A stretch of DNA of 64,000 nucleotides from Rhodospirillaceae bacterium (lineage in GTDB: Bacteria; Pseudomonadota; Alphaproteobacteria; UBA6615): assembly GCA_018667335.1 (NCBI GenBank), contig JABIVD010000015.1, positions 1 through 64,000 on the forward strand, in the 5' to 3' direction. Made by a program: the position numbers and the translations under genes. Below, piece by piece: positions 1 through 64,000 of the stretch; the stretch's first letter is position 1, and each line of letters starts with the position of its first letter. Below the pieces are notes generated by a model, which was not told where the DNA came from, made no database searches, and saw only the letters and a list, made by a program, of their open reading frames with translations.

Positions 1-150
1 ATGCGCGCGCGACCCGGCAATATCCTGGGCGAAAAAGCGCTGGTCAAAGCCGATGGACGCATTGATGCGTTCCATGACCTCCGACGGTCCGGAGGTGAAT
101 CGGCCACCCCATTGCGCATTGGCTGGCTTGCGTGTGTCGTTCGAGTTCAT
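1..150 (-). CDS. argH: Argininosuccinate lyase, N-terminal 50 residues (runs off the window)
   Basis: Only the first 50 codons are inside the window; the gene continues beyond base 1 on the minus strand. The visible protein contains WGGRF followed by [19 protein letters not shown], the standard opening of argininosuccinate lyase, the last enzyme of arginine synthesis (argininosuccinate to arginine plus fumarate). The start ATG is the complement of 148-150. It is divergent from the TlpA-like gene at 191, with only 40 bases between; argH divergent from a thioredoxin-like gene is a common arrangement in alphaproteobacteria. Identification rests on the N-terminal signature alone, but that signature is distinctive. 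Confidence 0.9.
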
Positions 151-190
151 GGCTTTCGGGCTCGCATTACTGGGAGCGACGTTTAACGAT

Positions 191-778
191 ATGATACGCC
201 GGATGAAAGTTTTTCTCTTCACCATCTCAGCCGCACTCGCGCTTGTGATCTGGGGCCCCGTGGGTGCGATTGCGGGCGCAGACGCTGATTCCGGGCCGCC
301 GATCGAGGGGCAAGTCCAGAATTACGAGCCGTTGGACCCGCCGCTGGCCGTCCCCGATGTGACCGTTCTGACCCGGAAAGACGGGCCGATCACGCTCGAC
401 CGGTTCAAGGGTAAGTTCGTGGTCCTGAACTTCTGGGCGACCTGGTGCGGGCCATGTATTCGTGAGCTGCCCTCGCTGGAACGGCTCAATACCGAGCTTG
501 GCGGCGAGAACGCACAGGTGGTGCTGATCAGCCAGGATCGCGGCGGATTCAAGCAGACCGATAGGTTTCTGAAAAAACTCAAGGTCGATTTCCCCGACAA
601 TTTCATCGACGAGCGGCTGAAATTCTCCCGTGCGATCGGCGTGGTGTCGCTGCCGACGACAATCTTCATCGGGCCTGACGGCATGGAAGTGGGCCGGCTG
701 GTCGGCACGGCCGAATGGGATTCACCCGAGGCCCTCGAACTGATCAACTGGTATGTCGAGAAGGCCGACGCCAGCTAG
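191..778 (+). CDS. TlpA/ResA-family periplasmic thiol:disulfide oxidoreductase
   Basis: The 195-residue product has an N-terminal hydrophobic segment (residues about 5-27, a Sec signal or membrane anchor) and a thioredoxin-like domain. The active site WATWCGPC places the redox cysteines at residues 86 and 89, and a cis-proline region (SLPTTIFI) follows. Such proteins keep periplasmic thiols reduced, often for cytochrome c or cytochrome oxidase maturation. A longer upstream reading frame exists, but starts before 191 lie in the argH promoter region and would bury the signal peptide; 203 (MKVFLF) is the alternative start. A hairpin terminator follows the stop. Confidence 0.88.
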
Positions 779-800
779 GCGGGACTGACAGCTTGAAAGA

Positions 801-836
801 AAAAGGGCGCCGCGAGATCCGCGGGCGCCCTTTTTT
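801..836. terminator. Bidirectional rho-independent terminator between tlpA-like gene and hbd
   Basis: A GC stem (gggcgcc at 805-811 with ggcgccc at 824-830, extended by gcg/cgc with one bulge) is flanked by an A-run on the left and six T residues at 831-836 on the right. It can therefore end transcription of both convergent genes. Confidence 0.85.
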
Positions 837-855
837 GTTCCGTGATGTCGGGGGA

Positions 856-1728
856 CTACCGCGTCGGCACCGGTTCGTCGCCCGAATAGTCGTAGAAGCC
901 GCGGCCGGTCTTGCGACCCAGCCAACCCGCCTCGACATACTTCACCAGCAGCGGGCAGGGGCGGTACTTCGAATCCGCCAGCCCTTCATAGAGCACCTGC
1001 ATGACCGCCAGGCAGGTGTCGAGGCCGATGAAGTCGGCCAGCTCGAACGGGCCCATCGGGTGGTTGGCGCCGAGCTTCATGGACTTGTCGATCGAGTCCA
1101 CGTTTCCGACGCCCTCATACAGGGTGTAGACCGCCTCGTTGATCATCGGCAGCAGGATGCGGTTGACGATGAAGGCCGGGAAATCTTCCGACACGGTGCC
1201 GGTCTTGCCGAGCTTCTTCGTCAGCTCCTGGACCTGCGTGAAGGTGTGATCGTCGGTCGCCAGGCCGCGGATCAGCTCGACCAGCTTCATCATCGGCACC
1301 GGGTTCATGAAATGCATGCCCATGAATTTTTCCGGCCGGTCGGTGGCCGTCGCCAGACGCGTGATCGAAATCGACGACGTGTTCGACGCAATCAGCGCGC
1401 TGTCCTTCAGGTGCTGGCACAGCGATTCGAAGATCTTGACCTTCGTGGCTTCGTCCTCGGTCGCGGCCTCGATCACCAGATCACAATCCCCCAGGGCGTC
1501 GAGCCCCGTGGCGGTGTCGATGCGCGCCAGTGCCGCGGCCTTGTCCTCTTCCGCAATCAGGGTGCGCTTGACCTGCCGGTCCATGTTGCCGTCGATCCGG
1601 CCGAGGGATTTTTCGAGTGCGGCCGCGTCGATGTCGACGATGACCACGTCATGCTCCGCCAGCGCGCAGACATGGGCGATACCGCTGCCCATCTGGCCGG
1701 CGCCAATGACGCCTATCTTGTTCAGCAT
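856..1728 (-). CDS. hbd: 3-hydroxybutyryl-CoA dehydrogenase (3-hydroxyacyl-CoA dehydrogenase)
   Basis: The 290-residue product interconverts 3-hydroxyacyl-CoA and 3-oxoacyl-CoA with NAD(P). It opens with the Rossmann motif GVIGAGQMGSGIAHV (residues about 6-20), contains SNTSSISI and the catalytic-His segment GMHFMNPVPMMKLVE, and ends with the helical C-terminal domain (NHPMGPFELADFIGLDT) typical of the family; the length is normal. It lies 41 bases downstream of etfA on the same strand, so etfB-etfA-hbd is probably one operon linking acyl-CoA oxidation to the electron transfer flavoprotein. It ends at the shared terminator. Confidence 0.93.
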   Translation of the reverse strand: MLNKIGVIGAGQMGSGIAHVCALAEHDVVIVDIDAAALEKSLGRIDGNMDRQVKRTLIAEEDKAAALARIDTATGLDALGDCDLVIEAATEDEATKVKIFESLCQHLKDSALIASNTSSISITRLATATDRPEKFMGMHFMNPVPMMKLVELIRGLATDDHTFTQVQELTKKLGKTGTVSEDFPAFIVNRILLPMINEAVYTLYEGVGNVDSIDKSMKLGANHPMGPFELADFIGLDTCLAVMQVLYEGLADSKYRPCPLLVKYVEAGWLGRKTGRGFYDYSGDEPVPTR

Positions 1729-1769
1729 TTTGATTTGTCCTGGATGGTTCGTGTTGCCGGTCGTCCGTG

Positions 1770-2723
1770 TCAGCCCTGCTTCTCAAGCTCGGCGTCGAGC
1801 TCGGGCAGTGCCTTGAACAGGTCGGCGACCAGACCATAGTCGGCGACCTGGAAGATCGGCGCTTCCTCGTCCTTGTTGATCGCAACGATCACTTTTGAAT
1901 CCTTCATGCCGGCGAGATGCTGGATCGCACCGGAAATCCCGATCGCGATGTACAGTTCCGGCGCCACGACCTTGCCGGTCTGGCCGACTTGCCAGTCATT
2001 CGGCACGAAGCCCGCATCGACCGCGGCGCGCGAGGCACCCATCGCGGCCCCGAGCTTGTCGGCGATCGGCTCGATCAGGGCGTAGTTTTCGCCCGAGGCC
2101 ATGCCGCGGCCACCCGATATGACGACCCGTGCGGCGGTCAGCTCGGGCCGGTCGCCGCCGGATTCTGCGCGGCTGACGAAGCGGGACAGGCCCGAATCCG
2201 CTGTAGGATCGACGGCCTCAACGGCGGCACTGCCGCCGGTCGCCGGCGTGGTGTCGAAGGTGGTGATGCGCACGGTGATGATCTTGGTCGCGTCGGCGGA
2301 TTTGACCGTGGCCAGCGCGTTGCCGGCATAGATCGGCCGGACGAAGGTGTCGGCATCGACGACGGCGCTGATCTCGGAGATCTGCTGCAGATCCAGCGTG
2401 GCCGCGACCCGGGGCATGAAGTTCTTGCCCGAGGTCGTGGCCGGCGCGAGCACGTGGGAATAATCCCCGGCCAGGCCGGTGACCAGGTTCGCGAGATTCT
2501 CCGCCAGCCCGTGTTCGAGCCCGGCATCGTCGGCGACGAGGATCTTGGCGACGCCCTCGACGGCCGCAGCGGCCTCACCGACAGCGGCGCAGCCGGACCC
2601 GGCGACCAGAATGGTGACATCCCCCGCACCCGCGTCCGAGAGCTGGCGCGCGGCCGTGACCGTGTTGAGGGTCGCGGGCTTGAGGATTGCGTTGTCATGT
2701 TCGGCAATGACAAGAATAGCCAT
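1770..2723 (-). CDS. etfA: Electron transfer flavoprotein alpha subunit
   Basis: The 317-residue product is the FAD-carrying alpha subunit of ETF, which takes electrons from acyl-CoA dehydrogenases and passes them to ETF:ubiquinone oxidoreductase. The C-terminal FAD domain shows the usual series [23 protein letters not shown], and [12 protein letters not shown]. Its ATG overlaps the etfB stop by one base (TGATG), indicating translational coupling. The many acyl-CoA dehydrogenase and beta-oxidation genes later in this window would feed it electrons. Confidence 0.96.
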
Positions 2724-3472
2724 CAGATGACCCTCGCTTCGTTTTTCAGTTTGTCGACGAGTTCGGCGACACTCTCGACCATCACGCCGGCCTCGCGCTT
2801 GGGCGGTTCATCGACCTTGAGTGTCTCGAGGCGCGGCGTCACGTCGACACCGAGATCTTCGGGCGTCAGCTCGTCGATCGGCTTTTTCTTCGCCTTCATG
2901 ATGTTCGGCAGGGAGGCGTAGCGCGGCTCGTTGAGGCGCAAATCGGTGGTGACGATCGCCGGCAGGTTGATGTTGATGGTCTCGAGGCCACCGTCGATCT
3001 CGCGGATCACCTTGGCGGTGCCGTCACCGAGCTCGATCTCGGAGGCGAAGGTCGCCTGGGGCCAGCCTAGAAGGGCGGCAAGCATCTGCCCGGTCTGGTT
3101 GGAATCATCGTCGATCGCCTGTTTGCCGAGGATCACCAGCTCGGGGGATTCGCGCTCGACCAGCGCCTTGAGCAGCTTGGCGACGGCCAGGGGCTCGAGA
3201 TCGGTGTCGCTGGCCACGTGGATGCCCCGGTCGGCACCCATCGCGAGTGCGGTCCGGATCGTCTCCTGGCACTGGGCGACGCCGAGGGACACGGCGATGA
3301 CCTCCTCGACCTTACCCGCCTCTTTCAGGCGCACGGCCTCCTCGACGGCGATTTCATCGAACGGATTCATCGACATTTTGACGTTGGACGTCTCGACGCC
3401 GGTGCCGTCGGATTTGACGCGCACTTTGACGTTGTAGTCGATCACCCGCTTGACCGGGATCAGCATTTTCAT
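2723..3472 (-). CDS. etfB: Electron transfer flavoprotein beta subunit
   Basis: The 249-residue protein starts [19 protein letters not shown], the typical beginning of EtfB, and carries the AMP/adenine-binding segment with [16 protein letters not shown] and the [16 protein letters not shown] signature for docking to acyl-CoA dehydrogenases. It binds AMP and forms the heterodimer with EtfA. It is the first gene of the etfB-etfA-hbd unit. A second ATG two codons later is a possible alternative start. Confidence 0.96.
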
Positions 3473-3564
3473 GGGTTTATCCCCTCGCGGCCATGGTCTT
3501 GGCGGTGTTGGAAAGATGCGTGAAAGCCCCGTCCGCCATGGCGTTTGGTTGTTTATCGCACTGC

Positions 3565-3625
3565 AACATGCCGAACCGCCGGAATGGAGTCAATTGACGG
3601 CTACAGGTTGCTCATTGTGTGAGCA
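3565..3625 (-). promoter_or_regulatory. Candidate promoter of the etf operon with an upstream inverted repeat
   Basis: On the minus strand, TTGACT (complement of 588-593 of the 3 kb block, i.e. 3588-3593) is followed after exactly 17 bases by CATGTT (3565-3570). Sixteen bases further upstream lies a perfect inverted repeat, TGCTCA-N5-TGAGCA (3609-3625). The -10 is weak, so the promoter is tentative; the inverted repeat could bind a regulator. Confidence 0.35.
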
Positions 3626-3654
3626 TTCTGGCCGTGAGCGCAGCGGGCGCCGGG

Positions 3655-4239
3655 TCAGGTCCGGGTCTGGCCGGGCTCCCACAGAATATCGGCCTTGCCG
3701 CCGTCGTTGAGCTGCCGGGCCAGCACGAACAGATGATCCGACAGGCGGTTTGCATACTGTAGGGCTTGAGCGTTGACGGTCTCGTTGGTCGCGAGCTCGG
3801 TCATCAGCCGCTCGGCGCGGCGCACGACCGTGCGGGCCACATGCAGATGCGCGGCGGCGGGGGTGCCGCCGGGCAGGATGAAGGAGGTGAGAGGGGCGAG
3901 GCCCTCGTTGATTGCGTCGATCTCCGCCTCGAGGCGCGTGACCTGCTCGGCAACGATACGCAGTGCGCCCTCGGACTTAGCGGCCGCGCGGGCGTCGCCC
4001 TCCGGCGTGCAGAGATCGGCCCCGAGATCGAACAGATCGTTCTGGATGCGCCGAAGCATCGCGTCGGCCGCCGGGTCGTCGCCGGTGTGCAGCCGGGCGA
4101 GCCCGATCACGCCGTTGGCCTCGTCCACCGTGCCGTAGGCGGCGACCCGCAGATCGTGCTTGGCGACCCGGTCGCCGGAGCCCAGTGACGTATCGCCACT
4201 GTCACCGCCCCGGGTATAGATTTTCGTCAGTTGGACCAT
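3655..4239 (-). CDS. pduO: PduO-type ATP:cob(I)alamin adenosyltransferase
   Basis: The 194-residue product transfers the adenosyl group of ATP to cob(I)alamin, making adenosylcobalamin. The N-terminal ATP-binding motif YTRGGDSGDTSLGSGDRV and the later block LHVARTVVRRAERL with the conserved arginines and glutamate identify the PduO/MMAB fold; the length is normal. The reading frame is open far upstream, but the ATG at 4239 gives the expected start (MVQLTKIYTRGGD). It starts two bases after the small membrane-protein gene upstream, so the two are probably cotranscribed. Adenosylcobalamin would serve enzymes such as methylmalonyl-CoA mutase, not present in this window. Confidence 0.94.
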   Translation of the reverse strand: MVQLTKIYTRGGDSGDTSLGSGDRVAKHDLRVAAYGTVDEANGVIGLARLHTGDDPAADAMLRRIQNDLFDLGADLCTPEGDARAAAKSEGALRIVAEQVTRLEAEIDAINEGLAPLTSFILPGGTPAAAHLHVARTVVRRAERLMTELATNETVNAQALQYANRLSDHLFVLARQLNDGGKADILWEPGQTRT

Positions 4240-4241
4240 GG

Positions 4242-4442
4242 TCAGCTGCCTTTGCTCGCCACGAAGACGAACAGCAGGAACAGCACGACCGCAAACGCCT
4301 GAAGTGCGACGCGTGCGCGCATCAGCTTGTTGCCGTATTTGGCGTTGAATTCGCCGCCGCGCGCCATGGCGATGAGGCCGATGATCAGGACCAGCAAGAC
4401 GCCGGCCAGCGCGATGGCGAGGAGAATGGAAAGCGTTTTCAT
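4242..4442 (-). CDS. Small twin-transmembrane protein, HIG1-type
   Basis: The 66-residue product has two hydrophobic helices (about residues 3-27 and 45-62) joined by a short loop containing GGEFNAKYGNKLMRARVALQ, which matches the HIG1 (hypoxia-induced) domain pattern NKLMR-x(2)-V-x-LQ. Related proteins, such as mitochondrial Rcf1 and bacterial counterparts, bind and assist cytochrome c oxidase; here that role is inferred. An in-frame ATG four codons upstream (4454) is an alternative start. It directly precedes the adenosyltransferase gene. Confidence 0.75.
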   Translation of the reverse strand: MKTLSILLAIALAGVLLVLIIGLIAMARGGEFNAKYGNKLMRARVALQAFAVVLFLLFVFVASKGS

Positions 4443-4656
4443 GGCCGCGATCATATCGAGCCGATCGTCGTCTGACGAGGGCCCTGGACGTGTGAAGCAA
4501 CGCGATCATTGACCCTGCGGGCGCGGATTTGTAGGTTCCGCGCCATGTACGAACTGCGGACCATTCTAATTGACGGCCCGGCGCACGCCCGACTAACGGG
4601 GCGGCGGCCGGGAGCGCATGCCTATGCCACGTCAATTCAAATGAGGTCCGTTTACA

Positions 4657-4965
4657 ATGTCGTTACAAAATTACCCGCATAATCAATCCCAAGAGCAATC
4701 CAACGCCGTTCACTGTTTCTCGGTCCGGGCTGTCGCCGATCCGGGCATGATGCCGCGGTTGATGGAACTTTGGGCAAAGCGCGGCCTGGTGCCTGACCGG
4801 TGGCATGGTGTGCGCGAAGAAACGAGCGGGACCTATGTCGATATCGATATCGAATCCGGGGCAGTCGACCACGCCCTCGCCACGCAAATGGCGGCGGCGA
4901 TGCGCGAAGTATTTGGTGTCGCCCAGGTTCTGCTGTCCGAGAAGCGCCGCGCAATTCGCACTTGA
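4657..4965 (+). CDS. Conserved hypothetical protein, small ACT-like
   Basis: The 102-residue soluble protein has no signal peptide. It contains a pattern FSVRAVADPGMMPRLMELWA followed by GTYVDIDIESG and a C-terminal helix, suggesting a beta-alpha-beta-beta-alpha-beta ACT-like fold; the strand-helix opening with DPGMMPRL is the part that suggests it. I cannot assign a function. It stands alone, 25 bases before the Nudix gene on the same strand, so the two could be cotranscribed. Confidence 0.55.
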   Translation: MSLQNYPHNQSQEQSNAVHCFSVRAVADPGMMPRLMELWAKRGLVPDRWHGVREETSGTYVDIDIESGAVDHALATQMAAAMREVFGVAQVLLSEKRRAIRT

Positions 4966-4990
4966 ATCTGGCCGGCGCGGTTAATTCAGG

Positions 4991-5842
4991 ATGTCGCTCT
5001 ACGATCATATCGAGACGTGTAACGTCCATTCCTTTGACGACAAGATGCCGTTTCGGGTGGGTGGCCGTCAGGTCGGCTGGGTCGGGGAGAATGTCGCCTC
5101 CCGGATGACCCGCTGGGACCATTATTTCGAGATCACCGACAACAGCGTCGATATCCTCGAAAGCCTGAATGACGTGGAATCGCGATCCAAGGCGCTGGCC
5201 GAGGCCGGGGCGGCGCTGGTCGTGCAACAGGCGTTGCCGCGCAACCGCAAGGAACTCTGTTCGGTGACGGAGAAGTTCGGCGGCGAAGGGCTAATGCGCA
5301 TCGACCGCGCCTGGCTCGAATCTTTCGGCGTGATCTCGTACGGGGTGCATGTGAATGGCTATGTGCAAACCGCTGCTGGCCCCGAGCTCTGGATCGGGGT
5401 CCGCTCGAAGAACCGCGGGGTGGCGCCGGGCAAGCTCGACAATATGGTCGCGGGTGGACTGCCGGTTGGCCTGACCCTGGCGGAGAACGTCATCAAGGAG
5501 GCTGCCGAAGAAGCCTCGGTGCCGGAGGATGTTGCCAGCACGGCGCGTCCGGCCGGCGTGATCACCTACATGCTCGACACCGAGAGAGGCATGCGACGCG
5601 ACATGCTGTTTGTCTATGATCTGGAGCTACCGGCGGACTTCACGCCCGTGAACGAGGACGGCGAGGTCAGTGGTTTCGTCAAATGGCCGGCCCAGCAGGC
5701 ATTGCGGGTGGTTGAGGAAACGGACGAGTTCAAATTCAACGTCAATCTTGTGCTCATCGACTTCGCGATCCGCCACGGGCTTATCGCGCCCGAGCATCCC
5801 GACTATGTGCGGTTGATTAAGGGCCTGCGTGCCTGGTCCTGA
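4991..5842 (+). CDS. Nudix hydrolase with N-terminal DUF4743-type domain
   Basis: The 283-residue protein has a Nudix box at residues about 155-177 (GGLPVG followed by EAAEEASV), the Mg-binding site for hydrolysis of nucleoside diphosphate derivatives. The first 120 residues (including PFRVGGRQVGWV) resemble the domain found N-terminal to Nudix in the thiamine-pyrophosphokinase-associated Tnr3 group. The substrate is not known; hydrolysis of oxidised thiamine diphosphate is documented for the eukaryotic Tnr3 relatives and is only a suggestion here. No signal peptide is present. Confidence 0.8.
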   Translation: MSLYDHIETCNVHSFDDKMPFRVGGRQVGWVGENVASRMTRWDHYFEITDNSVDILESLNDVESRSKALAEAGAALVVQQALPRNRKELCSVTEKFGGEGLMRIDRAWLESFGVISYGVHVNGYVQTAAGPELWIGVRSKNRGVAPGKLDNMVAGGLPVGLTLAENVIKEAAEEASVPEDVASTARPAGVITYMLDTERGMRRDMLFVYDLELPADFTPVNEDGEVSGFVKWPAQQALRVVEETDEFKFNVNLVLIDFAIRHGLIAPEHPDYVRLIKGLRAWS

Positions 5843-5890
5843 CGTTGGGGGCTTGAATATGGCGCCTGAGTACGGGGCCCCAGTCCTGAT

Positions 5891-6796
5891 TTACAGTTCG
5901 TTGGCGCTCGCGGCGCCGCGGGCGATCTGGCGAATCGCCATCGCCCAAATCTCCTCCGGGTCCGTCCCGGCTTCCCGCATCGCCTGCAAGGTAAACGCCC
6001 GGTCGCGCTTGGCCAGCCGCTCGCCGTCGCTGTTCGCCAGCAGCGGCGTGTGGTGCCACTCCGGCACGTCGAGATCGAGCAGGGCCTGCAGCAGGCGATG
6101 GATATGGGTCGCCGCGAAGAGATCGCTGCCACGGGTCACCAGCGTGACGCCCTGGGCCGCATCGTCGATCGTGACCGCCAGATGATAGCTCGTGGCCACG
6201 TCCTTGCGGGCGAGCACCACGTCGCCAAAAATTTCCGGCTCTGCAGTTTGTTCGCCGCGTGACCTGTCGTGCCAGGTGAGAGTGCCCGCACGGGCGATGG
6301 CGGCATCCATATCGAGGCGCAGCGCATGGGGTTCGCCGGCCGCGATCCGTGCCGCGCGGGTCGAACCATCGAGGGATTTGCAGATGCCGGGATAGACCGG
6401 GCCATCCGGGCCGTCATGGCCCAGATGGGGCGCCGCACCCGACTGGCTGATCTCGGCCGCGATGTCCTTGCGGGTGCAAAAACAGGGATAGAGCAGATCC
6501 ATCCCGTTCAATGTCTCGAGCGCGGAACCATAGACATCCATCCGCTCCGACTGACGCCAGACCGGCTGTGGCCACTCCAGCCCCAACCAGGCCATATCCT
6601 CGATGATCGCGTCCTCGAACTCGGGGCGGCAGCGTCCCGGATCGATGTCCTCGATCCGCAGGATGAACTGCCCGCCGGCCGACGTCGCGAGGCGACCGGC
6701 GAACAATGCCGAATAGGCGTGGCCCAGGTGCAGGAGGCCGGTCGGCGACGGGGCGAACCGGGTGATGAGCTTTTCGGCGGGGGTATCGTTACTCAC
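5891..6796 (-). CDS. gluQ: Glutamyl-Q tRNA(Asp) synthetase
   Basis: The 301-residue protein is a truncated glutamyl-tRNA synthetase without an anticodon-binding domain; family members attach glutamate to queuosine in tRNA(Asp). The N-terminal TRFAPSPTGLLHLGHAYSAL contains the HIGH-type motif (LHLGH), the zinc-site region PCFCTRKDI is present, and the KMSKS equivalent is ERLAKRDRA. The start is GTG at 6796. It is divergent from the broken DNA glycosylase gene. Confidence 0.93.
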   Translation of the reverse strand: MSNDTPAEKLITRFAPSPTGLLHLGHAYSALFAGRLATSAGGQFILRIEDIDPGRCRPEFEDAIIEDMAWLGLEWPQPVWRQSERMDVYGSALETLNGMDLLYPCFCTRKDIAAEISQSGAAPHLGHDGPDGPVYPGICKSLDGSTRAARIAAGEPHALRLDMDAAIARAGTLTWHDRSRGEQTAEPEIFGDVVLARKDVATSYHLAVTIDDAAQGVTLVTRGSDLFAATHIHRLLQALLDLDVPEWHHTPLLANSDGERLAKRDRAFTLQAMREAGTDPEEIWAMAIRQIARGAASANEL

Positions 6797-6914
6797 GTTA
6801 TTCGGGGCTCATGTAACTGGGGTTCATCCGGTGTCCGGGTTGATCTTGGCCGTACAATTGGTTTCAACGATGGGGACATGCGCCCAACGCTGGGTCTACA
6901 GGGATGATGATGCG

Positions 6915-7529
6915 ATGAAAACACGCAAACGGCTAGAGGCGGGGCTGGGAGAACTGGCGGCGCTCGATCCCCGCATGGGTGAGCTGTGGGAGCGTGCCGG
7001 CACGCCGGGCCCACGCGCCCGACCACCCGGTTTCACGACCCTGTTGCGGGTGATTGTCGGGCAGCAATTGTCGACCCATGCGGCCGCAGCCATCTGGAAG
7101 CGGATGGAGGTCGCCGGCATCACCAAAGACCCGGCTGCATTTATCGTCCAGGACGACGAAGACCTGCGGGCCCACGGGCTGAGCCGCCAGAAAGTCGTCT
7201 ACGGGCGCGGCTTGGCCGAGGCGGTGGTCTCCGGTGGGCTGAAACTCGACGCGCTGCGCAAACAGGATGACGAGACGGCGATTGCGGCGCTGGTCGAGCT
7301 CAAGGGAATCGGACGCTAAAGCGCGGAATGCTATCTGCTGTTCGCGTTGGGGCGCACTGACATCATGCCGGCAGACGATCTGGCGCTGGTGGCCTCGGCG
7401 GGGACCCATCTGGGCGATGGCACGCGCTGGACGCCGGGCCAGTTGCGCGATGAGGCGGAACGCTGGCGCCCCTGGCGGAGTGCGGCGGCGCGACTTCTTT
7501 GGCACGCCTATCACATCGAGGCGATATGA
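6915..7529 (+). pseudogene. HhH-GPD DNA glycosylase (AlkA-like) interrupted by an in-frame TAA
   Basis: The reading frame encodes a DNA-3-methyladenine glycosylase II-like protein of about 204 codons. The first part (from MKTRKRLEAGL, including LLRVIVGQQLSTHAAAAIW) ends within the helix-hairpin-helix motif at ELKGIGR followed by TAA (7317-7319). In the same frame the protein then resumes at once with SAECYLLFALGRTDIMPADD, which carries the expected catalytic aspartate. Relatives have Trp at the stop position (GIGRW), so TGG has become TAA, a two-base change. The truncated 134-residue product would lack the catalytic Asp, so the gene is probably inactive unless read through. Confidence 0.82.
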
Positions 7530-7570
7530 TGGTCCGGATTGAAGAACGCACGAATGGCGAGAGGTAGGCG

Positions 7571-8233
7571 ATGAACGAAACATTATTGAGCGGCCCGAGC
7601 TTTGGCCCGGCATCCGGCGGCGCGCCGCGCCAGCTGATCGTTTTTTTGCATGGTCGGGGTGCCGACGGGGATGATCTGATTGGGTTGGCGCCGATCTTTG
7701 CCAAAGAGTTCCCCGATGCGCTGTTCCTTTCGCCGCACGCGCCCCAATCATGCGATGACGTGCCGTTCGGTCTTCAATGGTTCAGCCGGGTTGACTGGGT
7801 GCCGGAGAATATCGCCGCCGGTGTGCGCGGTGCGGCCCCGGCGATCGACGCCTTCCTGGATCATCACCTGGCGGCGCACGGCCTGGACGATAGCAACCTG
7901 GCGCTGTTTGGCTTCAGCCAGGGTTGCATGATGGCGTTGCATGTCGGGTTGCGCCGAAGGGCCGCGCCGGCTGCCATCCTTGGTTTTTCGGGGCGGCTCG
8001 CGGCCGCCGAGAGCCTCGCCGAGGAAATCACGGCCCGGCCGCCTGTTCTTCTTGTGCATGGCGACGCCGATGTGGTGGTGCCCTATGAATCGCTCGGCGC
8101 TGCCGAGCAGGCCCTGAAAGAGCTGGCGGTGCCGGTCGAGGCTGTGACCCGGCCGGGGATGGGTCACAGCCTGGACGATGACGGGGTGCGCCGTGCGATC
8201 GCGCTTCTGGGCCAGGTGTTTGCGGCCAGCTGA
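7571..8233 (+). CDS. Phospholipase/carboxylesterase family alpha/beta hydrolase
   Basis: The 220-residue protein belongs to the short carboxylesterase group related to acyl-protein thioesterases. It has the oxyanion-side motif FLHGRGADGDDL, the nucleophile elbow GFSQGCMM, and the aspartate and histidine in HGDADVVVPY and GMGHSLDD. No signal peptide is visible, so it should act in the cytoplasm on a carboxyl ester, possibly a lysophospholipid or aryl ester; the substrate cannot be read from the sequence. It starts 41 bases after the glycosylase remnant. Confidence 0.9.
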   Translation: MNETLLSGPSFGPASGGAPRQLIVFLHGRGADGDDLIGLAPIFAKEFPDALFLSPHAPQSCDDVPFGLQWFSRVDWVPENIAAGVRGAAPAIDAFLDHHLAAHGLDDSNLALFGFSQGCMMALHVGLRRRAAPAAILGFSGRLAAAESLAEEITARPPVLLVHGDADVVVPYESLGAAEQALKELAVPVEAVTRPGMGHSLDDDGVRRAIALLGQVFAAS

Positions 8234-8406
8234 GTTGGACAATCGCTTGAGTAGGTGGGACAGTCGCGGCACGAGATTTTGTGGTGAATCGGAGTTTGTT
8301 GCTTGGCTTTTGATTGCAGTTGTTGTTCGCGCCTACTGATTGCGCCTGCAGATTGTGTACGTGTCTTTGAGTTGACCCACTGAGAGTTTCATCCGGGAGG
8401 GGATCG

Positions 8407-8967
8407 ATGGACGTCGCGCTGGAGAGTTGTCCGGCACTCGTGCTCAACGCGGATTTCCGCCCGCTGAGCTACTTCCCGCTGTCCGTCTGGCCCTGGCAGG
8501 ATGCCGTGAAGGCCACCCTGATGGGCCGCGTCAACACAGTCGCCGAATATGACCGGGTCATCCGGTCCCCCAACCTCGAAATGCCGCTGCCCAGCGTGGT
8601 CTCCCTCAAGGAGTATATCCGCCCGGCCGACCGGCCAGCCTTCACCCGATTCAACGTGTTTCTGCGCGACCGGTTCACGTGCCAATATTCCGGCCAGCGG
8701 CTGCCCGCGCATGAGCTGACCTTCGATCATGTGATCCCGCGTTCGCGCGGCGGCCGCACGTCCTGGGAGAATGTCGTGACCGCGTCGGGTGCGTACAATC
8801 TGGCGAAGGCGAACCGGACGCCGGAAGAGGCCGGGATGCACCTGCTGACCAGGCCGCGCCGGCCGGACACCTGGGAATTGATCGAGAATGGCCGCGCGTT
8901 TCCGCCGAACTTCCTGCATGAAAGCTGGGGCGATTATCTCTACTGGGATACCGAACTGGACGAGTAG
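8407..8967 (+). CDS. HNH endonuclease family protein
   Basis: The 186-residue protein has the HNH core at residues about 90-135: LTFDHVIPRSRGG (Asp107-His108) and WENVV (Asn122), followed by ANRTPEEAGM. This chromosomal HNH family is widespread in alphaproteobacteria and is of unknown role. Relatives usually have two CxxC pairs forming a zinc knuckle around the HNH core; here the first pair reads CQYS and the second SGAY, so the knuckle appears lost while the catalytic residues are kept. An AGGGG ribosome site precedes the start. Confidence 0.85.
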   Translation: MDVALESCPALVLNADFRPLSYFPLSVWPWQDAVKATLMGRVNTVAEYDRVIRSPNLEMPLPSVVSLKEYIRPADRPAFTRFNVFLRDRFTCQYSGQRLPAHELTFDHVIPRSRGGRTSWENVVTASGAYNLAKANRTPEEAGMHLLTRPRRPDTWELIENGRAFPPNFLHESWGDYLYWDTELDE

Positions 8968-8985
8968 TCGGCTTCGGATGCGTTC

Positions 8986-9591
8986 CTAAATTCTGGTCGA
9001 CAGCCAGATCGCGGCGCGCGAACCCGCCTTGATGAATTCCGACATCACCCGATAGCCCGGCGTCTGCTCCGCATCATGGGCGAGCCCGGTTTCCTTGTGC
9101 TCGATCTCGTCGGCGCGGAACTCGTCGATTAAGTCGCGCAGCTCCGCCTCATCCTCACCGAGCTGTTCGGACTGATGGGCGTAATGCTCCTGGATGACAT
9201 CCTCGACCGCGACCGTGCAGGCCATGGCTGCCTTCTCGCCCATCGCCGCCGTCGCCGCGCCGAGCGCGAATCCCGCCGCGTTCCAGACCGGCGACAGCAA
9301 GGTCGGCCGGACGCGCCGTTCGACGATCAGCGCGTCGAACGCCGCGAGATGTTTCTTTTCCTGTTCGGCCATGTGCCGGATGGTGTCGCCGACGGGATGT
9401 TTGCCGAGGACCGCGAGCTGGCCCGCGTAGATCCGTGCCGCGCCGAGCTCTCCGGCATGGTCGACCCGTATCATCCGCTCGACCAGGGTCTCACGGTCTG
9501 GGTCGCCCGGCAGGCGACCCTCTCCGGTTTGCTTGGCACCTGTTTGCTTCGGGCCGGTTCGTTCGGGACGCCTGGAGTTTGAATCGCTCAT
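8986..9591 (-). CDS. coq7: Demethoxyubiquinone hydroxylase
   Basis: The 201-residue product hydroxylates demethoxyubiquinone in ubiquinone synthesis. Its carboxylate-bridged di-iron ligands are visible: DHAGELGAARIYAGQ, EQEKKHLAAF, EDVIQEHYAHQ and DEIEHKETG, in a four-helix arrangement. The N-terminal 25 residues are a low-complexity Arg/Lys/Gly/Thr-rich tail. The ATG at 9591 overlaps the dsbB stop as ATGA, indicating translational coupling to dsbB. Coq7 is typical of ubiquinone-using alpha- and gammaproteobacteria. Confidence 0.95.
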   Translation of the reverse strand: MSDSNSRRPERTGPKQTGAKQTGEGRLPGDPDRETLVERMIRVDHAGELGAARIYAGQLAVLGKHPVGDTIRHMAEQEKKHLAAFDALIVERRVRPTLLSPVWNAAGFALGAATAAMGEKAAMACTVAVEDVIQEHYAHQSEQLGEDEAELRDLIDEFRADEIEHKETGLAHDAEQTPGYRVMSEFIKAGSRAAIWLSTRI

Positions 9592-10118
9592 GCCGCTTTC
9601 CGCCAAAATCCCTGTGCCGCCCACGCGGACGCCGCCGCGAGGAATACGGAGATGATCAGATTATAGCCTGCCATCGAAATTCCGAAGAGGGACCATGCCA
9701 CGTCGTCGCAACGGACCAGCGGCGTGGCGAAGAGTTTCGCGTTCAGCTCCTCGATGGACATGTTGGGATCGTGCACACCGCCGCCGCAGGTGGAAATCCC
9801 CTCCCACCAATGTTGCTCGACCCCGACATGGAACCCGGCGATGCCGGCACCGGCCAGAAACACGAGGCCACTGATCGCGGCAAAGATCGCCAATCCGCCC
9901 GGGGCCAGCCGGCGGCCGGCCAGAACGGCCAGGCCCGCGAAGACGATGACGATCCAGTAGGGCCAGCGCTGATACAGACAGAGCGGGCAGGGTTGCAGGC
10001 CGCCGAACAGCTGGAAGCTCCACGCGCCGCCCAGCATGGCGACGCTGGCCGCCAGGGTGAGCGCCGGCCATACGGCGGCGCGCCGGGCGAGTGTGGTGTG
10101 AATGTCGGTGGGTGCCAT
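9588..10118 (-). CDS. dsbB: DsbB-family disulfide bond formation protein
   Basis: The 176-residue membrane protein has four hydrophobic helices. The first redox cysteine pair lies in PCPLCLYQRWPYW after helix 1, and the second pair (Cys of STCGGGVHD and Cys of LVRCDDVAW) lies in the periplasmic loop before helix 4. DsbB passes electrons from DsbA to the quinone pool. It is upstream of and overlaps coq7, a quinone synthesis gene, so the pair joins quinone-dependent functions. Confidence 0.9.
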   Translation of the reverse strand: MAPTDIHTTLARRAAVWPALTLAASVAMLGGAWSFQLFGGLQPCPLCLYQRWPYWIVIVFAGLAVLAGRRLAPGGLAIFAAISGLVFLAGAGIAGFHVGVEQHWWEGISTCGGGVHDPNMSIEELNAKLFATPLVRCDDVAWSLFGISMAGYNLIISVFLAAASAWAAQGFWRKAA

Positions 10119-10141
10119 GAGCGGGATATGGGCTGCGGTTG

Positions 10142-10723
10142 CTAGAAGACGAACTTGATCAGCACGAACCCGCCGATCAGCAGGATGATGAAGGCGAGCG
10201 CCACCCAGCCCAGATAGCGTTCGACGAAGGCGCGGATCGGCGGCCCGAAATACCAGATCAGGCCGGCGACCAGGAAGAAGCGCAGGCCCCGCGCCGCAGC
10301 CGAGGTGATGCCGAAGACGACCGGGTCGAGCTGGGTCACGCCGCTGGCGATGGTCACCACCTTATAGGGGAATGGGGTCACGCCGAAGGTGAAGACGATC
10401 CAGGCGCCGAATTCGTTGTATTTCTCGGTGAAGCTCGCGAAGGCGTGCTCCATGCCATAGAAGGCGATGACCGGTTCACCGACGGACTCAAACAAAGTCA
10501 GGCCGATGAGATACCCGAAATATCCCCCGAGTACGGAGGCGACGGTGCAGATGGCAGCCAGCCGCCAGGCCTGGTTGCGTGCCGCCAGGATCATCGGGAT
10601 CAGCAGAATATCGGGCGGGATCGGGAAAAAAGAGCTCTCGACGAACGCGACCGCAGCCAACGCCCAGACGGCGTGGCGTGACGCGCCGAGGCGCATGGTC
10701 CAGTCATAGAGGCCTTGCAGCAT
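10142..10723 (-). CDS. VTT-domain (DedA/YqaA-type) inner membrane protein
   Basis: The 193-residue product has several hydrophobic segments with the VTT-domain features: the re-entrant FVESSFFPIPPDILLIPMIL near the N-terminus, a glycine-rich GGYFGYLIG segment, and a later re-entrant region around FGVTPFPYKVVTIASGV. These proteins act as transporters or scramblases for polyprenyl phosphates or lipids. The start at 10723 (MLQGLYDW) follows a GGGAG site. It is 24 bases upstream of dsbB on the same strand. Confidence 0.85.
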   Translation of the reverse strand: MLQGLYDWTMRLGASRHAVWALAAVAFVESSFFPIPPDILLIPMILAARNQAWRLAAICTVASVLGGYFGYLIGLTLFESVGEPVIAFYGMEHAFASFTEKYNEFGAWIVFTFGVTPFPYKVVTIASGVTQLDPVVFGITSAAARGLRFFLVAGLIWYFGPPIRAFVERYLGWVALAFIILLIGGFVLIKFVF

Positions 10724-10828
10724 GCCATCCGTCTCCCGGTCGCCAGGGTATTTGCACTGGCTTCGAGCGGCCTCGTAACAGTACGCCGTGCGCCTGTCTA
10801 TGCCGGTTGGCAGGAGCGTCAACGTCGA

Positions 10829-11107
10829 TCAGCGGCGCTTGATTTGGCGCAGATAGACGACCGTGCCGTCGGCACGTACATCGGCCACCCACAATCCGGT
10901 GTGGGTATAGGTCGCGTCATGGACCGGGCCGCCGATCACCTTGGGGGAAGCGCCCGGCGTGTCACCGACGCCCGCGAAATCATAATCGGGGCCAGTTGCA
11001 AGCGCGCGCGGTGCATTCGGCCAGATCGTCAGGATCCCCAGAAACACAGCCCAGACAGCAATCAGCCCGGCTGCTTTGCGGCGGTAATTCAGCATCATCT
11101 GTCTCAC
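10829..11107 (-). CDS. Small membrane-anchored hypothetical protein
   Basis: The 92-residue product has one N-terminal hydrophobic segment (about residues 12-31, ending PRALA), which is either a signal peptide or an anchor. A short soluble beta-rich part follows (THTGLWVADVRADGTVVYLRQIKRR). I do not recognise the family. The alternative start MMLNYRR lies three codons in. It is about 100 bases upstream of the VTT gene on the same strand. Confidence 0.5.
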   Translation of the reverse strand: MRQMMLNYRRKAAGLIAVWAVFLGILTIWPNAPRALATGPDYDFAGVGDTPGASPKVIGGPVHDATYTHTGLWVADVRADGTVVYLRQIKRR

Positions 11108-11214
11108 CTATCTTCTCCTCGTGTTTTGCGTCTGGACCATAGGTAGGGGGTCATGCGACGGACGGAAGTGACGCCGGTCACAGGGTGGCGCTTTGCCTTC
11201 CCTGTTCGGGGTGG

Positions 11215-11244
11215 TTGACCTGTTGCGGTCCGGGGACTTATGGA
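11215..11244 (+). promoter_or_regulatory. Promoter of the tRNA-Leu gene
   Basis: TTGACC (11215-11220) is followed after 17 or 18 bases by TTATGG/TATGGA (11238-11244), placing transcription initiation just before the tRNA 5' end at 11256. Position relative to a certain RNA gene supports it. Confidence 0.6.
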
Positions 11245-11255
11245 AAGGGCACGGT

Positions 11256-11342
11256 GCCCCTGTGGCGGAATTGGTAGACGCGGCAGACTCAAAATCTGTT
11301 TCTCGCAAGGGAGTGGGAGTTCAAGTCTCCCCGGGGGCACCA
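11256..11342 (+). tRNA. tRNA-Leu (anticodon CAA)
   Basis: An 87-base class II tRNA. The acceptor arms GCCCCTG (11256-11262) and CGGGGGC (11332-11338) pair with one G-U, the D-arm contains GGCGGAATTGGTAGACGC, and the anticodon stem CAGA/TCTG closes the loop CTCAAAA, giving anticodon CAA (reads UUG). A long variable arm (CTCGCAAGGGAG) and a T-loop with TTCAAGT follow. The 3' CCA is encoded (11340-11342). The long variable arm is expected for tRNA-Leu. Confidence 0.97.
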
Positions 11343-11371
11343 CCTGAATCAGATCGCCTGGGGAGGACGAT

Positions 11372-12190
11372 ATGCCGGTCATCGTACGGGAAGATGAAAC
11401 CACCGCCATTGCGCAGGATGGGTGCGAGGTCACTAGGTTGTTGACCGCCGACGTCATTGGCAATGACCAGATCGAGCTGGATCATGTCGCGGTTTCGGGG
11501 GGCAGTACGCTTTCGGTCGCGCTGGACGCAAACATGATCGGCTGGCTGCAGGTGCTCGAGGGTGCCGGCTCCCTCGACGACAACGCGCTCGACACGAAAC
11601 ACATCACCTATCTGCCGTTTGGTTTTACCGGCGCGTTCCGGGCGGGAGACGCGGACACGCGCATCCTGTTTGCGCGGGTGCCTGATGCCGCACGGTTTGA
11701 CGAGAACATCGCCGACATGCCGGGTGAGCTGGTCCATGTGGACTGGACCCGCGAGCCGGTGCTGCAGTCCGAGCATGACGCGCGCAAGCGGATCTATATG
11801 GCCACGCCGGGGCTGGCGAACACCAAGGCCTTCAAGGGCGAGATGATTTCCTATCCCCCGGGCACGGCGGCGCCCGAGCATCACCATGTGGGCGCGGAGC
11901 ATTTCCAGTATGTGGTGGCCGGCGAGGGCACCGCCATGCTGGACGGCACGGCGCACCGGCTGTGCGCGGGCGACGTGCTCTACAACTACCAGCACGAGCC
12001 CCACGCCTTCATCAACGAGACCGACAGTGATTTCGTGTTCGTCGAATTCTTCGTGCCAGGCCCGTGCGAGACCGTGTGGTCGCCGGGTGCCAATCTGTGT
12101 GCGTGGCTGCCGACCGGGGTCGACAGCGACGGGCGCAAACCCGCCCGCGAGATCGGCTATCACGTGCACGGCCAGGACGGCGGCATTTAG
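11372..12190 (+). CDS. Two-domain cupin protein of unknown function
   Basis: The 272-residue protein is a bicupin. The N-terminal half has a degenerate cupin barrel (WLQVLEGAGSLDDN), and the C-terminal half has the metal-binding cupin motif APEHHHVGAEHFQYVVAGEG plus the second motif GDVLYNYQHEPHAF with its histidine. Bicupins include ureidoglycine aminohydrolases and ring-cleaving dioxygenases; which of these, if either, applies cannot be told. The start follows GGGGAGG closely and is 29 bases after the tRNA. A cox operon follows downstream on the same strand. Confidence 0.75.
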   Translation: MPVIVREDETTAIAQDGCEVTRLLTADVIGNDQIELDHVAVSGGSTLSVALDANMIGWLQVLEGAGSLDDNALDTKHITYLPFGFTGAFRAGDADTRILFARVPDAARFDENIADMPGELVHVDWTREPVLQSEHDARKRIYMATPGLANTKAFKGEMISYPPGTAAPEHHHVGAEHFQYVVAGEGTAMLDGTAHRLCAGDVLYNYQHEPHAFINETDSDFVFVEFFVPGPCETVWSPGANLCAWLPTGVDSDGRKPAREIGYHVHGQDGGI

Positions 12191-12319
12191 CCGGAACCAC
12201 CGGTTGTTACTCAACAAGCCGCCGGTTGCGATTCCACAATAAGAAAATTACTGTGTGGGCCTGAGATGAGGGCGCGCCAAGAACGCCCCGTACAGATGCG
12301 ATGTGGGACGGGGAGTCCG

Positions 12320-12937
12320 ATGCAGTTAGAGAATAGTTTTACGGTGCCTGCGCCGCCGGACGTCGCGTGGGCCGTCCTGCTGGATGTGCCGCGGATCGCG
12401 CCGTGCATGCCGGGTGCGGAGCTGACGGAGACCGTCGGCGAGCGGACCTACAAGGGTAATGCCAAGCTGCGGGTCGGGCCGGTGTCGCTGACGTTTTCGG
12501 GCGAAGCGGAAATCACCGAGATCGACGAGGCGAACCGCACAGCCACCGTGCAGGCCAAGGGCAATGACACGAAGGGCCGTGGTGCCGCGGAAGCGCGCGT
12601 GGTGTTCAAGCTGGTTGCCGACGGCGATGCCAGCCGGGTGGACATCACCAGCGACATCGACCTGACGGGAACGATTGCCCAGTACGGCCGCGCCTCGGGG
12701 CTGATCGACGCGATCGCCGGACAGATCATTTCCGACTTTGCGAAGAACCTCGAGGCCGAGATCGGATTGGCCGGCGACGCTGTCGCCGACGCTGAAACGC
12801 CCGATCGTCCGACAGCGGCGCCTGCGCAAGCGGCACCCGCAACTGTCACGCCGGCCGACAACAGCATCTCGGGCATCAGCCTGTTTTTTCGCGCCCTGTG
12901 GTCGATGATCCGCGGCGTATTCGGCGGTAAGGCATAA
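12320..12937 (+). CDS. coxG: CoxG-like SRPBCC protein (carbon monoxide dehydrogenase subunit G family)
   Basis: The 205-residue protein matches the CoxG/START-like family: MQLENSFTVPAPPDVAW at the N-terminus, then ARVCMPG-like region APCMPGAEL and the beta-rich SRPBCC barrel. An Ala/Pro/Thr-rich linker leads to a C-terminal hydrophobic segment (about residues 185-200) that could anchor it to the membrane. CoxG is thought to recruit CO dehydrogenase-type enzymes to the membrane or carry quinone. The start at 12320 follows GGGGAG; upstream in-frame starts lack a site. It is the first gene of coxGMSL. Confidence 0.88.
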   Translation: MQLENSFTVPAPPDVAWAVLLDVPRIAPCMPGAELTETVGERTYKGNAKLRVGPVSLTFSGEAEITEIDEANRTATVQAKGNDTKGRGAAEARVVFKLVADGDASRVDITSDIDLTGTIAQYGRASGLIDAIAGQIISDFAKNLEAEIGLAGDAVADAETPDRPTAAPAQAAPATVTPADNSISGISLFFRALWSMIRGVFGGKA

Positions 12938-12979
12938 CGACATGCACAACGATTTGAACACTTATCTGGAGGCGACCCG

Positions 12980-13858
12980 ATGAAACCGGCGCCATTCACC
13001 TATCACGACCCGACCACGGCAGATGAGGCCGTGGCCCTGCTCGCCACCCATGAAGACGCCAAGATATTGGCCGGCGGCCAGTCCCTCATGCCGATGCTGA
13101 ACATGCGCTTCGTCGTGCCCGACCATGTGGTCGATCTGAACCGGATCGATGGCATCGCCGGCGTTCGCGACACGGGCGACAGCATCGAGATCGGCGCGAT
13201 GACCCGCCAGCGCGACTTGATGCGCGACGGTGTGATCGCCGCCAAGGCGCCGATCATTCCCGCGGCGCTGCACTGGGTCGGGCATTTCCAGACCCGGAAT
13301 CGGGGGACCATCGGCGGCAGCCTGTGTCATCTCGATCCCGCCGCCGAGCTGCCGTGCCTGATGGCCTTGTATGACGCCGAACTAACGGTCCAGGGACCGG
13401 ATGGGGCGCGCAAGGTGTCGTTCGCCGAATGGCCGCTCGCCTACATGCTGCCGTCCATCGGTCCCGATGAACTCTTGACCAGCGTGTCCGTTCCCCATTG
13501 GGGTGGTAATACCGGCCATGGCTTCGTCGAATTTTCCCGCCGGCATGGCGACTTTGCGATCGTTGCTGCGGGCGCCCTGCTGACGGTTGAAGGTGGGAAG
13601 ATCACCCGCGCGGCGATCTCGATCGGCGGCGCGGATGTGCGTCCGATCCGACTGACCGACGCCGAGACGGCGCTGGTTGGTGCCGCACCCGACGCCGCTG
13701 AGAACAAGGGGGCCTTCAAGGCCGCGGCGGAGATTGCACGCGGCATCGAGGCCATGTCCGACGCCTATGTGTCGTCCGCCTACCGCCAGCGTCTGGCCGC
13801 AACCCTCGTCGAGCGAGCCTTATCCGCCGCCGCCAAAAACCTTAACGGGAGTGCCTGA
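12980..13858 (+). CDS. coxM: Molybdenum hydroxylase FAD-binding medium subunit (CoxM-type)
   Basis: The 292-residue subunit of a xanthine-dehydrogenase-family enzyme binds FAD through AGGQSLMPMLNMR and the TIGGSLCHLDPAAEL segment, and ends with the CO_deh_flav_C domain. It passes electrons from the iron-sulfur subunit to the acceptor. A GGAGG site precedes the ATG, and coxS starts two bases after its stop, so the operon is tightly packed. Confidence 0.93.
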   Translation: MKPAPFTYHDPTTADEAVALLATHEDAKILAGGQSLMPMLNMRFVVPDHVVDLNRIDGIAGVRDTGDSIEIGAMTRQRDLMRDGVIAAKAPIIPAALHWVGHFQTRNRGTIGGSLCHLDPAAELPCLMALYDAELTVQGPDGARKVSFAEWPLAYMLPSIGPDELLTSVSVPHWGGNTGHGFVEFSRRHGDFAIVAAGALLTVEGGKITRAAISIGGADVRPIRLTDAETALVGAAPDAAENKGAFKAAAEIARGIEAMSDAYVSSAYRQRLAATLVERALSAAAKNLNGSA

Positions 13859-13860
13859 TC

Positions 13861-14346
13861 ATGGCCGATACCCGCGATATCGAGTTGACAGTGAACGGCG
13901 AAAGCCACGCTGCGAATGTTGAAACCCGCACCAGCCTTGGTGATTTCCTGCGCCATGGCCTGGGTCTGACCGGCACGCATATGGGCTGTGAACACGGCGT
14001 ATGTGGTGCCTGCACGGTGATGGTCGATGGCGAAGCGGTGCGCTCCTGCCTGATGCTGGCCGTTCAGGCCAACGGGCAAGAGGTCACCACCGTTGAAGGG
14101 TTGGCCGAAGATGATGGCACCCTGAACGCGTTGCAGGCGGCCTTCTGGAAACATCATGGTCTGCAGTGCGGCTTTTGTACTCCGGGAATGCTGACCTCGT
14201 TGACAGCCTTCCTGCGGGACAATCCCGATCCGAGCGAACGGGACGTCCGCGAAGCCATCTCGGGAAATATCTGCCGGTGCACCGGCTATCAGGGCATCGT
14301 CGATGCGGCACTGGATGCCGCCAAGACCATGCAGAAGGGGAGCTAG
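13861..14346 (+). CDS. coxS: Molybdenum hydroxylase [2Fe-2S] small subunit (CoxS-type)
   Basis: The 161-residue protein carries two [2Fe-2S] clusters. The plant-ferredoxin-like site is GCEHGVCGACTVMVDG, and the second site is CGFCTPGML with NICRCTGYQGIVDA. It relays electrons from the molybdenum centre to FAD. GGGAG precedes the start. Base composition here and in coxL is lower in GC than in coxM (61-62% against about 70% in the lines I counted). Confidence 0.95.
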   Translation: MADTRDIELTVNGESHAANVETRTSLGDFLRHGLGLTGTHMGCEHGVCGACTVMVDGEAVRSCLMLAVQANGQEVTTVEGLAEDDGTLNALQAAFWKHHGLQCGFCTPGMLTSLTAFLRDNPDPSERDVREAISGNICRCTGYQGIVDAALDAAKTMQKGS

Positions 14347-14350
14347 AACC

Positions 14351-16690
14351 ATGGCTGTTCGTTACCTGGGCGCAGAAGTCCAACGCATGGAAGATCCCCG
14401 GCTGCTGACCGGTCACGGTCGGTATGTTGATGACATCACTATGGAAGGCATGCTCCACGCGGCCTTTCTGCGTGCGCCGATGGCCCATGCGAAGATTCGT
14501 TCGATTGACGCATCCCGCGCGACGGCGCTGCCGGGGGTGCATCGTGTGATCGCCCATGCCGACCTGGGTGCGAAATACAGCCACAGGATGAATCAGCTTT
14601 ATCCGGCACCGGTGATTGAGCAGGACAAGACCCAGTATCCGCTGGCGAAGGATGAAGTCTGTTATGTGGGCGAGGCCGTGGCCGTTGTGGTGGCGGATAG
14701 CCGCGCCATTGCCGAGGATGCGCTCGCGCTCATTGACGTGGATTACGAGGCACTTCCGGCCGTTGTGAACATTCGCACGGCGCTTGATGACGATGCACCG
14801 CTGGCCCATGCCGATACAACATCGAACCTGATGGGCAAGATGCGTTCGAGCTTTGGTGACATCGAGGATTCATTTGCGAAAGCCGATCACGTGTTTTCAG
14901 CTGCTTTCATGCAACATCGTGGTGGTTGCCATTCCATGGAGACGCGCGGTGTCATCGCCCGGGACGATCCCTGGGGTGATGGGCTGACCCTCTGGACGTC
15001 GGCTCAATCGCCCTATCTTATCCGTCGCGCTCTGGCCACCTGGTTGGATGAATCCGAAGAGCGTGTTCGCGTTATCGCGCCGGATGTCGGCGGCGGTTTC
15101 GGCCCGAAGGCCGGATTTTATCCCGAAGAAGTCGCGATATCTCTGGCGGCGCGACTAATGAAGTGTCCGGTCAAGTGGATTGAGGATCGCAGGGAGCATT
15201 TTGTCTCCACGACGACCCAGCGTGATCAGCATTGGGACCTGGAGGTCGCCTGCACGGCCGAAGGGAAAATTCTCGGACTGCGCGGGAAGGTGACCCATGA
15301 AAATGGTGCCTACGTTCCCTACGGCATTCTGTTGCCAAACAGCTCCCTCACGCCCCTGCCGGGTGCCTATTCCATTCCGGCCATCGACGTGAGTGTGGAT
15401 ATCGTATTCACCAACACGGTTCCGAATTCGCCGGTGCGTGGTGCGGGTCGTCCGTGCGGGATTTATGCCGTTGAACGCATGGTTCAAGTGGTCTCGCGCG
15501 AGTTGGGCATCGATCCGGCCGAAGTGCGCCGTCGGAATTATGTTCGCTCGGACCAGATGCCATATGAAACCGGCGCCAAGCTTCGCGGTGGCGCCCCGTG
15601 CATCTACGACAGCGGTGACTACGAGGCCCTGCTCGAAAAGGCACTGGAACTTTCTGACTACAGCAGTTTCAAGGAACGGCAGGCCGCTGCCCGTGCCGAG
15701 GGCCGCTATCTGGGCATTGGGGTTTCCTCATGTATCGAGGATACCGGCATGGGTCCTTATGAGGGCACGACCGTTCGGGTCGAGTCTTCGGGCAAGGTTG
15801 CCGTTCGCACCGGTGCCGCGAGTCAGGGTCAGGGACATCACACGATGATCGCAATGATCGTCGCGGGAAATCTTGGTGTGAAGCCGGAAGATATTCTGTT
15901 TGAGTCTGCGGACACCGCGAAGTTCTCCCATGGCATTGGCACAATCGGTAGTCGCGTGGCGGCAAATGTTGGTCCGTCAGCCCACGACGCCGCGTTCCAG
16001 GTTCGCGAAAAGGCTTTGAAGCTGGCCGCCGAAGTTCTGGAGGCCTCGGAAGCCGATCTGGATATCGAGGACGGTGTGGTCCGTGTGAACGGGGCGCCCG
16101 ATCTGTCCATATCGTTAGGGGAATTGGCCGTTCAGCTGACGCCGATGTCTGCGATGCGGGTCCCGACGGGCTTTGATCCGGTGCTTGAAGCCACCTCCTT
16201 TGATGGCTCCAGTGGGTCTCCGATTGCCTGTGGCTCGAATGTGGCTGAAGTCGAGGTCGACCCGGGCACCGGCGAAGTGAAGGTGCTGCGCTATTCGGTC
16301 GCCCATGACTGCGGTGTGATGATCAACCCGATGGTCGTGCGCGGTCAGATCGTTGGTGGTGTGGTTCATGGGATCGGCAACGCGTTGTTCGAACGCATGA
16401 TCTATGACGATCAAGGTCAGCCGTTGACGATGAACTACGGTGAGTACCTGCTGCCGTTGGCCAGTGAGATGCCGCGGGTGGATATCACCCATATGGAAAC
16501 ACCGTCACCCCTCAACTCTCTTGGTGTGAAAGGTGCGGGCGAGGGCGGCACCATCCCCGCGGCCGCCGCAATCGTGGCGGCGATCGAGAATGCGCTCACG
16601 GATTTTGGCGTGGTGATCGACTACTACCCGGTCGACCCGCAGATGCTGACTGAGCTGATCGACGCCGGCGCGGCGCAAGCCGCCGAATAA
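14351..16690 (+). CDS. coxL: Molybdenum hydroxylase large subunit (CoxL-type, form II)
   Basis: The 779-residue catalytic subunit binds the molybdopterin-cytosine-dinucleotide cofactor. The N-terminal region (RMEDPRLLTGHGRYVDDI) and the C-terminal active-site glutamate motif GVKGAGEGGTIPAAAAI are as in the family. The active-site loop reads SPVRGAGRPCG, i.e. the form II RGAGR type, not the CSFR loop of true CO dehydrogenase, so its substrate is unknown and CO oxidation is unlikely. The start 14351 follows GGGGAG. Codon choice favours GGT, GTT and CTT more than neighbours. No coxD/E/F maturation genes are adjacent. Confidence 0.92.
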   Translation: MAVRYLGAEVQRMEDPRLLTGHGRYVDDITMEGMLHAAFLRAPMAHAKIRSIDASRATALPGVHRVIAHADLGAKYSHRMNQLYPAPVIEQDKTQYPLAKDEVCYVGEAVAVVVADSRAIAEDALALIDVDYEALPAVVNIRTALDDDAPLAHADTTSNLMGKMRSSFGDIEDSFAKADHVFSAAFMQHRGGCHSMETRGVIARDDPWGDGLTLWTSAQSPYLIRRALATWLDESEERVRVIAPDVGGGFGPKAGFYPEEVAISLAARLMKCPVKWIEDRREHFVSTTTQRDQHWDLEVACTAEGKILGLRGKVTHENGAYVPYGILLPNSSLTPLPGAYSIPAIDVSVDIVFTNTVPNSPVRGAGRPCGIYAVERMVQVVSRELGIDPAEVRRRNYVRSDQMPYETGAKLRGGAPCIYDSGDYEALLEKALELSDYSSFKERQAAARAEGRYLGIGVSSCIEDTGMGPYEGTTVRVESSGKVAVRTGAASQGQGHHTMIAMIVAGNLGVKPEDILFESADTAKFSHGIGTIGSRVAANVGPSAHDAAFQVREKALKLAAEVLEASEADLDIEDGVVRVNGAPDLSISLGELAVQLTPMSAMRVPTGFDPVLEATSFDGSSGSPIACGSNVAEVEVDPGTGEVKVLRYSVAHDCGVMINPMVVRGQIVGGVVHGIGNALFERMIYDDQGQPLTMNYGEYLLPLASEMPRVDITHMETPSPLNSLGVKGAGEGGTIPAAAAIVAAIENALTDFGVVIDYYPVDPQMLTELIDAGAAQAAE

Positions 16691-16747
16691 AGGCTGCGGC
16701 GCAAGCCGCCGAATAAAGGCTGCGGCGCAAGCCGCCGAGTGGGCTCT
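16670..16747 (+). repeat. Tandem repeat of a 26-base unit over the coxL stop codon
   Basis: Two identical 26-base copies (16670-16695 and 16696-16721) and a third that diverges near its end (16722-16747) contain the coxL stop and sequence after it. Each copy holds gcggc-gcaa-gccgc, able to form a small hairpin. The duplication starts inside the last codons of coxL (Ala-Ala-Gln-Ala-Ala-Glu-stop), so the protein itself is unaffected. Confidence 0.9.
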
Positions 16748-17039
16748 AGCTCTCGTCGTCGTCGAGATTCTCGACCAGCGCGCGCACCGCGTCGCCGATC
16801 GGATTGCCGTGCTGGTCGTCATCCTTGTCCCGGAAGGCGGCCGCATGCTCGAAATATCCGGAGATCGCGTCATAGACATGCCGGTGGTGCCGCATGGTGC
16901 GGGCCAGGGCGGCGTCGGCGCGAAACTGGTCGGCGATGGCACGCACCGTGGCCGTGTCCAGGCCCTGTGCCTTGTCGAGAAATTGCTGCAGGTCACGCAC
17001 CGCGCGGTCGACCGCATCCTCATTGTCCTGTTTCGGCAT
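16746..17039 (-). CDS. Hypothetical acidic helical protein
   Basis: The 97-residue cytoplasmic protein is almost entirely helical and rich in Asp, Ala and Arg. It has DAVDRAVRDLQQFLDKAQGL near the start and an acidic C-terminus (ENLDDDES). No conserved family comes to mind. It lies downstream of the AI-2E-type exporter on the same strand, with 42 bases between, and its stop lies at the edge of the tandem repeat. Confidence 0.5.
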   Translation of the reverse strand: MPKQDNEDAVDRAVRDLQQFLDKAQGLDTATVRAIADQFRADAALARTMRHHRHVYDAISGYFEHAAAFRDKDDDQHGNPIGDAVRALVENLDDDES

Positions 17040-17081
17040 TCCGGCCTCCGTGTTGCACGTGCCCAGGAATAGGCGTTGGGC

Positions 17082-18137
17082 CTAGCGCGTCTCGATCTTG
17101 CCGTTGCCCGACAGCATGATGGCGATGGGCCGGGTCGGTCCAAAGTAGGAGCAGACGATCATCACGATCATGGTCAGCGGGACCGACAGGAACATGCCGG
17201 CCAGCCCCCAGATGCTGCCCCACACGGCGAGCGAGATGAGCACCACCAGCGGCGAGATGTTCAGCGACGTGCCCATCAGGCGCGGCTCGACCAAATTGCC
17301 GATCACGAACTGCGTGGCACCGCCGGCGAGCAGCACCGTCAACACCGGGCCGACCGTTGCGAACTGCACGACCGCAAGCAGGGTCGGCAGCAGGATACCC
17401 AGCAGCGAGCCGATGGTCGGGATGTAGTTGAGCAGAAAGATGATGAAGCCCCAGAAGCCGGCAAAATCGACCCCCACGACAAGCAGTATCACATAGGTGA
17501 TGCCGCCCGTGACGGCGCTCATCAGCGTCTTGATGGCTACATAGGTCTGGATCTGCGTCTGCATGCGATGCAGCAGATCCCGGACGTCCTGGCGGTGTTC
17601 GGAATCGGGGAACAGGGCGGAGAACTTGCTCTCGAAGCAGCCCTGTTCGATCAGCAGGAATACGACGTAGACGAGCACGATGCCGAAGGAGCCGGCGATG
17701 CCCGCAGCCGTCGAAGCGAAAGAAGTGATCAGGGCTCGGATGTTGATCTCGTCGATCACATGGGCGATGTCGGGCGGCTGTTTGAAGCCCGCCAGGCGCG
17801 AGGCCTGGGCGACGAGATTCTCGAAGTTGGCCTGGTAGGCCGGCGCGGCGGCGGCGACGTCGGCGAGGTTGTCGCTGATCAGTTCGGCGACCAGCGCGAT
17901 TGCCACCGCCACGATGATGACGGCACCCGTCAAAGCCAGCCAGTTCGGCAGCCGCCAGCCGCCCAGCGGGATGCGATGCAGGAAGCGTGCGAGCGCATTG
18001 AGCAGGTACCAGATGACGATGGCGACCGCGATCGGGATCAGCAGGTCGCGTCCCTCGACCAGGAAGAAGATCGTCACTGCCGCGATCAGCACCGCGCCTG
18101 CGAAGGCACCGATGCGCGCTGGAGCCGTTTCGTTCAT
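17082..18137 (-). CDS. AI-2E family transporter
   Basis: The 351-residue membrane protein has about seven to eight hydrophobic helices, with a conserved soluble-looking loop and the C-terminal block FNYIPTIG-type sequence FLLNYIPTIGSLLGILLP followed by VEPRLMGTSLNISPLVVLI. This identifies the family that includes the E. coli autoinducer-2 exporter TqsA; many members transport other solutes. The start at 18137 (MNETAPARIG) places helix 1 at the N-terminus. Confidence 0.9.
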   Translation of the reverse strand: MNETAPARIGAFAGAVLIAAVTIFFLVEGRDLLIPIAVAIVIWYLLNALARFLHRIPLGGWRLPNWLALTGAVIIVAVAIALVAELISDNLADVAAAAPAYQANFENLVAQASRLAGFKQPPDIAHVIDEINIRALITSFASTAAGIAGSFGIVLVYVVFLLIEQGCFESKFSALFPDSEHRQDVRDLLHRMQTQIQTYVAIKTLMSAVTGGITYVILLVVGVDFAGFWGFIIFLLNYIPTIGSLLGILLPTLLAVVQFATVGPVLTVLLAGGATQFVIGNLVEPRLMGTSLNISPLVVLISLAVWGSIWGLAGMFLSVPLTMIVMIVCSYFGPTRPIAIMLSGNGKIETR

Positions 18138-18358
18138 GTCCGTTTGTCCCGCGTTTGTCCCGATTTTATTATGCGCATTTAGCACATTTGGCGGCGATTT
18201 GGCCCGCCGGATGGCCCGGTGGCGTTTACGCCGGCGACCCCACAGCGTTGACGCCGGTGATCCTATGATGGTTTGCTCCAGCCCAAGCAAACGGCCCGGT
18301 CGCAGCCTTGCAGCGGGTCAATAATAATTTACCTGATGATTTATGGGGGAGAGAGCAC
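18138..18358. promoter_or_regulatory. Divergent intergenic region with small repeats
   Basis: This 221-base gap between divergent genes holds a direct repeat (CGTTTGTCCC twice, near 18142-18164) and a perfect inverted repeat GTTTGC-N10-GCAAAC (18271-18292). I see no convincing -35/-10 pair. The inverted repeat could be an operator for the right-hand genes. Confidence 0.3.
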
Positions 18359-18931
18359 GTGTCCGACGGACTTGAGAATGCACGCCTGTCGCGTGTAGAG
18401 CGCGAAGATTGCCCGGCAGAATTCCTGGAAGCCTATGACGAGGTGATCCGCTCGCGCGGGCGCACCAGCATGCCGAACGTGTTCGCCCTGCTGGCCAACA
18501 GCCCCGGCGCCCTGGCGGCGGTCACCCCGGTTGGTGCCCATGTGCGCTACGGCACCAAGTTCGACGACGCGCTGCGCGAATACGTCATCCTGACGGTCGC
18601 CCAGGAGCTGCGCTGTTCGTATGAGTGGGGCCATCACTGGGAGTTCGCGCTGAAGGTCAACGCGCCCGAGGAGATGCTGAAGAAGGTCGGCACGCCAGCC
18701 ATCGAGTCCGAACCCGGCATGGTCGGCCTGGCGACAAAATACGCCCGGCTGGTGACCCGAAACGAAGAGGTCGCCGACGACATGGTCGCGGCCCTGAAGG
18801 ACGCGCTGGGCAATGACGGCTTCGTCGATCTGACGATCATGATTGGCTACTACGGCATGCTTGCGCGCTTCATCAACACGATGCGCCTGCAGCTCGAGGA
18901 GGGCAGCACAGCACCGCCGTTCAACGTCTAA
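18359..18931 (+). CDS. Carboxymuconolactone decarboxylase / AhpD-like protein
   Basis: The 190-residue protein has the CMD-domain helix EYVILTVAQELRCSYEWGHH, where a Cys and His four residues apart (CSYEWGHH) stand in for the CxxC-H of AhpD. Members act as peroxidase reductants or as lactone decarboxylases. The GTG at 18359 follows GGGGGAGAGAG and is the likeliest start; a TTG upstream lacks a site. A hairpin and then a luciferase-like monooxygenase gene follow on the same strand. Confidence 0.82.
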   Translation: MSDGLENARLSRVEREDCPAEFLEAYDEVIRSRGRTSMPNVFALLANSPGALAAVTPVGAHVRYGTKFDDALREYVILTVAQELRCSYEWGHHWEFALKVNAPEEMLKKVGTPAIESEPGMVGLATKYARLVTRNEEVADDMVAALKDALGNDGFVDLTIMIGYYGMLARFINTMRLQLEEGSTAPPFNV

Positions 18932-18936
18932 ACCGG

Positions 18937-18954
18937 GTCCGCGCTGCCGCGGAC
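18937..18954 (+). terminator. Intercistronic hairpin (no T-run)
   Basis: GTCCGCG-CTGC-CGCGGAC forms a perfect 7-base stem with a 4-base loop just after the CMD gene. No T-run follows, so it is more likely an mRNA-stabilising or partial-termination element than a full terminator. Confidence 0.5.
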
Positions 18955-18979
18955 TTCGGAATGCGAGGGAGGAATCGCC

Positions 18980-20221
18980 ATGGTGAAGGTTGTCGTTCAG
19001 ATGTACCCGATGCTCCGTGCGGACAGTCCGCAGGAGCGCAAGGAATTGCGCCCGATCGGCCGCAATCGGGAGCGTTACCAGGAGGCCATGGATGGCATGC
19101 CGGACCTGATCCGGGCCATGGATGATCTTGGGGTCTGGGGTGTTTCTTCCATCGAGCATCACTTCCATTCCGAAGGCTATGAGGTCGGGCCGAGCATCGG
19201 CATCAACACGGGCTACTGGGCCGGCCTTTCGAAACGGCTGAACATCGGCAGCCTTGGCTATGTGATGAGCGTGGATGATCCGATCCGGGTGGCCGAAGAG
19301 ACGGCGACTCTGGATCACATGACCAAGGGCCGTTGCTTCGTCGGCTTCGCGCGCGGCTACCAGTCCCGCTGGACGAATGTGCTGGGCCAGAAGATAGGCT
19401 CGGTTGCGACCCTGTCGGACAAGAGCGCGGCGGACGAGCTCAACCGCAAGATCTTCGAGGAGCAAGTCGACATCGTCATGAAGGCCTGGACCGAGGACGC
19501 GTTCGACTACAAGAGCGACCTCTGGGAGTACCCCTACCCCCATGATGAGGGCCTCGAGGGTTGGTTCATGGGCGACGTCACCCGCCAGATGGGCGCGCCC
19601 GGCGAAATGGACGAGGACGGCAAGCTGCGGAAGATCTCTGTGGTGCCTGCGCCCTATACGCGACCCCATCCGAAGGTGTTTATCGCCTCGAATGCCTCGA
19701 TCGAGACTGTCGAGTATGCCGGTGCGCGCGGGTTTATCCCGACGTATTTCTCGAGCATCGATCGGTGTGCCGATTATGGTCCGCGCTACACCGAAGTGGC
19801 AAACCAGAACGGCTTCAACATCGCCCACGGCCAGAACCAGTCGATCGTGCGTTGGCCCCATGTGGGCGAGAGCCATGACGACGGCGCCCAGAAGATGCTC
19901 GATTGGTCCGGCGATATCTTCCAGAATTTCTACGGCCCGTTGTTTCCCGACTGGACCAGCAAGGCGGAGGGCGCGGACGACAAGCGCCTGATCGAGTTGA
20001 TGTCCCAGACCGGCCTGTTCCAGCATGGCACGGTCTCGGAGGTGCGTGATTCCTACATTGCACAGTGGAAGCAGCTGCCGGCCGAATACATCACGCTGAT
20101 TTATCACTACGCCCAGTGTCCGAAGGACGACATGATCGACCAGATGCGGATTTTCATGCAGGAGATCAAGCCGGCCCTCGACGAGCTCGCCGATTTCCCG
20201 GATGCCGAAGCTGCGGAATAG
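18980..20221 (+). CDS. LLM-class (luciferase-like) flavin-dependent oxidoreductase
   Basis: The 413-residue protein is a luciferase-like TIM-barrel monooxygenase: SIEHHFHSEGYEVGPSIGIN near the start, FVGFARGYQSRW (FMN phosphate region) and a C-terminal helical part. Such enzymes oxidise substrates with reduced FMN and O2, in alkane, sulfonate, nitrilotriacetate or dibenzothiophene metabolism. The reaction is unknown; the two CMD proteins around it are common partners of such loci. GGGAGG precedes the ATG. A terminator follows. Confidence 0.88.
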   Translation: MVKVVVQMYPMLRADSPQERKELRPIGRNRERYQEAMDGMPDLIRAMDDLGVWGVSSIEHHFHSEGYEVGPSIGINTGYWAGLSKRLNIGSLGYVMSVDDPIRVAEETATLDHMTKGRCFVGFARGYQSRWTNVLGQKIGSVATLSDKSAADELNRKIFEEQVDIVMKAWTEDAFDYKSDLWEYPYPHDEGLEGWFMGDVTRQMGAPGEMDEDGKLRKISVVPAPYTRPHPKVFIASNASIETVEYAGARGFIPTYFSSIDRCADYGPRYTEVANQNGFNIAHGQNQSIVRWPHVGESHDDGAQKMLDWSGDIFQNFYGPLFPDWTSKAEGADDKRLIELMSQTGLFQHGTVSEVRDSYIAQWKQLPAEYITLIYHYAQCPKDDMIDQMRIFMQEIKPALDELADFPDAEAAE

Positions 20222-20244
20222 GCACGCAACAGTTTAAATTTGTG

Positions 20245-20277
20245 CGGGCGGCACCGTTTGGTGTCGCCCGTGTTTTT
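20245..20277 (+). terminator. Rho-independent terminator after the LLM oxidoreductase
   Basis: An 11-base GC stem (cgggcggcacc at 20245-20255 with ggtgtcgcccg at 20260-20270, one G-U pair) is followed by gtgTTTTT. It separates the LLM gene from the GGT-like gene, which starts 20 bases later. Confidence 0.8.
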
Positions 20278-20296
20278 ACAGGATCAATTTTTACCC

Positions 20297-21886
20297 ATGC
20301 TGAACTCGAAATTTGCCCCAAATGGAATGGTGGTGGCGCCCCATCATCTGGCCGCCGAAGCCGGTCTGTCCGTCCTCCGCGAGGGCGGAAACGCGCTGGA
20401 GGCGATGATCGCCGCGGCGGCGGCCATCGCCGTCGTCTATCCGCATATGAACTCGATCGGCGGGGACGGGTTCTGGCTGATCTCGCCCGCGAATGGCGAT
20501 CCGGTCGCCATTGATGCGTGCGGTGCCGCGGGATCCGGCGCGACGATCGCGCGTTACACCGAAGAGGGGCTCGACGCGGTGCCGTCACGCGGGCCGCTCG
20601 CGGCGGTGACCGTCGCGGGAACCGTATCCGGTTGGGGCGCGGCACAGGACATCTCGAAGACGATGGGGGGCAAGCTGCCGCTGTCCCGTTTGCTGAGCGA
20701 CGCGATCGGCTATGCCCGCGACGGAATGGCCGTGACCGAGGGCCAGGTGCGGAATACGACGGAGAAGCTGCCCGAGATGGGGGCGGCGACGGGTTTCACC
20801 GATGTCTACACGCCCGGCGGCGCGGTGCCGTCGCGCGGCGATTTATTTCGCCAGCCGCGGCTGGCAGCGACCCTCCAGCGTATTGCGGAGGCCGGGACGG
20901 AAGATTTCTATCGCGGCGACTTGGCTCAGGCGATCGCCGCCGACCTCGCAGCGGTTGGCAGTCCGGTTCACGCGGAAGACCTGGCGGCGCACCGAGCCGT
21001 AACCAAGCCGCCTTTGTCGCTGCGGCTCGGCGACACCACGCTGTACAACATGCCGCCGCCGACCCAGGGGCTGGCCTCGCTGCTGATCCTCGGGGCCTTC
21101 GATCAGCTCGATTGCGCCGACGCCGACGGGTTTGAGTTCGTCCACCTGCTGGTCGAGGCGAGCAAGCAGGCGTTCGCCATCCGGGACCGGCACATCACCG
21201 ATCCCGCTCATATGGACCCGCCGCCGGAGACCTTTCTGACGGCGGATGTGATTGCCGGACTTGCCCGCGCAATCGACCCGGCGCGCGCCGGCGATTGGCG
21301 GCGCGGCGGCACCGACAGTGACACGGTCTGGCTGGGTGCGATGGACCAGTATGGCAATGCCGTGAGCTTCATCCAGAGCATCTACTGGGAGTTCGGCTCC
21401 GGCGTGGTGTTGCCGGAGACGGGCATCACCTGGCAGAACCGCGGCGCGAGTTTCGCGCTGGATCCCGACGCGCTCAACCCGTTGCAGCCCGGTCGCAAGC
21501 CGTTCCACACGCTCAATCCGGCGCTCGCGCGCTTCGACGACGGGCGGGTGATGTCCTACGGCACCATGGGCGGCGAGGGGCAGCCCCAGACCCAGGCGGC
21601 GGTGTTCTCGCGCCACATACGGTTTGGCATGCCGGTCCAGGCCGCGATCACGGCGCCGCGCTGGCTGCTCGGCCGCACCTGGGGCAGCGACAGCACCAAT
21701 CTCAAGATTGAATCCCGCTTCCCCGAGGCGGTGATCGAAGCGCTTCGCACTGCCGGACATGATGTCGAGGTCATCGATGCGTTCAGCGACCTGGTGGGCC
21801 ATGCGGGCGCGCTGGTGCGGCGGCCTGACGGCATTATCGAGGCCGGCGCCGATCCGCGCAGCGACGGCGCCGCCGCCGGGTACTGA
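20297..21886 (+). CDS. Gamma-glutamyltransferase-family amidohydrolase (cytoplasmic)
   Basis: The 529-residue protein is an Ntn hydrolase precursor of the GGT family. The predicted autoprocessing site and nucleophile Thr343 lies in TDSDTVWLGAMD. The large-chain opening GMVVAPHHLAAEAG and NSIGGDGFWLI and the C-terminal GTMGGEGQPQTQ match the family. No signal peptide is present, unlike secreted GGTs. Cytoplasmic relatives include HpxW-type oxamate amidohydrolase and cephalosporin acylases, so an amide other than glutathione is likely. A paralogue lies at 34.5-36.1 kb. Confidence 0.88.
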   Translation: MLNSKFAPNGMVVAPHHLAAEAGLSVLREGGNALEAMIAAAAAIAVVYPHMNSIGGDGFWLISPANGDPVAIDACGAAGSGATIARYTEEGLDAVPSRGPLAAVTVAGTVSGWGAAQDISKTMGGKLPLSRLLSDAIGYARDGMAVTEGQVRNTTEKLPEMGAATGFTDVYTPGGAVPSRGDLFRQPRLAATLQRIAEAGTEDFYRGDLAQAIAADLAAVGSPVHAEDLAAHRAVTKPPLSLRLGDTTLYNMPPPTQGLASLLILGAFDQLDCADADGFEFVHLLVEASKQAFAIRDRHITDPAHMDPPPETFLTADVIAGLARAIDPARAGDWRRGGTDSDTVWLGAMDQYGNAVSFIQSIYWEFGSGVVLPETGITWQNRGASFALDPDALNPLQPGRKPFHTLNPALARFDDGRVMSYGTMGGEGQPQTQAAVFSRHIRFGMPVQAAITAPRWLLGRTWGSDSTNLKIESRFPEAVIEALRTAGHDVEVIDAFSDLVGHAGALVRRPDGIIEAGADPRSDGAAAGY

Positions 21887-21887
21887 C

Positions 21888-22544
21888 GTGGCGCCAAGTG
21901 CAGGCGAGGCGGACTCTCCGTTCCGGCCGGAACATTTCGAACGGCAGGATGAGGCCGACGACGCGGCGTTCTATGCGCCGGAGCGCATGGTCCAGCATCT
22001 CGACGAGACCGGCCGTGCAGCGCTGACGGGGTTTTACCGGGAGCAACTGCCCGCCGGCGGCAGGGTCCTTGACCTGATGTCGAGTTGGGTCTCCCATCTG
22101 CCCGAGGACATCGACTTTGCCACGGTCGCCGGACTGGGCATGAACCGGGCGGAACTCGACGCCAACCCGCGCCTCTCGGAAACACATGTGCAGAATCTCA
22201 ACGTTGATCCGCAGCTGCCATTCTCGGATGGCGCGTTCGACGCTTGCGTGATCGCGCTGTCGGTGCAGTATCTCACCCGGCCACTTGAGGTGTTCGCGGA
22301 GATCGCACGGGTGCTTGCTCCGGGCGGACTGTGCGCTGTCTCGTTTTCCAACCGTTGTTTTCCGACCAAGGCCGTCGCGATCTGGCAGTCGCTGGGTGAC
22401 AGCGATCATGCCGGCCTCGTGGGCGCCTATTTCCGGCACACTGGCGGGTTCGATGAACCGGTGGGGCTTGATGCTTCGCCATCCGGCGTGTCGGGGGACC
22501 CGTTGTTCATCGTGACCGCGACGCGGACCGTGGTTTCATCGTGA
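21888..22544 (+). CDS. Class I SAM-dependent methyltransferase
   Basis: The 218-residue protein has the methyltransferase fold: GGRVLDLMSSWVSHLP (SAM motif I, with a less glycine-rich loop than usual), then NVDPQLPFSDGAFDACVIAL (motif II/post II) and FAEIARVLAPGGLCAVSFSN. The start is GTG at 21888, one base after the GGT-like stop, so the two genes are surely cotranscribed. The target is unknown; a small-molecule O- or N-methyltransferase is the neutral guess. Confidence 0.85.
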   Translation: MAPSAGEADSPFRPEHFERQDEADDAAFYAPERMVQHLDETGRAALTGFYREQLPAGGRVLDLMSSWVSHLPEDIDFATVAGLGMNRAELDANPRLSETHVQNLNVDPQLPFSDGAFDACVIALSVQYLTRPLEVFAEIARVLAPGGLCAVSFSNRCFPTKAVAIWQSLGDSDHAGLVGAYFRHTGGFDEPVGLDASPSGVSGDPLFIVTATRTVVSS

Positions 22545-22589
22545 CTGCGATGCAGAACGAGAGTTTATCCAGAGGGAGAATTCGTTGAA

Positions 22590-23171
22590 ATGACAGAGCA
22601 AACATCGAGTGACGGCATGGACGGTCGGCTCAAGGAGCTGACCATCGATGATATGGAGGCCGCGCAGCGTGCCACCGCCCAACGCATGATCGCCAGCAAG
22701 ACCGGGCGTATAATCGGACCGATGAACGCATGGCTGCGCTGTCCGCCGCTTGCGGAGCGTGCGTTCGCGCTGGGTGACTATGCCCGGCACGGCTCGACCC
22801 ATGAGAAGCGCATCTCGGAGCTCGTCATCGTGATGATTGCGCGGCATTGGTCGGCGCAGGTCGAATGGTGTGTGCACAAGGTCGAGGCGCTCGAGGCGGG
22901 CGTCGATGCGGCAGTCATCGATGCCATCGAGGCCCGCACGCGTCCCGTATTTGCCCGGGCCGACGAGGAGCTGGTCTATGACCTGTTCACCGAACTGTTC
23001 GACACGAAACAGGTCAGCGACGGGGTCTATGATCGCGCCATGGAGATCTTTGGCGAATCGAAGCTGGTCGAACTGATCGGCATCTTCGGCCACTACAATC
23101 ACGTGGCTGTCGTGCTGAATACGTTCCGTGTGCCGGTGCCGCCAGGCTGGGCCGAGCCGCTGAAGGACTAA
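22590..23171 (+). CDS. Carboxymuconolactone decarboxylase family protein
   Basis: The 193-residue protein shows the CMD helix SELVIVMIARHWSAQVEWCV with Cys and His (CVHK) three residues apart. The length and the C-terminal GIFGHYNHVAVVLNTF agree with a single-domain CMD family protein of unknown reaction. It follows the methyltransferase by 45 bases on the same strand. Its stop overlaps the last codon of the convergent hydrolase by four bases. The second CMD protein at 18.4 kb has a different sequence and is not a close copy. Confidence 0.82.
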   Translation: MTEQTSSDGMDGRLKELTIDDMEAAQRATAQRMIASKTGRIIGPMNAWLRCPPLAERAFALGDYARHGSTHEKRISELVIVMIARHWSAQVEWCVHKVEALEAGVDAAVIDAIEARTRPVFARADEELVYDLFTELFDTKQVSDGVYDRAMEIFGESKLVELIGIFGHYNHVAVVLNTFRVPVPPGWAEPLKD

Positions 23172-24238
23172 CCGCCCTGCCGGTTCTTGCCGTTGAAGGC
23201 GCGCATCAGGAAGGCGCCGACGTCCCGATTGGAGCGGTCGCGGATGGCGTCGTCGCGGCCGATCAGGTAGCCGTCGGCGTCGGAGCAGACGCCCAGGATC
23301 ACCTTGCGCAGGAACGGCCCGGACATGGGCAAGAGGGTGAAGGTGTCACGCACGACGCCCTTAGCGTTCACGTTGAGTTCGCATTCGGCGAGGTTGCGGC
23401 CGATGGTGCGGGGGCCGGCGAAGCTGCCGTCCCACTGGTGGTATGCGCCCTCGTAGAGAACGAAGTCGGCATCCGCGCCGCCCGCGCGCAGATCCTCGAC
23501 GATTTCGCCGCAGCGTTCGGGGTCGACGATGCCGTCCTCCGATCCGGCGAGCAGCAACACCGGGGCGCCGGTCGCGCGGGTGTCGTCGAACCGCGCGATG
23601 CACGGGCCGTAGAAGGAGACATGGGCGGCGAACCGCTTGCCATCGGGGCTCAGGGCCTCGGCGGTCTGGGCGAAGGCCCCGAGCATGGTGGACATGCCGC
23701 CATAGGAGAAGCCCATCAACGCGACCCGGTCGCCGTCGACCTGGGGCAGCGCATCCAGGAAACGAAGTCCCGAATACGCGTCGGCCAACGCCATGGTTTC
23801 GGTGATCTCGAGCAACCGCTGCAGGAAGCCTGTCGCCTTGTCGCGGCGCGCGCCAAACGCGTCGATCACGAGCGCGGCCACACCCATTTCGGCGAACTGG
23901 GCGCCATAGGTGAGTTCGCGCGAACCCAATACGCCGGCCGCGCCATGCAGCAGAACCACGGCGGGAACCGGGGCGTCTGCGTTGGCATTGTCGGGCAGGA
24001 ACAGGGCGGCGCGCGCGTCCGTCGGCGGGTCGAGGGTCTCGCCCTTGCCGACCTCCCAGAGAGTGAAGGGGCTGTGGCTCGGATAGGTCACGAGCGCGCC
24101 ACGCCGACCATTCAGAGTCTCACGATCGGGCCAGGTCGTCAGGTCGACCGGGTCCGCCGCCGCTGGTCCGGTCAGAGGTATGGCCAGCGCGAAGAAGGTC
24201 GGGACCAGAACACCCCAAAAGCTATGTAGAAAGCGCAT
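23168..24238 (-). CDS. Exported dienelactone-hydrolase-family protein
   Basis: The 356-residue protein begins with a Sec signal peptide (hydrophobic to about residue 23, ending GPAAA). Its alpha/beta hydrolase domain includes VVLLHGAAGVLGSREL and the nucleophile in GFSYGG (Ser178; classical dienelactone hydrolases have Cys). The acid and base are probably in AGSEDGIVD and AYHQWDG. It likely acts in the periplasm on an ester or lactone. It is convergent with the CMD gene and divergent from the GST pair. Confidence 0.85.
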   Translation of the reverse strand: MRFLHSFWGVLVPTFFALAIPLTGPAAADPVDLTTWPDRETLNGRRGALVTYPSHSPFTLWEVGKGETLDPPTDARAALFLPDNANADAPVPAVVLLHGAAGVLGSRELTYGAQFAEMGVAALVIDAFGARRDKATGFLQRLLEITETMALADAYSGLRFLDALPQVDGDRVALMGFSYGGMSTMLGAFAQTAEALSPDGKRFAAHVSFYGPCIARFDDTRATGAPVLLLAGSEDGIVDPERCGEIVEDLRAGGADADFVLYEGAYHQWDGSFAGPRTIGRNLAECELNVNAKGVVRDTFTLLPMSGPFLRKVILGVCSDADGYLIGRDDAIRDRSNRDVGAFLMRAFNGKNRQGG

Positions 24239-24344
24239 GACAGTTGCTGCTCAGTGCCCGCGAAGTTTGTCGAAGCTCTTGGTATAAAGGCTTCGTGGAG
24301 CGCGTCCAGACGCGGGCGCTTCAAGATTTCGGGAGATGTAGACC

Positions 24345-25118
24345 ATGGGGCTCGAGCTCTATCATTCAGACCATTCCACGTGCAGTCAGAAGGTACGGAT
24401 CTGCCTGGCCGAAAAGGGGCTCGATTGGGAGAGCCATGTTCTCCACTTCGCCTCGGGCGACCACCTGACGCCGGAATATCTGAAGCTCAACCCGAACGGC
24501 GTGGTGCCGACGCTCATTCACGATGGTGAGCCGGTAATCGAATCCTCGGTGATCGTGGAGTATCTCGACGAAATCCATCCCGAGCCATCCCTGTCGCCGG
24601 CCGATGCGCTGGGCCGGGCGCGGTTGCGCATATGGATGCGCTACATGGAAGAAGTGCCGACCCCGGCCGTGCGGGTGCCTTCATTCAACAAGGTCTTCCG
24701 GCCCCTGCGGTACGAGAATGCCTCCCAAGAAGATTTCCAGGTGCGGATCGAGAAGATGCCGCTCCGCAAGGCCTTCTACCGGCGCATGGGCCAGGTGGAC
24801 GGGTTCAGTTCTGACGAGGTCGACAATGCGATCGCGCAGATCCGCCAGACCTGCGAGCGCGTCGACGCCGCGATCCGGGACCATGGCAGGCCCTGGATAC
24901 TGGGCGCACAATATTCGCTGATCGACGTGACGTTGACCCCGCTGATCCAGCGGATGGCCGATCTGGGATATGGGCCGATCTGGGAGGACGATCTGCCGGA
25001 GATGACGGCCTGGTTTGCGCGCATCAAGGCGCGGCCCTCCTTCGACACGACCTTCTATGCCAACACAAATGTGAGCGAGAAATACCCGCAGTTCTTTACC
25101 GACGGAGAGTCAGCATGA
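24345..25118 (+). CDS. Glutathione S-transferase family protein (first of a tandem pair)
   Basis: The 257-residue protein has the thioredoxin-like N-domain with HSTCSQKVRICLAEKGL; the Ser-x-Cys arrangement resembles zeta-type or dehalogenating GSTs. The glutathione-binding NGVVPTLIHD and IESSVIVEYLDEI follow, then the helical C-domain. GGGAG precedes the ATG. The last codons overlap the next GST gene by four bases, giving a translationally coupled pair, which may act as a heterodimer or on related substrates. Confidence 0.9.
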   Translation: MGLELYHSDHSTCSQKVRICLAEKGLDWESHVLHFASGDHLTPEYLKLNPNGVVPTLIHDGEPVIESSVIVEYLDEIHPEPSLSPADALGRARLRIWMRYMEEVPTPAVRVPSFNKVFRPLRYENASQEDFQVRIEKMPLRKAFYRRMGQVDGFSSDEVDNAIAQIRQTCERVDAAIRDHGRPWILGAQYSLIDVTLTPLIQRMADLGYGPIWEDDLPEMTAWFARIKARPSFDTTFYANTNVSEKYPQFFTDGESA

Positions 25119-25918
25119 AGATCGAGATGTATCAGGCGCCGCAGTCGACGTGCAGCCAGAAGGTGCGAATCACGCTGGCCGAGAAGGGCCTGCCGGAAAT
25201 GAACAAGGACTGGATCGAGCACGATATCGATCTTGGCAAGTTCGAACAGCTGGAGCCGGACTATCTGAAGATCAATCCGAACGGCGTGGTCCCGACCTTC
25301 GTGCATGACGGGACGATCCTGATCGAATCTTCCGCCATTCTCGAATATCTCGAGGAGATCATTCCCGACCCTGCACTGGCGCCGGGTGATGCGGTCGGTC
25401 GGGCCCGGATGCGTGCCTGGATGCGCTATATCGACGAGGTGCCCACGGTGGCCGTGCGGGTGCCGACATTCGCGAACATGTTGGCGCCCATGCGGTTCGC
25501 CAAGGCAAGCAATGACGAGTTCGCCGCCCACGCGGACCGACTGCCCCTGCGCAAGCAATTCTACCAGCGCATGTCCCAGACGGGATTCGGTAAGGAAGAG
25601 CTCGGATATGCCGAGTTCCAGATTCGCCAGACCTGCGAGCGGATTGATGCGGCCATGATCGAACATGGCGGCCCGTGGATCATGGGCACCCAGTACACGA
25701 TGGTGGACGCGCAGGTGACGCCGCTGATCGATCGGATGGATGACCTTGGCTACGCCTTCCTGTGGGAAGACGATCTGCCGGAAATGACCGCATGGTTCGC
25801 ACGCATCCGCGAACGGCCGTCATTCGCGGCCGCGTTCTATCCCGGGGCACGCATTTCGGCCCGCTACCCGGAATACTACCGGCCTGCCCTGGAGCTGAAG
25901 GCTGAGCGCGGCTACTAG
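25115..25918 (+). CDS. Glutathione S-transferase family protein (second of a tandem pair)
   Basis: The 267-residue paralogue of the preceding GST shares STCSQKVRITLAEKGLP, PNGVVPTFVHDG, IESSAILEYLEEI and the C-domain EDDLPEMTAWFARI. It overlaps the upstream gene as ATGA. The close similarity across both domains points to a local tandem duplication. Substrates are unknown; reductive dehalogenation, ether cleavage and isomerisation are all known from GSTs in aromatic catabolism. Confidence 0.9.
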   Translation: MKIEMYQAPQSTCSQKVRITLAEKGLPEMNKDWIEHDIDLGKFEQLEPDYLKINPNGVVPTFVHDGTILIESSAILEYLEEIIPDPALAPGDAVGRARMRAWMRYIDEVPTVAVRVPTFANMLAPMRFAKASNDEFAAHADRLPLRKQFYQRMSQTGFGKEELGYAEFQIRQTCERIDAAMIEHGGPWIMGTQYTMVDAQVTPLIDRMDDLGYAFLWEDDLPEMTAWFARIRERPSFAAAFYPGARISARYPEYYRPALELKAERGY

Positions 25919-25940
25919 GCCCCTGCCCGCCATCCTCCGA

Positions 25941-26014
25941 CGTCATGCGCGGACTTGATCCGCGCATCTCACTGACACTGAGACGAGATGCCCGGGTCGA
26001 GCCCGGGCATGACG
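25941..26014. repeat. REP-like extragenic palindrome pair
   Basis: Two perfect palindromes face each other: ATGCGCGGA-N5-TCCGCGCAT (25945-25967) and ATGCCCGGG-TCGA-GCCCGGGCAT (25988-26010), bounded outside by CGTC and GACG. Similar units recur at 61.25-61.39 kb. This is the repeat type common between alphaproteobacterial genes. It lies between two convergent genes. Confidence 0.85.
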
Positions 26015-26036
26015 ATTGGGTTGGGACAATCGCGCG

Positions 26037-26348
26037 CTAGATCGTGGGGAAGGGCCCGACACGATCCTCATAGGCCTGGGTCGCCGGGTGCTCGATCATT
26101 GGCGTGACGTCGACACTCATCCACGGATGCAGCGGCAGCGACGAGATGTCGGCGTGGAACGCCTCCAGGCTGTCGGCCTCCCAGATCGAGAAGTTCGCCC
26201 GCTCGCCGACGATCCGCCAGACCTTGCGCATCTTGCCGGCCTGGATCAGTTCGATCGCCCGGTCGGCCTCGGCCTCGCCGAGCGCCTTGACCTGCGCCGG
26301 GTCCATTTCGCCCGGCAGTTCCACCTTGATACGCACCATGAACAGCAT
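26037..26348 (-). CDS. Muconolactone delta-isomerase-like protein
   Basis: The 103-residue protein aligns by eye with CatC from the catechol branch of the beta-ketoadipate pathway: MLFMVRIKVELPGEMDP, VWRIVGERANFSIWE, and LPLHPWMSVDVTPMIEHP. The fold is a ferredoxin-like barrel forming a decamer. No catA or catB lies near, so it may act on a different lactone. Downstream genes are absent (REP element), and the SLC13-type permease lies upstream on the same strand, 50 bases away. Confidence 0.85.
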   Translation of the reverse strand: MLFMVRIKVELPGEMDPAQVKALGEAEADRAIELIQAGKMRKVWRIVGERANFSIWEADSLEAFHADISSLPLHPWMSVDVTPMIEHPATQAYEDRVGPFPTI

Positions 26349-26398
26349 GCGATGTCTCCCTGTTTTTATGTGATTTGGGCGTGACCTGAGGCCTAGCC

Positions 26399-27793
26399 CT
26401 AGAAATAGACTCCAAGCATCCGACCCCAGAGGTATTGCAAGGGCAGGATGACCAATAGGCCGATCACGAAGTAGACCGACAGCAGCCGAAAGGCCTCGCG
26501 CATGGGCACGCCGCCCACCGCCATGGCCATCGCGACGGGCGGGGCCTCGTGCGGGAAGGGGTAAATCATCCAGCTCGGCACCTGGACCAGCAGGACCGAT
26601 TGCAGTGGCCAGCCGGTGGCCTGCGCAATCGCATCGGAGAACGATGTCACGATCGGTGGTGCGGCGGGAAAGGTCGTGACCAGCCCGACGGCAGCGCTGA
26701 TCGCGAAGATCTCGTAGAAGGTGACGATGCCGCCGTCTCTGGTGAGTGGAATGTTGGCGAGCAACAACTCGCCCATGGCGCCGCCGAGGCCGGAATGGTT
26801 GGCGATGGCGCCGACCCCGATGACGCCGGCCACGAACAGCCAGGCGCCATAGTTGACCTCCGTCGTCATGACCGAGGCGGGGAGTATGCCGATCCCCGGT
26901 GTAACGCAGAGCAGCGCGGCGGCGAGCGCGACCCAGGCCGGGGAGATGCCGTGGAGGGAGTCCGTCATCCAGAGTGCGAGTGCAACAAGCATGATGCCCA
27001 TCAACCGCCGCTCGGCGCCGCTCCATCCGGCCTGTATCTTGGCCTTGCTCATGGGCTGGGGCTTCGCACCGAACAGGATGGTGATCAACACGATGACGAT
27101 CAGCGCGCCCAGAAAGCCGACGACGGGGAAGTTCAGGAAGGTGTAGCCGAAATAGGTGAAACCAATCCCGAAGATGCCTTCCGAGGCGCCGACGAACGCC
27201 ATGTTCACGACATTCGACGGGAGAATACCGAAGGCCGGGATCGTCGTACCCCAGCCCGCGGCCAGGACCAGGCCATGGCGGGCGCGGGTGTTCTCGGCGA
27301 ATCCAAGCTCCGTTGCCAGCGCGACGGCCAACGGCGCCATCATCACGGCGCGCCCGGATGCGGACGGCATAATGAAACTGAGCGCCATACCGGCGATGGC
27401 CAGTCCGCCTGCCATGGTCAGGTAGCGGGCCGGCAGGTGGATCATCAACGCCTGCACCATGCGTGCGGCCAGGCCGGACTTGTGTACCGCGATCGAGATG
27501 ACGAATCCGCCGAAGACCAACCAGATGGCGCTGGAGTGAAATCCGGAGAACGTGACATTCGGCGGTGCGATTCCAAACACCACCGTGAACAGGAACATCA
27601 GCAAGGCGGTGATGTGCGGCGGGATGGCGCCCGTGGACCAGAAGGCGATGGCGAACAAGACCACCCCGGCCGCCGGCAAAACCCCCGGCGTTTCGGTCCA
27701 TAACGGCGCCGCGAGCAGGACCGCCGCGACAAGGGTCGACAGCAATCCGAATATCTGGGCGGCATTGAGCCGCGTGTGCATCGGTAAGCTCAT
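26399..27793 (-). CDS. SLC13/DASS-family anion permease
   Basis: The 464-residue protein has about 12 hydrophobic segments, the GFHSSAIWLVFGGFVIS region near the first repeat, IMPSASGRAVMMAPL (first SNT-like sodium motif), and the matching FPAAPPIVTSFSD region in the second half. Family members use sodium to import dicarboxylates, citrate, sulfate or similar anions. The start is 27793 (MSLPMHTRL), with 27781 possible. It is followed by the muconolactone-isomerase-like gene on the same strand, suggesting uptake of an aromatic-derived organic acid (inference). Confidence 0.87.
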   Translation of the reverse strand: MSLPMHTRLNAAQIFGLLSTLVAAVLLAAPLWTETPGVLPAAGVVLFAIAFWSTGAIPPHITALLMFLFTVVFGIAPPNVTFSGFHSSAIWLVFGGFVISIAVHKSGLAARMVQALMIHLPARYLTMAGGLAIAGMALSFIMPSASGRAVMMAPLAVALATELGFAENTRARHGLVLAAGWGTTIPAFGILPSNVVNMAFVGASEGIFGIGFTYFGYTFLNFPVVGFLGALIVIVLITILFGAKPQPMSKAKIQAGWSGAERRLMGIMLVALALWMTDSLHGISPAWVALAAALLCVTPGIGILPASVMTTEVNYGAWLFVAGVIGVGAIANHSGLGGAMGELLLANIPLTRDGGIVTFYEIFAISAAVGLVTTFPAAPPIVTSFSDAIAQATGWPLQSVLLVQVPSWMIYPFPHEAPPVAMAMAVGGVPMREAFRLLSVYFVIGLLVILPLQYLWGRMLGVYF

Positions 27794-27901
27794 TTCGATC
27801 CGTTTGTCTGGCCTGCGACGGTGGTCAACAATTTGGCAGAGTTGCATTTTAGCAATCCGCGCGCGGATGCGCGAGAGAGCCGGTACTGTTGCATGGCATG
27901 G

Positions 27902-27921
27902 CTGCATCTCACCTGATGCAG
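27902..27921. promoter_or_regulatory. Inverted repeat in the permease / FadB-like divergent region
   Basis: A perfect inverted repeat, CTGCATC-TCACCT-GATGCAG, lies midway between two divergent genes (27793 and 28004). Such a placement fits an operator or a divergent promoter element, but no regulator gene is adjacent. Confidence 0.35.
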
Positions 27922-28003
27922 TCTCGACTTTTTGGATGATTGTGAAAAATTCTCGTAAAGTGTAGCGGTGAGAAGCACGTCGCCTGATCGTATATGAGAG
28001 CTC

Positions 28004-30133
28004 ATGGTCAATAAGATTTCCAGCGAACCCGTTCAATACCGCAAAGACGGTACTGTTGCGGTCATCACCATCAACAATCCGCCCGTGAACGCGCTGGCGA
28101 AGCATGTGCGTATGGCGATCGCCGATTATCTCGAGGCGGCGGCCAATGATCATTTGACCCTTGCTGTGGTGATTTGCGGCAACGGGCGCAATCTGTGCGG
28201 TGGCGCCGACATACGCGAATTCAATACGCCGGACCGTCAGGTTCGCCCCATGACCCGCGACCTGATGAACCTGATCGAGGCGATGCACATACCCGTTGTG
28301 GCGGCGATCCACGGCCCCACTCTGGGCGGCGGGCTGGAGCTCGCGCTCGGCTGTCACTACCGGGTGGCCCATCGGGATGCGCGGCTCGGTCTGCCCGAGG
28401 TTTTGCGCGGTGTCGTTCCCGGTGCCGGCGGCACCCAGCGCCTGCCACGCCTCGTCGGGTTTCGGACGGCGGTCGAGATGATCACCAGCGGCACGCCGGT
28501 GGACGGGGCCAAGGCGTTGGAGATCGGCCTGGTGGACCAGGTGACCGAGGACGACGATGTCTGTGCCGAGGCGATCCGCTATGCCGAGGATCTGATCGCC
28601 GGCGCTGTCGGTCTACGCGTGGTCAGCGAGATGACGATCGACATGGACGCGGACACGGGTGCTGCGGTGGTTGCGGAAATGCGGGCAAAACTCGAGAAAT
28701 CCGCACGCGGCATGGAGGCGCCGTTCCGGTGCCTCGAGAGTGTCGCCAACACTCTGACCATGTCGTTTGCCGACGGATGGGCGCGCGAGGCGGAGATTAG
28801 CGCGGAGGCGGTGGCGTCCGTCGAGTCCCGTTCGCTCGTGCATGCATTTTTCGCCGAGCGGCAGGTCTCGAAAATTCCCGACATTCCCGCCGACACGCCC
28901 CGACGTTCGATTGAACGCACTGCGATCGTCGGCGCCGGCACCATGGGCGGCGGGATCGCCATGTCCTTCGCAAATGCCGGCATGCCGGTCACGCTGATCG
29001 ATTCGGGGAAATCCGCCCTCGACCGGGGGATCGCACGGATCAGGGACAATTATGCCGCGACCCGTGATCGGGGCCGCCTGAGTGCCGAAGACATGGACGC
29101 GCGGATGGGGCTCATCACTGGCGCGGTCGGGATCGCCGCGGTGGCGGATGCCGATTTGATCATTGAGGCCGTCTTTGAGGAGATGGACATCAAGCAATCG
29201 ATCTTTCGCGAATTGGACGGGCTGGCGCGCGACGGGGCGATCCTGGCGACCAACACATCGACCCTCGACGTGGACGCGATCGCAGCCGTGACCGGGCGGC
29301 CCGGGGACGTGCTGGGCCTGCATTTCTTCAGCCCGGCGAATGTGATGACCCTGCTGGAGATCGTGCGCGCCGAGAAGACAGAGAAGGACGTGATCGCCAC
29401 CGTGCTGGACCTGGCGGGCCGGATCGGCAAGACCGGTGTGGTCGTGGGGGTGAGCGATGGCTTCGTGGGCAACCGCATGCTGGCGCCGTATTTCCGACAG
29501 TGCGACTTCCTGGTGGAAGAGGGCGCGCTGCCCCAGGACGTGGACCGGGTGATCGAGGAATTCGGGTTCCGGATGGGGCCGTTCCGGGTTTCGGACATGG
29601 CGGGGCTGGATATCAGCTGGGCGATCGAGAAGCGCCGGGCCGAGACGCGGCCCGCAGACGAACGGTTTTCGCCCCTGCTGGAACGGATTTGCGAGAAGGG
29701 CCGATTCGGGCAGAAAACCGGGGCGGGCTGGTATCGCTACGAGGGGCGTGCTGCGGTACCCGATCCTGAGGTCGAGGTGTTGATTGCCGCGCGTTCGGAC
29801 GAAATGGGACTCACGCGGCGGGACATCTCCGATGACGAAATCCGGCAGCGCTGTATTTATCAGTTGATAAATGAGGGCGCGAAGATCCTCGAGGAAGGCC
29901 TGGCGATCCGCGCATCGGACATCGACGTCGTCTGGCTGAATGGTTACGGGTTCCCGCGGCGGCGCGGCGGCCCGATGTTCTACGCCGACATGGTCGGCCT
30001 GCCCGAGATCGTCGCGACCATGGACCGTTACCACGGCGAATGGGGCGACAAGTGGGAGCCGGCCGCACTCCTGCGCGAGCTGGCGGATGCCGGTTCAAGT
30101 TTCAAGGATTGGGATGCGGGCCGGACGGCCTGA
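28004..30133 (+). CDS. Bifunctional enoyl-CoA hydratase / 3-hydroxyacyl-CoA dehydrogenase (FadB/FadJ-like)
   Basis: The 709-residue fusion has an N-terminal crotonase domain (VITINNPPVNALAKHV; both catalytic Glu in GGGLELALGC and LGLPEVLRG) and a C-terminal HAD domain (IVGAGTMGGGIAMSFA; catalytic His in GLHFFSPANVM). The C-terminal repeat domain ends in GYGFPRRRGGPMFYADMVG. It would hydrate and oxidise enoyl-CoA in beta-oxidation or a ring-derived CoA pathway. A paralogue of the same architecture lies at 41.4 kb. Confidence 0.93.
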   Translation: MVNKISSEPVQYRKDGTVAVITINNPPVNALAKHVRMAIADYLEAAANDHLTLAVVICGNGRNLCGGADIREFNTPDRQVRPMTRDLMNLIEAMHIPVVAAIHGPTLGGGLELALGCHYRVAHRDARLGLPEVLRGVVPGAGGTQRLPRLVGFRTAVEMITSGTPVDGAKALEIGLVDQVTEDDDVCAEAIRYAEDLIAGAVGLRVVSEMTIDMDADTGAAVVAEMRAKLEKSARGMEAPFRCLESVANTLTMSFADGWAREAEISAEAVASVESRSLVHAFFAERQVSKIPDIPADTPRRSIERTAIVGAGTMGGGIAMSFANAGMPVTLIDSGKSALDRGIARIRDNYAATRDRGRLSAEDMDARMGLITGAVGIAAVADADLIIEAVFEEMDIKQSIFRELDGLARDGAILATNTSTLDVDAIAAVTGRPGDVLGLHFFSPANVMTLLEIVRAEKTEKDVIATVLDLAGRIGKTGVVVGVSDGFVGNRMLAPYFRQCDFLVEEGALPQDVDRVIEEFGFRMGPFRVSDMAGLDISWAIEKRRAETRPADERFSPLLERICEKGRFGQKTGAGWYRYEGRAAVPDPEVEVLIAARSDEMGLTRRDISDDEIRQRCIYQLINEGAKILEEGLAIRASDIDVVWLNGYGFPRRRGGPMFYADMVGLPEIVATMDRYHGEWGDKWEPAALLRELADAGSSFKDWDAGRTA

Positions 30134-30151
30134 CTTCCAAAACGATACCGT

Positions 30152-30919
30152 CTAGACCGGGACCGTGGCCCCGCCATCGACCACCAGGGTCTGGCCGGTC
30201 ATCCAGGTCGCTGCATCGGATGCCAGGTACACAGCCGCACCCGCGATGTCCTCGGGCTCGCCGAGACGACGCAGCGGCGTGGCCGCGACCCTGGGGTCGG
30301 CGAACTCGGGATCTTCCCACAGCGCGCGGGCGAAATCGGTTTTCACCAGCCCCGGCGCGATCGCGTTGACCCGGATGTTGTCGGGCCCGAGCTCGACGGC
30401 GAGATTGCGCGCGAGCTGCATGTCGGCGGCCTTGGAGATGTTGTAGGCACCGATCACGTCGCTGCCGCGCAGGCCGCCGATCGACGACACCAGCACAATC
30501 GCGCCGCCTTCCTTCGCACGCATGTCCGGTACCGCCATCTGGGCGAGCCAGAGCTGGGACTGGATGTTGGTCTGCATGATCTTGGAGAAGACCTCGTCGG
30601 GGATGTCCATCGCCGGGCCGTAGTAGGGATTGATGGCCGCGTTGCAGACGAGGATGTCGGCAGGCCCCCAATGGTCCCGGGAGGCGTCTACCAGCGCCTG
30701 GAGCTCTTCCTTGCGGCCGACATTGCAGGGCACCCCCAGCACCTGATGGCCGGCATCTGTGAGCGCCGTGGCGGTTTGGGTGACCCGGTCGATATCGCGG
30801 CTCGACACGGTGACTTTCGCGCCCGCCTCGGCCAGTGCAGCGGCGATGGCGCGGCCGATACCCTTGGTTGAGCCGGTGACGATGGCGACCTTGCCCGAAA
30901 GGTCGAACGGCGTGCTCAT
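30152..30919 (-). CDS. SDR-family oxidoreductase
   Basis: The 255-residue classical short-chain dehydrogenase has the cofactor motif [13 protein letters not shown] (residues about 14-26), NAAINPYYG, the active-site Ser of VSSIGGLRG, and Tyr-x3-Lys in AYNISKAA. C-terminal GGATVPV ends the protein. It is likely NAD(P)-dependent, with hydroxyacyl-CoA or a ring alcohol as substrate. The frame is open far upstream, but 30919 ([13 protein letters not shown]) fits family starts. It is convergent with the FadB-like gene and divergent from the acyl-CoA dehydrogenase gene. Confidence 0.92.
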
Positions 30920-30942
30920 GGCGATTTCCCTATTCACATCAT

Positions 30943-30970
30943 TTGCCGGTGTCTGATTTACAAGTATCCT
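30943..30970 (+). promoter_or_regulatory. Candidate promoter of the acyl-CoA dehydrogenase gene
   Basis: TTGCCG (30943-30948) and TATCCT (30965-30970) are separated by 16 bases, 60 bases upstream of the ATG at 31031. Both elements are imperfect; position supports it. Confidence 0.35.
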
Positions 30971-31030
30971 AGGCGAAGACACGGCGTTCGGCACCAACCC
31001 GGACGACAAGGTTGTACCCAGGGGGAACAC

Positions 31031-32266
31031 ATGGAATTCGAATTGACACCGCGCTGCCAGGAGATGCGGGCAGAGCTCATCTCGTTCATGGATGAGTTCG
31101 TCTATCCGAACGAGGAAACGTTCGATGAGCAGCTCGACACTCAGGGGACCCGCTGGCAGACGCCGCAGATCGTCGACGATCTGAAGGCGGAGGCGAAGAA
31201 GCGCGGGCTGTGGAATTTGTTTCTGCCCGACGATCACCACGGTGCGGGGCTCACCAATGTCGAGTATGCGCCGCTGTGCGAGATCATGGGCCGTGTCGAC
31301 TGGGCGCCTGAGGTGTTCAACTGCAACGCACCCGACACCGGCAACATGGAGGTGCTGCACATGTACGGCACCCCCGCGCAGCAGGAGGAATGGCTGACGC
31401 CGCTGCTGAACGGCGAGATTCGCTCCGCCTTCGCCATGACCGAACCCGACGTGGCTTCGTCGGATGCGACCAACATCGAATGCTCGATCACCCGGGACGG
31501 TGACGAGTATGTGGTCAACGGTCGCAAATGGTGGACCTCCAACGCCGGCAATCCCCGCTGCAAGATCATGATCGTGATGGGCAAGACCGACCCGACGGCG
31601 GCCCGTCACGAGCAGCAGTCACAGATTCTGGTGCCGACCGAAACGCCGGGGGTCACGATCGAACGTATGCTCAACGTGATGGGCTATGACGACGCACCCC
31701 ACGGGCATGCCGAGGTGAGCTTCGACAATGTGCGCGTGCCCACGGAGAACCTGGTGCTGGGCGAGGGCCGCGGCTTCGAGGTCGCCCAGGGCCGGCTCGG
31801 GCCGGGGCGCATTCATCACTGCATGCGGGTGATCGGCGTGGCCGAGCGCGCGCTGGAAGCCATGTGCAAGCGTGCCGCCGAGCGCGAGACCTGGGGCAAG
31901 CTGCTGGCCGAACGCGGCATCACCGAGGAGCGCATCGCCCAGTCGCGGATCGAGATCGAGATGTGCCGGCTGCTGGTGATGAAGGCGGCCTGGATGATGG
32001 ACACGGTCGGCAACAAGGAAGCCCGCCAGGAGATCGCCATGATCAAGGTGGCCGCGCCGAACATGGCGCTGGGTGTGATCGACCGGGCGCTGCAGCTGCA
32101 TGGCGGCGGCGGCATGAGCGACGATTTCCCGCTGGCGGCGATGTATGCCCGCACCCGTGCGATGCGGCTGTTCGACGGGCCCGACGAGGTGCATCGGCGC
32201 CAGATTGCGCGGCTCGAGCTGCGCCGCCAGATCGACGATTGGCCGCGCAACCGCGGGGTGGCCTAG
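31031..32266 (+). CDS. Acyl-CoA dehydrogenase (ACAD10/11-like)
   Basis: The 411-residue flavoprotein oxidises acyl-CoA to trans-2-enoyl-CoA and passes electrons to ETF. Family landmarks: [17 protein letters not shown] (FAD/substrate site), [10 protein letters not shown], and the C-terminal [20 protein letters not shown] and [14 protein letters not shown]. The last two blocks match the ACAD10/11 group and its bacterial relatives, which work on 4-hydroxyacyl-CoA-derived substrates or long chains. GGGGG precedes the start. It heads an apparent small operon with two genes downstream. Confidence 0.93.
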
Positions 32267-32271
32267 CCGCC

Positions 32272-32793
32272 ATGTCATGGCGGCTGCTCAAGGTGGTTGT
32301 GGTCCTTCCGGGCACGGTGCTGGTCCTCGTGCCCGCCATCATACTCTGGGCAGTCGCGGATACCGGTGCGGCCGCGGAATTTCGCGGGCCTGTCGATCCG
32401 GGATTCTGGATCGGTGCTGCGGTCGGCCTTGTCGGCATCGCCTTCGCGGTCTGGACTGTGCGTTTGTTCGTCGGTCCCGGAGAAGGAACGCCGGCGCCGT
32501 GGGATCCGCCGCAGAAACTGGTCGTGCGCGGCCCCTACCGGCATGTTCGTAATCCGATGATTGCCAGCGTGTACATGATGCTGTTCGCGGAATCACTGAT
32601 CTTGAATGCGTGGCCTCTGGCGGTCTGGCTCATCGTCTTTTTTGCCGTCAACGCGCTCTATATTCCCCGCTCCGAGGAGCCGGGACTGGCGGCGCGTTTC
32701 GGCGAGGACTACCGCCAATACAAGGCGAACGTGCCGCGCTGGATTCCCAATCCGCTTCCCTGGAACCCCGACGACGAAGGAGAATCGTCATGA
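32272..32793 (+). CDS. Isoprenylcysteine carboxyl methyltransferase-family membrane protein
   Basis: The 173-residue protein has four or five hydrophobic helices and the cofactor-binding region LVVRGPYRHVRNPMI with RFGEDYRQYKANVPRW near the C-terminus, the signature of the ICMT/PEMT-like family. Bacterial members methylate lipids or small acids, or are of unknown function. It begins five bases after the acyl-CoA dehydrogenase stop and overlaps the next gene by four bases. Confidence 0.85.
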   Translation: MSWRLLKVVVVLPGTVLVLVPAIILWAVADTGAAAEFRGPVDPGFWIGAAVGLVGIAFAVWTVRLFVGPGEGTPAPWDPPQKLVVRGPYRHVRNPMIASVYMMLFAESLILNAWPLAVWLIVFFAVNALYIPRSEEPGLAARFGEDYRQYKANVPRWIPNPLPWNPDDEGESS

Positions 32794-33131
32794 TCGCAGT
32801 GATTTTCGAAGTCTGGCCGGCCGAGGGGCGGCTCGAGGATTATCTCGGAATTGCCCACGATCTGGCGACCGAACTCGAGAAGATCGACGGGTTCATCTCG
32901 GTCGAGCGGTTCGAGAGCATCTACAACCCGGGCAAGTATCTGGCGCTGTCATTCTTCCGCGACGAAGAGGAGGTCAAAGCCTGGCGCAGCCACGCGGAGC
33001 ACCGGATCGCTCAGGCGAAGGGGCGCGGCGGTGTCTTCGAGAATTATCGCCTGCGGGTCGCCGAGGTGCTGCGCGACTACGGGCCCGAGGCACGCGAAGA
33101 GGCGCCCGCTGACGCAACGGGCAAGAAGTAG
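32790..33131 (+). CDS. Antibiotic biosynthesis monooxygenase (ABM) domain protein
   Basis: The 113-residue protein has an N-terminal ferredoxin-like ABM domain: MIAVIFEVWPAEGRLEDYL then GFISVERFESIYNPGKY and FFRDEEEVKAWR. ABM proteins are cofactor-free oxygenases or quinone-handling enzymes; many are uncharacterised. It overlaps the preceding gene as ATGA, so acyl-CoA dehydrogenase, ICMT-like and ABM genes form one unit. The charged C-terminus (EEAPADATGKK) looks disordered. Confidence 0.82.
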   Translation: MIAVIFEVWPAEGRLEDYLGIAHDLATELEKIDGFISVERFESIYNPGKYLALSFFRDEEEVKAWRSHAEHRIAQAKGRGGVFENYRLRVAEVLRDYGPEAREEAPADATGKK

Positions 33132-33194
33132 GGCGGTTTTGCGCCAGGTTGGGCGCTGCTCTAGGCTGGCATCAGGAATTTAGGGGAGCGAGTT

Positions 33195-34430
33195 ATGAGT
33201 CTGGATCTGGTGCTGCGCAATGCGCGGGTCGTCGGGGGTGCAGCCGATGCGCCACTGCAGGATATTGGCATTTCCGAGGGCCGCATTGCGGCGATAGAGG
33301 CTGGGTTGCCCGACGGGGGCGAAAGCCTCGACGTCGATGGTGGTCTGGTGTCCGGCGGGCTGATCGAGACCCACATCCATCTCGACAAGTCGCGCCTCCT
33401 CGACCGCTCCGAACCCGCCCCGGACCGGGGCGTGGATCACATGCGACGGGTCTCGGCGGTGAAGCCGGGCTTTACGGTCGAAGACGTCTACAAGCGCGCC
33501 GCTGCGTCGCTGGAGACCGCGATCGCCCATGGCTGCACCCATATGCGCACCCATGTGGAGGTCGATCCCAATGTGGGCCTGAAGAGCGTTGATGCGCTCG
33601 AGCAGCTGGCCAGGGATTATGCCTGGGCCATCGACCTGCAGCTCTGCGTGTTTTTGCAAGAAGGCTGGACCGGGGTGCCCGAGGGCGATGCCAATCTGGT
33701 CGCGACGCTCGACCGTGGTGCGACGGCGATCGGCGGCGCACCGAGCTACGACAGCGACGGCCCGGGACAGATCAACCGGATCTTCGAGCTGGCCAAGGAA
33801 TATGACGTGGACGTGGACATCCATCTGGATGTTGGCCCCAATCATGATCATCTCGACATCTATCAGGTCTGTGAGTTGGCCGACAAACTCGGCTGGGGCG
33901 GGCGTGTGGCCGTCGGGCACGGCTCGAAATACTCGTCCATGTCGCCGGACGAGCTGGGTGATTTGGGCAAGTTGATGTCAGACAGTGGTGTGACCCTGAC
34001 CGTGCTGCCGGCGACGGATCTGTTCACCGTCGGGCGGCACCAGGACCACAGCGTGATGCGCGGGGTGGCCGACGGCAACGCGCTGGCGGCTCACGGCGTT
34101 AATTGCTGCCTGTCGACCAACAACATCCTCAACCCATTCACACCCTTCGGTGACGGCTCGCTGATGCGGATCGCGAACATGTACGCCAACGTCGCCCAGC
34201 GCGGCACGCGCGAGGAGCTGACCGAATGTTTCGCGATGATGACCGACCGGCCGGCGAAGTTCCTCGGCCGCGAGGACTACGGCGTTGCGGTCGGCAATGC
34301 GGCGGATCTGGTGGTCTGGGACGCGACGACGGCGGATGAGGCGGTGGCGATCAACGCCGAAGCGCGCTTCGGCTTCAAGTCGGGCCGGCGGACCTTTACC
34401 CGCACGGCCGTCGACCTGCATCGGCCCTAG
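33195..34430 (+). CDS. Cytosine-deaminase-like amidohydrolase
   Basis: The 411-residue amidohydrolase has the metal site HIHLDKS (His60, His62), the second-site GPNHDHL and the third VAVGHGSK, as in the cytosine deaminase/AtzC group. The usual catalytic Asp near the C-terminus (SDN in relatives) reads CLSTNNILNPFTPFGDG, so Asn takes its place, with PFGDG preserved. Whether it still acts on a cyclic amidine is uncertain. It starts after GGGGAG. It is convergent with the GGT-like gene, and amide-hydrolysing neighbours suggest a nitrogen-containing substrate. Confidence 0.85.
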   Translation: MSLDLVLRNARVVGGAADAPLQDIGISEGRIAAIEAGLPDGGESLDVDGGLVSGGLIETHIHLDKSRLLDRSEPAPDRGVDHMRRVSAVKPGFTVEDVYKRAAASLETAIAHGCTHMRTHVEVDPNVGLKSVDALEQLARDYAWAIDLQLCVFLQEGWTGVPEGDANLVATLDRGATAIGGAPSYDSDGPGQINRIFELAKEYDVDVDIHLDVGPNHDHLDIYQVCELADKLGWGGRVAVGHGSKYSSMSPDELGDLGKLMSDSGVTLTVLPATDLFTVGRHQDHSVMRGVADGNALAAHGVNCCLSTNNILNPFTPFGDGSLMRIANMYANVAQRGTREELTECFAMMTDRPAKFLGREDYGVAVGNAADLVVWDATTADEAVAINAEARFGFKSGRRTFTRTAVDLHRP

Positions 34431-34452
34431 CAGCGCGCGTTAGTCGCGTTCG

Positions 34453-36075
34453 CTAATAGCCAATCGCCGCGCCGTCCGAGCGCGGGTCGGAGCCACCCAT
34501 GTAGAGGCCCGAGTTCGGCTCGACGACGATGCCGTGGGCGTGGCCCGCACGGTTGTTCCAGTCCGCCCAGCGATTGAGCTTGTGGCCACGTGCCGCCAGC
34601 CCTTCGAAGGTGGCCTCCGGCATGCGCCCCTCGAGATGCAGCATGTCGCGGGCCTCGCCCAGGGAGATGCGCCCCGACAGGAAGCGCGGCGCCTCGATCG
34701 CATCCTGGATGTTGAGGCCGAAATCGATCATGTCCGTCAGCAGCTGCAGCTGGATCTGTGGTTGCCCGTCCGCACCCTGGGTGCCGAGCAGGGACCAGAG
34801 ATCATCGCCACGCTTGGAGATCGAGGCCATCAGCGTGTGCAACGGGATCTTGCCCGGCTCCAGCCGGTTGGGATGAGCCGGGTCGAGGGAGAAGTAGCTC
34901 GCCCGGTTCTGCAGCATGATGCCGGTCCGCCCGGCAACTACGCCCGAACCAAAGGCCGCGAACAGGCTCTGGATCAGGGACACCGCGTTGCCGTCGCTGT
35001 CGATCGCCGCCATGTAGACCGTGTCGCCCGCGAGGCTGCCGTGCGACGGCACTTTGTCCCAGGGCAGGGCGGTTTGCATGTCGATGAGCGCGCGCCGTTC
35101 GTCGGCATAGGCCCTGGAAATCAGCTGCTCGATGGGCACGTCCACGAAATCGGGATCGGCGAGCAGAAAATCGCGGTCGTGGAAGGCGATCTGCTTGGCC
35201 TGGACCAGCAGGTGGATATGGTCGGGGCTGAGGAACTCCATCTTGTGGAGGTCGAGCGGCTCGATGAGATTGAGCATCTCCAGCACCGTGAATCCCTGGG
35301 TCGGCGGCGGGGTGTTGTAGACGGTGACGCCGCGATATTCGCTGGCGATGGGCTCGCCCCATTGCGCGGCCTGGTTGGGGAAATCCTCGACCGTGAAGAC
35401 CCCGCCCTGCTCGGCGGCGAAGCGCGCCATCTCGGCGGCGGTCTCACCCTCATAGAAGCCGGCCCAGCCGGCCTCGGCGAAGCGTTCGAGACTGCGCGCG
35501 AGGTCGGGATTGACCAGCTTCGATCCGGCCGGCGGGGGTGTCCCATCGGGCAGGAAGATCCGCGCGGAATGTTCCTGACCCACGAGATCATCATGGCGTT
35601 CGACGATATGCCCCGCGAGCCGTTCGGTGACGGGGAACCCGTCACGGGCATAGCCGATGGCAGATTCGAGGATGCGCGGCAGGGGCAGACGCCCATAGGC
35701 GTCATGGGCCTCCGCCCAGCTCGCCAGCGCGCCGGGGACGGTCAGCGTCGCGGGCACAATCCCGCGGAAGGGGAGATCGGTCAGTCCGCGCTCGGACATC
35801 GCGGCCAGCGTGCCGCCAGCCGCCGCGCGGCCGCCGCCGTTGAGATATCTGACCTTGCCGGTCTTCGCGTCATGGATCAGCCAGAAGGCGTCACCGCCGA
35901 TGCTGGTCATGTGGGGGTACAGCACGGCCAGCGCGGCGCTGGTGGCCATGGCCGCATCCACGGCGGAACCGCCCGCGCGCAGGACGTCGACCCCGGCGGC
36001 CGAGGCGAGCGAATGGGGTGAGGTGACGAGCCCGTTGGGCGCCAGGGTGACCGGCCGTCCGGTTTGCGTGTCCAT
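34453..36075 (-). CDS. Gamma-glutamyltransferase-family amidohydrolase (second copy)
   Basis: The 540-residue protein is a cytoplasmic GGT-like Ntn hydrolase. The nucleophile Thr352 lies in GDTVYMAAIDSDGNAV, the N-terminal GLVTSPHSLASAAG and NMSIGGDAFWLI-like segments match, and the C-terminal GTQGADGQPQIQ follows. It has no signal peptide. It is divergent from the M20-type hydrolase at 36179 and shares a general pattern with the copy at 20.3 kb, although the two differ in many positions. An HpxW-like amide (oxamate) or acyl-homoserine-type substrate is possible. Confidence 0.88.
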   Translation of the reverse strand: MDTQTGRPVTLAPNGLVTSPHSLASAAGVDVLRAGGSAVDAAMATSAALAVLYPHMTSIGGDAFWLIHDAKTGKVRYLNGGGRAAAGGTLAAMSERGLTDLPFRGIVPATLTVPGALASWAEAHDAYGRLPLPRILESAIGYARDGFPVTERLAGHIVERHDDLVGQEHSARIFLPDGTPPPAGSKLVNPDLARSLERFAEAGWAGFYEGETAAEMARFAAEQGGVFTVEDFPNQAAQWGEPIASEYRGVTVYNTPPPTQGFTVLEMLNLIEPLDLHKMEFLSPDHIHLLVQAKQIAFHDRDFLLADPDFVDVPIEQLISRAYADERRALIDMQTALPWDKVPSHGSLAGDTVYMAAIDSDGNAVSLIQSLFAAFGSGVVAGRTGIMLQNRASYFSLDPAHPNRLEPGKIPLHTLMASISKRGDDLWSLLGTQGADGQPQIQLQLLTDMIDFGLNIQDAIEAPRFLSGRISLGEARDMLHLEGRMPEATFEGLAARGHKLNRWADWNNRAGHAHGIVVEPNSGLYMGGSDPRSDGAAIGY

Positions 36076-36178
36076 GTTTTCGTAACGCCGTTTGTGAGAA
36101 CGCGACCTGTGAGGAAGGGATGGAAGACGGTATCATGGCCGAAACCGCTTCTCCCACCCCATGTCGGAAACCTGAATC

Positions 36179-37438
36179 ATGAACGAACCGCGCAATCTCT
36201 CCATCGCCAACCTTTCCATCGATGGCGACCGCCTGTGGCAGAGCATCATGGACGTCGCCAAGATCGGCCCGACGGACAAGGGCGGTAGCCGGCGGCTGGC
36301 GCTGACGGATCTCGACCGCGAGGCGCGGGACCTGTTCATTTCCTGGTGTGAGACCGCGGGTTGCAGCGTGACTGTCGACCAGATGGGCAACATCTTTGCC
36401 CGCCGCGCCGGGCGGGACGATTCCCTGCCGCCGGTGGTGACCGGCAGCCATCTGGACACGCAGCCCACGGGTGGGCGCTTCGACGGCGTGTATGGCGTCC
36501 TGGCGGGGCTGGAAGTCATCCGCAGTCTCAATGATCTGGATTACGTAACCGATCACCCGATCGAGGTGGTGGTCTGGACCAACGAGGAAGGCAGCCGCTT
36601 TGCGCCGGCGATGATATCGTCGGGTGTGTTCGGCGGCCAGTTCTCACTGGAACACGGTCTGTCCCGCGCAGATACGGATGGGCTGACCATCGGTCAGGAA
36701 CTCGAACGGATCGGCTATGCGGGCGAGCTTCCCGTGGGCGGCCGCGATCTGCACGCCTATGTGGAGGCCCATATCGAGCAGGGCCCCATTCTGGAAGACG
36801 AGGAGATCACCATCGGTGTGGTCACCGGCGCCCAGGGCCAGCGCTGGTACGAGATCACGCTGACGGGCCAGGAATCTCATGCCGGCACCACACCCATGGA
36901 GCGCCGGAAAGACGCGCTGGTCGGCGCGGCGCGCATTGTCGATCTGGTCCACCGGATTGGGATGGACAACGCGCCCGATGCCCGCTCGACGGTGGGCATG
37001 ATCGAATCCTATCCCAACTCGCGGAACGTCATCCCGGGACAGGTCTTCATGACGGCCGAGTTTCGCCATCCCGATGACGACATCCTGCGAGACATGGACG
37101 CGAAGCTCCGGGTGGGTCTGAAAGAAATCGTCGATGAGGTCGGGTTGGAGAGCGCGTTTGAGGAAATCTTCTATATCGCGCCGATCGTCTTCGACGAACG
37201 CTGCGTGGCCGCGGTGCGCAATGCCGCCGAGAGCCGTGATTTATCCGCCCGTGAGATCATCTCGGGCGCCGGGCATGACGCGTGCAATGTGGCGGCGGTC
37301 GCACCGACCTCGATGATCTTCATCCCCTGTGTTGACGGCATCAGCCACAACGAGGTCGAGGATGCGAAGCCCGAATGGGTGAGCGCCGGCGGTCAGGTGT
37401 TGCTGGGTGCGATGCTGGAGCTGGCGGGCGGCGGCTGA
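36179..37438 (+). CDS. Zn-dependent hydantoinase/carbamoylase-family amidase (M20)
   Basis: The 419-residue protein has M20 metal ligands: SHLDTQPTGGRFDG (His91, Asp102), TNEEGSRF (Glu136/137) and GAGHDACNVA near the C-terminus, with the dimerisation domain TLTGQESHAGTTPM between. The group includes N-carbamoyl-L-amino acid hydrolase, allantoate amidohydrolase and beta-ureidopropionase. It removes carbamoyl or ureido groups, suiting the amide-degrading neighbours. The ATG lacks a strong Shine-Dalgarno sequence. Confidence 0.9.
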   Translation: MNEPRNLSIANLSIDGDRLWQSIMDVAKIGPTDKGGSRRLALTDLDREARDLFISWCETAGCSVTVDQMGNIFARRAGRDDSLPPVVTGSHLDTQPTGGRFDGVYGVLAGLEVIRSLNDLDYVTDHPIEVVVWTNEEGSRFAPAMISSGVFGGQFSLEHGLSRADTDGLTIGQELERIGYAGELPVGGRDLHAYVEAHIEQGPILEDEEITIGVVTGAQGQRWYEITLTGQESHAGTTPMERRKDALVGAARIVDLVHRIGMDNAPDARSTVGMIESYPNSRNVIPGQVFMTAEFRHPDDDILRDMDAKLRVGLKEIVDEVGLESAFEEIFYIAPIVFDERCVAAVRNAAESRDLSAREIISGAGHDACNVAAVAPTSMIFIPCVDGISHNEVEDAKPEWVSAGGQVLLGAMLELAGGG

Positions 37439-37532
37439 CCGGCGTCGGACGCTTGCGTCGCGTGAATCAACGGATTGGCGAGAAGATCGCTTCTGGCTAG
37501 ACTCCCGGCCAACAATAAAACGGGGGGCCAGG

Positions 37533-39179
37533 ATGAAAATTTCCGAAAGCTATGCGCAAGCATGGGGCGATTGGCGCTGGGAGGTGCCGGAGCGATTTAA
37601 CATGGGCGTGTCGGTGTGCGACGCGCAGAACCCCAACGCGACCGCGCTGATCGTGCCGCAGCCTGATGGCCGCCAACGCGATTACAGCTTCGGGGACCTG
37701 AAACAGCTGTCGAGCCGCCTCGCCAACCTGATGGTTGGCCATGGGCTCGCATTTGGCGACCGGGTCGCGGTCCTGCTGCCCCAGATGCCCGAGACGCTGG
37801 TCGCCCATATCGCCGCCTATCGCGCTGGTTTCGTGGCCATGCCGCTGGCCCAGTTGTTCGGCCCGGACGCGCTTGAATACCGGCTGTCCGACAGCGGTGC
37901 GCGGGCGATCGTCACCGACCGAGCTGGTTGCGCGAAGCTCGCCGAGATTCGCGATTCACTCCCCAACCTGCAGCTCGTCCTCTCCGTTGACGGTCCCGCC
38001 GATGACGGGGCGGGCGGTGCGCTCGATTTTCATGCAGAACTCGAACGGGCCAAGGACAGTTTCACCCCGGTGGATACGGCCAATGGCGACCCGGCTTTGC
38101 TGATCTATACCTCGGGTACGACAGGCGACCCCAAGGGCGCGTTGCTGCCCCACCGCACGATGATCGGGCATGTCCCCGGCGTCGATTTTATTTTCGATTT
38201 TCTGCCGCAGCCGGGCGACGTCATGTGGACGAACGCCGACTGGGCGTGGGTCGGTGCGCTGATGGATTCGGCGATGCCGGCGCTCTATCACGGCATTCCC
38301 CAGGTGGTGAACCCGCCGGGCAAGTTCGACCCCGAGGCCGCGTTCGACCTCATGGCACGCTACGGTGTGCGCTGCGCGTTCATCCCGCCGACTGCGCTGA
38401 AGGTGATGCGCCAGATCGAAAACCCCCGCGATCGTTGGGACTACAATCTGCGCTCCATGTTCTCGGGCGGGGAGGCGCTCGGCACGCCGCTGATAGAGTG
38501 GGGCCGCGAGCAGCTCGGCGTGACGATAAACGAGGCCTATGGCCAGACCGAATGCAACGTCATCGTCGGCGGCTGCGCGCAGATCATGACGCCACCAGAC
38601 GGCTCGATGGGCCGCGCCTCGCCTGGCCACACGCTGAGGATTCTCGACGAGGACGGAAACGTCCAGGCGCCGGGCGATCTTGGTACGATCTGCGTCAAGG
38701 CGCCCGACCCCGTGATGTTCCTCGAATATTGGAACAACCCCCAGGCGACCGAAGACAAGTTCATCACCGACGAAAATGGCGATCGCTGGATGGACACGGG
38801 TGACAAGGCGATCATGGACGATGAGGACTGGATATTCTTCGTCGGCCGGGCCGACGACGTGATCAACTCCGCCGGCTACCGGATCGGCCCGTCCGAGGTG
38901 GAAAACTCGCTGATGACCCATCCTGCCGTCGCCTCCTCGGCGGTGATCGGCGTGCCCGACGAGGCGCGCGGCGAACTGGTCAAGGCATTCATCATCCTGA
39001 AGGACGGCGAGACCCCGTCCGACGCGCTGGCCGCCGAGATCCAGGAACATGTGAAGCGCCGGCTGGCGGCCCATGAGTTCCCGCGCGCCGTCGAGTTCGT
39101 CACCGAGGTGCCGATGACGACGACGGGCAAGATCCAGCGCAGGGTCCTGCGTGAGCGCGAGGCGGCGAAGGCGTCCTGA
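37533..39179 (+). CDS. Acyl-CoA synthetase (AMP-forming)
   Basis: The 548-residue adenylating enzyme has the P-loop LIYTSGTTGDPKGALL, the FSGGEALGTPLIEWG region, NEAYGQTECN (A5), WMDTGDKAIMD (A7), and the C-terminal lysine motif TTGKIQRRVLRER. Its order (acetyl-CoA synthetase-like, with the middle domain GPDALEYRLSDSG) resembles medium-chain acyl-CoA ligases. GGGGGGCCAGG precedes the ATG. It is followed by a MaoC hydratase 27 bases downstream, so the pair probably activates and hydrates one acid. Confidence 0.9.
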   Translation: MKISESYAQAWGDWRWEVPERFNMGVSVCDAQNPNATALIVPQPDGRQRDYSFGDLKQLSSRLANLMVGHGLAFGDRVAVLLPQMPETLVAHIAAYRAGFVAMPLAQLFGPDALEYRLSDSGARAIVTDRAGCAKLAEIRDSLPNLQLVLSVDGPADDGAGGALDFHAELERAKDSFTPVDTANGDPALLIYTSGTTGDPKGALLPHRTMIGHVPGVDFIFDFLPQPGDVMWTNADWAWVGALMDSAMPALYHGIPQVVNPPGKFDPEAAFDLMARYGVRCAFIPPTALKVMRQIENPRDRWDYNLRSMFSGGEALGTPLIEWGREQLGVTINEAYGQTECNVIVGGCAQIMTPPDGSMGRASPGHTLRILDEDGNVQAPGDLGTICVKAPDPVMFLEYWNNPQATEDKFITDENGDRWMDTGDKAIMDDEDWIFFVGRADDVINSAGYRIGPSEVENSLMTHPAVASSAVIGVPDEARGELVKAFIILKDGETPSDALAAEIQEHVKRRLAAHEFPRAVEFVTEVPMTTTGKIQRRVLREREAAKAS

Positions 39180-39206
39180 CGGGCGGCAACGCACCGGAGA
39201 AACGCA

Positions 39207-39680
39207 ATGGCGAAGTTTTCTCATCCCGATGTGTTCCTCGACCTTGTCGGCGAGGAGCTCGGCCTTAGTGACTGGGTGCCTGTCGACCAGACGATGATCG
39301 ACGCGTTCGCAGACGCGACGAACGACCATCAATGGGTGCATGTGGACCCGGTGCGCGCGGCGCGCGAACTGCCGACGGGGACGACCATCGCCCATGGCTT
39401 CCTCGTCCTGTCACTGCTGGCGCCCCTGAGCTACGAGATCTTCGATGTCGATCATGTCGCCCATGAGCTCAACTACGGGCTCAACAAGGTACGGTTCACG
39501 GCCATGGTGCCTGCCGGGTCGCGGGTGCGCCTGCGCCAGGTGCTGGCCAGTGCGGAGAAGCGTGACGATGGGGGGGTATCCCTCGTCCTCGATGCTACGA
39601 TCGAGCTGGAGGGCAGCGAGCGGCCGGCAGCCGTCGTGCAGAATCTGCGGTTGATTTACCCGGAAGAGCCCGCCATTTGA
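39207..39680 (+). CDS. MaoC-like (R)-specific enoyl-CoA hydratase
   Basis: The 157-residue hot-dog protein carries the hydratase motif DATNDHQWVHVDP with the catalytic Asp and His, then ARELPTGTTIAHGFLVLSLL. It hydrates trans-enoyl-CoA to the (R)-3-hydroxy form. A paralogue of exactly the same length lies at 40.8-41.3 kb on the other strand and shares most motifs. GGAG precedes the start. It ends eight bases before the convergent kinase gene. Confidence 0.92.
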   Translation: MAKFSHPDVFLDLVGEELGLSDWVPVDQTMIDAFADATNDHQWVHVDPVRAARELPTGTTIAHGFLVLSLLAPLSYEIFDVDHVAHELNYGLNKVRFTAMVPAGSRVRLRQVLASAEKRDDGGVSLVLDATIELEGSERPAAVVQNLRLIYPEEPAI

Positions 39681-39687
39681 GCGGCTG

Positions 39688-40764
39688 TCAGCCCTTTTGT
39701 CCCTCGACCAGGCCCCAGGCCCTGAGTGAAAGCTGGCGGGTCAGGTCCCGGCGCAGCAGCGCCTCGGGTGACGAGGCGTTGCCCTGCAGCCCGCGGAAAT
39801 ACACGCCCTGAATGATCGCCGCGAGGCGGAACAGGGACAGCACCAGATAGAAATTCCAGTTCTCGATTTCGTCACGACCGGTGTGGCGGCAATAGGCGGC
39901 GACATAGTCCGTCTCGCTCGGGATGCCCGGCGTCGTCGGATCGAGCCCGCGCATGTCGCCGAAGGATTCCTCGGGCCAATGATACGGCAGGCAGTTGTAG
40001 GCCAGGTCCGACAGGGGGTGACCCAGCGTCGAGAGTTCCCAGTCGAGGACGGCGATCACGCGTGGCTCGTCATGGGCGATGACCAGGTTTTCCAGCCGGA
40101 AGTCCCCGTGGACGATGGTGGTCTCGCTGTCGTCGGGCATGTTCTCCGGCAGCCATGCCATGAGATGGTCCATCTCCGGCAGCTCGTCGGTCTTGGATGC
40201 CTCATACTGTTTCGACCAGCGGGCGACCTGCCGGCCCATGTAGCCGCCCACGCGACCGTAATCGCCGAGGCCGACAGTATCGAAGTCCACCTGATGCAGC
40301 GCTGCGAGGGTCTCTATCATCGAGGCCGAGATCGCCGCGCGCTCGTCGGGCGATAAATCCGGCAGGGACGGGTCGTGGAACACCCGCCCGTCGGCATGGT
40401 CCATCAGGAAGAACTCGGTGCCGACGATCGAAGTGTCTTCACACAGGGCCAATGTGCGCACGACCGGCACCGGCGTGTCGGCCAGGGCGGACGTGATCCG
40501 ATGCTCCCGGTCCACCGCGTGGGCCGACGGCAGCAATTCGCCCGGGGGCTTCTTGCGCAGGACGTAACGCCGGTTGTTCGCGTCGGTCAGCAGGAAGGTG
40601 GGGTTGGACATGCCACCCTGGAACTGGGCGAGCTCGATGGGGCCTTCGAAATCGTCGATGTTGGCGGTCATCCAGGCGACCAGCGCCGTGTCGTCGAACC
40701 GGTGCTGATCCAGTACGGGTACGACCTGATCGGTGCGCGAGAAAGTGCGGTCGGCGGGGCTCAT
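39688..40764 (-). CDS. APH-family kinase of the ACAD10/11-LvaA type
   Basis: The 358-residue protein is an aminoglycoside-phosphotransferase-like kinase. It has GGMSNPTFLLTD (glycine loop), RKKPPGELLPSAH (ATP lysine), the catalytic HGDFRLENLVI and AVLDWELSTLGHP. This group lies N-terminal in human ACAD10/11 and is stand-alone in bacteria; LvaA of Pseudomonas putida phosphorylates the hydroxyl of 4-hydroxyacyl-CoA. The same window encodes an ACAD10/11-like dehydrogenase, acyl-CoA ligase and SDR. It reads with the MaoC gene upstream (stop 40784), 19 bases apart. Confidence 0.9.
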   Translation of the reverse strand: MSPADRTFSRTDQVVPVLDQHRFDDTALVAWMTANIDDFEGPIELAQFQGGMSNPTFLLTDANNRRYVLRKKPPGELLPSAHAVDREHRITSALADTPVPVVRTLALCEDTSIVGTEFFLMDHADGRVFHDPSLPDLSPDERAAISASMIETLAALHQVDFDTVGLGDYGRVGGYMGRQVARWSKQYEASKTDELPEMDHLMAWLPENMPDDSETTIVHGDFRLENLVIAHDEPRVIAVLDWELSTLGHPLSDLAYNCLPYHWPEESFGDMRGLDPTTPGIPSETDYVAAYCRHTGRDEIENWNFYLVLSLFRLAAIIQGVYFRGLQGNASSPEALLRRDLTRQLSLRAWGLVEGQKG

Positions 40765-40783
40765 GGCGCGGTCTTGCTCACTC

Positions 40784-41257
40784 TCACGAGCCGATTGGCT
40801 CTGGAAACAGCAGTCGGACCGTCTGGGTGACCACGGCGGGACGCTCGCTGCCCTCCAGTTCGATGATGCCGTCGAGAATCAGATGCACGCTGCCGTCGGG
40901 GCGTTTCTCCGCGCTCGCGAGGGACTGGCGCAGGCGGACCCGCGAGTTCACCGGAACCATGGCTGTGAAGCGCACCTTGTTGAGGCCGTAGTTGATCGTG
41001 TGGGCGAGATTGTCGACCTGGAAAAACGGATAACTCAGCCCGGGGATCAGGGACAGCACCAGGAAACCGTGCGCGATCGTCGTGCCCGTCGGCATCTCCT
41101 TTGCGGCGCGCTCGGGGTCGACATGCAGCCACTGGTGGTCGTTCGTGACCTCGGCGAATGCATCGATCTGCGCCTGGTCGATCTTGACCCAGTCGCTGAC
41201 GCCGAGTTCCTGGCCAACCTTGTCGAGGAATTCATCGGGGTGTCCGTAGTGAGACAA
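40784..41257 (-). CDS. MaoC-like enoyl-CoA hydratase (paralogue, TTG start)
   Basis: The 157-residue protein has DQAQIDAFAEVTNDHQWLH, EMPTGTTIAHGFLVLSL and GLNKVRFTAMVPV and is close to the copy at 39.2 kb. No ATG lies at the homologous position; the alignment places the start at TTG 41257 (LSHYGHPDEFL) after GGAGCAAGAACA, which gives the same length as the paralogue. It is divergent from the second FadB-like gene. Confidence 0.85.
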   Translation of the reverse strand: MSHYGHPDEFLDKVGQELGVSDWVKIDQAQIDAFAEVTNDHQWLHVDPERAAKEMPTGTTIAHGFLVLSLIPGLSYPFFQVDNLAHTINYGLNKVRFTAMVPVNSRVRLRQSLASAEKRPDGSVHLILDGIIELEGSERPAVVTQTVRLLFPEPIGS

Positions 41258-41387
41258 TGTTCTTGCTCCGTTTGACCGCTTGGTTTGACCATATGCGCGG
41301 GCCTGCGCATCATGTCCGCCACTGCCGAATATACTAGAACCACAACACAGAATTAGCACAGACGTGCGCGGGAATCAGGGGGCGGAT
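41258..41387. promoter_or_regulatory. Divergent regulatory region with direct and inverted repeats
   Basis: This 130-base gap holds GTTTGACC twice (41270-41277 and 41283-41290, a 13-base period) and a perfect inverted repeat ATGCGC-N6-GCGCAT (41293-41310). A TATACT (41330-41335) could be a -10 for the rightward gene, but a matching -35 is not clear. The repeats suggest shared control of the MaoC/kinase unit and the FadB-like gene. Confidence 0.35.
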
Positions 41388-43481
41388 ATGAGTGACGTTG
41401 TTGGCTATGAGATCGCGGGGCGGGTCGCCGTCCTGACCATCGACAATCCGCCGGTCAATGCGTTGGGCCATGCCGTGCGCGAGGGAATTGTCGCCGGGAT
41501 GGAACGCGCGGCAGCGGACGGGAATGCCGACGCGATCGTGCTGATCGGCGCAGGCCGGACCTTCCCGGCAGGCGCCGACATCCGTGAATTCGACCAGCCC
41601 TCGCGCGAGCCCCATCTGATGGCCGTGATCGACCGACTCGATGGGATCGAGAAGCCCATCGTCGCCGCGATCCATGGGACGGCGCTGGGTGGCGGGCTGG
41701 AGCTCACCCTGGGCTGTCATTTCCGTGTTGCGTCGCCGAGCGCCCGCGTGGGCACGCCTGAGGTCAATCTGGGCATCTTCCCCGGCGCCGCCGGAACCCA
41801 GCGGCTGCCGCGCGTGGCCGGGCTCGATCACGCGCTCGAACTTATCGTGATGGGGCGGCCGATCGGTGCCGCTACAGCGCTCGAGTACGGCATCGTGGAC
41901 GAGATCATCGAGGGTGATCTGCGCGCTGGGGCCATCGCGTTTGCCGAGAAAATTCTGGCAGCCGGTACGCCGCGCCGAATCTCAAGCGAGCCGCGTGACG
42001 GGATCGGCGCGCCCCAGGAACACGCCGCGACAATCGAGAAGTATCGTGATCTGGCGAATAGCCGCTTTCGCGGCCAGGATTCGCCTCATCAGGCGATCGA
42101 GAGCGTCATCGACGGGCTGCGTATGCCCTATGAAGACGCCGTTATGGCGGACCGGGTGCGGTTCGAGGCCTGCAAGAACAGCGGCCAGTCGGCGGCGCTA
42201 CGCTACGCGTTCTTCGCCGAGCGCGAGGCGGCGAAAATCCCCGACATCGGCAAGGACATCGCACCACGGGAGATCAACACGGCCGGGGTGATCGGTGCGG
42301 GCACCATGGGGCGCGGCATCGCCATCAGCCTGGCGGATTCGGGCCTGCCCGTGACCATCGTCGAGACGGGCCGGGAAGCCCTCGACGCCGCCATGGCCGA
42401 GATTGTGAAGCTCTACGAGGCGATGGTGGCGCGGGGTCGTATTGATGAGGCGACGAAGGCTGAGCGGCTTGGGCGGATCACCGGCGCGGTGGACTACAGT
42501 GCCTTATCGCACGCGGACCTCGTGATCGAGGTCGCGTTCGAGGATATGGACGTGAAGAAGCAGATCTTCGGCGCTCTCGAGAAGGTTGCCAAGCCTGGCG
42601 CGGTCCTCGCCACCAACACGTCCTACATGGATATCGACGCCATCGCGGCCACCACATCGCGGCCCGAGGACATCATCGGGCTGCATTACTTCGCGCCCGC
42701 CAATGTGATGCGGATGCTCGAGGTGGTGCGGCCCGCGAACTGCGCGCCTGACGCGATTGCCACGGGCATGGCGCTGGCCAAGCGCACCGGCAAGGTCGGC
42801 GTGCTGGCGGGTGTGTGCCACGGCTTCGTCGCGAACCGGTCGCGCCTGCCGCTGGTGCGCGAAGCCACGTTCCTGGTCGAGGAGGGCGCGTCGCCGGCGC
42901 AGGTGGACAAGGTTTTGACCGATCTGGGCATGCCCATGGGGCCGCTCGCGGTGAGCGACCTGTCCGGGCTCGATGTGAGCTGGCGGATGCGCCAGTCGCT
43001 CGCCGACGAACGCGACCCCGTGGCGCGCTACATGCATCTGGCTGATCGGATGTGCGAACTCGGCCGGTTCGGCATCAAGGCCGGGCAGGGTTGGTATGGC
43101 TATGAAGACGGCGGCCGACGGCCCCAGCTGGACCCGGAGGTCGAGGTGGTCGCGGCGGCCGTGGCGAAGTTACAGGGAATTACGCGGCGGGACATCTCCG
43201 ACGACGAGATCGGCGCGCGTTGCCTGTATGCGGCGATCAACGAGGGGGCCAAGATTCTCGACGAGGGCATCGCCGCGCGCGCCTCGGATATCGATGTCAT
43301 GTGGCTTTATGGGTTTGCGTTCCCGCGCTGGCGCGGCGGCATCATGTTCATGGCCGACGAGATCGGGCTCGGGAAGATTCTCGACCAGATCAAGGCATTC
43401 GAGGGCATCCACGGCAAGCTGTGGACACCGTCGCCGCTGCTGGAGCGGCTGGTGGCCGAGGGTGGCAGTTTCACCCGCTAA
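41388..43481 (+). CDS. Bifunctional enoyl-CoA hydratase / 3-hydroxyacyl-CoA dehydrogenase (second copy)
   Basis: The 697-residue fusion has the crotonase domain ([16 protein letters not shown]; Glu in [10 protein letters not shown] and VGTPEVNLG) and the dehydrogenase domain ([16 protein letters not shown]; His in [11 protein letters not shown]), ending [19 protein letters not shown]. The first ATG with a site (AGGGGGCG) is 41388; the upstream GTG at 41364 is less likely. It overlaps the convergent OYE-like gene by four bases. It is a distinct paralogue of the 28 kb copy. Confidence 0.93.
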
Positions 43482-44938
43482 CTTTCATCAGGCTCCCATT
43501 CGGGGGCGGTCATCCGGCGCTTGCCGTCCTCGGTCTTCGCGATGCCCGGCTCGTCCAGGTTCTTCCGGTCCCAGAGCTGGCAGGTGACAGGCACATGCTT
43601 CTGGTCGAGCGCCTCGCAATAGTTGGTGTATTCACACACCCGCACCGCATCGCCATGGCCTGAGCGTACCTTCCGAAACCAGTCCGGGTCGGCGAGGCTC
43701 TGGCGCGCGAAGCCGATGATGTCAGCCTGGTCGGCCTGCAGGATGTCCTCGGCCTGGCGGAAGCCGTGGATGCCACCCGTGAGGACCACCGGCGTGTCGC
43801 AGCCTGCTTCGCGCACCGCCGCGCGAATGGCTGCGACGGGAGCGACATTGCGGCCGAAGGGCCCGCGCGCATCGGAGATGAACTGCGGCATACATTCGTA
43901 GCCGCTGGGGCCGGTATAGGGGTAGGCCGCCTGGCCGACCGCGGGGCGCTTGGCATCCTCGAACTTGCCGCCGCGCGAGAGCGACAGAACGTTGAACCCG
44001 GCCCGGGCAAATTCCGCCCCGAAATGCGCCGCGTCCTCGACCGTGTTGCCGCCGTCGATGCAGTCTTCGGCCAGGAAGCGCGTGCCGACCACGAAATCCG
44101 CGCCTACGGCGGCGCGCACGGCGGCGTAGACCTCGAGCGGCAGGCGCGCGCGGTTCTCCCGGCTGCCGCCGTAACCATCCACGCGGCTGTTCAGCGCCGA
44201 GAGGAATGAGGCCATGGTGTAGGCGTGGGCGTAGTGGAGCTCGACCCCGTCGAAGCCGGCCTCGCGGGCGCGCAGGGCGGCGTCGGCGAACAGATCCGGC
44301 AGGACGGCGGGGAGTTCGGCGATCTGGGGCAGGCCAGTGTCCGTGACCCGCTCGCGGTAACCCTGGTGCAGGGCCTCAAGCTCGCGTGAGGTCAGTGTGT
44401 CGGCGAGTTCATCCTCGGGCAGTTCCGCCAGACGCGCGCGGATTGTCTCTTCAGGCCAGTCAGCGGCGCCGAGCGCGTCGCGATGTTGCTGATTGATTTC
44501 GAGGAAGCGCTCGAAATATTTCGCCGGGTCGGGCCGCCGCCGGACGGCGAGAAAATCAATCAGCTGAATGAACAGCCTGGTGTGGCCGTCGCTCTCCCGG
44601 CGGACGGTCTCGACCAGATCCGTGAGGCCGGGGATGAAGCGATCGTCGCCGATGCGCAGCAGCGGGCCCGAGGGAATGTCGCGGATGCCGGTCGCTTCGA
44701 CGACGATGGCGCCGGGCCGACCGCGGGCAAACCGGCCATACCAGTCCAGGACATTGTCGGTGACTTCGCCGTCGCCGGTGGCGCGCCACGGAACCATGGC
44801 GGGCACCCAGGTGCTGGATTCGAGCTCGATGGGGCCGATATTCACCGGCTGGAATAGCCGCGCGCTGGCGGCTTCGTCGGCGCTTGGCCAGATGCCCGGG
44901 TCGGGCTCCCATCGGATGCGTTCGGGCGGCCGCCACAT
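43478..44938 (-). CDS. Old-yellow-enzyme-type NADH:flavin oxidoreductase
   Basis: The 486-residue TIM-barrel flavoprotein has the OYE signatures ELHYAHAYTMASFL (substrate His) and LNSRVDGYGGSRENRARL, then TGGIHGFRQAEDIL and the FMN-binding C-terminal part. A C-terminal extension (CEYTNYCEALDQKHVPVTC) follows that is common in this subgroup. It reduces an alkene or enoate with NAD(P)H. It is the last gene of the SDR-marR-OYE unit on this strand. Confidence 0.88.
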   Translation of the reverse strand: MWRPPERIRWEPDPGIWPSADEAASARLFQPVNIGPIELESSTWVPAMVPWRATGDGEVTDNVLDWYGRFARGRPGAIVVEATGIRDIPSGPLLRIGDDRFIPGLTDLVETVRRESDGHTRLFIQLIDFLAVRRRPDPAKYFERFLEINQQHRDALGAADWPEETIRARLAELPEDELADTLTSRELEALHQGYRERVTDTGLPQIAELPAVLPDLFADAALRAREAGFDGVELHYAHAYTMASFLSALNSRVDGYGGSRENRARLPLEVYAAVRAAVGADFVVGTRFLAEDCIDGGNTVEDAAHFGAEFARAGFNVLSLSRGGKFEDAKRPAVGQAAYPYTGPSGYECMPQFISDARGPFGRNVAPVAAIRAAVREAGCDTPVVLTGGIHGFRQAEDILQADQADIIGFARQSLADPDWFRKVRSGHGDAVRVCEYTNYCEALDQKHVPVTCQLWDRKNLDEPGIAKTEDGKRRMTAPEWEPDES

Positions 44939-44940
44939 GG

Positions 44941-45450
44941 TCAGTGTCCTTCCATGTCGCTGTCGGCCTTCAAGGACGTCTTGAGCTCGGCCAGGTTGCG
45001 ATACAGCGCCTCGAGGTTCTTTCGGTCGACACCGTCGAACAGCCCGGTGATCCAGCTCGCATGGGCTTGCGACATCTTCGCGAATGCTCGCCGTCCATTA
45101 GGGGTGAGCTCGATGATCTGGGCACGCCGGTCGTCAGGGTCCGCACGCCGGACGACCAGTTTCTCGCCGACCAGTCGGTCGATCAGCGCAGTAACGTTGC
45201 CGTTGGTGACCATCAGGCGGCGTGACAACTCACCCATGGTGAGCCCCCGGTCAGTCGGGTCAGCCCGGTCGAGCTGGGCCAGAAGGTCAAAGCGGGCGAT
45301 CGTGATGTCGAACGCCGTGCGCAGCTTCGCCCGGACCTCGCCCTCGATCATGTTGGCGCAGGTCAGGAGGCGCAGCCATGTCCGCAGGTCGAGCTGGTCG
45401 TCCGTGGTCAGGCCGGTCTCGAAGTCGCCGCGCGGCGTGCCTTCGGGCAT
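44941..45450 (-). CDS. MarR-family transcriptional regulator
   Basis: The 169-residue protein has the winged helix with MGELSRRLMVTNGNVTALIDRL (recognition helix) and the wing LVVRRADPDDRRAQIIELTPNG. MarR regulators of this catabolic type usually bind a CoA thioester or aromatic acid and release their palindromic operator. Its ATG overlaps the SDR stop by one base (TAATG), and the OYE gene begins two bases after its stop, so it sits mid-operon. An AT-rich palindrome at 46262 is its probable operator. Confidence 0.92.
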   Translation of the reverse strand: MPEGTPRGDFETGLTTDDQLDLRTWLRLLTCANMIEGEVRAKLRTAFDITIARFDLLAQLDRADPTDRGLTMGELSRRLMVTNGNVTALIDRLVGEKLVVRRADPDDRRAQIIELTPNGRRAFAKMSQAHASWITGLFDGVDRKNLEALYRNLAELKTSLKADSDMEGH

Positions 45451-46235
45451 TACGTCTCCTCGCCGGTGATTTCGATTGTCTGACCCGTCACGCTGGTCGC
45501 GGCGGGACCGCACAGGGCGACGACCATGTCCGCGACCTCTTCGGGCCGGATCAGTTGGCCATGGGCGTTTGTGGCGGCCAGTTCATCGCGGGCCTCGGCC
45601 TCCGTGCGGCCGGTCTTCGCGGCGATGTTGCGGATGCTCTCCTGCAGCATGTCGGTGTCGGTGAAGCCGGGGCAGACCGCGTTGACGTTGATGCCCTTGT
45701 CCGCAACTTCGAGCGCAAGCGCCCGGGTCAGGCCGACCACGCCGTGCTTGGCGGCGCAATAGGCGGCCACGTAGGGAAAGCCCGCAAGGCCCGCGGTCGA
45801 CGCAACGTTGACGATCCGCCCGTAGCCGGCCTCCAGCATCGCGGGCAGGACCGCGTGGGTGCAGGCGTAGACGCTGGTCAGGTTCAGGGCCAGCGTGGCG
45901 TCCCAGTTGTCGCGGTCCAGGCCTGTGAAGGGAGCGCTCTCGGTGCCGCCTGCATTGTTGATCAGGATGTCCGGCGGACCCAGCTCGGTGATCAGCCCGG
46001 CGAATGCCAAGTCCACGGCATCGCCGTCCGTGACGTCCAGCGTGCGGGCGTGGATAGCCACATCGGATTGGAGGCGGATATCGACGGCGGTCGCCTTGAG
46101 GGTCCGCTCGGTCCGTCCCAGCAGGACGATGTCTGCGCCGCGCGCCGCCAGGGCCATCGAGACGGCCCGACCGATCCCGCGCCCGCCGCCGGTGACGATC
46201 GCCAGTTTTCCGCTTAGAGGGGCCGGTGTGGTCAT
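45450..46235 (-). CDS. SDR-family oxidoreductase (first gene of the marR operon)
   Basis: The 261-residue classical SDR has VTGGGRGIGRAVSMALA, INNAGGTESAP, the active-site Ser of NVASTAGLAGF and YCAAKHGVVG. The sequence resembles 3-hydroxyacyl-CoA or hydroxycyclohexanecarboxyl-CoA type dehydrogenases (NAD-dependent); the substrate is unassigned. It is divergent from the RidA gene, with the palindrome between, and is followed in overlap by marR. Confidence 0.92.
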   Translation of the reverse strand: MTTPAPLSGKLAIVTGGGRGIGRAVSMALAARGADIVLLGRTERTLKATAVDIRLQSDVAIHARTLDVTDGDAVDLAFAGLITELGPPDILINNAGGTESAPFTGLDRDNWDATLALNLTSVYACTHAVLPAMLEAGYGRIVNVASTAGLAGFPYVAAYCAAKHGVVGLTRALALEVADKGINVNAVCPGFTDTDMLQESIRNIAAKTGRTEAEARDELAATNAHGQLIRPEEVADMVVALCGPAATSVTGQTIEITGEET

Positions 46236-46261
46236 CGCGAACTTGTGCTCCGTGCCGTAAT

Positions 46262-46279
46262 TATTTTAAGATTAAAATA
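46262..46279. promoter_or_regulatory. AT-rich palindrome, likely MarR operator
   Basis: TATTTTAA-GA-TTAAAATA (arms 46262-46269 and 46272-46279) is a perfect 8-base inverted repeat with a 2-base centre, in an otherwise GC-rich genome. It lies 27 bases upstream of the SDR start and 25 bases upstream of the RidA start. The dyad size and location fit a MarR-family operator controlling both directions. Confidence 0.6.
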
Positions 46280-46303
46280 TATAGGGCTGAAATAACAAGC
46301 GCG

Positions 46304-46699
46304 ATGATCGAGATTCTACAACCCGAGAACTGGGTAAAACCCCGCGGCTACGCCAATGGCATGGCGGCGACAGGTCGCCTGGTGTTCGTCGGCGGCCAGA
46401 TCGGCTGGAACCCGGAAACGGGGAACTTCGAGACGGATGACTTCGCCGCGCAGGTGGGCCAGGCGCTGGAAAATATCCGCGCCGTGCTGGCGGAGGCGGG
46501 CGGTTTGCCTGAACACATCACCCGGCTGACCTGGTTCGTCACCGACAAGCGAGCCTATCTGGAAAACCCGAAGGGCGTGGGCGGCTTCTACCGCGCTGTT
46601 ATGGGGCTTCATTTCCCCGCGATGTCGGTGGTCGAGGTGTCGGCTCTGGTCGAGGAACGGGCGCGGGTCGAGATCGAGGCGACGGCCGTCCTGCCGTAA
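46304..46699 (+). CDS. RidA (YjgF/UK114) family protein
   Basis: The 131-residue protein has the family patterns GRLVFVGGQIGWNPETG, QVGQALENIRAVLAEAG, and the C-terminal EERARVEIEATAVL containing the conserved Arg. RidA hydrolyses reactive 2-aminoacrylate and related imines; catabolic RidA-like proteins also act on aminomuconate or other enamines. Its start at 46304 has no strong ribosome site. It is divergent from the SDR-marR operon and followed by the liv-type transporter. Confidence 0.9.
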   Translation: MIEILQPENWVKPRGYANGMAATGRLVFVGGQIGWNPETGNFETDDFAAQVGQALENIRAVLAEAGGLPEHITRLTWFVTDKRAYLENPKGVGGFYRAVMGLHFPAMSVVEVSALVEERARVEIEATAVLP

Positions 46700-46793
46700 T
46701 TACCCCGCTCCCCCGAAAGGTTGACGCGTTCGGTGCTTTCCATCGGTCGGGCGATATGGTCCCATAGGGAAAATATCTAGGGAGGAGTTGAAA

Positions 46794-47966
46794 ATGCTCA
46801 AGAAATTACTGGGAACGGCTGCTGTCGCGACGCTTTTGGCGTCGCCTGCCGCGGCTGATATCAAGATTGGTTTCGTGACCACCCTAACGACACCTGTGGC
46901 GGTGATCGGCAAGGACATGCGCGACGCCGTCGAGCTGGCGATGGAACATATCGGCGGCAAGATGAGCGGCGAGGACGTCGAGATCGTCTACGCCGATGAT
47001 GAGTTCAACTCGCAGAAGGGTAAGCAGGCCACCGAACGCCTCGTGCTGCGCGACGATGTGGACATCGTTGCCGGCTATATCTGGTCGAACGTGCTGCTCG
47101 CCTCCGCGCCGGTGGTGCTCAACGCCAACAAGATCCTGATCAGCGCCAATGCCGGCCCGTCGCCGCTGGCCGGTGCCCAGTGCAATGCGAACTTCTTCAA
47201 CATCGCCTGGCAGAATGACCAGACCCCGATGGCGCTGGGCGAGCTGCTCAACCAGCAGGGCGTTAAATCGCTCTACCTGGTCGCACCGAACTACGCCGCC
47301 GGCCAGAACATGGTCGCCGGGGTGGAGCGCACCTTCAAGGGCAAGGTCGTCGGCAAGGACATGACTGTCTGGCCGTCCCAGCGGGACTGGTCGGCCGAGC
47401 TCTCCAAGGTCAAGGCGGCCAAGCCGGACGGCGTCTTCACCTTCTATCCGGGACCGGCCGGACCGGCCTTCATCAAGCAGTATCAGCAGGCCGGGCTCGA
47501 GGGCGATGTGCCGCTCTATTCGGTCTACACGCTGGATTCGATCAGCCTGCCGCTTTTCCAGAAGGCGGGCATGGAGACGGTGCTGGGCACCAAGATGACT
47601 CAGTTCTGGGCGCCTGATCTAGATAACGCGGCGAACAAGAAGTTCGTCGGGGACTTCCGCAAGAAGTATGGCCGTTACCCGTCCTTCTATGCCGCACAGA
47701 GCTATGACTCGATCATGTACATCAAGTCTGCGGTCGAGGCCGTGAGCGGCGACATCGGCAACATCGACGGCATGCGCGCCGCGCTGGAGAAGGCGGACTT
47801 CGATTCGATCCGTGGCGACTTCACGATGGGCAACAATCATTTCCCCATCCAGAACTTCTACGAGCGCACGGTCGTCAAGGATGCCGACGGCAACTGGACG
47901 ACGGCGGTGGGCCGCGCGGTTCTGACCAATCATCAGGACCCGTATGCCAGCCAGTGCAAGATGTAG
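46794..47966 (+). CDS. livK: Branched-chain-amino-acid-type ABC transporter substrate-binding protein
   Basis: The 390-residue periplasmic binding protein starts with a Sec signal peptide (MLKKLLGTAAVATLLASPAAA, mature from about residue 22: DIKIGFVTTL). It has the two-lobed type I periplasmic fold (VAGYIWSNVLLASAPV). A GGAGGAG site lies six bases before the ATG at 46794, which makes the upstream TTG unlikely. Ligands of relatives range from branched amino acids to aromatic acids, so the neighbouring box genes suggest an aromatic ligand (inference). Confidence 0.9.
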   Translation: MLKKLLGTAAVATLLASPAAADIKIGFVTTLTTPVAVIGKDMRDAVELAMEHIGGKMSGEDVEIVYADDEFNSQKGKQATERLVLRDDVDIVAGYIWSNVLLASAPVVLNANKILISANAGPSPLAGAQCNANFFNIAWQNDQTPMALGELLNQQGVKSLYLVAPNYAAGQNMVAGVERTFKGKVVGKDMTVWPSQRDWSAELSKVKAAKPDGVFTFYPGPAGPAFIKQYQQAGLEGDVPLYSVYTLDSISLPLFQKAGMETVLGTKMTQFWAPDLDNAANKKFVGDFRKKYGRYPSFYAAQSYDSIMYIKSAVEAVSGDIGNIDGMRAALEKADFDSIRGDFTMGNNHFPIQNFYERTVVKDADGNWTTAVGRAVLTNHQDPYASQCKM

Positions 47967-47990
47967 GCACGCGTTCATATGAATTTGTAG

Positions 47991-48014
47991 GCGGGGATGC
48001 GCAGGCATCCCCGC
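47991..48014 (+). terminator. Strong intercistronic hairpin between binding protein and permease genes
   Basis: gcggggatgc (47991-48000) pairs with gcatccccgc (48005-48014) around a 4-base loop: a perfect 10-base stem with no T-run after. Such a hairpin between a binding-protein gene and its permease genes typically lowers downstream expression or protects the upstream mRNA. Confidence 0.75.
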
Positions 48015-48064
48015 TTGCATATCTACTACTGATTTCCACGCCACCGGATGACCGCTAGAGCGCG

Positions 48065-48991
48065 ATGGACTACGTCCTCCTAATCGAACAGTTCCTGAAC
48101 GGGTTTCAGCTCGGGATCATCCTGTTTCTGATGGCCGCCGGGTTGACCCTGGTGTTCGGCATCATGGATCTGGTGAACCTGGCCCACGGGTCGATGTTCA
48201 TGATCGGCGCGTTCGTCGGCGGCACCATCGCGGCGGTGACGGGCTCCTTCGTCATCGGCGTGGTCCTGATGATCCCGGCGATGCTGTTGATCGGCATGGC
48301 GGTCGAGATGACAACCCTGCGGACGTTGTATCCGCGCGATCATCTCGATCATGTGCTGGCCACCTTCGGCCTGATTTTGTTTTTCAACGCGGCGACGCGC
48401 CTGATCTGGGGCCCGGAGGGGCTGGTCGTGCCATTGCCGGACTTCCTCGAGGGCTCCGTGGCGCTGGGCATCGGCATCACCTATCCGGTCTACCGGATCA
48501 TGATCATCGTCGTCGGGCTGCTGGTGGCGCTGGGGCTCTATGTGCTGGTCGCCAAGACCCGGATTGGCATGCTGATCCGGGCCGGCGCGTCGAACCGCAC
48601 CATGGCCGGCGCGTTGGGGGTGAACATCCCGATGCTGTTCTCGGTCGTCTTCGGTATCGGCGCGGTGCTGGCCGGGCTCGCCGGGTTGATCATCACGCCA
48701 ATCACCGCGGCCCAGATCGGCATGGGCGAAGATGTGCTGATCCTGGCCTTCGTGGTGATCGTGATCGGCGGCATCGGCTCGATCCGCGGCGCCTTCATCG
48801 CCTCCATCGTCACCGGCGTGATCGACACGATGGGGCGCTCCTTCCTCGACGTGTTCCTGTTGCTGTTCCTACCGGAAAATGCAGCGGAATCCGCCGGGCC
48901 GGCCCTGTCGTCGATGATGATCTACATCCTGATGGCCGCGATCCTGTTCTTCCGGCCCCAGGGGCTGTTCCCCCCCAAGGGTGCCCAATGA
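48065..48991 (+). CDS. livH: LivH-type ABC transporter permease
   Basis: The 308-residue inner-membrane protein has eight or nine hydrophobic helices, the opening FLNGFQLGIILFLMAAGLTL and FGIMDLVNLAHGSMFMIGA, and the EAA-like loop in VIVIGGIGSIRGAFI, all as in LivH. It forms the translocation pore with LivM. It overlaps the region of the LivM start. Confidence 0.92.
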   Translation: MDYVLLIEQFLNGFQLGIILFLMAAGLTLVFGIMDLVNLAHGSMFMIGAFVGGTIAAVTGSFVIGVVLMIPAMLLIGMAVEMTTLRTLYPRDHLDHVLATFGLILFFNAATRLIWGPEGLVVPLPDFLEGSVALGIGITYPVYRIMIIVVGLLVALGLYVLVAKTRIGMLIRAGASNRTMAGALGVNIPMLFSVVFGIGAVLAGLAGLIITPITAAQIGMGEDVLILAFVVIVIGGIGSIRGAFIASIVTGVIDTMGRSFLDVFLLLFLPENAAESAGPALSSMMIYILMAAILFFRPQGLFPPKGAQ

Positions 48992-49001
48992 TGTGTGCGC
49001 A

Positions 49002-49964
49002 ATGAAGGACGTCATCGACCTGAAGAGCCCGGCGAACATCCTGACCATCATCGTGGTCGGCCTGTGCGCGGTCGTGCCATTTCTGGCACCGGCGCTGGGC
49101 GAGCCGTTTTATGTGATCGTCTTCGCGCGGATCATGGTCTGGGCGATCGCGGCCGTGAGCCTCAACCTGATCATGGGCTATGGCGGCATGATCAGCTTCG
49201 GCCACGCGGTCTATCTGGGGATCGGGGCCTACGCGATCGGCATTCTCGCCTTCCACGGCGTGACCAGCGCGTGGATCCAGTGGCCTGTGGCGATCGGGGC
49301 CTGCGCGGTGATCTCGCTGATCTTCGGTGCGATCAGCCTGCGCACCCGCGGCGTCTATTTCATCATGATTACTCTGGCGCTGGCCCAGATGCTGTTCTTC
49401 CTGAGCGTGAGTGCGGAGCGCTACGGCAGCGACGACGGGCTGAACATCCTCGCGCGCAGCGACTTCGGGGTGAGCTTCTTCTCTCTCGAAGACAACATGA
49501 CCATGTACTACACGATCTTCGCATTCCTGCTGGCGAGCGTGTTTGTCAGCTGGAAACTGGTCCATTCGCGCTTCGGCGTGGTGATGCGGGCGGCGAAATC
49601 CAACGAGACGCGGGTCCAGGCCGTCGGTGTCTCGACCTATCGCTATCGGCTGACGGCGTTTGTCATCGCCGGGGTGATGTGCGGCATCGCCGGGCTGTTG
49701 CAGGCCAATCTGGAACGCTTCGTGTCACCGGATATGATGAACTGGCCGCGCTCTGGCGAGCTGATCTTCATGGTGGTGTTGGGCGGCATGTCGACCCTGT
49801 TCGGGCCGGTCACGGGCGCGTTTGTCTTCCTGATGCTGTCGGAGATCCTGTCCACCTGGACGATCCACTGGCACATCATCTTCGGGCCGTTCCTGGTGCT
49901 GATTGTGCTGTTCGCGCGCGGCGGCATCGCCGGCCTCCTGACCCCGCGAGCGTCGCGTGAATAG
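49002..49964 (+). CDS. livM: LivM-type ABC transporter permease
   Basis: The 320-residue permease has the LivM pattern: LNLIMGYGGMISFGHAVYLG, SLRTRGVYFIMITLALAQM and VLGGMSTLFGPVTGAFV in eight or so helices. The start is uncertain: GTG 48981 and 48993 and ATG 49002 are in frame; I chose 49002 because it is an ATG with MKDVIDLKSPAN as a plausible cytoplasmic start. It overlaps livG by eight bases. Confidence 0.88.
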   Translation: MKDVIDLKSPANILTIIVVGLCAVVPFLAPALGEPFYVIVFARIMVWAIAAVSLNLIMGYGGMISFGHAVYLGIGAYAIGILAFHGVTSAWIQWPVAIGACAVISLIFGAISLRTRGVYFIMITLALAQMLFFLSVSAERYGSDDGLNILARSDFGVSFFSLEDNMTMYYTIFAFLLASVFVSWKLVHSRFGVVMRAAKSNETRVQAVGVSTYRYRLTAFVIAGVMCGIAGLLQANLERFVSPDMMNWPRSGELIFMVVLGGMSTLFGPVTGAFVFLMLSEILSTWTIHWHIIFGPFLVLIVLFARGGIAGLLTPRASRE

Positions 49965-50733
49965 CCCGGCCCCGAATATCAGCCTCGAGGCGCGTTCCTT
50001 GCGAAAGAGCTTCGGCGGCCTGACGGCGACCGACAACCTCTCGCTTGAGGCGACCCGCGGCGAGATCCACGCGGTGATCGGTCCCAACGGTGCGGGCAAG
50101 ACCACGCTGGTGCATCTCCTGTCGGGGCTGCTGAAGCCGGACGCCGGCGAAATCATGTTCGAGGGACGAGACATCACCCGCCTGTCCGCACCCGCGCGGG
50201 TCAATCAGGGCCTGGCGCGGTCGTTCCAGATCACCAGCATATTCCGGGAGTTCACGGTGCTGGAGAATGTCATGCTGTCGGTCCAGGCCGGGCAGGGGCA
50301 CAGCTTCCGCTTCTGGCGCCCGGCCGCGAAGGACGAGAGCCTGCGCGCGCCCGCGCGCGAACTGCTCGAAAGGGTCGGGCTGGGCGGCCGGATGGACGTG
50401 AAGGCCGGCAACCTCGCCCATGGCGAGCAACGCCAGCTGGAGATCGCGATATCCCTGGCGACCGGGCCGTCCTTCCTGCTGCTCGACGAGCCCATGGCCG
50501 GGATGGGCCTCGAAGAAAGCCAGGTGATGATCGACTTCCTGAAGGCGCTCAAGGGCGACTACACGATGCTGCTGATCGAGCATGACATGGACGCGGTGTT
50601 CGCGCTCGCCGACCGGATCACCGTGCTGGTCTATGGCCGGGCGATCGCGACGGGCACGCCCGATGAAATCCGCAATGACGCCTCGGTCCGCGCCGCCTAT
50701 CTGGGCGACGAAGCAAGTGGAGGGACGGTCTGA
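49957..50733 (+). CDS. livG: LivG-type ABC transporter ATP-binding protein
   Basis: The 258-residue ATPase has Walker A GPNGAGKTT, the ABC signature LAHGEQRQLEIAI, and Walker B FLLLDEPMAGM. Start is GTG at 49957, overlapping livM by eight bases, so the genes are translationally coupled. The LivG C-terminal FALADRITVLVYGRAIATG region is present. Confidence 0.95.
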   Translation: MNSPAPNISLEARSLRKSFGGLTATDNLSLEATRGEIHAVIGPNGAGKTTLVHLLSGLLKPDAGEIMFEGRDITRLSAPARVNQGLARSFQITSIFREFTVLENVMLSVQAGQGHSFRFWRPAAKDESLRAPARELLERVGLGGRMDVKAGNLAHGEQRQLEIAISLATGPSFLLLDEPMAGMGLEESQVMIDFLKALKGDYTMLLIEHDMDAVFALADRITVLVYGRAIATGTPDEIRNDASVRAAYLGDEASGGTV

Positions 50734-51434
50734 TGCTCGAGGTGCGCGGCATCGAGAGCTCCTATGGCGACAGCCAGGTGCTGTTCGGCATGGACTTCAC
50801 GGTTGGCACCGGCGAGGTCGCGACCCTGATGGGGCGCAACGGCATGGGCAAAACCACGACCGTGCGATCGATCATGGGGATCATGCAGCCCCATGGCGGC
50901 GAGATCCTCTTCGAGGGCACGCGGATCGACGGGCTGGCCTCCTACAAGGTTGCCCAGGCGGGCATCGGGCTGGTGCCCGAGGGGCGGCAGATATTCCCGA
51001 ATTTGTCCGTTCGCGAGAATCTGATCGCCACCGCGCGCAAGCGGCGCGGCGAGGGCGAGACCTGGACCTTCGACAAGGTGATCGACCTGTTTCCCGGTCT
51101 CGCACCCCGGCTGGAGAGCGCAGGAAACCAACTCTCGGGCGGTGAACAGCAGATGCTGGCGGTCGGCCGGGCGCTGATGACCAATCCGCAACTGCTGGTG
51201 CTGGACGAGGCCACGGAGGGCCTGGCGCCGCTGATCCGGACGGAGATCTGGTCCTGCCTCGCCGACCTCAAGACCGCGCGCCAGTCGATCCTGATCATCG
51301 ACAAGAATGTGGCGGCGCTGACCAAGATCGCCGACCGGCATCACATCGTCGAGAAGGGCCGGGTGGTCTGGAATGGCACGTCCGAACAGCTCCGCGCCGA
51401 CGCGGATTTGCAGGCGCGGTATCTGGGGGTCTGA
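50733..51434 (+). CDS. livF: LivF-type ABC transporter ATP-binding protein
   Basis: The 233-residue second ATPase has Walker A GRNGMGKTT, GRQIFPNLSVRENL (LivF-specific), the signature LSGGEQQMLAVGRAL and Walker B LLVLDEATEGLAP. Its ATG overlaps the livG stop by one base. It is the last gene of the transporter operon; no T-run terminator follows, and the composition drops sharply after its stop. Confidence 0.95.
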   Translation: MLEVRGIESSYGDSQVLFGMDFTVGTGEVATLMGRNGMGKTTTVRSIMGIMQPHGGEILFEGTRIDGLASYKVAQAGIGLVPEGRQIFPNLSVRENLIATARKRRGEGETWTFDKVIDLFPGLAPRLESAGNQLSGGEQQMLAVGRALMTNPQLLVLDEATEGLAPLIRTEIWSCLADLKTARQSILIIDKNVAALTKIADRHHIVEKGRVVWNGTSEQLRADADLQARYLGV

Positions 51435-51490
51435 GGTCATAATCTCAGTTTTTCAAGTATCGAAGCTATGCAGAACCAACAAGGTTTGAA

Positions 51491-51565
51491 TTGAACCTGG
51501 TTCGGGGCTCACTATATGTTTTCATTATGTTGTAATTTTACTGGGGTTATTGAACCTAATTCGGG
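51491..51565 (+). promoter_or_regulatory. Paired 16-base repeats in the promoter region of the kinase cassette
   Basis: TTGAACCTGGTTCGGG (51491-51506) recurs 59 bases later as TTGAACCTAATTCGGG (51550-51565), 14 of 16 bases the same; each contains a GAAC and TTC pair giving local dyad symmetry. A possible -10 (TATATG near 51513-51518) lies just after the first copy. The pair looks like a regulator's binding sites upstream of the first gene at 51601. Confidence 0.5.
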
Positions 51566-51600
51566 TTCGAATAGAAATTCGAGAATGAGGAGGAAATTCC

Positions 51601-52071
51601 TTGACCGAACGATGGGTGGGGCTCGTGATCTCTGGCGAGAAAGTGACTGTGGCGGATGCAGAAGTTCCTGATGACGGACCTCTGATCTTGCAGGCGGATT
51701 TGACTTGGAAACTTCAGACTGGAAGTAAGCCTGCCGCTTATTATGCGTTAAGCCAGTTGTGCTCGAACTATTTACGAGAGAATGGCATTGAAAAAGTAGT
51801 GATAAAAGCCAGTGCGACCAGTCAAAGCGGGGTGAGGTTGGGACATTTTCATAGCGCTGAACTGAGGGGGGTTATTCAGTCGGCGGCAGCTTCTGTATGT
51901 GAAGTGAAAGTGATTCCGAAAGCCGCGGTCAGCAAAAATTTTGGCGACCGAAAGGTGGATGAGTACATCAAAGATACTGGGTTTTGGGGCCAGGAGTTCA
52001 ATGGCAAACCGCTGCGTTCCGGGAGTAGAGAAGCTGCGATGTTGCTTCTTGCCGAGCGAAAGCAAGCATGA
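51601..52071 (+). CDS. RNase H/RuvC-like small protein of unknown function
   Basis: The 156-residue protein starts at TTG (51601) after AGGAGGAAATTCC. Its layout looks like an RNase H-type fold: a first strand pair (WVGLVISGEKVTVADAEV), a helix leading to strand 4 (NGIEKVVIKAS), then GHFHSAELRGVIQSAAA and a late LRSGSREAAMLLL helix. The usual acidic positions read Ser and Lys in the first strands, so it may be catalytically dead. I do not recognise a named family with certainty. It overlaps the kinase gene by four bases and is lower in GC than its surroundings. Confidence 0.55.
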   Translation: MTERWVGLVISGEKVTVADAEVPDDGPLILQADLTWKLQTGSKPAAYYALSQLCSNYLRENGIEKVVIKASATSQSGVRLGHFHSAELRGVIQSAAASVCEVKVIPKAAVSKNFGDRKVDEYIKDTGFWGQEFNGKPLRSGSREAAMLLLAERKQA

Positions 52072-53105
52072 CTGCTTTTGTTTCAGAAATTGTCGTCGGC
52101 AAAAAAATTGGTAGTGGCCACTTTGGAGATGTTCACTTGGCCACAGACCCGGTCCATGGAGAAGTCGCCGTAAAGATTATTTCTCAAGAACCAACAGAAT
52201 CTGATGGCGTATGGGGCCATAGGAAGGCTGGGTTTCTTGCCGAGGCCCAGAACCTTGCGTCGGCGGCACATGACAATATCGTTCCGGTCCATCACTTGGT
52301 GGAAAGTGTCGATGGGAAGAGTATTCAGTATTGCATGAAGTTTTGCTCGGGCGGCTCTCTTCATAGTCGCTATGAAGTGGGGCCACTTCCGCTAAGTGCG
52401 GTTCGCAAAGCAGGTGCGGAAGTCTTGCTCGGGCTTGATGCTCTGCATGCGAGAGGAATGATTCACCGTGATATCAAGCCGGGTAACATTCTCATTGATG
52501 AAAACGGTGTTGCGAGGATCGGGGATTTTGGTCTTGTTACAGACGACTTGATTTTCGGCTACGCCGATAGGGCGGGATATAGCGATCACCTTGCCTACGA
52601 AGTCTGGGCAGACGGTGTTACCAGTGTTCGATCAGATGTTTGGGCATTTGGTATGACTTTGTATCGCCTTTTGCATGGTCACTCTTGGTACAGCGAATCG
52701 GAACTACCTCGTTTGTCGATCCATGAAGGCGGATTTCGGGATCATCTTCTATGGTTGCCTCATGTTCCTCGGCGTTGGCGAAGAGCGATCCGCTCTATGA
52801 TGGTCGATGACCCTCACAAACGCCTTCAATCTGTCGGACAGGTACAACAGGTGATAGCTGGCTTGCCCATTGCTCCGGACTGGAGCTGTGAAGTGGCCGG
52901 GTCTTATGTCCGTTGGCGGCGAGAAAATGGCAAAAGAATCGTCAAGGTCGAATGGAATAGAATCTCGGCCAGACGTCATGAATGGAAGGCATGGAGCGAA
53001 CCAGCCGTCGCTGGTGCTGGAAATAACAGAAAACTGGGAGCGTCAGACGGGGTTGTCGGAGCACGACAAGCGATAGGGGACCTAGAAAGATTTTTTCTTT
53101 CCTGA
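52068..53105 (+). CDS. Soluble Ser/Thr protein kinase (Hanks-type)
   Basis: The 345-residue protein has a complete kinase catalytic domain (residues about 8-265): glycine loop GSGHFGDV, ATP lysine Lys36 in VAVKI, catalytic HRDIKPGN (Asp135, Asn140), and DFG (Asp153). The activation-segment end reads AYEVWADG where APE is usual, then DVWAFGMTLYRLL. There is no transmembrane segment or known sensor domain. A C-terminal tail of about 75 residues (WRRENGKRIVKVEWNR) may bind a partner. Its ATG overlaps the upstream gene as ATGA. Confidence 0.92.
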   Translation: MTAFVSEIVVGKKIGSGHFGDVHLATDPVHGEVAVKIISQEPTESDGVWGHRKAGFLAEAQNLASAAHDNIVPVHHLVESVDGKSIQYCMKFCSGGSLHSRYEVGPLPLSAVRKAGAEVLLGLDALHARGMIHRDIKPGNILIDENGVARIGDFGLVTDDLIFGYADRAGYSDHLAYEVWADGVTSVRSDVWAFGMTLYRLLHGHSWYSESELPRLSIHEGGFRDHLLWLPHVPRRWRRAIRSMMVDDPHKRLQSVGQVQQVIAGLPIAPDWSCEVAGSYVRWRRENGKRIVKVEWNRISARRHEWKAWSEPAVAGAGNNRKLGASDGVVGARQAIGDLERFFLS

Positions 53106-53109
53106 TCCG

Positions 53110-53322
53110 TTACTTGTGAACCGGAAAGATATACCGATTTACTCGATCTTTTCGCTCTACGGGCCGAGTTCCTAATACCTTGATGGCTTCAGCCCGACGT
53201 TCATTTCTACAAGAGAAACAATACGCTTGAGAAGCGACCGAGTTTACCTGCGGTTTCCAACGTTCACCGCAGTGCCTGCATGCTGGCAGCGAAAGTAAGT
53301 TTGATCTAGTTCTTCCCGCCAT
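53110..53322 (-). CDS. Small double-CxxC zinc-ribbon protein
   Basis: The 70-residue basic protein has two CxxC pairs (Cys15/18 in ACRHCGERW and Cys35/38 in YCFSCRN), spaced as a zinc ribbon, then an Arg/Lys-rich C-terminus, hinting at nucleic-acid binding. No family is recognised. The start at 53322 follows GGGAGAAACGCTC; the upstream ATG at 53358 lies above the -10 element, so it would not be on the transcript. It is convergent with the kinase gene, with four bases between stops. Confidence 0.65.
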   Translation of the reverse strand: MAGRTRSNLLSLPACRHCGERWKPQVNSVASQAYCFSCRNERRAEAIKVLGTRPVERKDRVNRYIFPVHK

Positions 53323-53341
53323 GAGCGTTTCTCCCAAAACG

Positions 53342-53371
53342 GAACATACAGGGAACATAGATTCACGTCAA
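53342..53371 (-). promoter_or_regulatory. LexA-box promoter (SOS-type) of the zinc-ribbon gene
   Basis: Reading the minus strand, TTGACG (complement of 53366-53371) is followed after exactly 17 bases by TATGTT (53343-53348). The sequence GTTC-CCTGTAT-GTTC (complement of 53342-53356), the alphaproteobacterial LexA site GTTC-N7-GTTC, covers the spacer end and the -10. The initiation point would be about 53336, followed by GGGAG and the ATG at 53322. A LexA-repressed promoter fits all three elements. Confidence 0.75.
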
Positions 53372-53417
53372 ATGTCGTGCGGCGCGCCATTCATTGGGCA
53401 GTTCGTGTTCAAGACAT

Positions 53418-54989
53418 CTACCCCCGCAGCTTGAACCGCTGAATCTTGCCCGTCGCCGTCTTCGGCAGCTCGTCCACGAAATGCACCCAGCGGGGATATT
53501 TGTAGCGGGCGAGCTCTTCCTGGCAGAAGGTCTTGAGCGCCTCTGCCAGTTCGTCGGAGGCGTCGTCGCTATTCTTCAAGATGATGAAGGCCTCGGGCTT
53601 GATCAGCTCCTCGTCGTCCGGGCGGCCGATCACTGCGGCTTCGAGCACTGCGTCGTGGGACACCAGCCGCGCCTCGATCTCGACGGGTGAGACCCAGATG
53701 CCGCCGACCTTGAGCATGTCGTCGCTGCGCCCGCAGCAGGTGAAGTAGCCGTCGTCGTCCTGAAAATAGGAATCGCCGGTGCGGATCCACCCGTCGGTGA
53801 TGGCGGCGGCCGTGCGTTCGGGCTGGTTCCAGTAGCGCGAGGTGACCGACCCGCCGCGGATCAACAAATTGCCAATCTCGCCGGTCGCAACGGCTTGGTC
53901 GTTATCATCGACGATCCGCGCCTCGTAGCCGGGTACCAGCTTGCCGCTGGTGCCGGGTTTTGCATCGTCGGGGCGGTTGCCGATGAAGATGTGCAGAATT
54001 TCGGTGGTGCCGATCCCGTCCAGGATGGTGAGCCCGGTATGTTCGCGCCAGCGCGCGAACAGGCTGGCCGGCAGGGGCTCGCCCGCAGACACGCACACCC
54101 GCAGGCTCGAGAAATCCGCGCCCTTGCTCTCCAGTGCATGGAGCTGGGCGGCAAACAAGGTCGGCACGGCATAGTAGTGAGTGGGGCGGTAGCGTTCGAT
54201 GTGGTCGGCCATGATGTCGGGAGTCGGCCGACCGGCGAATAGCACCGACTGGCCGCCCGTCCAGAGCGGCAGGGTCATCGCGTTGCCGAGCCCGTAGGCG
54301 AAGAACAGCTTCGCGGCAGAAAAATGAATGTCGTCGGCCGTGATGCCGAGGGTCTCGACCCCGTAATACTGACTGGTCACCACCATGTCCCGGTGGGCGT
54401 GGACCGCGCCCTTGGGGGTGCCGGTGGAGCCAGACGTGTAGAGCCAGAAGCAATCGTCTTCGGCGGTGGCGGGTGCTGCCTCGAGGTCGGGCTCGGCCGA
54501 TGCCATGCGAGCAGCGAAGCTGCCATCCTCTCCCTCTGTCGGGAAATGATGCGCGGGATCGGCACCGGCCAGCGCCGGTCCCATCTCGGCGGCGTATTCC
54601 GGCGACCAGATGGAACACGCGGCACCGGAATCCTCGATGATGAACTGCAGGTCCTTGGCGCGTAGCAGCGTGTTCACGGGTACGGGCACGAAGCCGGCCT
54701 TGATGGCACCCCAGAAGGCGAAGAAGAAGGCCGGGCAATCCTTGATTGCCAGGATCACCCGGTCGCCGGGTGCGAGACCCAGGTCCATGAGCGCGTTACC
54801 CGCGCGATTCACCGCCGTGGCGAGCTGGGCGTAGGTCGTGTCGCCGTCATCGTCCCGGATGGCGATCTTGTCGCCGCGGCCCTCGTCGAGATGTCGGTCG
54901 ATGAAGGGGACGGCCACGTTGAAGCGGTCCGCGAATGCGAGCTTCGCGGGGCTGTTGGACGTATCGACGATAACGGTGTTTGCGGTCAT
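53418..54989 (-). CDS. bclA: Benzoate-CoA ligase
   Basis: The 523-residue AMP-forming ligase has YTSGSTGTPKGAVHAH (residues about 184-199), SAGEPLPASLFARW, DGIGTTEILHIFIGNRP (distinctive for benzoate-type CoA ligases), GWIRTGDSYFQDDDG and the catalytic lysine in TATGKIQRFKL. It makes benzoyl-CoA, the substrate for BoxAB. It is the last gene of the boxC-boxB-bclA unit, 11 bases after boxB. A start upstream of 54989 is possible but would extend past boxB. Confidence 0.92.
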   Translation of the reverse strand: MTANTVIVDTSNSPAKLAFADRFNVAVPFIDRHLDEGRGDKIAIRDDDGDTTYAQLATAVNRAGNALMDLGLAPGDRVILAIKDCPAFFFAFWGAIKAGFVPVPVNTLLRAKDLQFIIEDSGAACSIWSPEYAAEMGPALAGADPAHHFPTEGEDGSFAARMASAEPDLEAAPATAEDDCFWLYTSGSTGTPKGAVHAHRDMVVTSQYYGVETLGITADDIHFSAAKLFFAYGLGNAMTLPLWTGGQSVLFAGRPTPDIMADHIERYRPTHYYAVPTLFAAQLHALESKGADFSSLRVCVSAGEPLPASLFARWREHTGLTILDGIGTTEILHIFIGNRPDDAKPGTSGKLVPGYEARIVDDNDQAVATGEIGNLLIRGGSVTSRYWNQPERTAAAITDGWIRTGDSYFQDDDGYFTCCGRSDDMLKVGGIWVSPVEIEARLVSHDAVLEAAVIGRPDDEELIKPEAFIILKNSDDASDELAEALKTFCQEELARYKYPRWVHFVDELPKTATGKIQRFKLRG

Positions 54990-55000
54990 GACATGGGCGA

Positions 55001-56416
55001 TCAGTGGAACAGCACGTACTCGTAATCGATGGGACGGCCATGGATGCCGCGCTTGGGCGGCGCGATCCAGCCGGCCATCTTGCCGGGTTCGGTGACCGGC
55101 ACCATCAGGGAGTTCACATAGGCCTTGTCTTCGTCGGTCGGCAGCCAGGCCGCCCGGCGCTTCGCCCATTCTTCGGCCGAGATCAGCTCACCCTCGGGCG
55201 TCGCCTCGATGCCCGAATAGATGCCGATCGTGCGGTTGAACTTCTCGTCGGGCAGGGTGAGCGTTACGTCGATGTCGTGGGCCGCGATCATCTTGTTGAA
55301 GCGGTTGAGCCCGCGCTGGCTGTCGGCCGTGTAGTCCTGGCGCAGCTTGAGGTTCATGGCCGTGAGCGTCGAGATGGTCTCGCTGTCGATTCCGTCTTCC
55401 GTGACCTTCGGGATATCCATCTGTTCGCCGTCGAGCTTGTGGTCGTCGTCGATCTTCGTCTCCTGGTAGCGGCCCTTGAGCCCCATGGAGAAGTAGTTGG
55501 CGGCGTTGGTCGAGCGCTCGGAGCCGAACAGATCGAGGCAGATCGAGTAGTGGAAGTTGATCCACTTCTGGACTGTCTCGAGGTTGATGCCGCCGAAGGG
55601 CCGGACATCGGTCGTGTCGTGCTGGCGCATCAGCTCGCAGGTCCGCTGCAGGATGCGCATCACGCCGGTCTCGCCCACAAACATGTGGTGGGCCTCCTCG
55701 GTCAGCATGAAGCGGCAGGTCCGCGACAGCGGGTCGAAGCCGGATTCGGCCAGGGCGGCGAGCTGGAACTTGCCGTCGCGGTCCTGGAAATAGGTGAACA
55801 TGAAGAACGATAGCCAGTCGTTGGTCTGTTCGTTGAAGGCCTTGAGGATGCGCGGTCGGTCCGGGTCACCGGCATGGCGTTCGAGCATCTCGTCGGCCTC
55901 CTCGCGGCCGTCGCGTCCGAAATAGGCGTGCAGCAGATAGACCATCGCCCAGAGATGGCGGCCTTCCTCGACATTCACCTGATAGAGATTGCGCAGGTCA
56001 TAGAGAGACGGCGCGGTGCGGCCCAGCTCGCGCTGCTGCTCGACCGAGGCGGGCTCGGTGTCCCCCTGGGTGACGATCAGGCGGCGCAGCTCGGAGCGGT
56101 ACTCACCGGGGATCTCGTTCCAGACCGGTTCGCCCTTGTGGGCGCCGAAGCTGATCTTCCGGTCGGGGCCGGGTTCGGCGAGAAAAATACCCCAGCGATA
56201 ATCGGGCATCTTCACATGGTCGAAATGGGCCCAGCCGTCCGTGTCCACGCTGACCGCCGTGCGCAGATAGACCTCGATGTCGTTGGAATTGACAGGTCCC
56301 ATGTCCTTCCACCACTGGATATAGGCCGGTTGCCAGCGCTCGAGCGCGCGCAACAAACGCCGGTCGTCGCCCAGATTGACGTTGTTGGGGATGGATTCGT
56401 TGTAGTCGGCTTTCAT
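55001..56416 (-). CDS. boxB: Benzoyl-CoA 2,3-epoxidase subunit BoxB
   Basis: The 471-residue di-iron oxygenase epoxidises benzoyl-CoA using electrons from BoxA. It shows YNESIPNNVNLGDDRRLLRA at the N-terminus, the ferritin-like ligands in RHLWAMVYLLHAYFGRDG and the EExH of LTEEAHHMFVGETG, and a WINFHYSICLDLFGSERS segment. The length equals that of described BoxB. The start 56416 (MKADYNES) is four bases after the boxC stop; an upstream ATG at 56464 overlaps boxC. Confidence 0.96.
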   Translation of the reverse strand: MKADYNESIPNNVNLGDDRRLLRALERWQPAYIQWWKDMGPVNSNDIEVYLRTAVSVDTDGWAHFDHVKMPDYRWGIFLAEPGPDRKISFGAHKGEPVWNEIPGEYRSELRRLIVTQGDTEPASVEQQRELGRTAPSLYDLRNLYQVNVEEGRHLWAMVYLLHAYFGRDGREEADEMLERHAGDPDRPRILKAFNEQTNDWLSFFMFTYFQDRDGKFQLAALAESGFDPLSRTCRFMLTEEAHHMFVGETGVMRILQRTCELMRQHDTTDVRPFGGINLETVQKWINFHYSICLDLFGSERSTNAANYFSMGLKGRYQETKIDDDHKLDGEQMDIPKVTEDGIDSETISTLTAMNLKLRQDYTADSQRGLNRFNKMIAAHDIDVTLTLPDEKFNRTIGIYSGIEATPEGELISAEEWAKRRAAWLPTDEDKAYVNSLMVPVTEPGKMAGWIAPPKRGIHGRPIDYEYVLFH

Positions 56417-56420
56417 GATC

Positions 56421-58076
56421 TCAGACCCGCCTGCGGTCGAATTCGGGTTGTTTTCCGGTGCCAAACAGCTCCAGCGCGCCGCCGTCTCCTACGGCGTTGG
56501 GACGCTGGAATATCCAGTTCTGCCACGCGCTCAGCCGCGCGAAAATTTTGCTCTCGATGGTCTCGGGACCGGGGAAGCGGAGGCTCGCCTCCATGCCCGT
56601 GAGCGCGTCAGGCGAGAAGGCGGCCCGGGCCTCGATGGCGAGGCGCACCTCGTCCTCCCAGTCGATGTCGTCGGGCGCGAAGGTGACCAGGCCGTGTTCC
56701 TCGGCGTCGGCCGCGTCCAGGTCGTTGCCGGCCTCGGCTTCGACCGCTGCCAGGGCGTCGTCGTCGCCATAAAAGCGCGACTGCAACCGGGTCAGCCCCG
56801 TGCACATATCGAGCGGCCCGAAGTTCATGGCGGTCGCGCGGATCGTTGCGGGCGGGTTGTTGCTGCCCGCATCCTCGAAGTTCCCATCCAGCATGTAGGA
56901 CCGGTCGGCGGCGAGCGCGAGCTCCAGCAGGGTGCCGGTGAAGCAGGAACCGGGCTCGATCAGCGCCAACAGCGAACGCGCGGACACGTCGATGCGCTTG
57001 AGCGTGCGGCGCAGGTACAGCGTGATCTCGCGCACCAGCCAGTTGTCGCCGTGTTCCAGCAGCGTCGCGTCATGGGCCGCGACAAGCTCTCCGTCGCCCT
57101 CGGTGCGGAATACCCAGGTGCCGATCTCGGTCTCGTTGAAGCGCAGATGCAGGATCGCGTCGTCGAGCTCCCGGGCGACGGCCAGGGGCCAGAAGTCCAC
57201 GCCGAGTGCGTGGATGCCCGCAAGATCGGCGGGCGGCGCGTCGGCGGGCGCGCGCACTGTGAAGGTGGCGGTTCGCGCGTCCCGGTCGAGGGTGATCGTC
57301 AGGTTGGGATAAGCGAGTTCCGTGTCGGAAATCTCGCGCGTGAGCGGCGTGAGTTCGATCCCCTGGCCGTCGGCCGGGCGGTCTGAAGTCTCGACCCGCG
57401 CCGCGGTCCGCGTGCCGACGGTCTCGTCGAGCTTGGAGCGCGGCACCAGCGCGTCCACCAGCTTCCACTCGAGCGCGCGCTTTCCGCGCAGGCCCTCACC
57501 GGTGGTGCAGAAGAAATCCGCCCTGTCGCGACGCACATGGCGCTTGTCGACAACCCGTGTCAGCCCACCGGTGCCCGGCAGCACCGCCAGCAGGGGCACT
57601 TCGGGCAGGGAGACGGCGCTCGATCCGTCGTCGATCAGCAGGATCTCGTCGCAGGCCAGCGCCAGCTCATAACCCCCGCCCGCGGCCGTGCCGTTGATCA
57701 TGCAGATGTAGGCCTGGCCCGAGTTTGCACTCGCATCTTCGATGGCGTTGCGGGTCTCGTTGGTGAACTTGCAGAAGTTCACCTTGTGGTCGTGGCTCGA
57801 GCCCTTGAGCATGGGGATGTTGGCGCCGGCGCAAAACACGCGCTCCATGGCCGAGGTGACGACCACCGCTGCGACTTCGGGATGCTCGAAGCGCAGGCGC
57901 TGGATCGCGTCATACAGCTCGATATCGACGCCAAGATCATAGGAGTTGAGCTTGAGCTCATAGCCCGGCGCGAGGCCGCCGGCCTCGTCCACGTCGAGGG
58001 TCAGGGTGGCGACCCGCCCGTCGATGGAAAGCTGCCAGTGTCGGTAGCGTTCCGGGTGTGTTTCAAAGGCGATCAT
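56421..58076 (-). CDS. boxC: 2,3-epoxybenzoyl-CoA dihydrolase BoxC
   Basis: The 551-residue protein has two crotonase-like domains; the first includes RVFCAGANIPMLKGSSHDHK and INGTAAGGGYELALACDEI. BoxC hydrolyses the epoxide ring and releases formate, giving 3,4-dehydroadipyl-CoA semialdehyde. The length and the pair with BoxB make the call firm. It is the first gene of the operon; AGGAGG lies 13 bases upstream of the ATG, a long spacing. Confidence 0.96.
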   Translation of the reverse strand: MIAFETHPERYRHWQLSIDGRVATLTLDVDEAGGLAPGYELKLNSYDLGVDIELYDAIQRLRFEHPEVAAVVVTSAMERVFCAGANIPMLKGSSHDHKVNFCKFTNETRNAIEDASANSGQAYICMINGTAAGGGYELALACDEILLIDDGSSAVSLPEVPLLAVLPGTGGLTRVVDKRHVRRDRADFFCTTGEGLRGKRALEWKLVDALVPRSKLDETVGTRTAARVETSDRPADGQGIELTPLTREISDTELAYPNLTITLDRDARTATFTVRAPADAPPADLAGIHALGVDFWPLAVARELDDAILHLRFNETEIGTWVFRTEGDGELVAAHDATLLEHGDNWLVREITLYLRRTLKRIDVSARSLLALIEPGSCFTGTLLELALAADRSYMLDGNFEDAGSNNPPATIRATAMNFGPLDMCTGLTRLQSRFYGDDDALAAVEAEAGNDLDAADAEEHGLVTFAPDDIDWEDEVRLAIEARAAFSPDALTGMEASLRFPGPETIESKIFARLSAWQNWIFQRPNAVGDGGALELFGTGKQPEFDRRRV

Positions 58077-58144
58077 GGGATCGCAATGTCCTCCTGTTTG
58101 ACGCTAGAACAGTAGTCCAAGCCCATCACTTTGTGGACCTGATA

Positions 58145-58159
58145 GTTGGAAACTCCAAC
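58145..58159. promoter_or_regulatory. Inverted repeat upstream of the box operon
   Basis: GTTGGA-AAC-TCCAAC (arms of six bases, 3-base centre) lies 70 bases upstream of boxC and 40 bases upstream of the divergent hydrolase gene at 58200. It may be an operator; I saw no TGCA-type BoxR box. Confidence 0.35.
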
Positions 58160-58199
58160 GAATTGGGGAGACCCCCGCGAGACTTAAGGAACGATATCC

Positions 58200-59018
58200 A
58201 TGGCATCTGCCGCAACCCCGGACATGCAGCATCTGACCGCCGCCGGACGGCGTCTGGAGTATTACTGGACGGCCCCGCATGACGGCGACAGCCCGGCGCT
58301 GGTGTTCCTGCATGAGGGTCTTGGGTCGGCCGGGTTGTGGCGGGATTTCCCGGCGCAGCTCACCGCGGAGACGGGCCTGCCGGCGCTGGTCTATTCCCGC
58401 TACGGCTATGGCGGCTCGGATGTGCTGGCGGGCCCGCGCAATGTCGACTACATGCATGTCGAGGCGCAGGAGGCGCTACCTGTCATCCGCGACGCCCTTG
58501 ATCTCGATGATGTGATCCTCGTAGGTCACAGCGACGGGGCGTCGATCGCGCTTATTCATGCCGCGCAGCATCCCGTCCGTGGCCTGATCCTCGAGGCGCC
58601 GCATCTGTTCGTCGAGGACGAGAGCATCGCCGGGATCGAGGATGCGAAGGCCGCGTACGAGACCACTGATCTGTCCGATCGCATCGCGCGCCGCCACACC
58701 GACGGCGAGGCGACGTTCCGGGGCTGGAACGACATCTGGCTCAGCCCCGCGTTTCGGGACTGGAACATCGAGGAATATCTGCCGGCGATCACCTGCCCGA
58801 CCCTGGTGATACAGGGCGTCGACGACGAGTACGGCACCGAGGCCCAGCCCGCGACCATCGGCCGGGAGTCATCGGGTCCCGTGGATGCGGTGATGGTGCC
58901 CGACTGCGGACACGCGCCTCACCGCGACGCGACCGAGGGTGTGCTGGACGTCATGGCCGATTTCGCCAATGCACTCACGGATGAAACGTCAGACGAAGAA
59001 GATGCTGAGGAAGTTTGA
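58200..59018 (+). CDS. Alpha/beta hydrolase
   Basis: The 272-residue protein has the HG-type oxyanion motif FLHEGLGSAGLWRDFP, the nucleophile elbow LVGHSDGASIALI, and GHAPH near the C-terminus for the His. No signal peptide. The fold suits esters, thioesters or C-C bond hydrolysis (the BphD/MhpC type), in keeping with the divergent box operon. An AAGGAA site precedes the start. The C-terminal acidic stretch (DETSDEEDAEE) looks disordered. Confidence 0.88.
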   Translation: MASAATPDMQHLTAAGRRLEYYWTAPHDGDSPALVFLHEGLGSAGLWRDFPAQLTAETGLPALVYSRYGYGGSDVLAGPRNVDYMHVEAQEALPVIRDALDLDDVILVGHSDGASIALIHAAQHPVRGLILEAPHLFVEDESIAGIEDAKAAYETTDLSDRIARRHTDGEATFRGWNDIWLSPAFRDWNIEEYLPAITCPTLVIQGVDDEYGTEAQPATIGRESSGPVDAVMVPDCGHAPHRDATEGVLDVMADFANALTDETSDEEDAEEV

Positions 59019-59090
59019 GGTCGTCTTTTTTGACCGCCTGTGGATGACCGCCTCTGTTCAGTGAAGGTCCTGGAATGATACCAATATCCC

Positions 59091-60422
59091 ATGGCTGAAA
59101 CATACGATCTGATCATCAAGGGTGGCGACGTCTGGACCACCGGCGGGCTGGCTCAAACCGATGTCGCGGTGCGCGATGGGAAAATCGCCCATGTCGGCGA
59201 TTTGGACGGCGACGCCGCCGACAGCGTTGTCGATGCGACGGGGCTGACCGTCCTGCCCGGCATGATCGACAGCCAGGTGCATTTCCGCGAGCCCGGCAAC
59301 GAGCAGAAGGAAGACTTGGAATCCGGCACGAGGTCGGCAGCACTCGGCGGCATCACGGCCGTCTTCGAGATGCCCAATACAGCACCTCTGACGACGAGCG
59401 CGGAGGCCCTGGCCGACAAGATCGACCGCGCCAGGGGCCGCGCCTGGACCGACCACGCCTTCTTCATGGGGGCTGCCGCCGACAATGCCGATCAGCTGGC
59501 CGAACTCGAACGGGTGCCCGGCTGCTGCGGCGTGAAGATGTTCATGGGCAGCTCGACCGGCGATCTGCTGGTGCCTGACGACGAGACGGTGCGCCGGGTC
59601 CTTTCGAACGGCACACGCCGGATGTCGGTCCATTCGGAAGACGAGTACCGGCTGAATGAACGCAAGGGTGAGCGCGTCGAAGGTGACCCGTCATCCCATC
59701 CAGTCTGGCGCGACGAGGAAACCGCGATCCGCTCGACCAAACGCTTGCTGGCAATCGCCCGCGAGACGGGCAGGCGGGTGCACGTACTCCACATCACCAC
59801 CGCCGAAGAGGTGGAAATCCTGTCGCAATACAAGGACGTGGCGACCTGCGAAGTCACGCCCCAGCATCTGACCCTGGCCGCGCCCGACTGCTATGACCGC
59901 CTCGGCACCTACGCGCAGATGAATCCGCCGATCCGCGGTGAGGCCCATCGGGCCGGCCTGTGGCGCGGCATCGAACAGGGCATCTTCGACGTGATCGGTT
60001 CGGACCATGCACCCCACACCAAAGAGGAAAAGGCGCAGCCCTATCCCGCCAGCCCCTCGGGCATGCCCGGCGCCCAGACGACGGTGGCGGTGATGCTCGA
60101 CCATGTGGCGAACGGCCGGCTTTCCCTGGCACGGCTCGTCGATCTCTTGTGCTCCGGGCCGCAGCGGATCTTCAACATCGCCGGCAAGGGGCGCATCGCC
60201 CAGGGCTATGATGCGGACTTCACGCTGGTCGACCTGAAGGCCAAGCGCGAAATTACGGCCGACTGGCTCGCCTACAAGTGCGGCTGGTCACCCTATGAGG
60301 GGATGAACATCACCGGCTGGCCAATGGGCACGATCATCCGCGGCAATGTGGTGATGCGTGACGGCGAACTCGCCGACGATCCTGTCGGCGAACCGGTGCG
60401 CTTCATGGAGACGCTGGGCTAG
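59091..60422 (+). CDS. Dihydroorotase-family amidohydrolase
   Basis: The 443-residue amidohydrolase is of the dihydroorotase/hydantoinase type: LPGMIDSQVHFREPGNE, carboxylated-lysine segment GVKMFMGSSTG, SVHSEDE and HVLHITTAEE metal ligands, and VIGSDHAPHT (catalytic Asp). The first metal His of the family's HxH reads Gln (QVH), as in a subgroup often annotated as dihydroorotase. It hydrolyses a cyclic amide; whether it is the pyrimidine-pathway enzyme cannot be settled here. The ribosome site is weak. Confidence 0.85.
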   Translation: MAETYDLIIKGGDVWTTGGLAQTDVAVRDGKIAHVGDLDGDAADSVVDATGLTVLPGMIDSQVHFREPGNEQKEDLESGTRSAALGGITAVFEMPNTAPLTTSAEALADKIDRARGRAWTDHAFFMGAAADNADQLAELERVPGCCGVKMFMGSSTGDLLVPDDETVRRVLSNGTRRMSVHSEDEYRLNERKGERVEGDPSSHPVWRDEETAIRSTKRLLAIARETGRRVHVLHITTAEEVEILSQYKDVATCEVTPQHLTLAAPDCYDRLGTYAQMNPPIRGEAHRAGLWRGIEQGIFDVIGSDHAPHTKEEKAQPYPASPSGMPGAQTTVAVMLDHVANGRLSLARLVDLLCSGPQRIFNIAGKGRIAQGYDADFTLVDLKAKREITADWLAYKCGWSPYEGMNITGWPMGTIIRGNVVMRDGELADDPVGEPVRFMETLG

Positions 60423-60448
60423 GTTCGTTTCGTCGTATTCGAGGACGA

Positions 60449-61228
60449 TCAGTCGAATAGCGCGACGGCCCGGGTCCAGCCCGCGGTGCCGCCGCGTATC
60501 TTCGTCGGGAAGCACGCCACCACGAAGCCCTTGTCCGGCAAGGCCTCTAGATTCTGCAGTTTTTCAATTTGGCAGTACGGTTCCTCGATGCCGGCGTAGT
60601 GGCCTTCCCAGATGATCGACGGGTCTTTCGTCTCGGCCCAGCGTTTCGCCGTGTGGCTGAAGGGGGCATCCCAGGTCCAGGCGTCGGTGCCGCACACGCG
60701 CACGCCGCGTGAGGTGAGGTAGAGCGTCGCTTCACGGCCCATGCCGCAGCCGCTGTCGACATAATGGTCGCCGCCGTAGGCCGCGGCCGCAGACGTGTTC
60801 ACCAGGACGATGTCGAAGGGCTGCAGGTCGTGACCGATACGGCTCAGTTCCGCCGCCACGTCCTCCGGGGTGACCAGGTAGCCGTCGTCGAAGTGGCGGA
60901 AGTCGAACTTCACGCCGGGGCGCATGAACCAGTCGAGCGGCATCTCGTCGATCCCCGGCATCGGATCGCCGTTCTTGTCGACGGGGTGATAGTGCTTCGG
61001 CGCATCCACATGGGTGCCGTTATGGGTCGCCAGTGTGATGGTTTCGTAGGACGAGGCAACGCCGCCCGGCAGGTCGTCGGTGTCGAGGCCGGGATAGAGC
61101 TTGCGCCAGCGATCGAGATTGTCGCCGTGTTCCATCATCTCGATCTTCGGGCGCATGGCCGGCGGATCGACGACGATCTCGTCGTCCAGCGCCATAGAGA
61201 TGTCTATGAATTTCGTGGGGAGTTGCAT
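60449..61228 (-). CDS. Cyclase family protein (kynurenine-formamidase-like)
   Basis: The 259-residue protein has the family metal motif HNGTHVDAPKHY (HxGTHxDxPxH) and PGVKFDFRHFDDG. Members include bacterial kynurenine formamidase KynB and other amide or ester hydrolases. GAGAGG precedes the start. It is convergent with the dihydroorotase-like gene. Both, with the hydrolases at 33-37 kb, point to breakdown of amide or ureide compounds. Confidence 0.88.
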   Translation of the reverse strand: MQLPTKFIDISMALDDEIVVDPPAMRPKIEMMEHGDNLDRWRKLYPGLDTDDLPGGVASSYETITLATHNGTHVDAPKHYHPVDKNGDPMPGIDEMPLDWFMRPGVKFDFRHFDDGYLVTPEDVAAELSRIGHDLQPFDIVLVNTSAAAAYGGDHYVDSGCGMGREATLYLTSRGVRVCGTDAWTWDAPFSHTAKRWAETKDPSIIWEGHYAGIEEPYCQIEKLQNLEALPDKGFVVACFPTKIRGGTAGWTRAVALFD

Positions 61229-61252
61229 GTGTTGCCTCTCGCTTCGAGCGTC

Positions 61253-61387
61253 GCGTGCGGATCACGTCCGCGCATGATGAATAGAGATTGGCAATCCGCC
61301 AACCCGCCAACTCGCGTCATGCCCGGGTTTGATCCGGGCATCTGGTCTCGGTCTTCGGGAGATACGCGGATCACGTCCGCGTATGAC
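61253..61387. repeat. Three REP-like palindromes
   Basis: GCGGA-TCACG-TCCGC (61257-61271), ATGCCCGG-GTTTGAT-CCGGGCAT (61319-61341) and TACGCGGA-TCACG-TCCGCGTA (61363-61383) stand in a 135-base stretch between two genes on the same strand. The middle one shares CGTCATGCCCGGG with the repeat at 25.94 kb. Confidence 0.85.
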
Positions 61388-61395
61388 ACTGCTTT

Positions 61396-61875
61396 TTACA
61401 GTTTCGTCGGGTTCGGCGCGTCGCCGTAGACCTCGACCGGGTCGAAGACCTTTTCCGTTTCCTCGAAATTCAGCGCCACCGGCGCGTCGTCTGCGGCGCC
61501 GACCGGCACCGAGCGGAAGAAACAGGAGCGGTAGCCCACATGGCAGCTGGCACCACCCTGCACGTCGACCCGCAGCCAGACCGCGTCCTGATCATCGTCG
61601 ATGCGGATTTCCTGCACCTTTTGGACCAGCCCCGAGGTGGCGCCCTTGTGCCAGAGCACCTGGCGTGAACGGGACCAGTAGTGAGCCTCACCCGTCTCGA
61701 TGGTCTTCGTCAGCGCCTCGGCGTTCATATAGCCGTGCATCAGCACCTCGCCGCTGTCCGCGTCGGTTGTAACGACGGGCATGAGGCCGTCGGCATCGAA
61801 CTTGGGGGCGAGCTCATGGCCTTCCTCGACCTGCTCGATGGTCTGGCGCTGGGCAAACATGGGGTTCTCTGACAT
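61396..61875 (-). CDS. hisI: Phosphoribosyl-AMP cyclohydrolase
   Basis: The 159-residue HisI catalyses step three of histidine synthesis and needs zinc and magnesium. It shows [20 protein letters not shown], the Mg-binding [13 protein letters not shown] with [12 protein letters not shown], and the zinc cysteines of [10 protein letters not shown]. Start 61875 is expected. It is divergent from a COG0523 metal chaperone gene, which would be functionally sensible. Confidence 0.95.
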
Positions 61876-61927
61876 CGGACCACTTTCAATAGGGGGCGCG
61901 CACGTTGCGGCGCCCGGTTTCGCGCGT

Positions 61928-61935
61928 GTTATAAC
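61928..61935. promoter_or_regulatory. GTTATAAC palindrome in the hisI / COG0523 divergent region
   Basis: An 8-base perfect palindrome lies in the 107-base gap. It matches half of the TGTTATAA-type element of alphaproteobacterial Zur sites, but the second half does not, so a Zur site is only a suggestion. Confidence 0.25.
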
Positions 61936-61982
61936 GGTTCGCGCCCGCAAAATGTCAAGCGGGCGGTTCGCAGAACGGAACG

Positions 61983-63104
61983 ATGATGAGCGATACGGCA
62001 CCCGAAAAACCACCTGAAACTCAGGAGTTGATCCCGGTTTCCCTGCTGACGGGGTTTCTGGGCAGCGGTAAGACGACGGTCCTCAACCATGTGCTGCACG
62101 ATCCGCGCATGGACAAGGCCGCGGTCATCGTCAACGAATTCGGCGAGGTCGGGCTCGATCATGAGCTGATGGTCGCGGGCGCCGAGGACATGGTGCTGCT
62201 CAATAGTGGCTGCCTGTGCTGCACCGTGCGCGGCGACCTCGTGAACACGCTGCGCGACATGATGATGCTGCGCCTGCGCGAGGACGTGCCGTCCTTCGAC
62301 CGGGTGCTGATCGAGACCACCGGCCTGGCCGACCCGGCGCCGATCCTGCACACGCTGATGTCTGATCAGTTGGTGACCAATTATTTCCGGCTCGACGGGG
62401 TGATCACCACGGTCGATGCCGCGAACGGTGCCGACACGCTGGATAAGCAATTCGAATCCGTGAAACAGGTGGCGGTTGCCGACCGTCTTCTCGTGACCAA
62501 GACCGATATTGCGGATGCCGCGACCCGGGACGCGCTGGAGGCGCGGCTCACCGCAGCCAACCCCGGCGCGCCGCGGATCACGGTGCTGGACGGGGACGTG
62601 GACCCGGCGATGCTGTTCAACGCGGGTCTGTATGACCCGCAGACCAAGACCCCGGACGTGGAACGCTGGCTGCGCGACGAGGCCTATGCGGATGGACCGG
62701 AAGACGGTCATGAGCACGGCCATGGCGCTGACCATTCACACGACGTGAACCGCCATGACGATCACATCAGCTCTTTCTGCGTGACCTACGACAAGCCGCT
62801 GCGCCTGGACGCACTGGAGCAATGGTTCGACACCATCATGATGCTCAAGGGCCCGGACCTGCTGCGCATCAAGGGGATCGTCAATGTGGCGGAGATGGAC
62901 CGGCCGGTGGTCATTCACGGGGTCCAGCATGTGTTCCACCCGCCCGCCGTGCTCGACGCCTGGCCGTCGGACGACCGGCGCACCCGGATCGTTTTCATCA
63001 CCCGGGACGTGGAGCGGAAGACGATCGAGGACACGCTGACCTGGTTCTCGGATGAAAAACTCCAGGACCATAAGAACCCCGGCGCCGGCCTGATCCGCGA
63101 GTAG
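61983..63104 (+). CDS. COG0523/CobW-type GTP-binding metallochaperone
   Basis: The 373-residue GTPase has Walker [14 protein letters not shown], the metal-binding CLCC in [12 protein letters not shown], the Walker B-like DGVITTVDA, and VTKTD for guanine binding. A His-rich stretch ([12 protein letters not shown], residues about 241-252) is typical of zinc-handling members. It supplies metal to a client enzyme; divergent hisI, a zinc enzyme, is a likely client by position. Confidence 0.92.
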
Positions 63105-63197
63105 CTCGTTTTACCTACCTCGCAACCGCGCGTGATTTGCGCGATACTGGCAGCCTATTCGGTAAGCGTTATTCCCAGAAAAAAAAGTGAGAGTTTC

Positions 63198-63977
63198 ATG
63201 TCCGATACCGTTCTGGTCGAGCGCCGCGACGACATCGCCATTGTGTCCCTGCATCGCACGGAAAAGCGCAACGCGCTGCGCCAGGAAGACTGGATCTCCG
63301 TCGGCGATACGATCGGGGCGCTGGGCGAAGATGACGATGTGCGCTGCATCGTGCTGCGCGGCGCGGGCGAGGACGCCTTCTGCGCCGGCGCGGACATCAC
63401 CAATTTCGAGGCCGAGCGCTCCGACCGCCGCAAGGTGAAGGCCTATGAGGCCGCCACCGACCATGCATTTCTTGGGGTGCGCAACTCGCGCCATCCGGTG
63501 ATCGCGATGATCCACGGGTTTTGCATCGGCGGCGGCTTCGAGCTGGCGCTTGCGGCCGATCTGCGCATCTCGGGTGAGTCCGGGCGCTTCGGCGTCCCGG
63601 CGAAGAACATCGGCCTCTTCCTCGGCTATCAGCTGGTCCAGTACCTGGTCGATGCCGGGGGACGGGCGGTCGCCGCCGAGATCCTGCTTGAGGGCCGCGC
63701 GATCACGGCCGAAGAAGCGCTGGCGAAGAACCTTCTGACCCGGGTCGTGCCCGACGCCGAACTTGAGGACGACGTGATGCAGGCCGCGCGCCGGATCGCA
63801 GACGGGGCGCCCCTGTCGCACCGCTATCACCGGGCGGCCCTGGAGCGGCTGGCAGACCCGCGCCCGATGAGCCGGGCTGAGCTCGAGGCCCAGTTCGATT
63901 ATGCGGACAGCGAGGACTACATGGCCGGCTACAACGCGTTCAAGAACCGCGAAAAACCAAAGTTCCGCGGCCGTTAG
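63198..63977 (+). CDS. Enoyl-CoA hydratase/isomerase-family protein
   Basis: The 259-residue crotonase-fold protein has the oxyanion-hole AFCAGADI region and HGFCIGGGFELALAADLRI (first catalytic-type Glu in FEL). The second Glu of true hydratases (PE in FGxPE) reads FGVPAKN, so a standard hydratase is doubtful. RBS-like GTGAGAG precedes the ATG at 63198. The next gene starts directly after its stop. Confidence 0.88.
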   Translation: MSDTVLVERRDDIAIVSLHRTEKRNALRQEDWISVGDTIGALGEDDDVRCIVLRGAGEDAFCAGADITNFEAERSDRRKVKAYEAATDHAFLGVRNSRHPVIAMIHGFCIGGGFELALAADLRISGESGRFGVPAKNIGLFLGYQLVQYLVDAGGRAVAAEILLEGRAITAEEALAKNLLTRVVPDAELEDDVMQAARRIADGAPLSHRYHRAALERLADPRPMSRAELEAQFDYADSEDYMAGYNAFKNREKPKFRGR

Positions 63978-64000
63978 ATGGCCGCACTCGCAGAACAACC
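63978..64000 (+). CDS. Start of a further gene (7 codons, runs off the window)
   Basis: An ATG directly follows the crotonase stop (TAGATG) and opens with MAALAEQ before the window ends. Position suggests a cotranscribed gene; its identity cannot be told. Confidence 0.4.

Follow-up and report, generated by a model that had tools for sequence, protein, structure and literature searches.

What might be the function of a short stretch of low-GC DNA lodged between the genes for a liv-type transporter and the box operon in the 64-kb stretch of DNA analyzed here (the window)? The original prediction placed two overlapping genes there, respectively coding for an RNase H/RuvC-like protein and a soluble kinase. 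Open reading frames at 51601-52071 and 52068-53105 bear out both genes, and their coordinates confirm the ATGA overlap. The low GC content also holds: in 500-base windows the cassette has 47-52% GC against about 58-70% elsewhere in the window, and the GC3 values of the RuvC-like gene (A, 0.51), the kinase gene (B, 0.46) and a neighboring zinc-ribbon gene (Z, 0.42) compare with 0.81-0.91 for the flanking liv and box genes. The predicted extent stood only in part: the two-gene pair is as described, but the zinc-ribbon gene belongs to it too. The reading frame of Z ends 5 bases past the end of the kinase gene, with the two genes tail-to-tail. Rather than stopping at 53105, the inserted DNA runs over about 51435-53417. 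The features are as follows:

About 51435 to 53417, no strand assigned: cassette of inserted low-GC DNA, from the livF stop (51434) to the benzoate-CoA ligase stop (53418).
51435 to 51600, plus strand: intergenic promoter region, 38% GC.
51601 to 52071, plus strand: gene A, RuvC-fold protein of 156 residues, TTG start.
52068 to 53105, plus strand: gene B, soluble Hanks-type kinase of 345 residues.
53110 to 53358, minus strand: gene Z, zinc-ribbon protein of 82 residues with a CxxC...CxxC pattern, convergent with the kinase gene.

Upstream of A lies an imperfect direct repeat (51490-51506 and 51549-51565, ATTGAACCTnnTTCGGG, 59 bases apart) containing GAACC..GGTTC palindromes; from its sequence it looks like an operator, and no obvious counterpart was seen in the other loci with these three genes.

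Comparison with related genomes points to insertion. Homology between the window and its congeners breaks off at the livF stop and restarts at the benzoate-CoA ligase stop, and the cassette is missing or replaced at this site in five congeners: one has essentially no DNA between the two genes (G005), two have about 110-160 bases (G004, G002), another (G001) has an alpha/beta-hydrolase-like ORF in about 1 kb of DNA, and G006 has a different low-GC cassette (44-52%) of about 2 kb. These gaps and the variable DNA indicate that the window cassette was inserted at a site where cargo varies. A itself is absent from all other genomes among 95 relatives. The transfer suggested in the original prediction is thus supported by the composition, the empty site in congeners and the mobile contexts described below. 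The G006 cassette (L093, G006:C3, 5586-7447) codes for two look-alike proteins of about 250 residues on opposite strands, both without a Pfam match, and an 89-residue ORF with CxxC motifs.

Further loci with the three genes (the trio) were collected in three ways: by searching the family of Rhizobium mongolense with a profile, by scanning genome contigs and through a plasmid match. This yielded eight loci with a full-length kinase: the window, R. mongolense (L015), S. meliloti pHRB800 (L002) and five further genomes (L073-L077). In all eight informative loci, which are alphaproteobacterial, the order is A, kinase and a convergent, tail-to-tail zinc ribbon; a zinc-ribbon profile built from three of them recovered Z in the remaining five (E 6.5e-28 to 0.005), so that the zinc-ribbon protein named in the original prediction as a possible companion recurs throughout the trio lineage. 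That A, B and Z are unrelated low-GC genes brought together by chance has nothing but the rarity of the arrangement in its favor and is exceedingly improbable: the order is constant across the eight loci despite the A proteins being only about 40-50% identical to one another, and this co-occurrence rules out a chance juxtaposition. The trio is indeed rare. One family gave matches in 6 of 398 genomes, and samples of 385 and 372 genomes drawn from across the class contained no true match other than that of the window genome. Used as sole queries, the window A protein found no match in the phage collection or in IMG/VR, and the zinc ribbon found none in plasmids.

Several trio loci lie on mobile DNA. 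L077 adjoins TniA, TniB and TniQ genes (Tn7/Tn5053-like), L076 sits on an element with RepA, and L002 on the conjugative plasmid pHRB800, where A is interrupted by ISRm4-1. A second R. mongolense copy (L079), with its kinase shortened to 167 residues and no zinc ribbon, falls outside the eight. Other matches were set aside: that at L003 (G184), which has no kinase ORF; those in G898 and G1451, which are weak and partial (E about 5e-4); and those of Nocardia (L008) and Skermanella (L007), which concern ordinary or T6SS-linked kinases. As to the immediate surroundings, genes for a DprA-like protein and a HAD hydrolase lie divergently beside the trio in Rhizobiaceae (L015, 5589-7863; L002, 7596-9861; L073, 4518-6199), joined by a phosphoribosyltransferase gene in L002 and L015. 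Near the trio in L073 (614-3593) and L074 (622-3141) an AAA and M41-like protease gene lies beside one for a protein of about 208 residues, which has no Pfam match.

To what fold does A belong? Modeled with AlphaFold, the window A (pLDDT 86.9) and its counterpart from the prophage Stk locus taken up below (93.0) show an identical order of elements. The top Foldseek match of the former in the PDB is Deinococcus radiodurans RuvC (E 3.8e-9, TM 0.74-0.77) and that of the latter Thermus thermophilus RuvC (E 9.4e-10, TM 0.79); viral structures labeled RuvC or Holliday-junction resolvase also match. The models therefore strongly indicate a RuvC fold in both modeled lineages, and the RNase H/RuvC-like assignment of the original prediction was right by predicted fold. 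No family for A was found in Pfam, NCBIfam, PADLOC or PHROGs, with family members giving weak matches to RuvC (0.13) and DUF3010 (0.008).

We compared A with the four catalytic acids of E. coli RuvC (D7, E66, D138 and D141) in an alignment that included the genome's own RuvC, a normal version encoded elsewhere in the host genome; identity in this alignment is only about 15%, but the fold supports it, as do conserved stretches (LRGV against ARGI, for instance). In the window A, V9 takes the place of D7, K69 that of E66 and a non-acid that of D138, with only the last acid kept, as E144; the loss of acidic residues noted in the original prediction is thereby upheld. The first aspartate position is occupied by V, H, S or A in trio proteins, and by arginine in nearly all Stk-type and in the restriction-type proteins (those of a third lineage, described below). 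The glutamate position has lysine in the trio, where K69 is invariant, arginine or lysine in the Stk type and lysine in the restriction type, while no conserved acid is seen at the Asp138 position of the A proteins. The last acid is retained in the three lineages as E144, E140 and D141, respectively. Thus, A shares its fold with the RuvC resolvase (PF02075) but differs from it in lacking three of the four catalytic acids and a Pfam match and in always lying beside a kinase gene, and we predict from sequence and models that it is a catalytically dead RuvC.

One might instead suppose that A still works as a nuclease or resolvase, relying on other residues and switched on or off through phosphorylation by the kinase, the effector activity then being nucleic-acid cleavage. 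The strong RuvC fold, the last acid kept in all three lineages and the Holliday-junction resolvase label given to A in some database records would fit this proposal, but the replacement of three of the four acids in the trio, Stk and restriction types alike, with lysine or arginine in place of the glutamate, makes it very improbable. RuvC-type folds of the TEFM and Tex/Spt6 kind are also among the structural matches to A. Those are RuvC-like proteins that act in transcription elongation without nuclease activity; they differ from A in this role and in having no known kinase partner.

In profile-profile comparisons none of the links among the A lineages was significant; the trio and Stk types gave E 0.024 with a probability of 2% over 142 aligned columns, which is below significance. 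Despite this weak profile link, the shared fold, length, position and partner make common descent of all A proteins likely, though unproved.

In the product of gene B, residues 10-254 form a full Pkinase domain (PF00069, 5.4e-37); the C-terminal tail, about 75 residues long, is common to the other trio kinases. A domain search found no further domain, in keeping with the complete soluble kinase with a short tail that had been described. The K36, HRD, N140 and DFG motifs are retained, and K36, D135, N140 and D153 align with Stk. PADLOC returned only general kinase-domain matches (mad6, 3.7e-51; best of many PD-T4-6 profiles, 4.4e-37). Staphylococcus Stk2, PD-T4-6 and MAD6 of the MADS system are likewise Hanks-type kinases that serve anti-phage defense, but the likeness of the window kinase to mad6 and PD-T4-6 is confined to the kinase domain, and it has partner genes rather than standing alone. 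We know of no RuvC-like partner for Stk2, PD-T4-6 or MAD6. Identity with MAD6 was rejected (81.8 bits for the NCBIfam equivalog against a cut-off of 460), as was that with housekeeping PASTA kinases of the PknB/Stk1 type (105.2 bits against 450, with no PASTA domain found). In a kinase tree, the trio (97/98), Stk (100/99) and restriction (100/100) types each form one clade, and a split with 100/99 support sets the A-partnered kinases apart from eight other bacterial kinases; a grouping of trio and Stk that excludes the restriction type is weakly supported (61/41).

Beyond the trio, A is paired with a kinase wherever it was found, as the original prediction would have it. All 47 IMG/VR loci with A carry an adjoining kinase, many of these loci being near-identical Stx-phage copies and a few having a truncated kinase frame. 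The kinase directly follows A, mostly with an overlap, in the IMG/VR, plasmid, E. coli-prophage, SPbeta, Providencia, Mesorhizobium and G543 loci. In enterobacterial prophages the pair comes immediately after the CI repressor, and homologous DNA is present in 224 of 5,426 complete E. coli genomes; SPbeta-type Bacillus phages carry the pair as well. A third setting is in type I restriction operons of three alphaproteobacteria (Novosphingobium, Methylocystis and G1355; L004, 2166-11090; L005, 1266-10975; L108, 2731-12531), where A and kinase lie between hsdS and hsdR along with SprT. These share the A and B unit with the trio, and their A protein likewise has a basic residue where RuvC has its glutamate, but they differ in being part of a restriction operon, in lacking a zinc ribbon and in having a kinase of a separate branch. 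Their A protein as a query found no match in IMG/VR. Such operons, with two hsdS genes, A and kinase before hsdR and an SprT metalloprotease gene after it, appear to be a kinase-bearing variant of type I restriction.

These contexts bear on the proposal that B, aided by an accessory protein, is a regulatory kinase of the ordinary host kind, borne on an island and serving metabolism or stress with no role against phages. The generic Pkinase domain and the catabolic operons adjoining the window copy could be read in this way, but a patchy distribution, foreign composition and differing mobile contexts, with the pair recurring in prophages and restriction operons, render it improbable; rather than a housekeeping kinase with constant neighbors, we find one in varied contexts. 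Defense-gene neighbors, in which the original prediction had seen a possible clue, were found in the type I restriction islands of the related pairs, but clear ones were mostly not identified at the trio loci.

Which of these pairs has a described function? The Stk kinase locus of Stx phage 933W was reportedly described by Tyler and Friedman in 2004. For the locus comparison phi24B stood in for 933W; the kinase of its RuvC-like pair bears the annotation stk, and its immunity region has been described as resembling that of 933W. Like the window cassette, the locus of 933W and phi24B is mobile, and in it the gene for a small RuvC-fold protein overlaps that of a downstream soluble kinase (about 345 residues) with intact motifs, and Stk-type A proteins also lack RuvC Asp7 and Glu66. 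Unlike the cassette, which lies between the liv and box operons, it follows CI in a lambdoid prophage; no zinc ribbon was found there, in contrast to the trio, and the two kinases are only about 24% identical. What links trio-type and Stk-type A is only their common fold, gene order and partner. Stk of 933W is reported to be a tyrosine kinase that is activated by HK97 infection and blocks HK97 (PMC6356687, PMC3681748), and stk is expressed from pRM in lysogens (PMC3430580). The published phenotype is that of Stk, with the texts found assigning no role to its RuvC-like partner. The earlier statement that the pair matches no named system needs one correction: 933W-type Stx phages carry a related pair in their Stk locus, and an abortive-infection phenotype has been published for the kinase of that pair.

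Given the reported HK97 phenotype of Stk, we interpret the trio as a mobile kinase system of abortive-infection type; its dead RuvC would sense or regulate, and its kinase would execute. By analogy with Stk, the same phenotype lends support to the abortive-infection reading of the original prediction. On balance we favor, with some confidence, a mobile three-gene signaling system that most likely acts as an abortive-infection or cell-shutdown module, and A, B and Z together are probably an unrecognized mobile anti-virus or cell-shutdown system. The defense-like settings of A and kinase support this reading: after CI in prophages, in type I restriction islands, beside TniA/B/Q, on a RepA element and on a conjugative plasmid. 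Mechanistically, A would be a regulatory or sensing subunit. With its nucleic-acid-binding fold retained, it probably binds a DNA or RNA structure that is branched or single-stranded, or else a phage protein, and it would restrain the kinase until the cell meets infection or DNA stress. The freed kinase might then autophosphorylate and phosphorylate host proteins on serine/threonine or tyrosine, halting growth before phage release. Z probably has a tuning role, whether as inhibitor, as adaptor or as transcriptional regulator.

The main rival is a maintenance function akin to toxin-antitoxin systems, with the kinase as toxin and A (or Z) as antitoxin, which would serve the stability of plasmids or islands rather than phage defense. 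We regard it as unlikely, though it overlaps with the abortive-infection reading and the two are compatible. A and B are overlapping, small and mobile, occur on plasmids and have operator-like repeats upstream, and Stk is reportedly little active in uninfected cells, as a toxin held by its antitoxin would be; yet the reported effect of prophage Stk on another phage is triggered by infection, and a position between hsdS and hsdR would be odd for a stand-alone stability module.

Returning to the abortive-infection reading, we tentatively extend it to a general immune module of dead RuvC and soluble kinase, comprising prophage Stk, the SPbeta pairs, the type I restriction add-ons and the zinc-ribbon trio, in which the dead RuvC might recognize branched or replicating phage DNA and turn on the kinase, and Z would regulate it in the trio. 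If true, this would be a defense principle in which a pseudo-resolvase sensor drives a phospho-signaling effector, for which we found no description. The kinds of components and the phenotype of the related Stk locus are already known. What appears new, within the partial literature covered, is the recurrent pairing of Stk-type kinases with a dead RuvC, seen in phages, in restriction islands and in the zinc-ribbon trio; we found no paper there on a RuvC-like and kinase defense pair. Stk of 933W-type phages, which the texts found treat as a kinase by itself, is on these data half of a two-gene unit with a dead RuvC. The partner makes kinase sensing of an infecting phage directly testable, the trio is a small, portable and unnamed candidate defense system, and A exemplifies a resolvase fold predicted to be retained without its active site.

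Two further genes recur beside stk in enterobacterial prophages. An ORF of 53-54 residues lies directly 3' of stk (L006, 6987-7151; L010, 6334-6498; L012, 7508-7669), and in two of these prophages a DUF3024 gene precedes the pair of A and stk; both are possible extra members of the Stk-type unit.

Follow-up and report, generated by a model that had tools for sequence, protein, structure and literature searches.

Sequence evidence for an SOS-linked zinc-ribbon gene in a mobile three-gene kinase module

The window, by which we mean the whole stretch of 64,000 nucleotides analysed from contig JABIVD010000015.1 of a Rhodospirillaceae bacterium (GCA_018667335.1), carries between livF and bclA an insert of 1.98 kb that holds exactly three genes (Table 1). 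Its GC content is about 0.50, against 0.65 in the surroundings; in the sister genome G021 (locus L135) livF and bclA are adjacent with overlapping stops, and in G020 and G018 about 110-150 bases lie between them. Judged by these comparisons, the insert is a foreign, clean insertion. The first gene encodes a RuvC-fold protein (here P1), the second a Ser/Thr protein kinase and the third, on the opposite strand, a small protein with two CxxC motifs (here ZnR). A first-pass annotation had described a TTGACG-N17-TATGTT promoter overlapped by GTTC-N7-GTTC, leading after a good ribosome site to a small double-CxxC protein convergent with a kinase pair, with four bases between the stops; promoter, box, ribosome site, reading frame and tail-to-tail spacing are all present as described, but the 'pair' contains one kinase only, gene 1 being of RuvC fold. 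The ORF listed for ZnR, of 82 aa, starts further upstream, inside the promoter, and homologues favour the 70-aa start.

Table 1. Coordinates of the module and its putative control elements in the window
Feature	Position	Strand	Basis
Insert of 1.98 kb between livF and bclA, three genes	51435..53417	.	Sister genomes, GC
P1, 156-aa RuvC-fold protein, predicted catalytically dead	51601..52071	+	AF2, Foldseek, residue counts
Ser/Thr protein kinase, 345 aa, start overlaps P1 stop (ATGA)	52068..53105	+	Pfam Pkinase 5e-37
Kinase stop	53103-53105	+	Sequence
ZnR, 70 aa, C15-x2-C18 ... C35-x2-C38, module gene three	53110..53322	-	ORF and homologue alignment
ZnR start (ATG) and stop	53322; 53112-53110	-	Sequence
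Shine-Dalgarno GGGAGA	53330..53335	-	Sequence
Sigma-70-like promoter TTGACG (53371-53366) N17 TATGTT (53348-53343)	53343..53371	-	Sequence
LexA-type box GTTCCCTGTATGTTC, overlaps -10	53342..53356	-	Motif; same at lexA/recA/comM/imuA; kept before homologues

The P1 protein of the window has no Pfam match, and 7 of 44 members of its family weakly match DUF3010 (PF11215, best 8e-4), a domain grouped with the RNase H-like superfamily, close to the resolvases (PMC3985635). The AF2 model of P1 is confident (pLDDT 93.6) and superimposes on RuvC (Foldseek E 2.8e-9; Z 17.5, rmsd 2.4 over 146 residues). However, the position of the first-strand aspartate (RuvC D7) is hydrophobic and is acidic in none of 42 members, and that of the catalytic Glu66 is occupied, in the hhalign alignment, by a near-invariant lysine, Lys68 (40/42). 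Hence, of the two marks of a RuvC resolvase, P1 meets the fold but not the catalytic acids, and the loss of the D7 and E66 equivalents rules it out as a resolvase. Alignment and model together strongly support the prediction that P1 has a RuvC fold and has lost the active site; it differs from the resolvases also in being paired with a kinase. A search with P1 alone returned one weak plasmid match and none in viral contigs. Two similar dyads, TTGAACCTGGTTCGGG (window 51491-51506) and TTGAACCTAATTCGGG (51550-51565), flank an AT-rich stretch before P1 and resemble an operator that would serve P1 and the kinase; the relatives inspected contain no obvious copy of them.

The kinase meets the criteria for a canonical Hanks-type enzyme (G-loop, VAxK, HRDxKxxN and DFG). 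Each motif was matched by regular expression in 48 to 52 of 52 family members, and the misses, on inspection, were mostly variants outside what the expression allowed. Its top PADLOC matches are mad6 (3.7e-51) and PD-T4-6 (4.4e-37), which along with PglW of BREX have a Hanks-type kinase domain in common with it. Neither system accounts for the module: the score of 81.8 bits lies far under the NCBIfam cut-off of 460 for the MAD6 kinase of MADS, the gene content differs, and neither P1 nor ZnR has a PADLOC match; PD-T4-6 is a stand-alone single-gene system, whereas the present family of kinases sits throughout in a three-gene module. In ZnR, C15, C18, C35, C38 and R42 are invariant among 48 aligned homologues. 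The protein gave nothing firm in Pfam, NCBIfam, PHROGs or PADLOC, including any toxin fold or family; AF2 modelled it poorly (pLDDT 73, pTM 0.44), and a fold search with that model yielded nothing significant. Compared with the sequences of solved structures, both ZnR and P1 produced weak matches only.

Searches with ZnR alone recovered no relatives from genome contigs, viral contigs or plasmids, and its relatives were found only beside the kinase, with the C-terminal half of the kinase as query. The first relative came from a Sinorhizobium meliloti plasmid that has genes for P1, for the kinase and, convergent with the latter, for a CxxC protein of 70 aa, and the kinase query retrieved 49 genome loci and five loci from viral collections. 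ZnR adjoins the kinase in 53 of the 55 retrieved loci, which span several phyla, so that its assignment to the kinase system by the first-pass annotation is supported. In 51 of these loci the two genes are convergent, with a gap of -29 to +74, the commonest arrangement (about half of the loci) being a 4-nt overlap of the stops; in the other two (L087 and L090) they are codirectional. The loci without ZnR are one whose contig ends soon after the kinase (L102) and one with a truncated kinase (L108), and the gene was present beside every intact kinase whose downstream sequence was long enough to show it. At one locus (L077) the kinase is intact, and ZnR lacks one of the cysteine positions and its box is missing. 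Where the contig extends far enough, P1 almost always precedes the kinase. The 55 loci do not represent fully independent events, because a few from the viral collections repeat genome loci. Within this limit, the comparison strongly supports ZnR as the constant third member of the module and the three genes as moving as a unit. On S. meliloti pHRB800 (L005 5272-6105), ISRm4-1 cuts the P1 homologue, and the kinase and zinc-ribbon genes stay open. On Novosphingobium plasmid pHR1a (L008 759-8374), a distant P1-kinase pair without ZnR is set into a type I restriction operon, with hsdS on one side and hsdR on the other.

Taken alone, the control elements at the window locus carry little weight. 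The promoter is the sole sigma-70-like site within 51400-53500, but the hexamers are not significant in themselves because shuffled sequences average 2.0 such sites; likewise, the box by itself is weak evidence, since GTTC-N7-GTTC occurs four times in the window against 1.74 expected from shuffles, and 120 times in the genome. It is the comparative data, namely the genome's own SOS promoters, the promoters of homologues and the lexA genes of the hosts, that make the box significant. The genome encodes one LexA, with GTTCTAGTGATGTTC upstream of its gene (G000:C11:105418), and boxes of the same form precede recA and comM (GTTCTTTTTTTGTTC), imuA (GTTCTTATTTTGTTC) and a yedK-type SRAP gene (GTTCCTGTCTTGTTC), these gene names being read from translated starts. 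The window box agrees with them in its GTTC halves and in having a T ahead of the second one, but its N7 core, scored alone against the strongest LexA sites of the genome, ranks only 15th of 97 distinct boxes. Membership of the LexA regulon, as far as it can be judged from a lineage-correct box at the promoter and the same box at the organism's own lexA, is thus met on both counts.

The first-pass annotation had proposed looking for the same box upstream of homologues and had held that its absence there would refute the idea; the outcome was favourable. The promoters of alphaproteobacterial ZnR genes contain an exact GTTC-N7-GTTC, on either strand, in 16 of 29 cases and one with at most one mismatch in 28 of 29, while shuffles gave on average 0.2 (maximum 2) and 4.5 (maximum 10), respectively. 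Beta- and gammaproteobacterial loci, together with that of one Acidobacteriota MAG, have instead CTG-N10-CAG with an AT-rich core (13/15; shuffle maximum 1), and the remaining two have a site of this type further upstream. There was no cross-over of box types between the two groups, which agrees with the lineage-specific LexA motifs known for them (PMC3323433), and the lexA promoters of all 12 proteobacterial module hosts tested (eight alpha, four beta/gamma) are of the corresponding type. The shuffles serve as a yardstick and provide no formal probability, because related sequences share ancestry. Beta/gamma modules are nested among alpha modules in the tree built from the kinases, and it therefore appears that the box has been re-made, with a change of type, after transfer. 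In contrast to ZnR, the regions upstream of P1 have an exact LexA box in only 1 of 20 alpha and 0 of 15 beta/gamma loci, not beyond chance, and none was found upstream of the operon at the two loci with codirectional ZnR (L087, L090). A LexA-type operator on the ZnR promoter, with no LexA box upstream of P1 and the kinase, is therefore strongly supported as a prediction. That ZnR is both a member of the module and controlled by LexA we consider very probable, in the absence of binding or induction data.

The box is not uniform among relatives. A mostly sphingomonad set of loci (L064-L068, L071, L072, L075 and L076) has a common variant, ATTCAYGWTTTGTTC, one mismatch from the consensus, which takes the form GTTCATGTTTTGTTT in L065. 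The variant may be a weaker site, because the lexA promoters of the two hosts tested that carry it, Citromicrobium and Limobrevibacterium, have the full GTTC-N7-GTTC. At a Chloroflexi locus (L088), ZnR is preceded by a Gram-positive-type GAACATTTGTTC; this locus was left out of the tally because, as far as the sequence examined extends, the lexA promoter of its own host has no exact copy.

Many relatives of the module lie among defence genes, a setting that they share with the kinases of known defence systems. Among 110 ORFs flanking them, the recurring PADLOC families are capP (4), dCTPase (3), ShosA/PsyrA (3), RmrA (3) and mad3 (2), with single matches to RT-Toprim, type IIG, Qat, Lamassu and HEC-05. 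None of the families listed for a control set of 110 ORFs was matched more than once, and these were mostly methyltransferases. We offer this as a tally and not as a test, because PADLOC families overlap in what they match. In a Rhizobium-type clade the module adjoins a DprA and phosphoribosyltransferase pair in five of six loci, suggesting that this neighbourhood is a larger composite system. The pair (L005 3091-4980; L104-L107) is ShosTA/PsyrTA-like.

Our current working hypothesis, to which we assign a probability of roughly 0.5, is that ZnR is the SOS-controlled component of a compact conflict module of three genes, spread horizontally, and acts to restrain P1 and the kinase. P1, whose RuvC fold is one that binds branched DNA, might, as inferred from that fold, recognize an abnormal DNA structure and switch on the kinase, which would then stop growth of the invaded cell. 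Damage to the host's own DNA would lead, through RecA-driven cleavage of LexA, to the release of ZnR, which would bind P1 or the kinase, a contact for which there are no data, and hold the pair back, so that repair intermediates arising in the host itself would not set it off. Head-on transcription of ZnR into the 3' end of the kinase gene would simultaneously reduce expression of the kinase; such antisense interference is possible, in that the geometry allows it and the arrangement is conserved, and there are no transcript data. We prefer restraint because the near-universal convergent overlap sets expression of ZnR against that of the kinase, yet the sign of the effect is inferred, toxicity of the kinase being likewise without data, and we put it at an even chance at best. 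Loci L087 and L090, with codirectional ZnR and no LexA box found before the operon, and L077, which has lost a cysteine position and the box, fit restraint less well. Phage infection itself can induce SOS, and an SOS-induced restraint could for that reason weaken defence. The fuller picture, of a mobile conflict system whose kinase is driven by a nuclease-dead, resolvase-like sensor and gated by a convergent, SOS-repressed ZnR, with LexA control re-evolved in each new host lineage, remains tentative, at somewhat less than an even chance.

The opposite sign is also conceivable. P1 and the kinase may always be made and act only once damage, here meaning phage attack or prophage induction, supplies ZnR as an activator, adaptor or effector. 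Strict co-occurrence and damage-type control would fit such an arming subunit, ZnR stands codirectionally behind the kinase in L087 and L090, and some of the systems that adjoin the module (ShosTA; PMC10732053) may be responsive to replication-associated DNA-protein structures. In the conserved convergent overlap, however, transcription of ZnR would hinder the very kinase that it should help, and we regard activation as doubtful. In some toxin-antitoxin pairs a small gene under LexA control is countered by a partner expressed constitutively, and a toxin neutralized by a kinase has a precedent in TakA/TglT. ZnR could by analogy be an SOS-induced toxin, although there are no data on its toxicity, with the kinase and P1 as antitoxin, as the retention of the kinase motifs and the presence of ZnR beside every intact kinase with enough downstream sequence would allow; but ZnR matches no toxin fold or family, and a 345-aa kinase with a RuvC-like protein would make an elaborate antitoxin, so that this seems improbable. 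That the box is there by chance, beside an unrelated small gene, gains something from the excess of GTTC-N7-GTTC matches in the window but is contradicted both by the adjacency of ZnR and kinase across phyla and by lineage-matched boxes far above the shuffles, and can practically be dismissed.

Among the closest known systems are SOS-controlled toxin-antitoxin modules such as TisB/IstR and SymE/SymR. In these, as here, a small LexA-controlled gene is opposed to a partner outside SOS control with antisense overlap, but the partner is an antisense RNA and not a kinase operon, and ZnR has no demonstrated toxicity. No description of the module was found in the literature, preprints and most subscription papers being outside the scope of the search, and we conclude from the sequence comparisons that P1, the kinase and ZnR form an apparently undescribed SOS-linked three-gene module. 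Kinase-bearing modules among defence genes are known; the SOS-linked third gene seems to be unreported. Missed by ordinary domain scans, this gene would connect the DNA-damage response with a kinase module that occurs among defence genes, and a host-specific LexA box repeatedly re-created on a single gene of such a mobile unit would make selection for SOS control readable from sequence. Should ZnR gate the kinase, it would offer a way to study how systems of this kind are kept from responding to the host's repair intermediates. Like genes of the LexA regulon, ZnR has a promoter-overlapping, lineage-specific box (PMC3323433), although that regulon has DNA repair at its core and ZnR belongs to a mobile module. 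Elsewhere in the window's genome, LexA-type boxes also lie about 180 bases before an apparent mraZ at the start of a division cluster (GTTCTTGTAATGTTC; L027 1501-1515) and about 160 bases before a dnaA-like ORF (GTTCGTTCGCTGTTC; L052 1421-1435).
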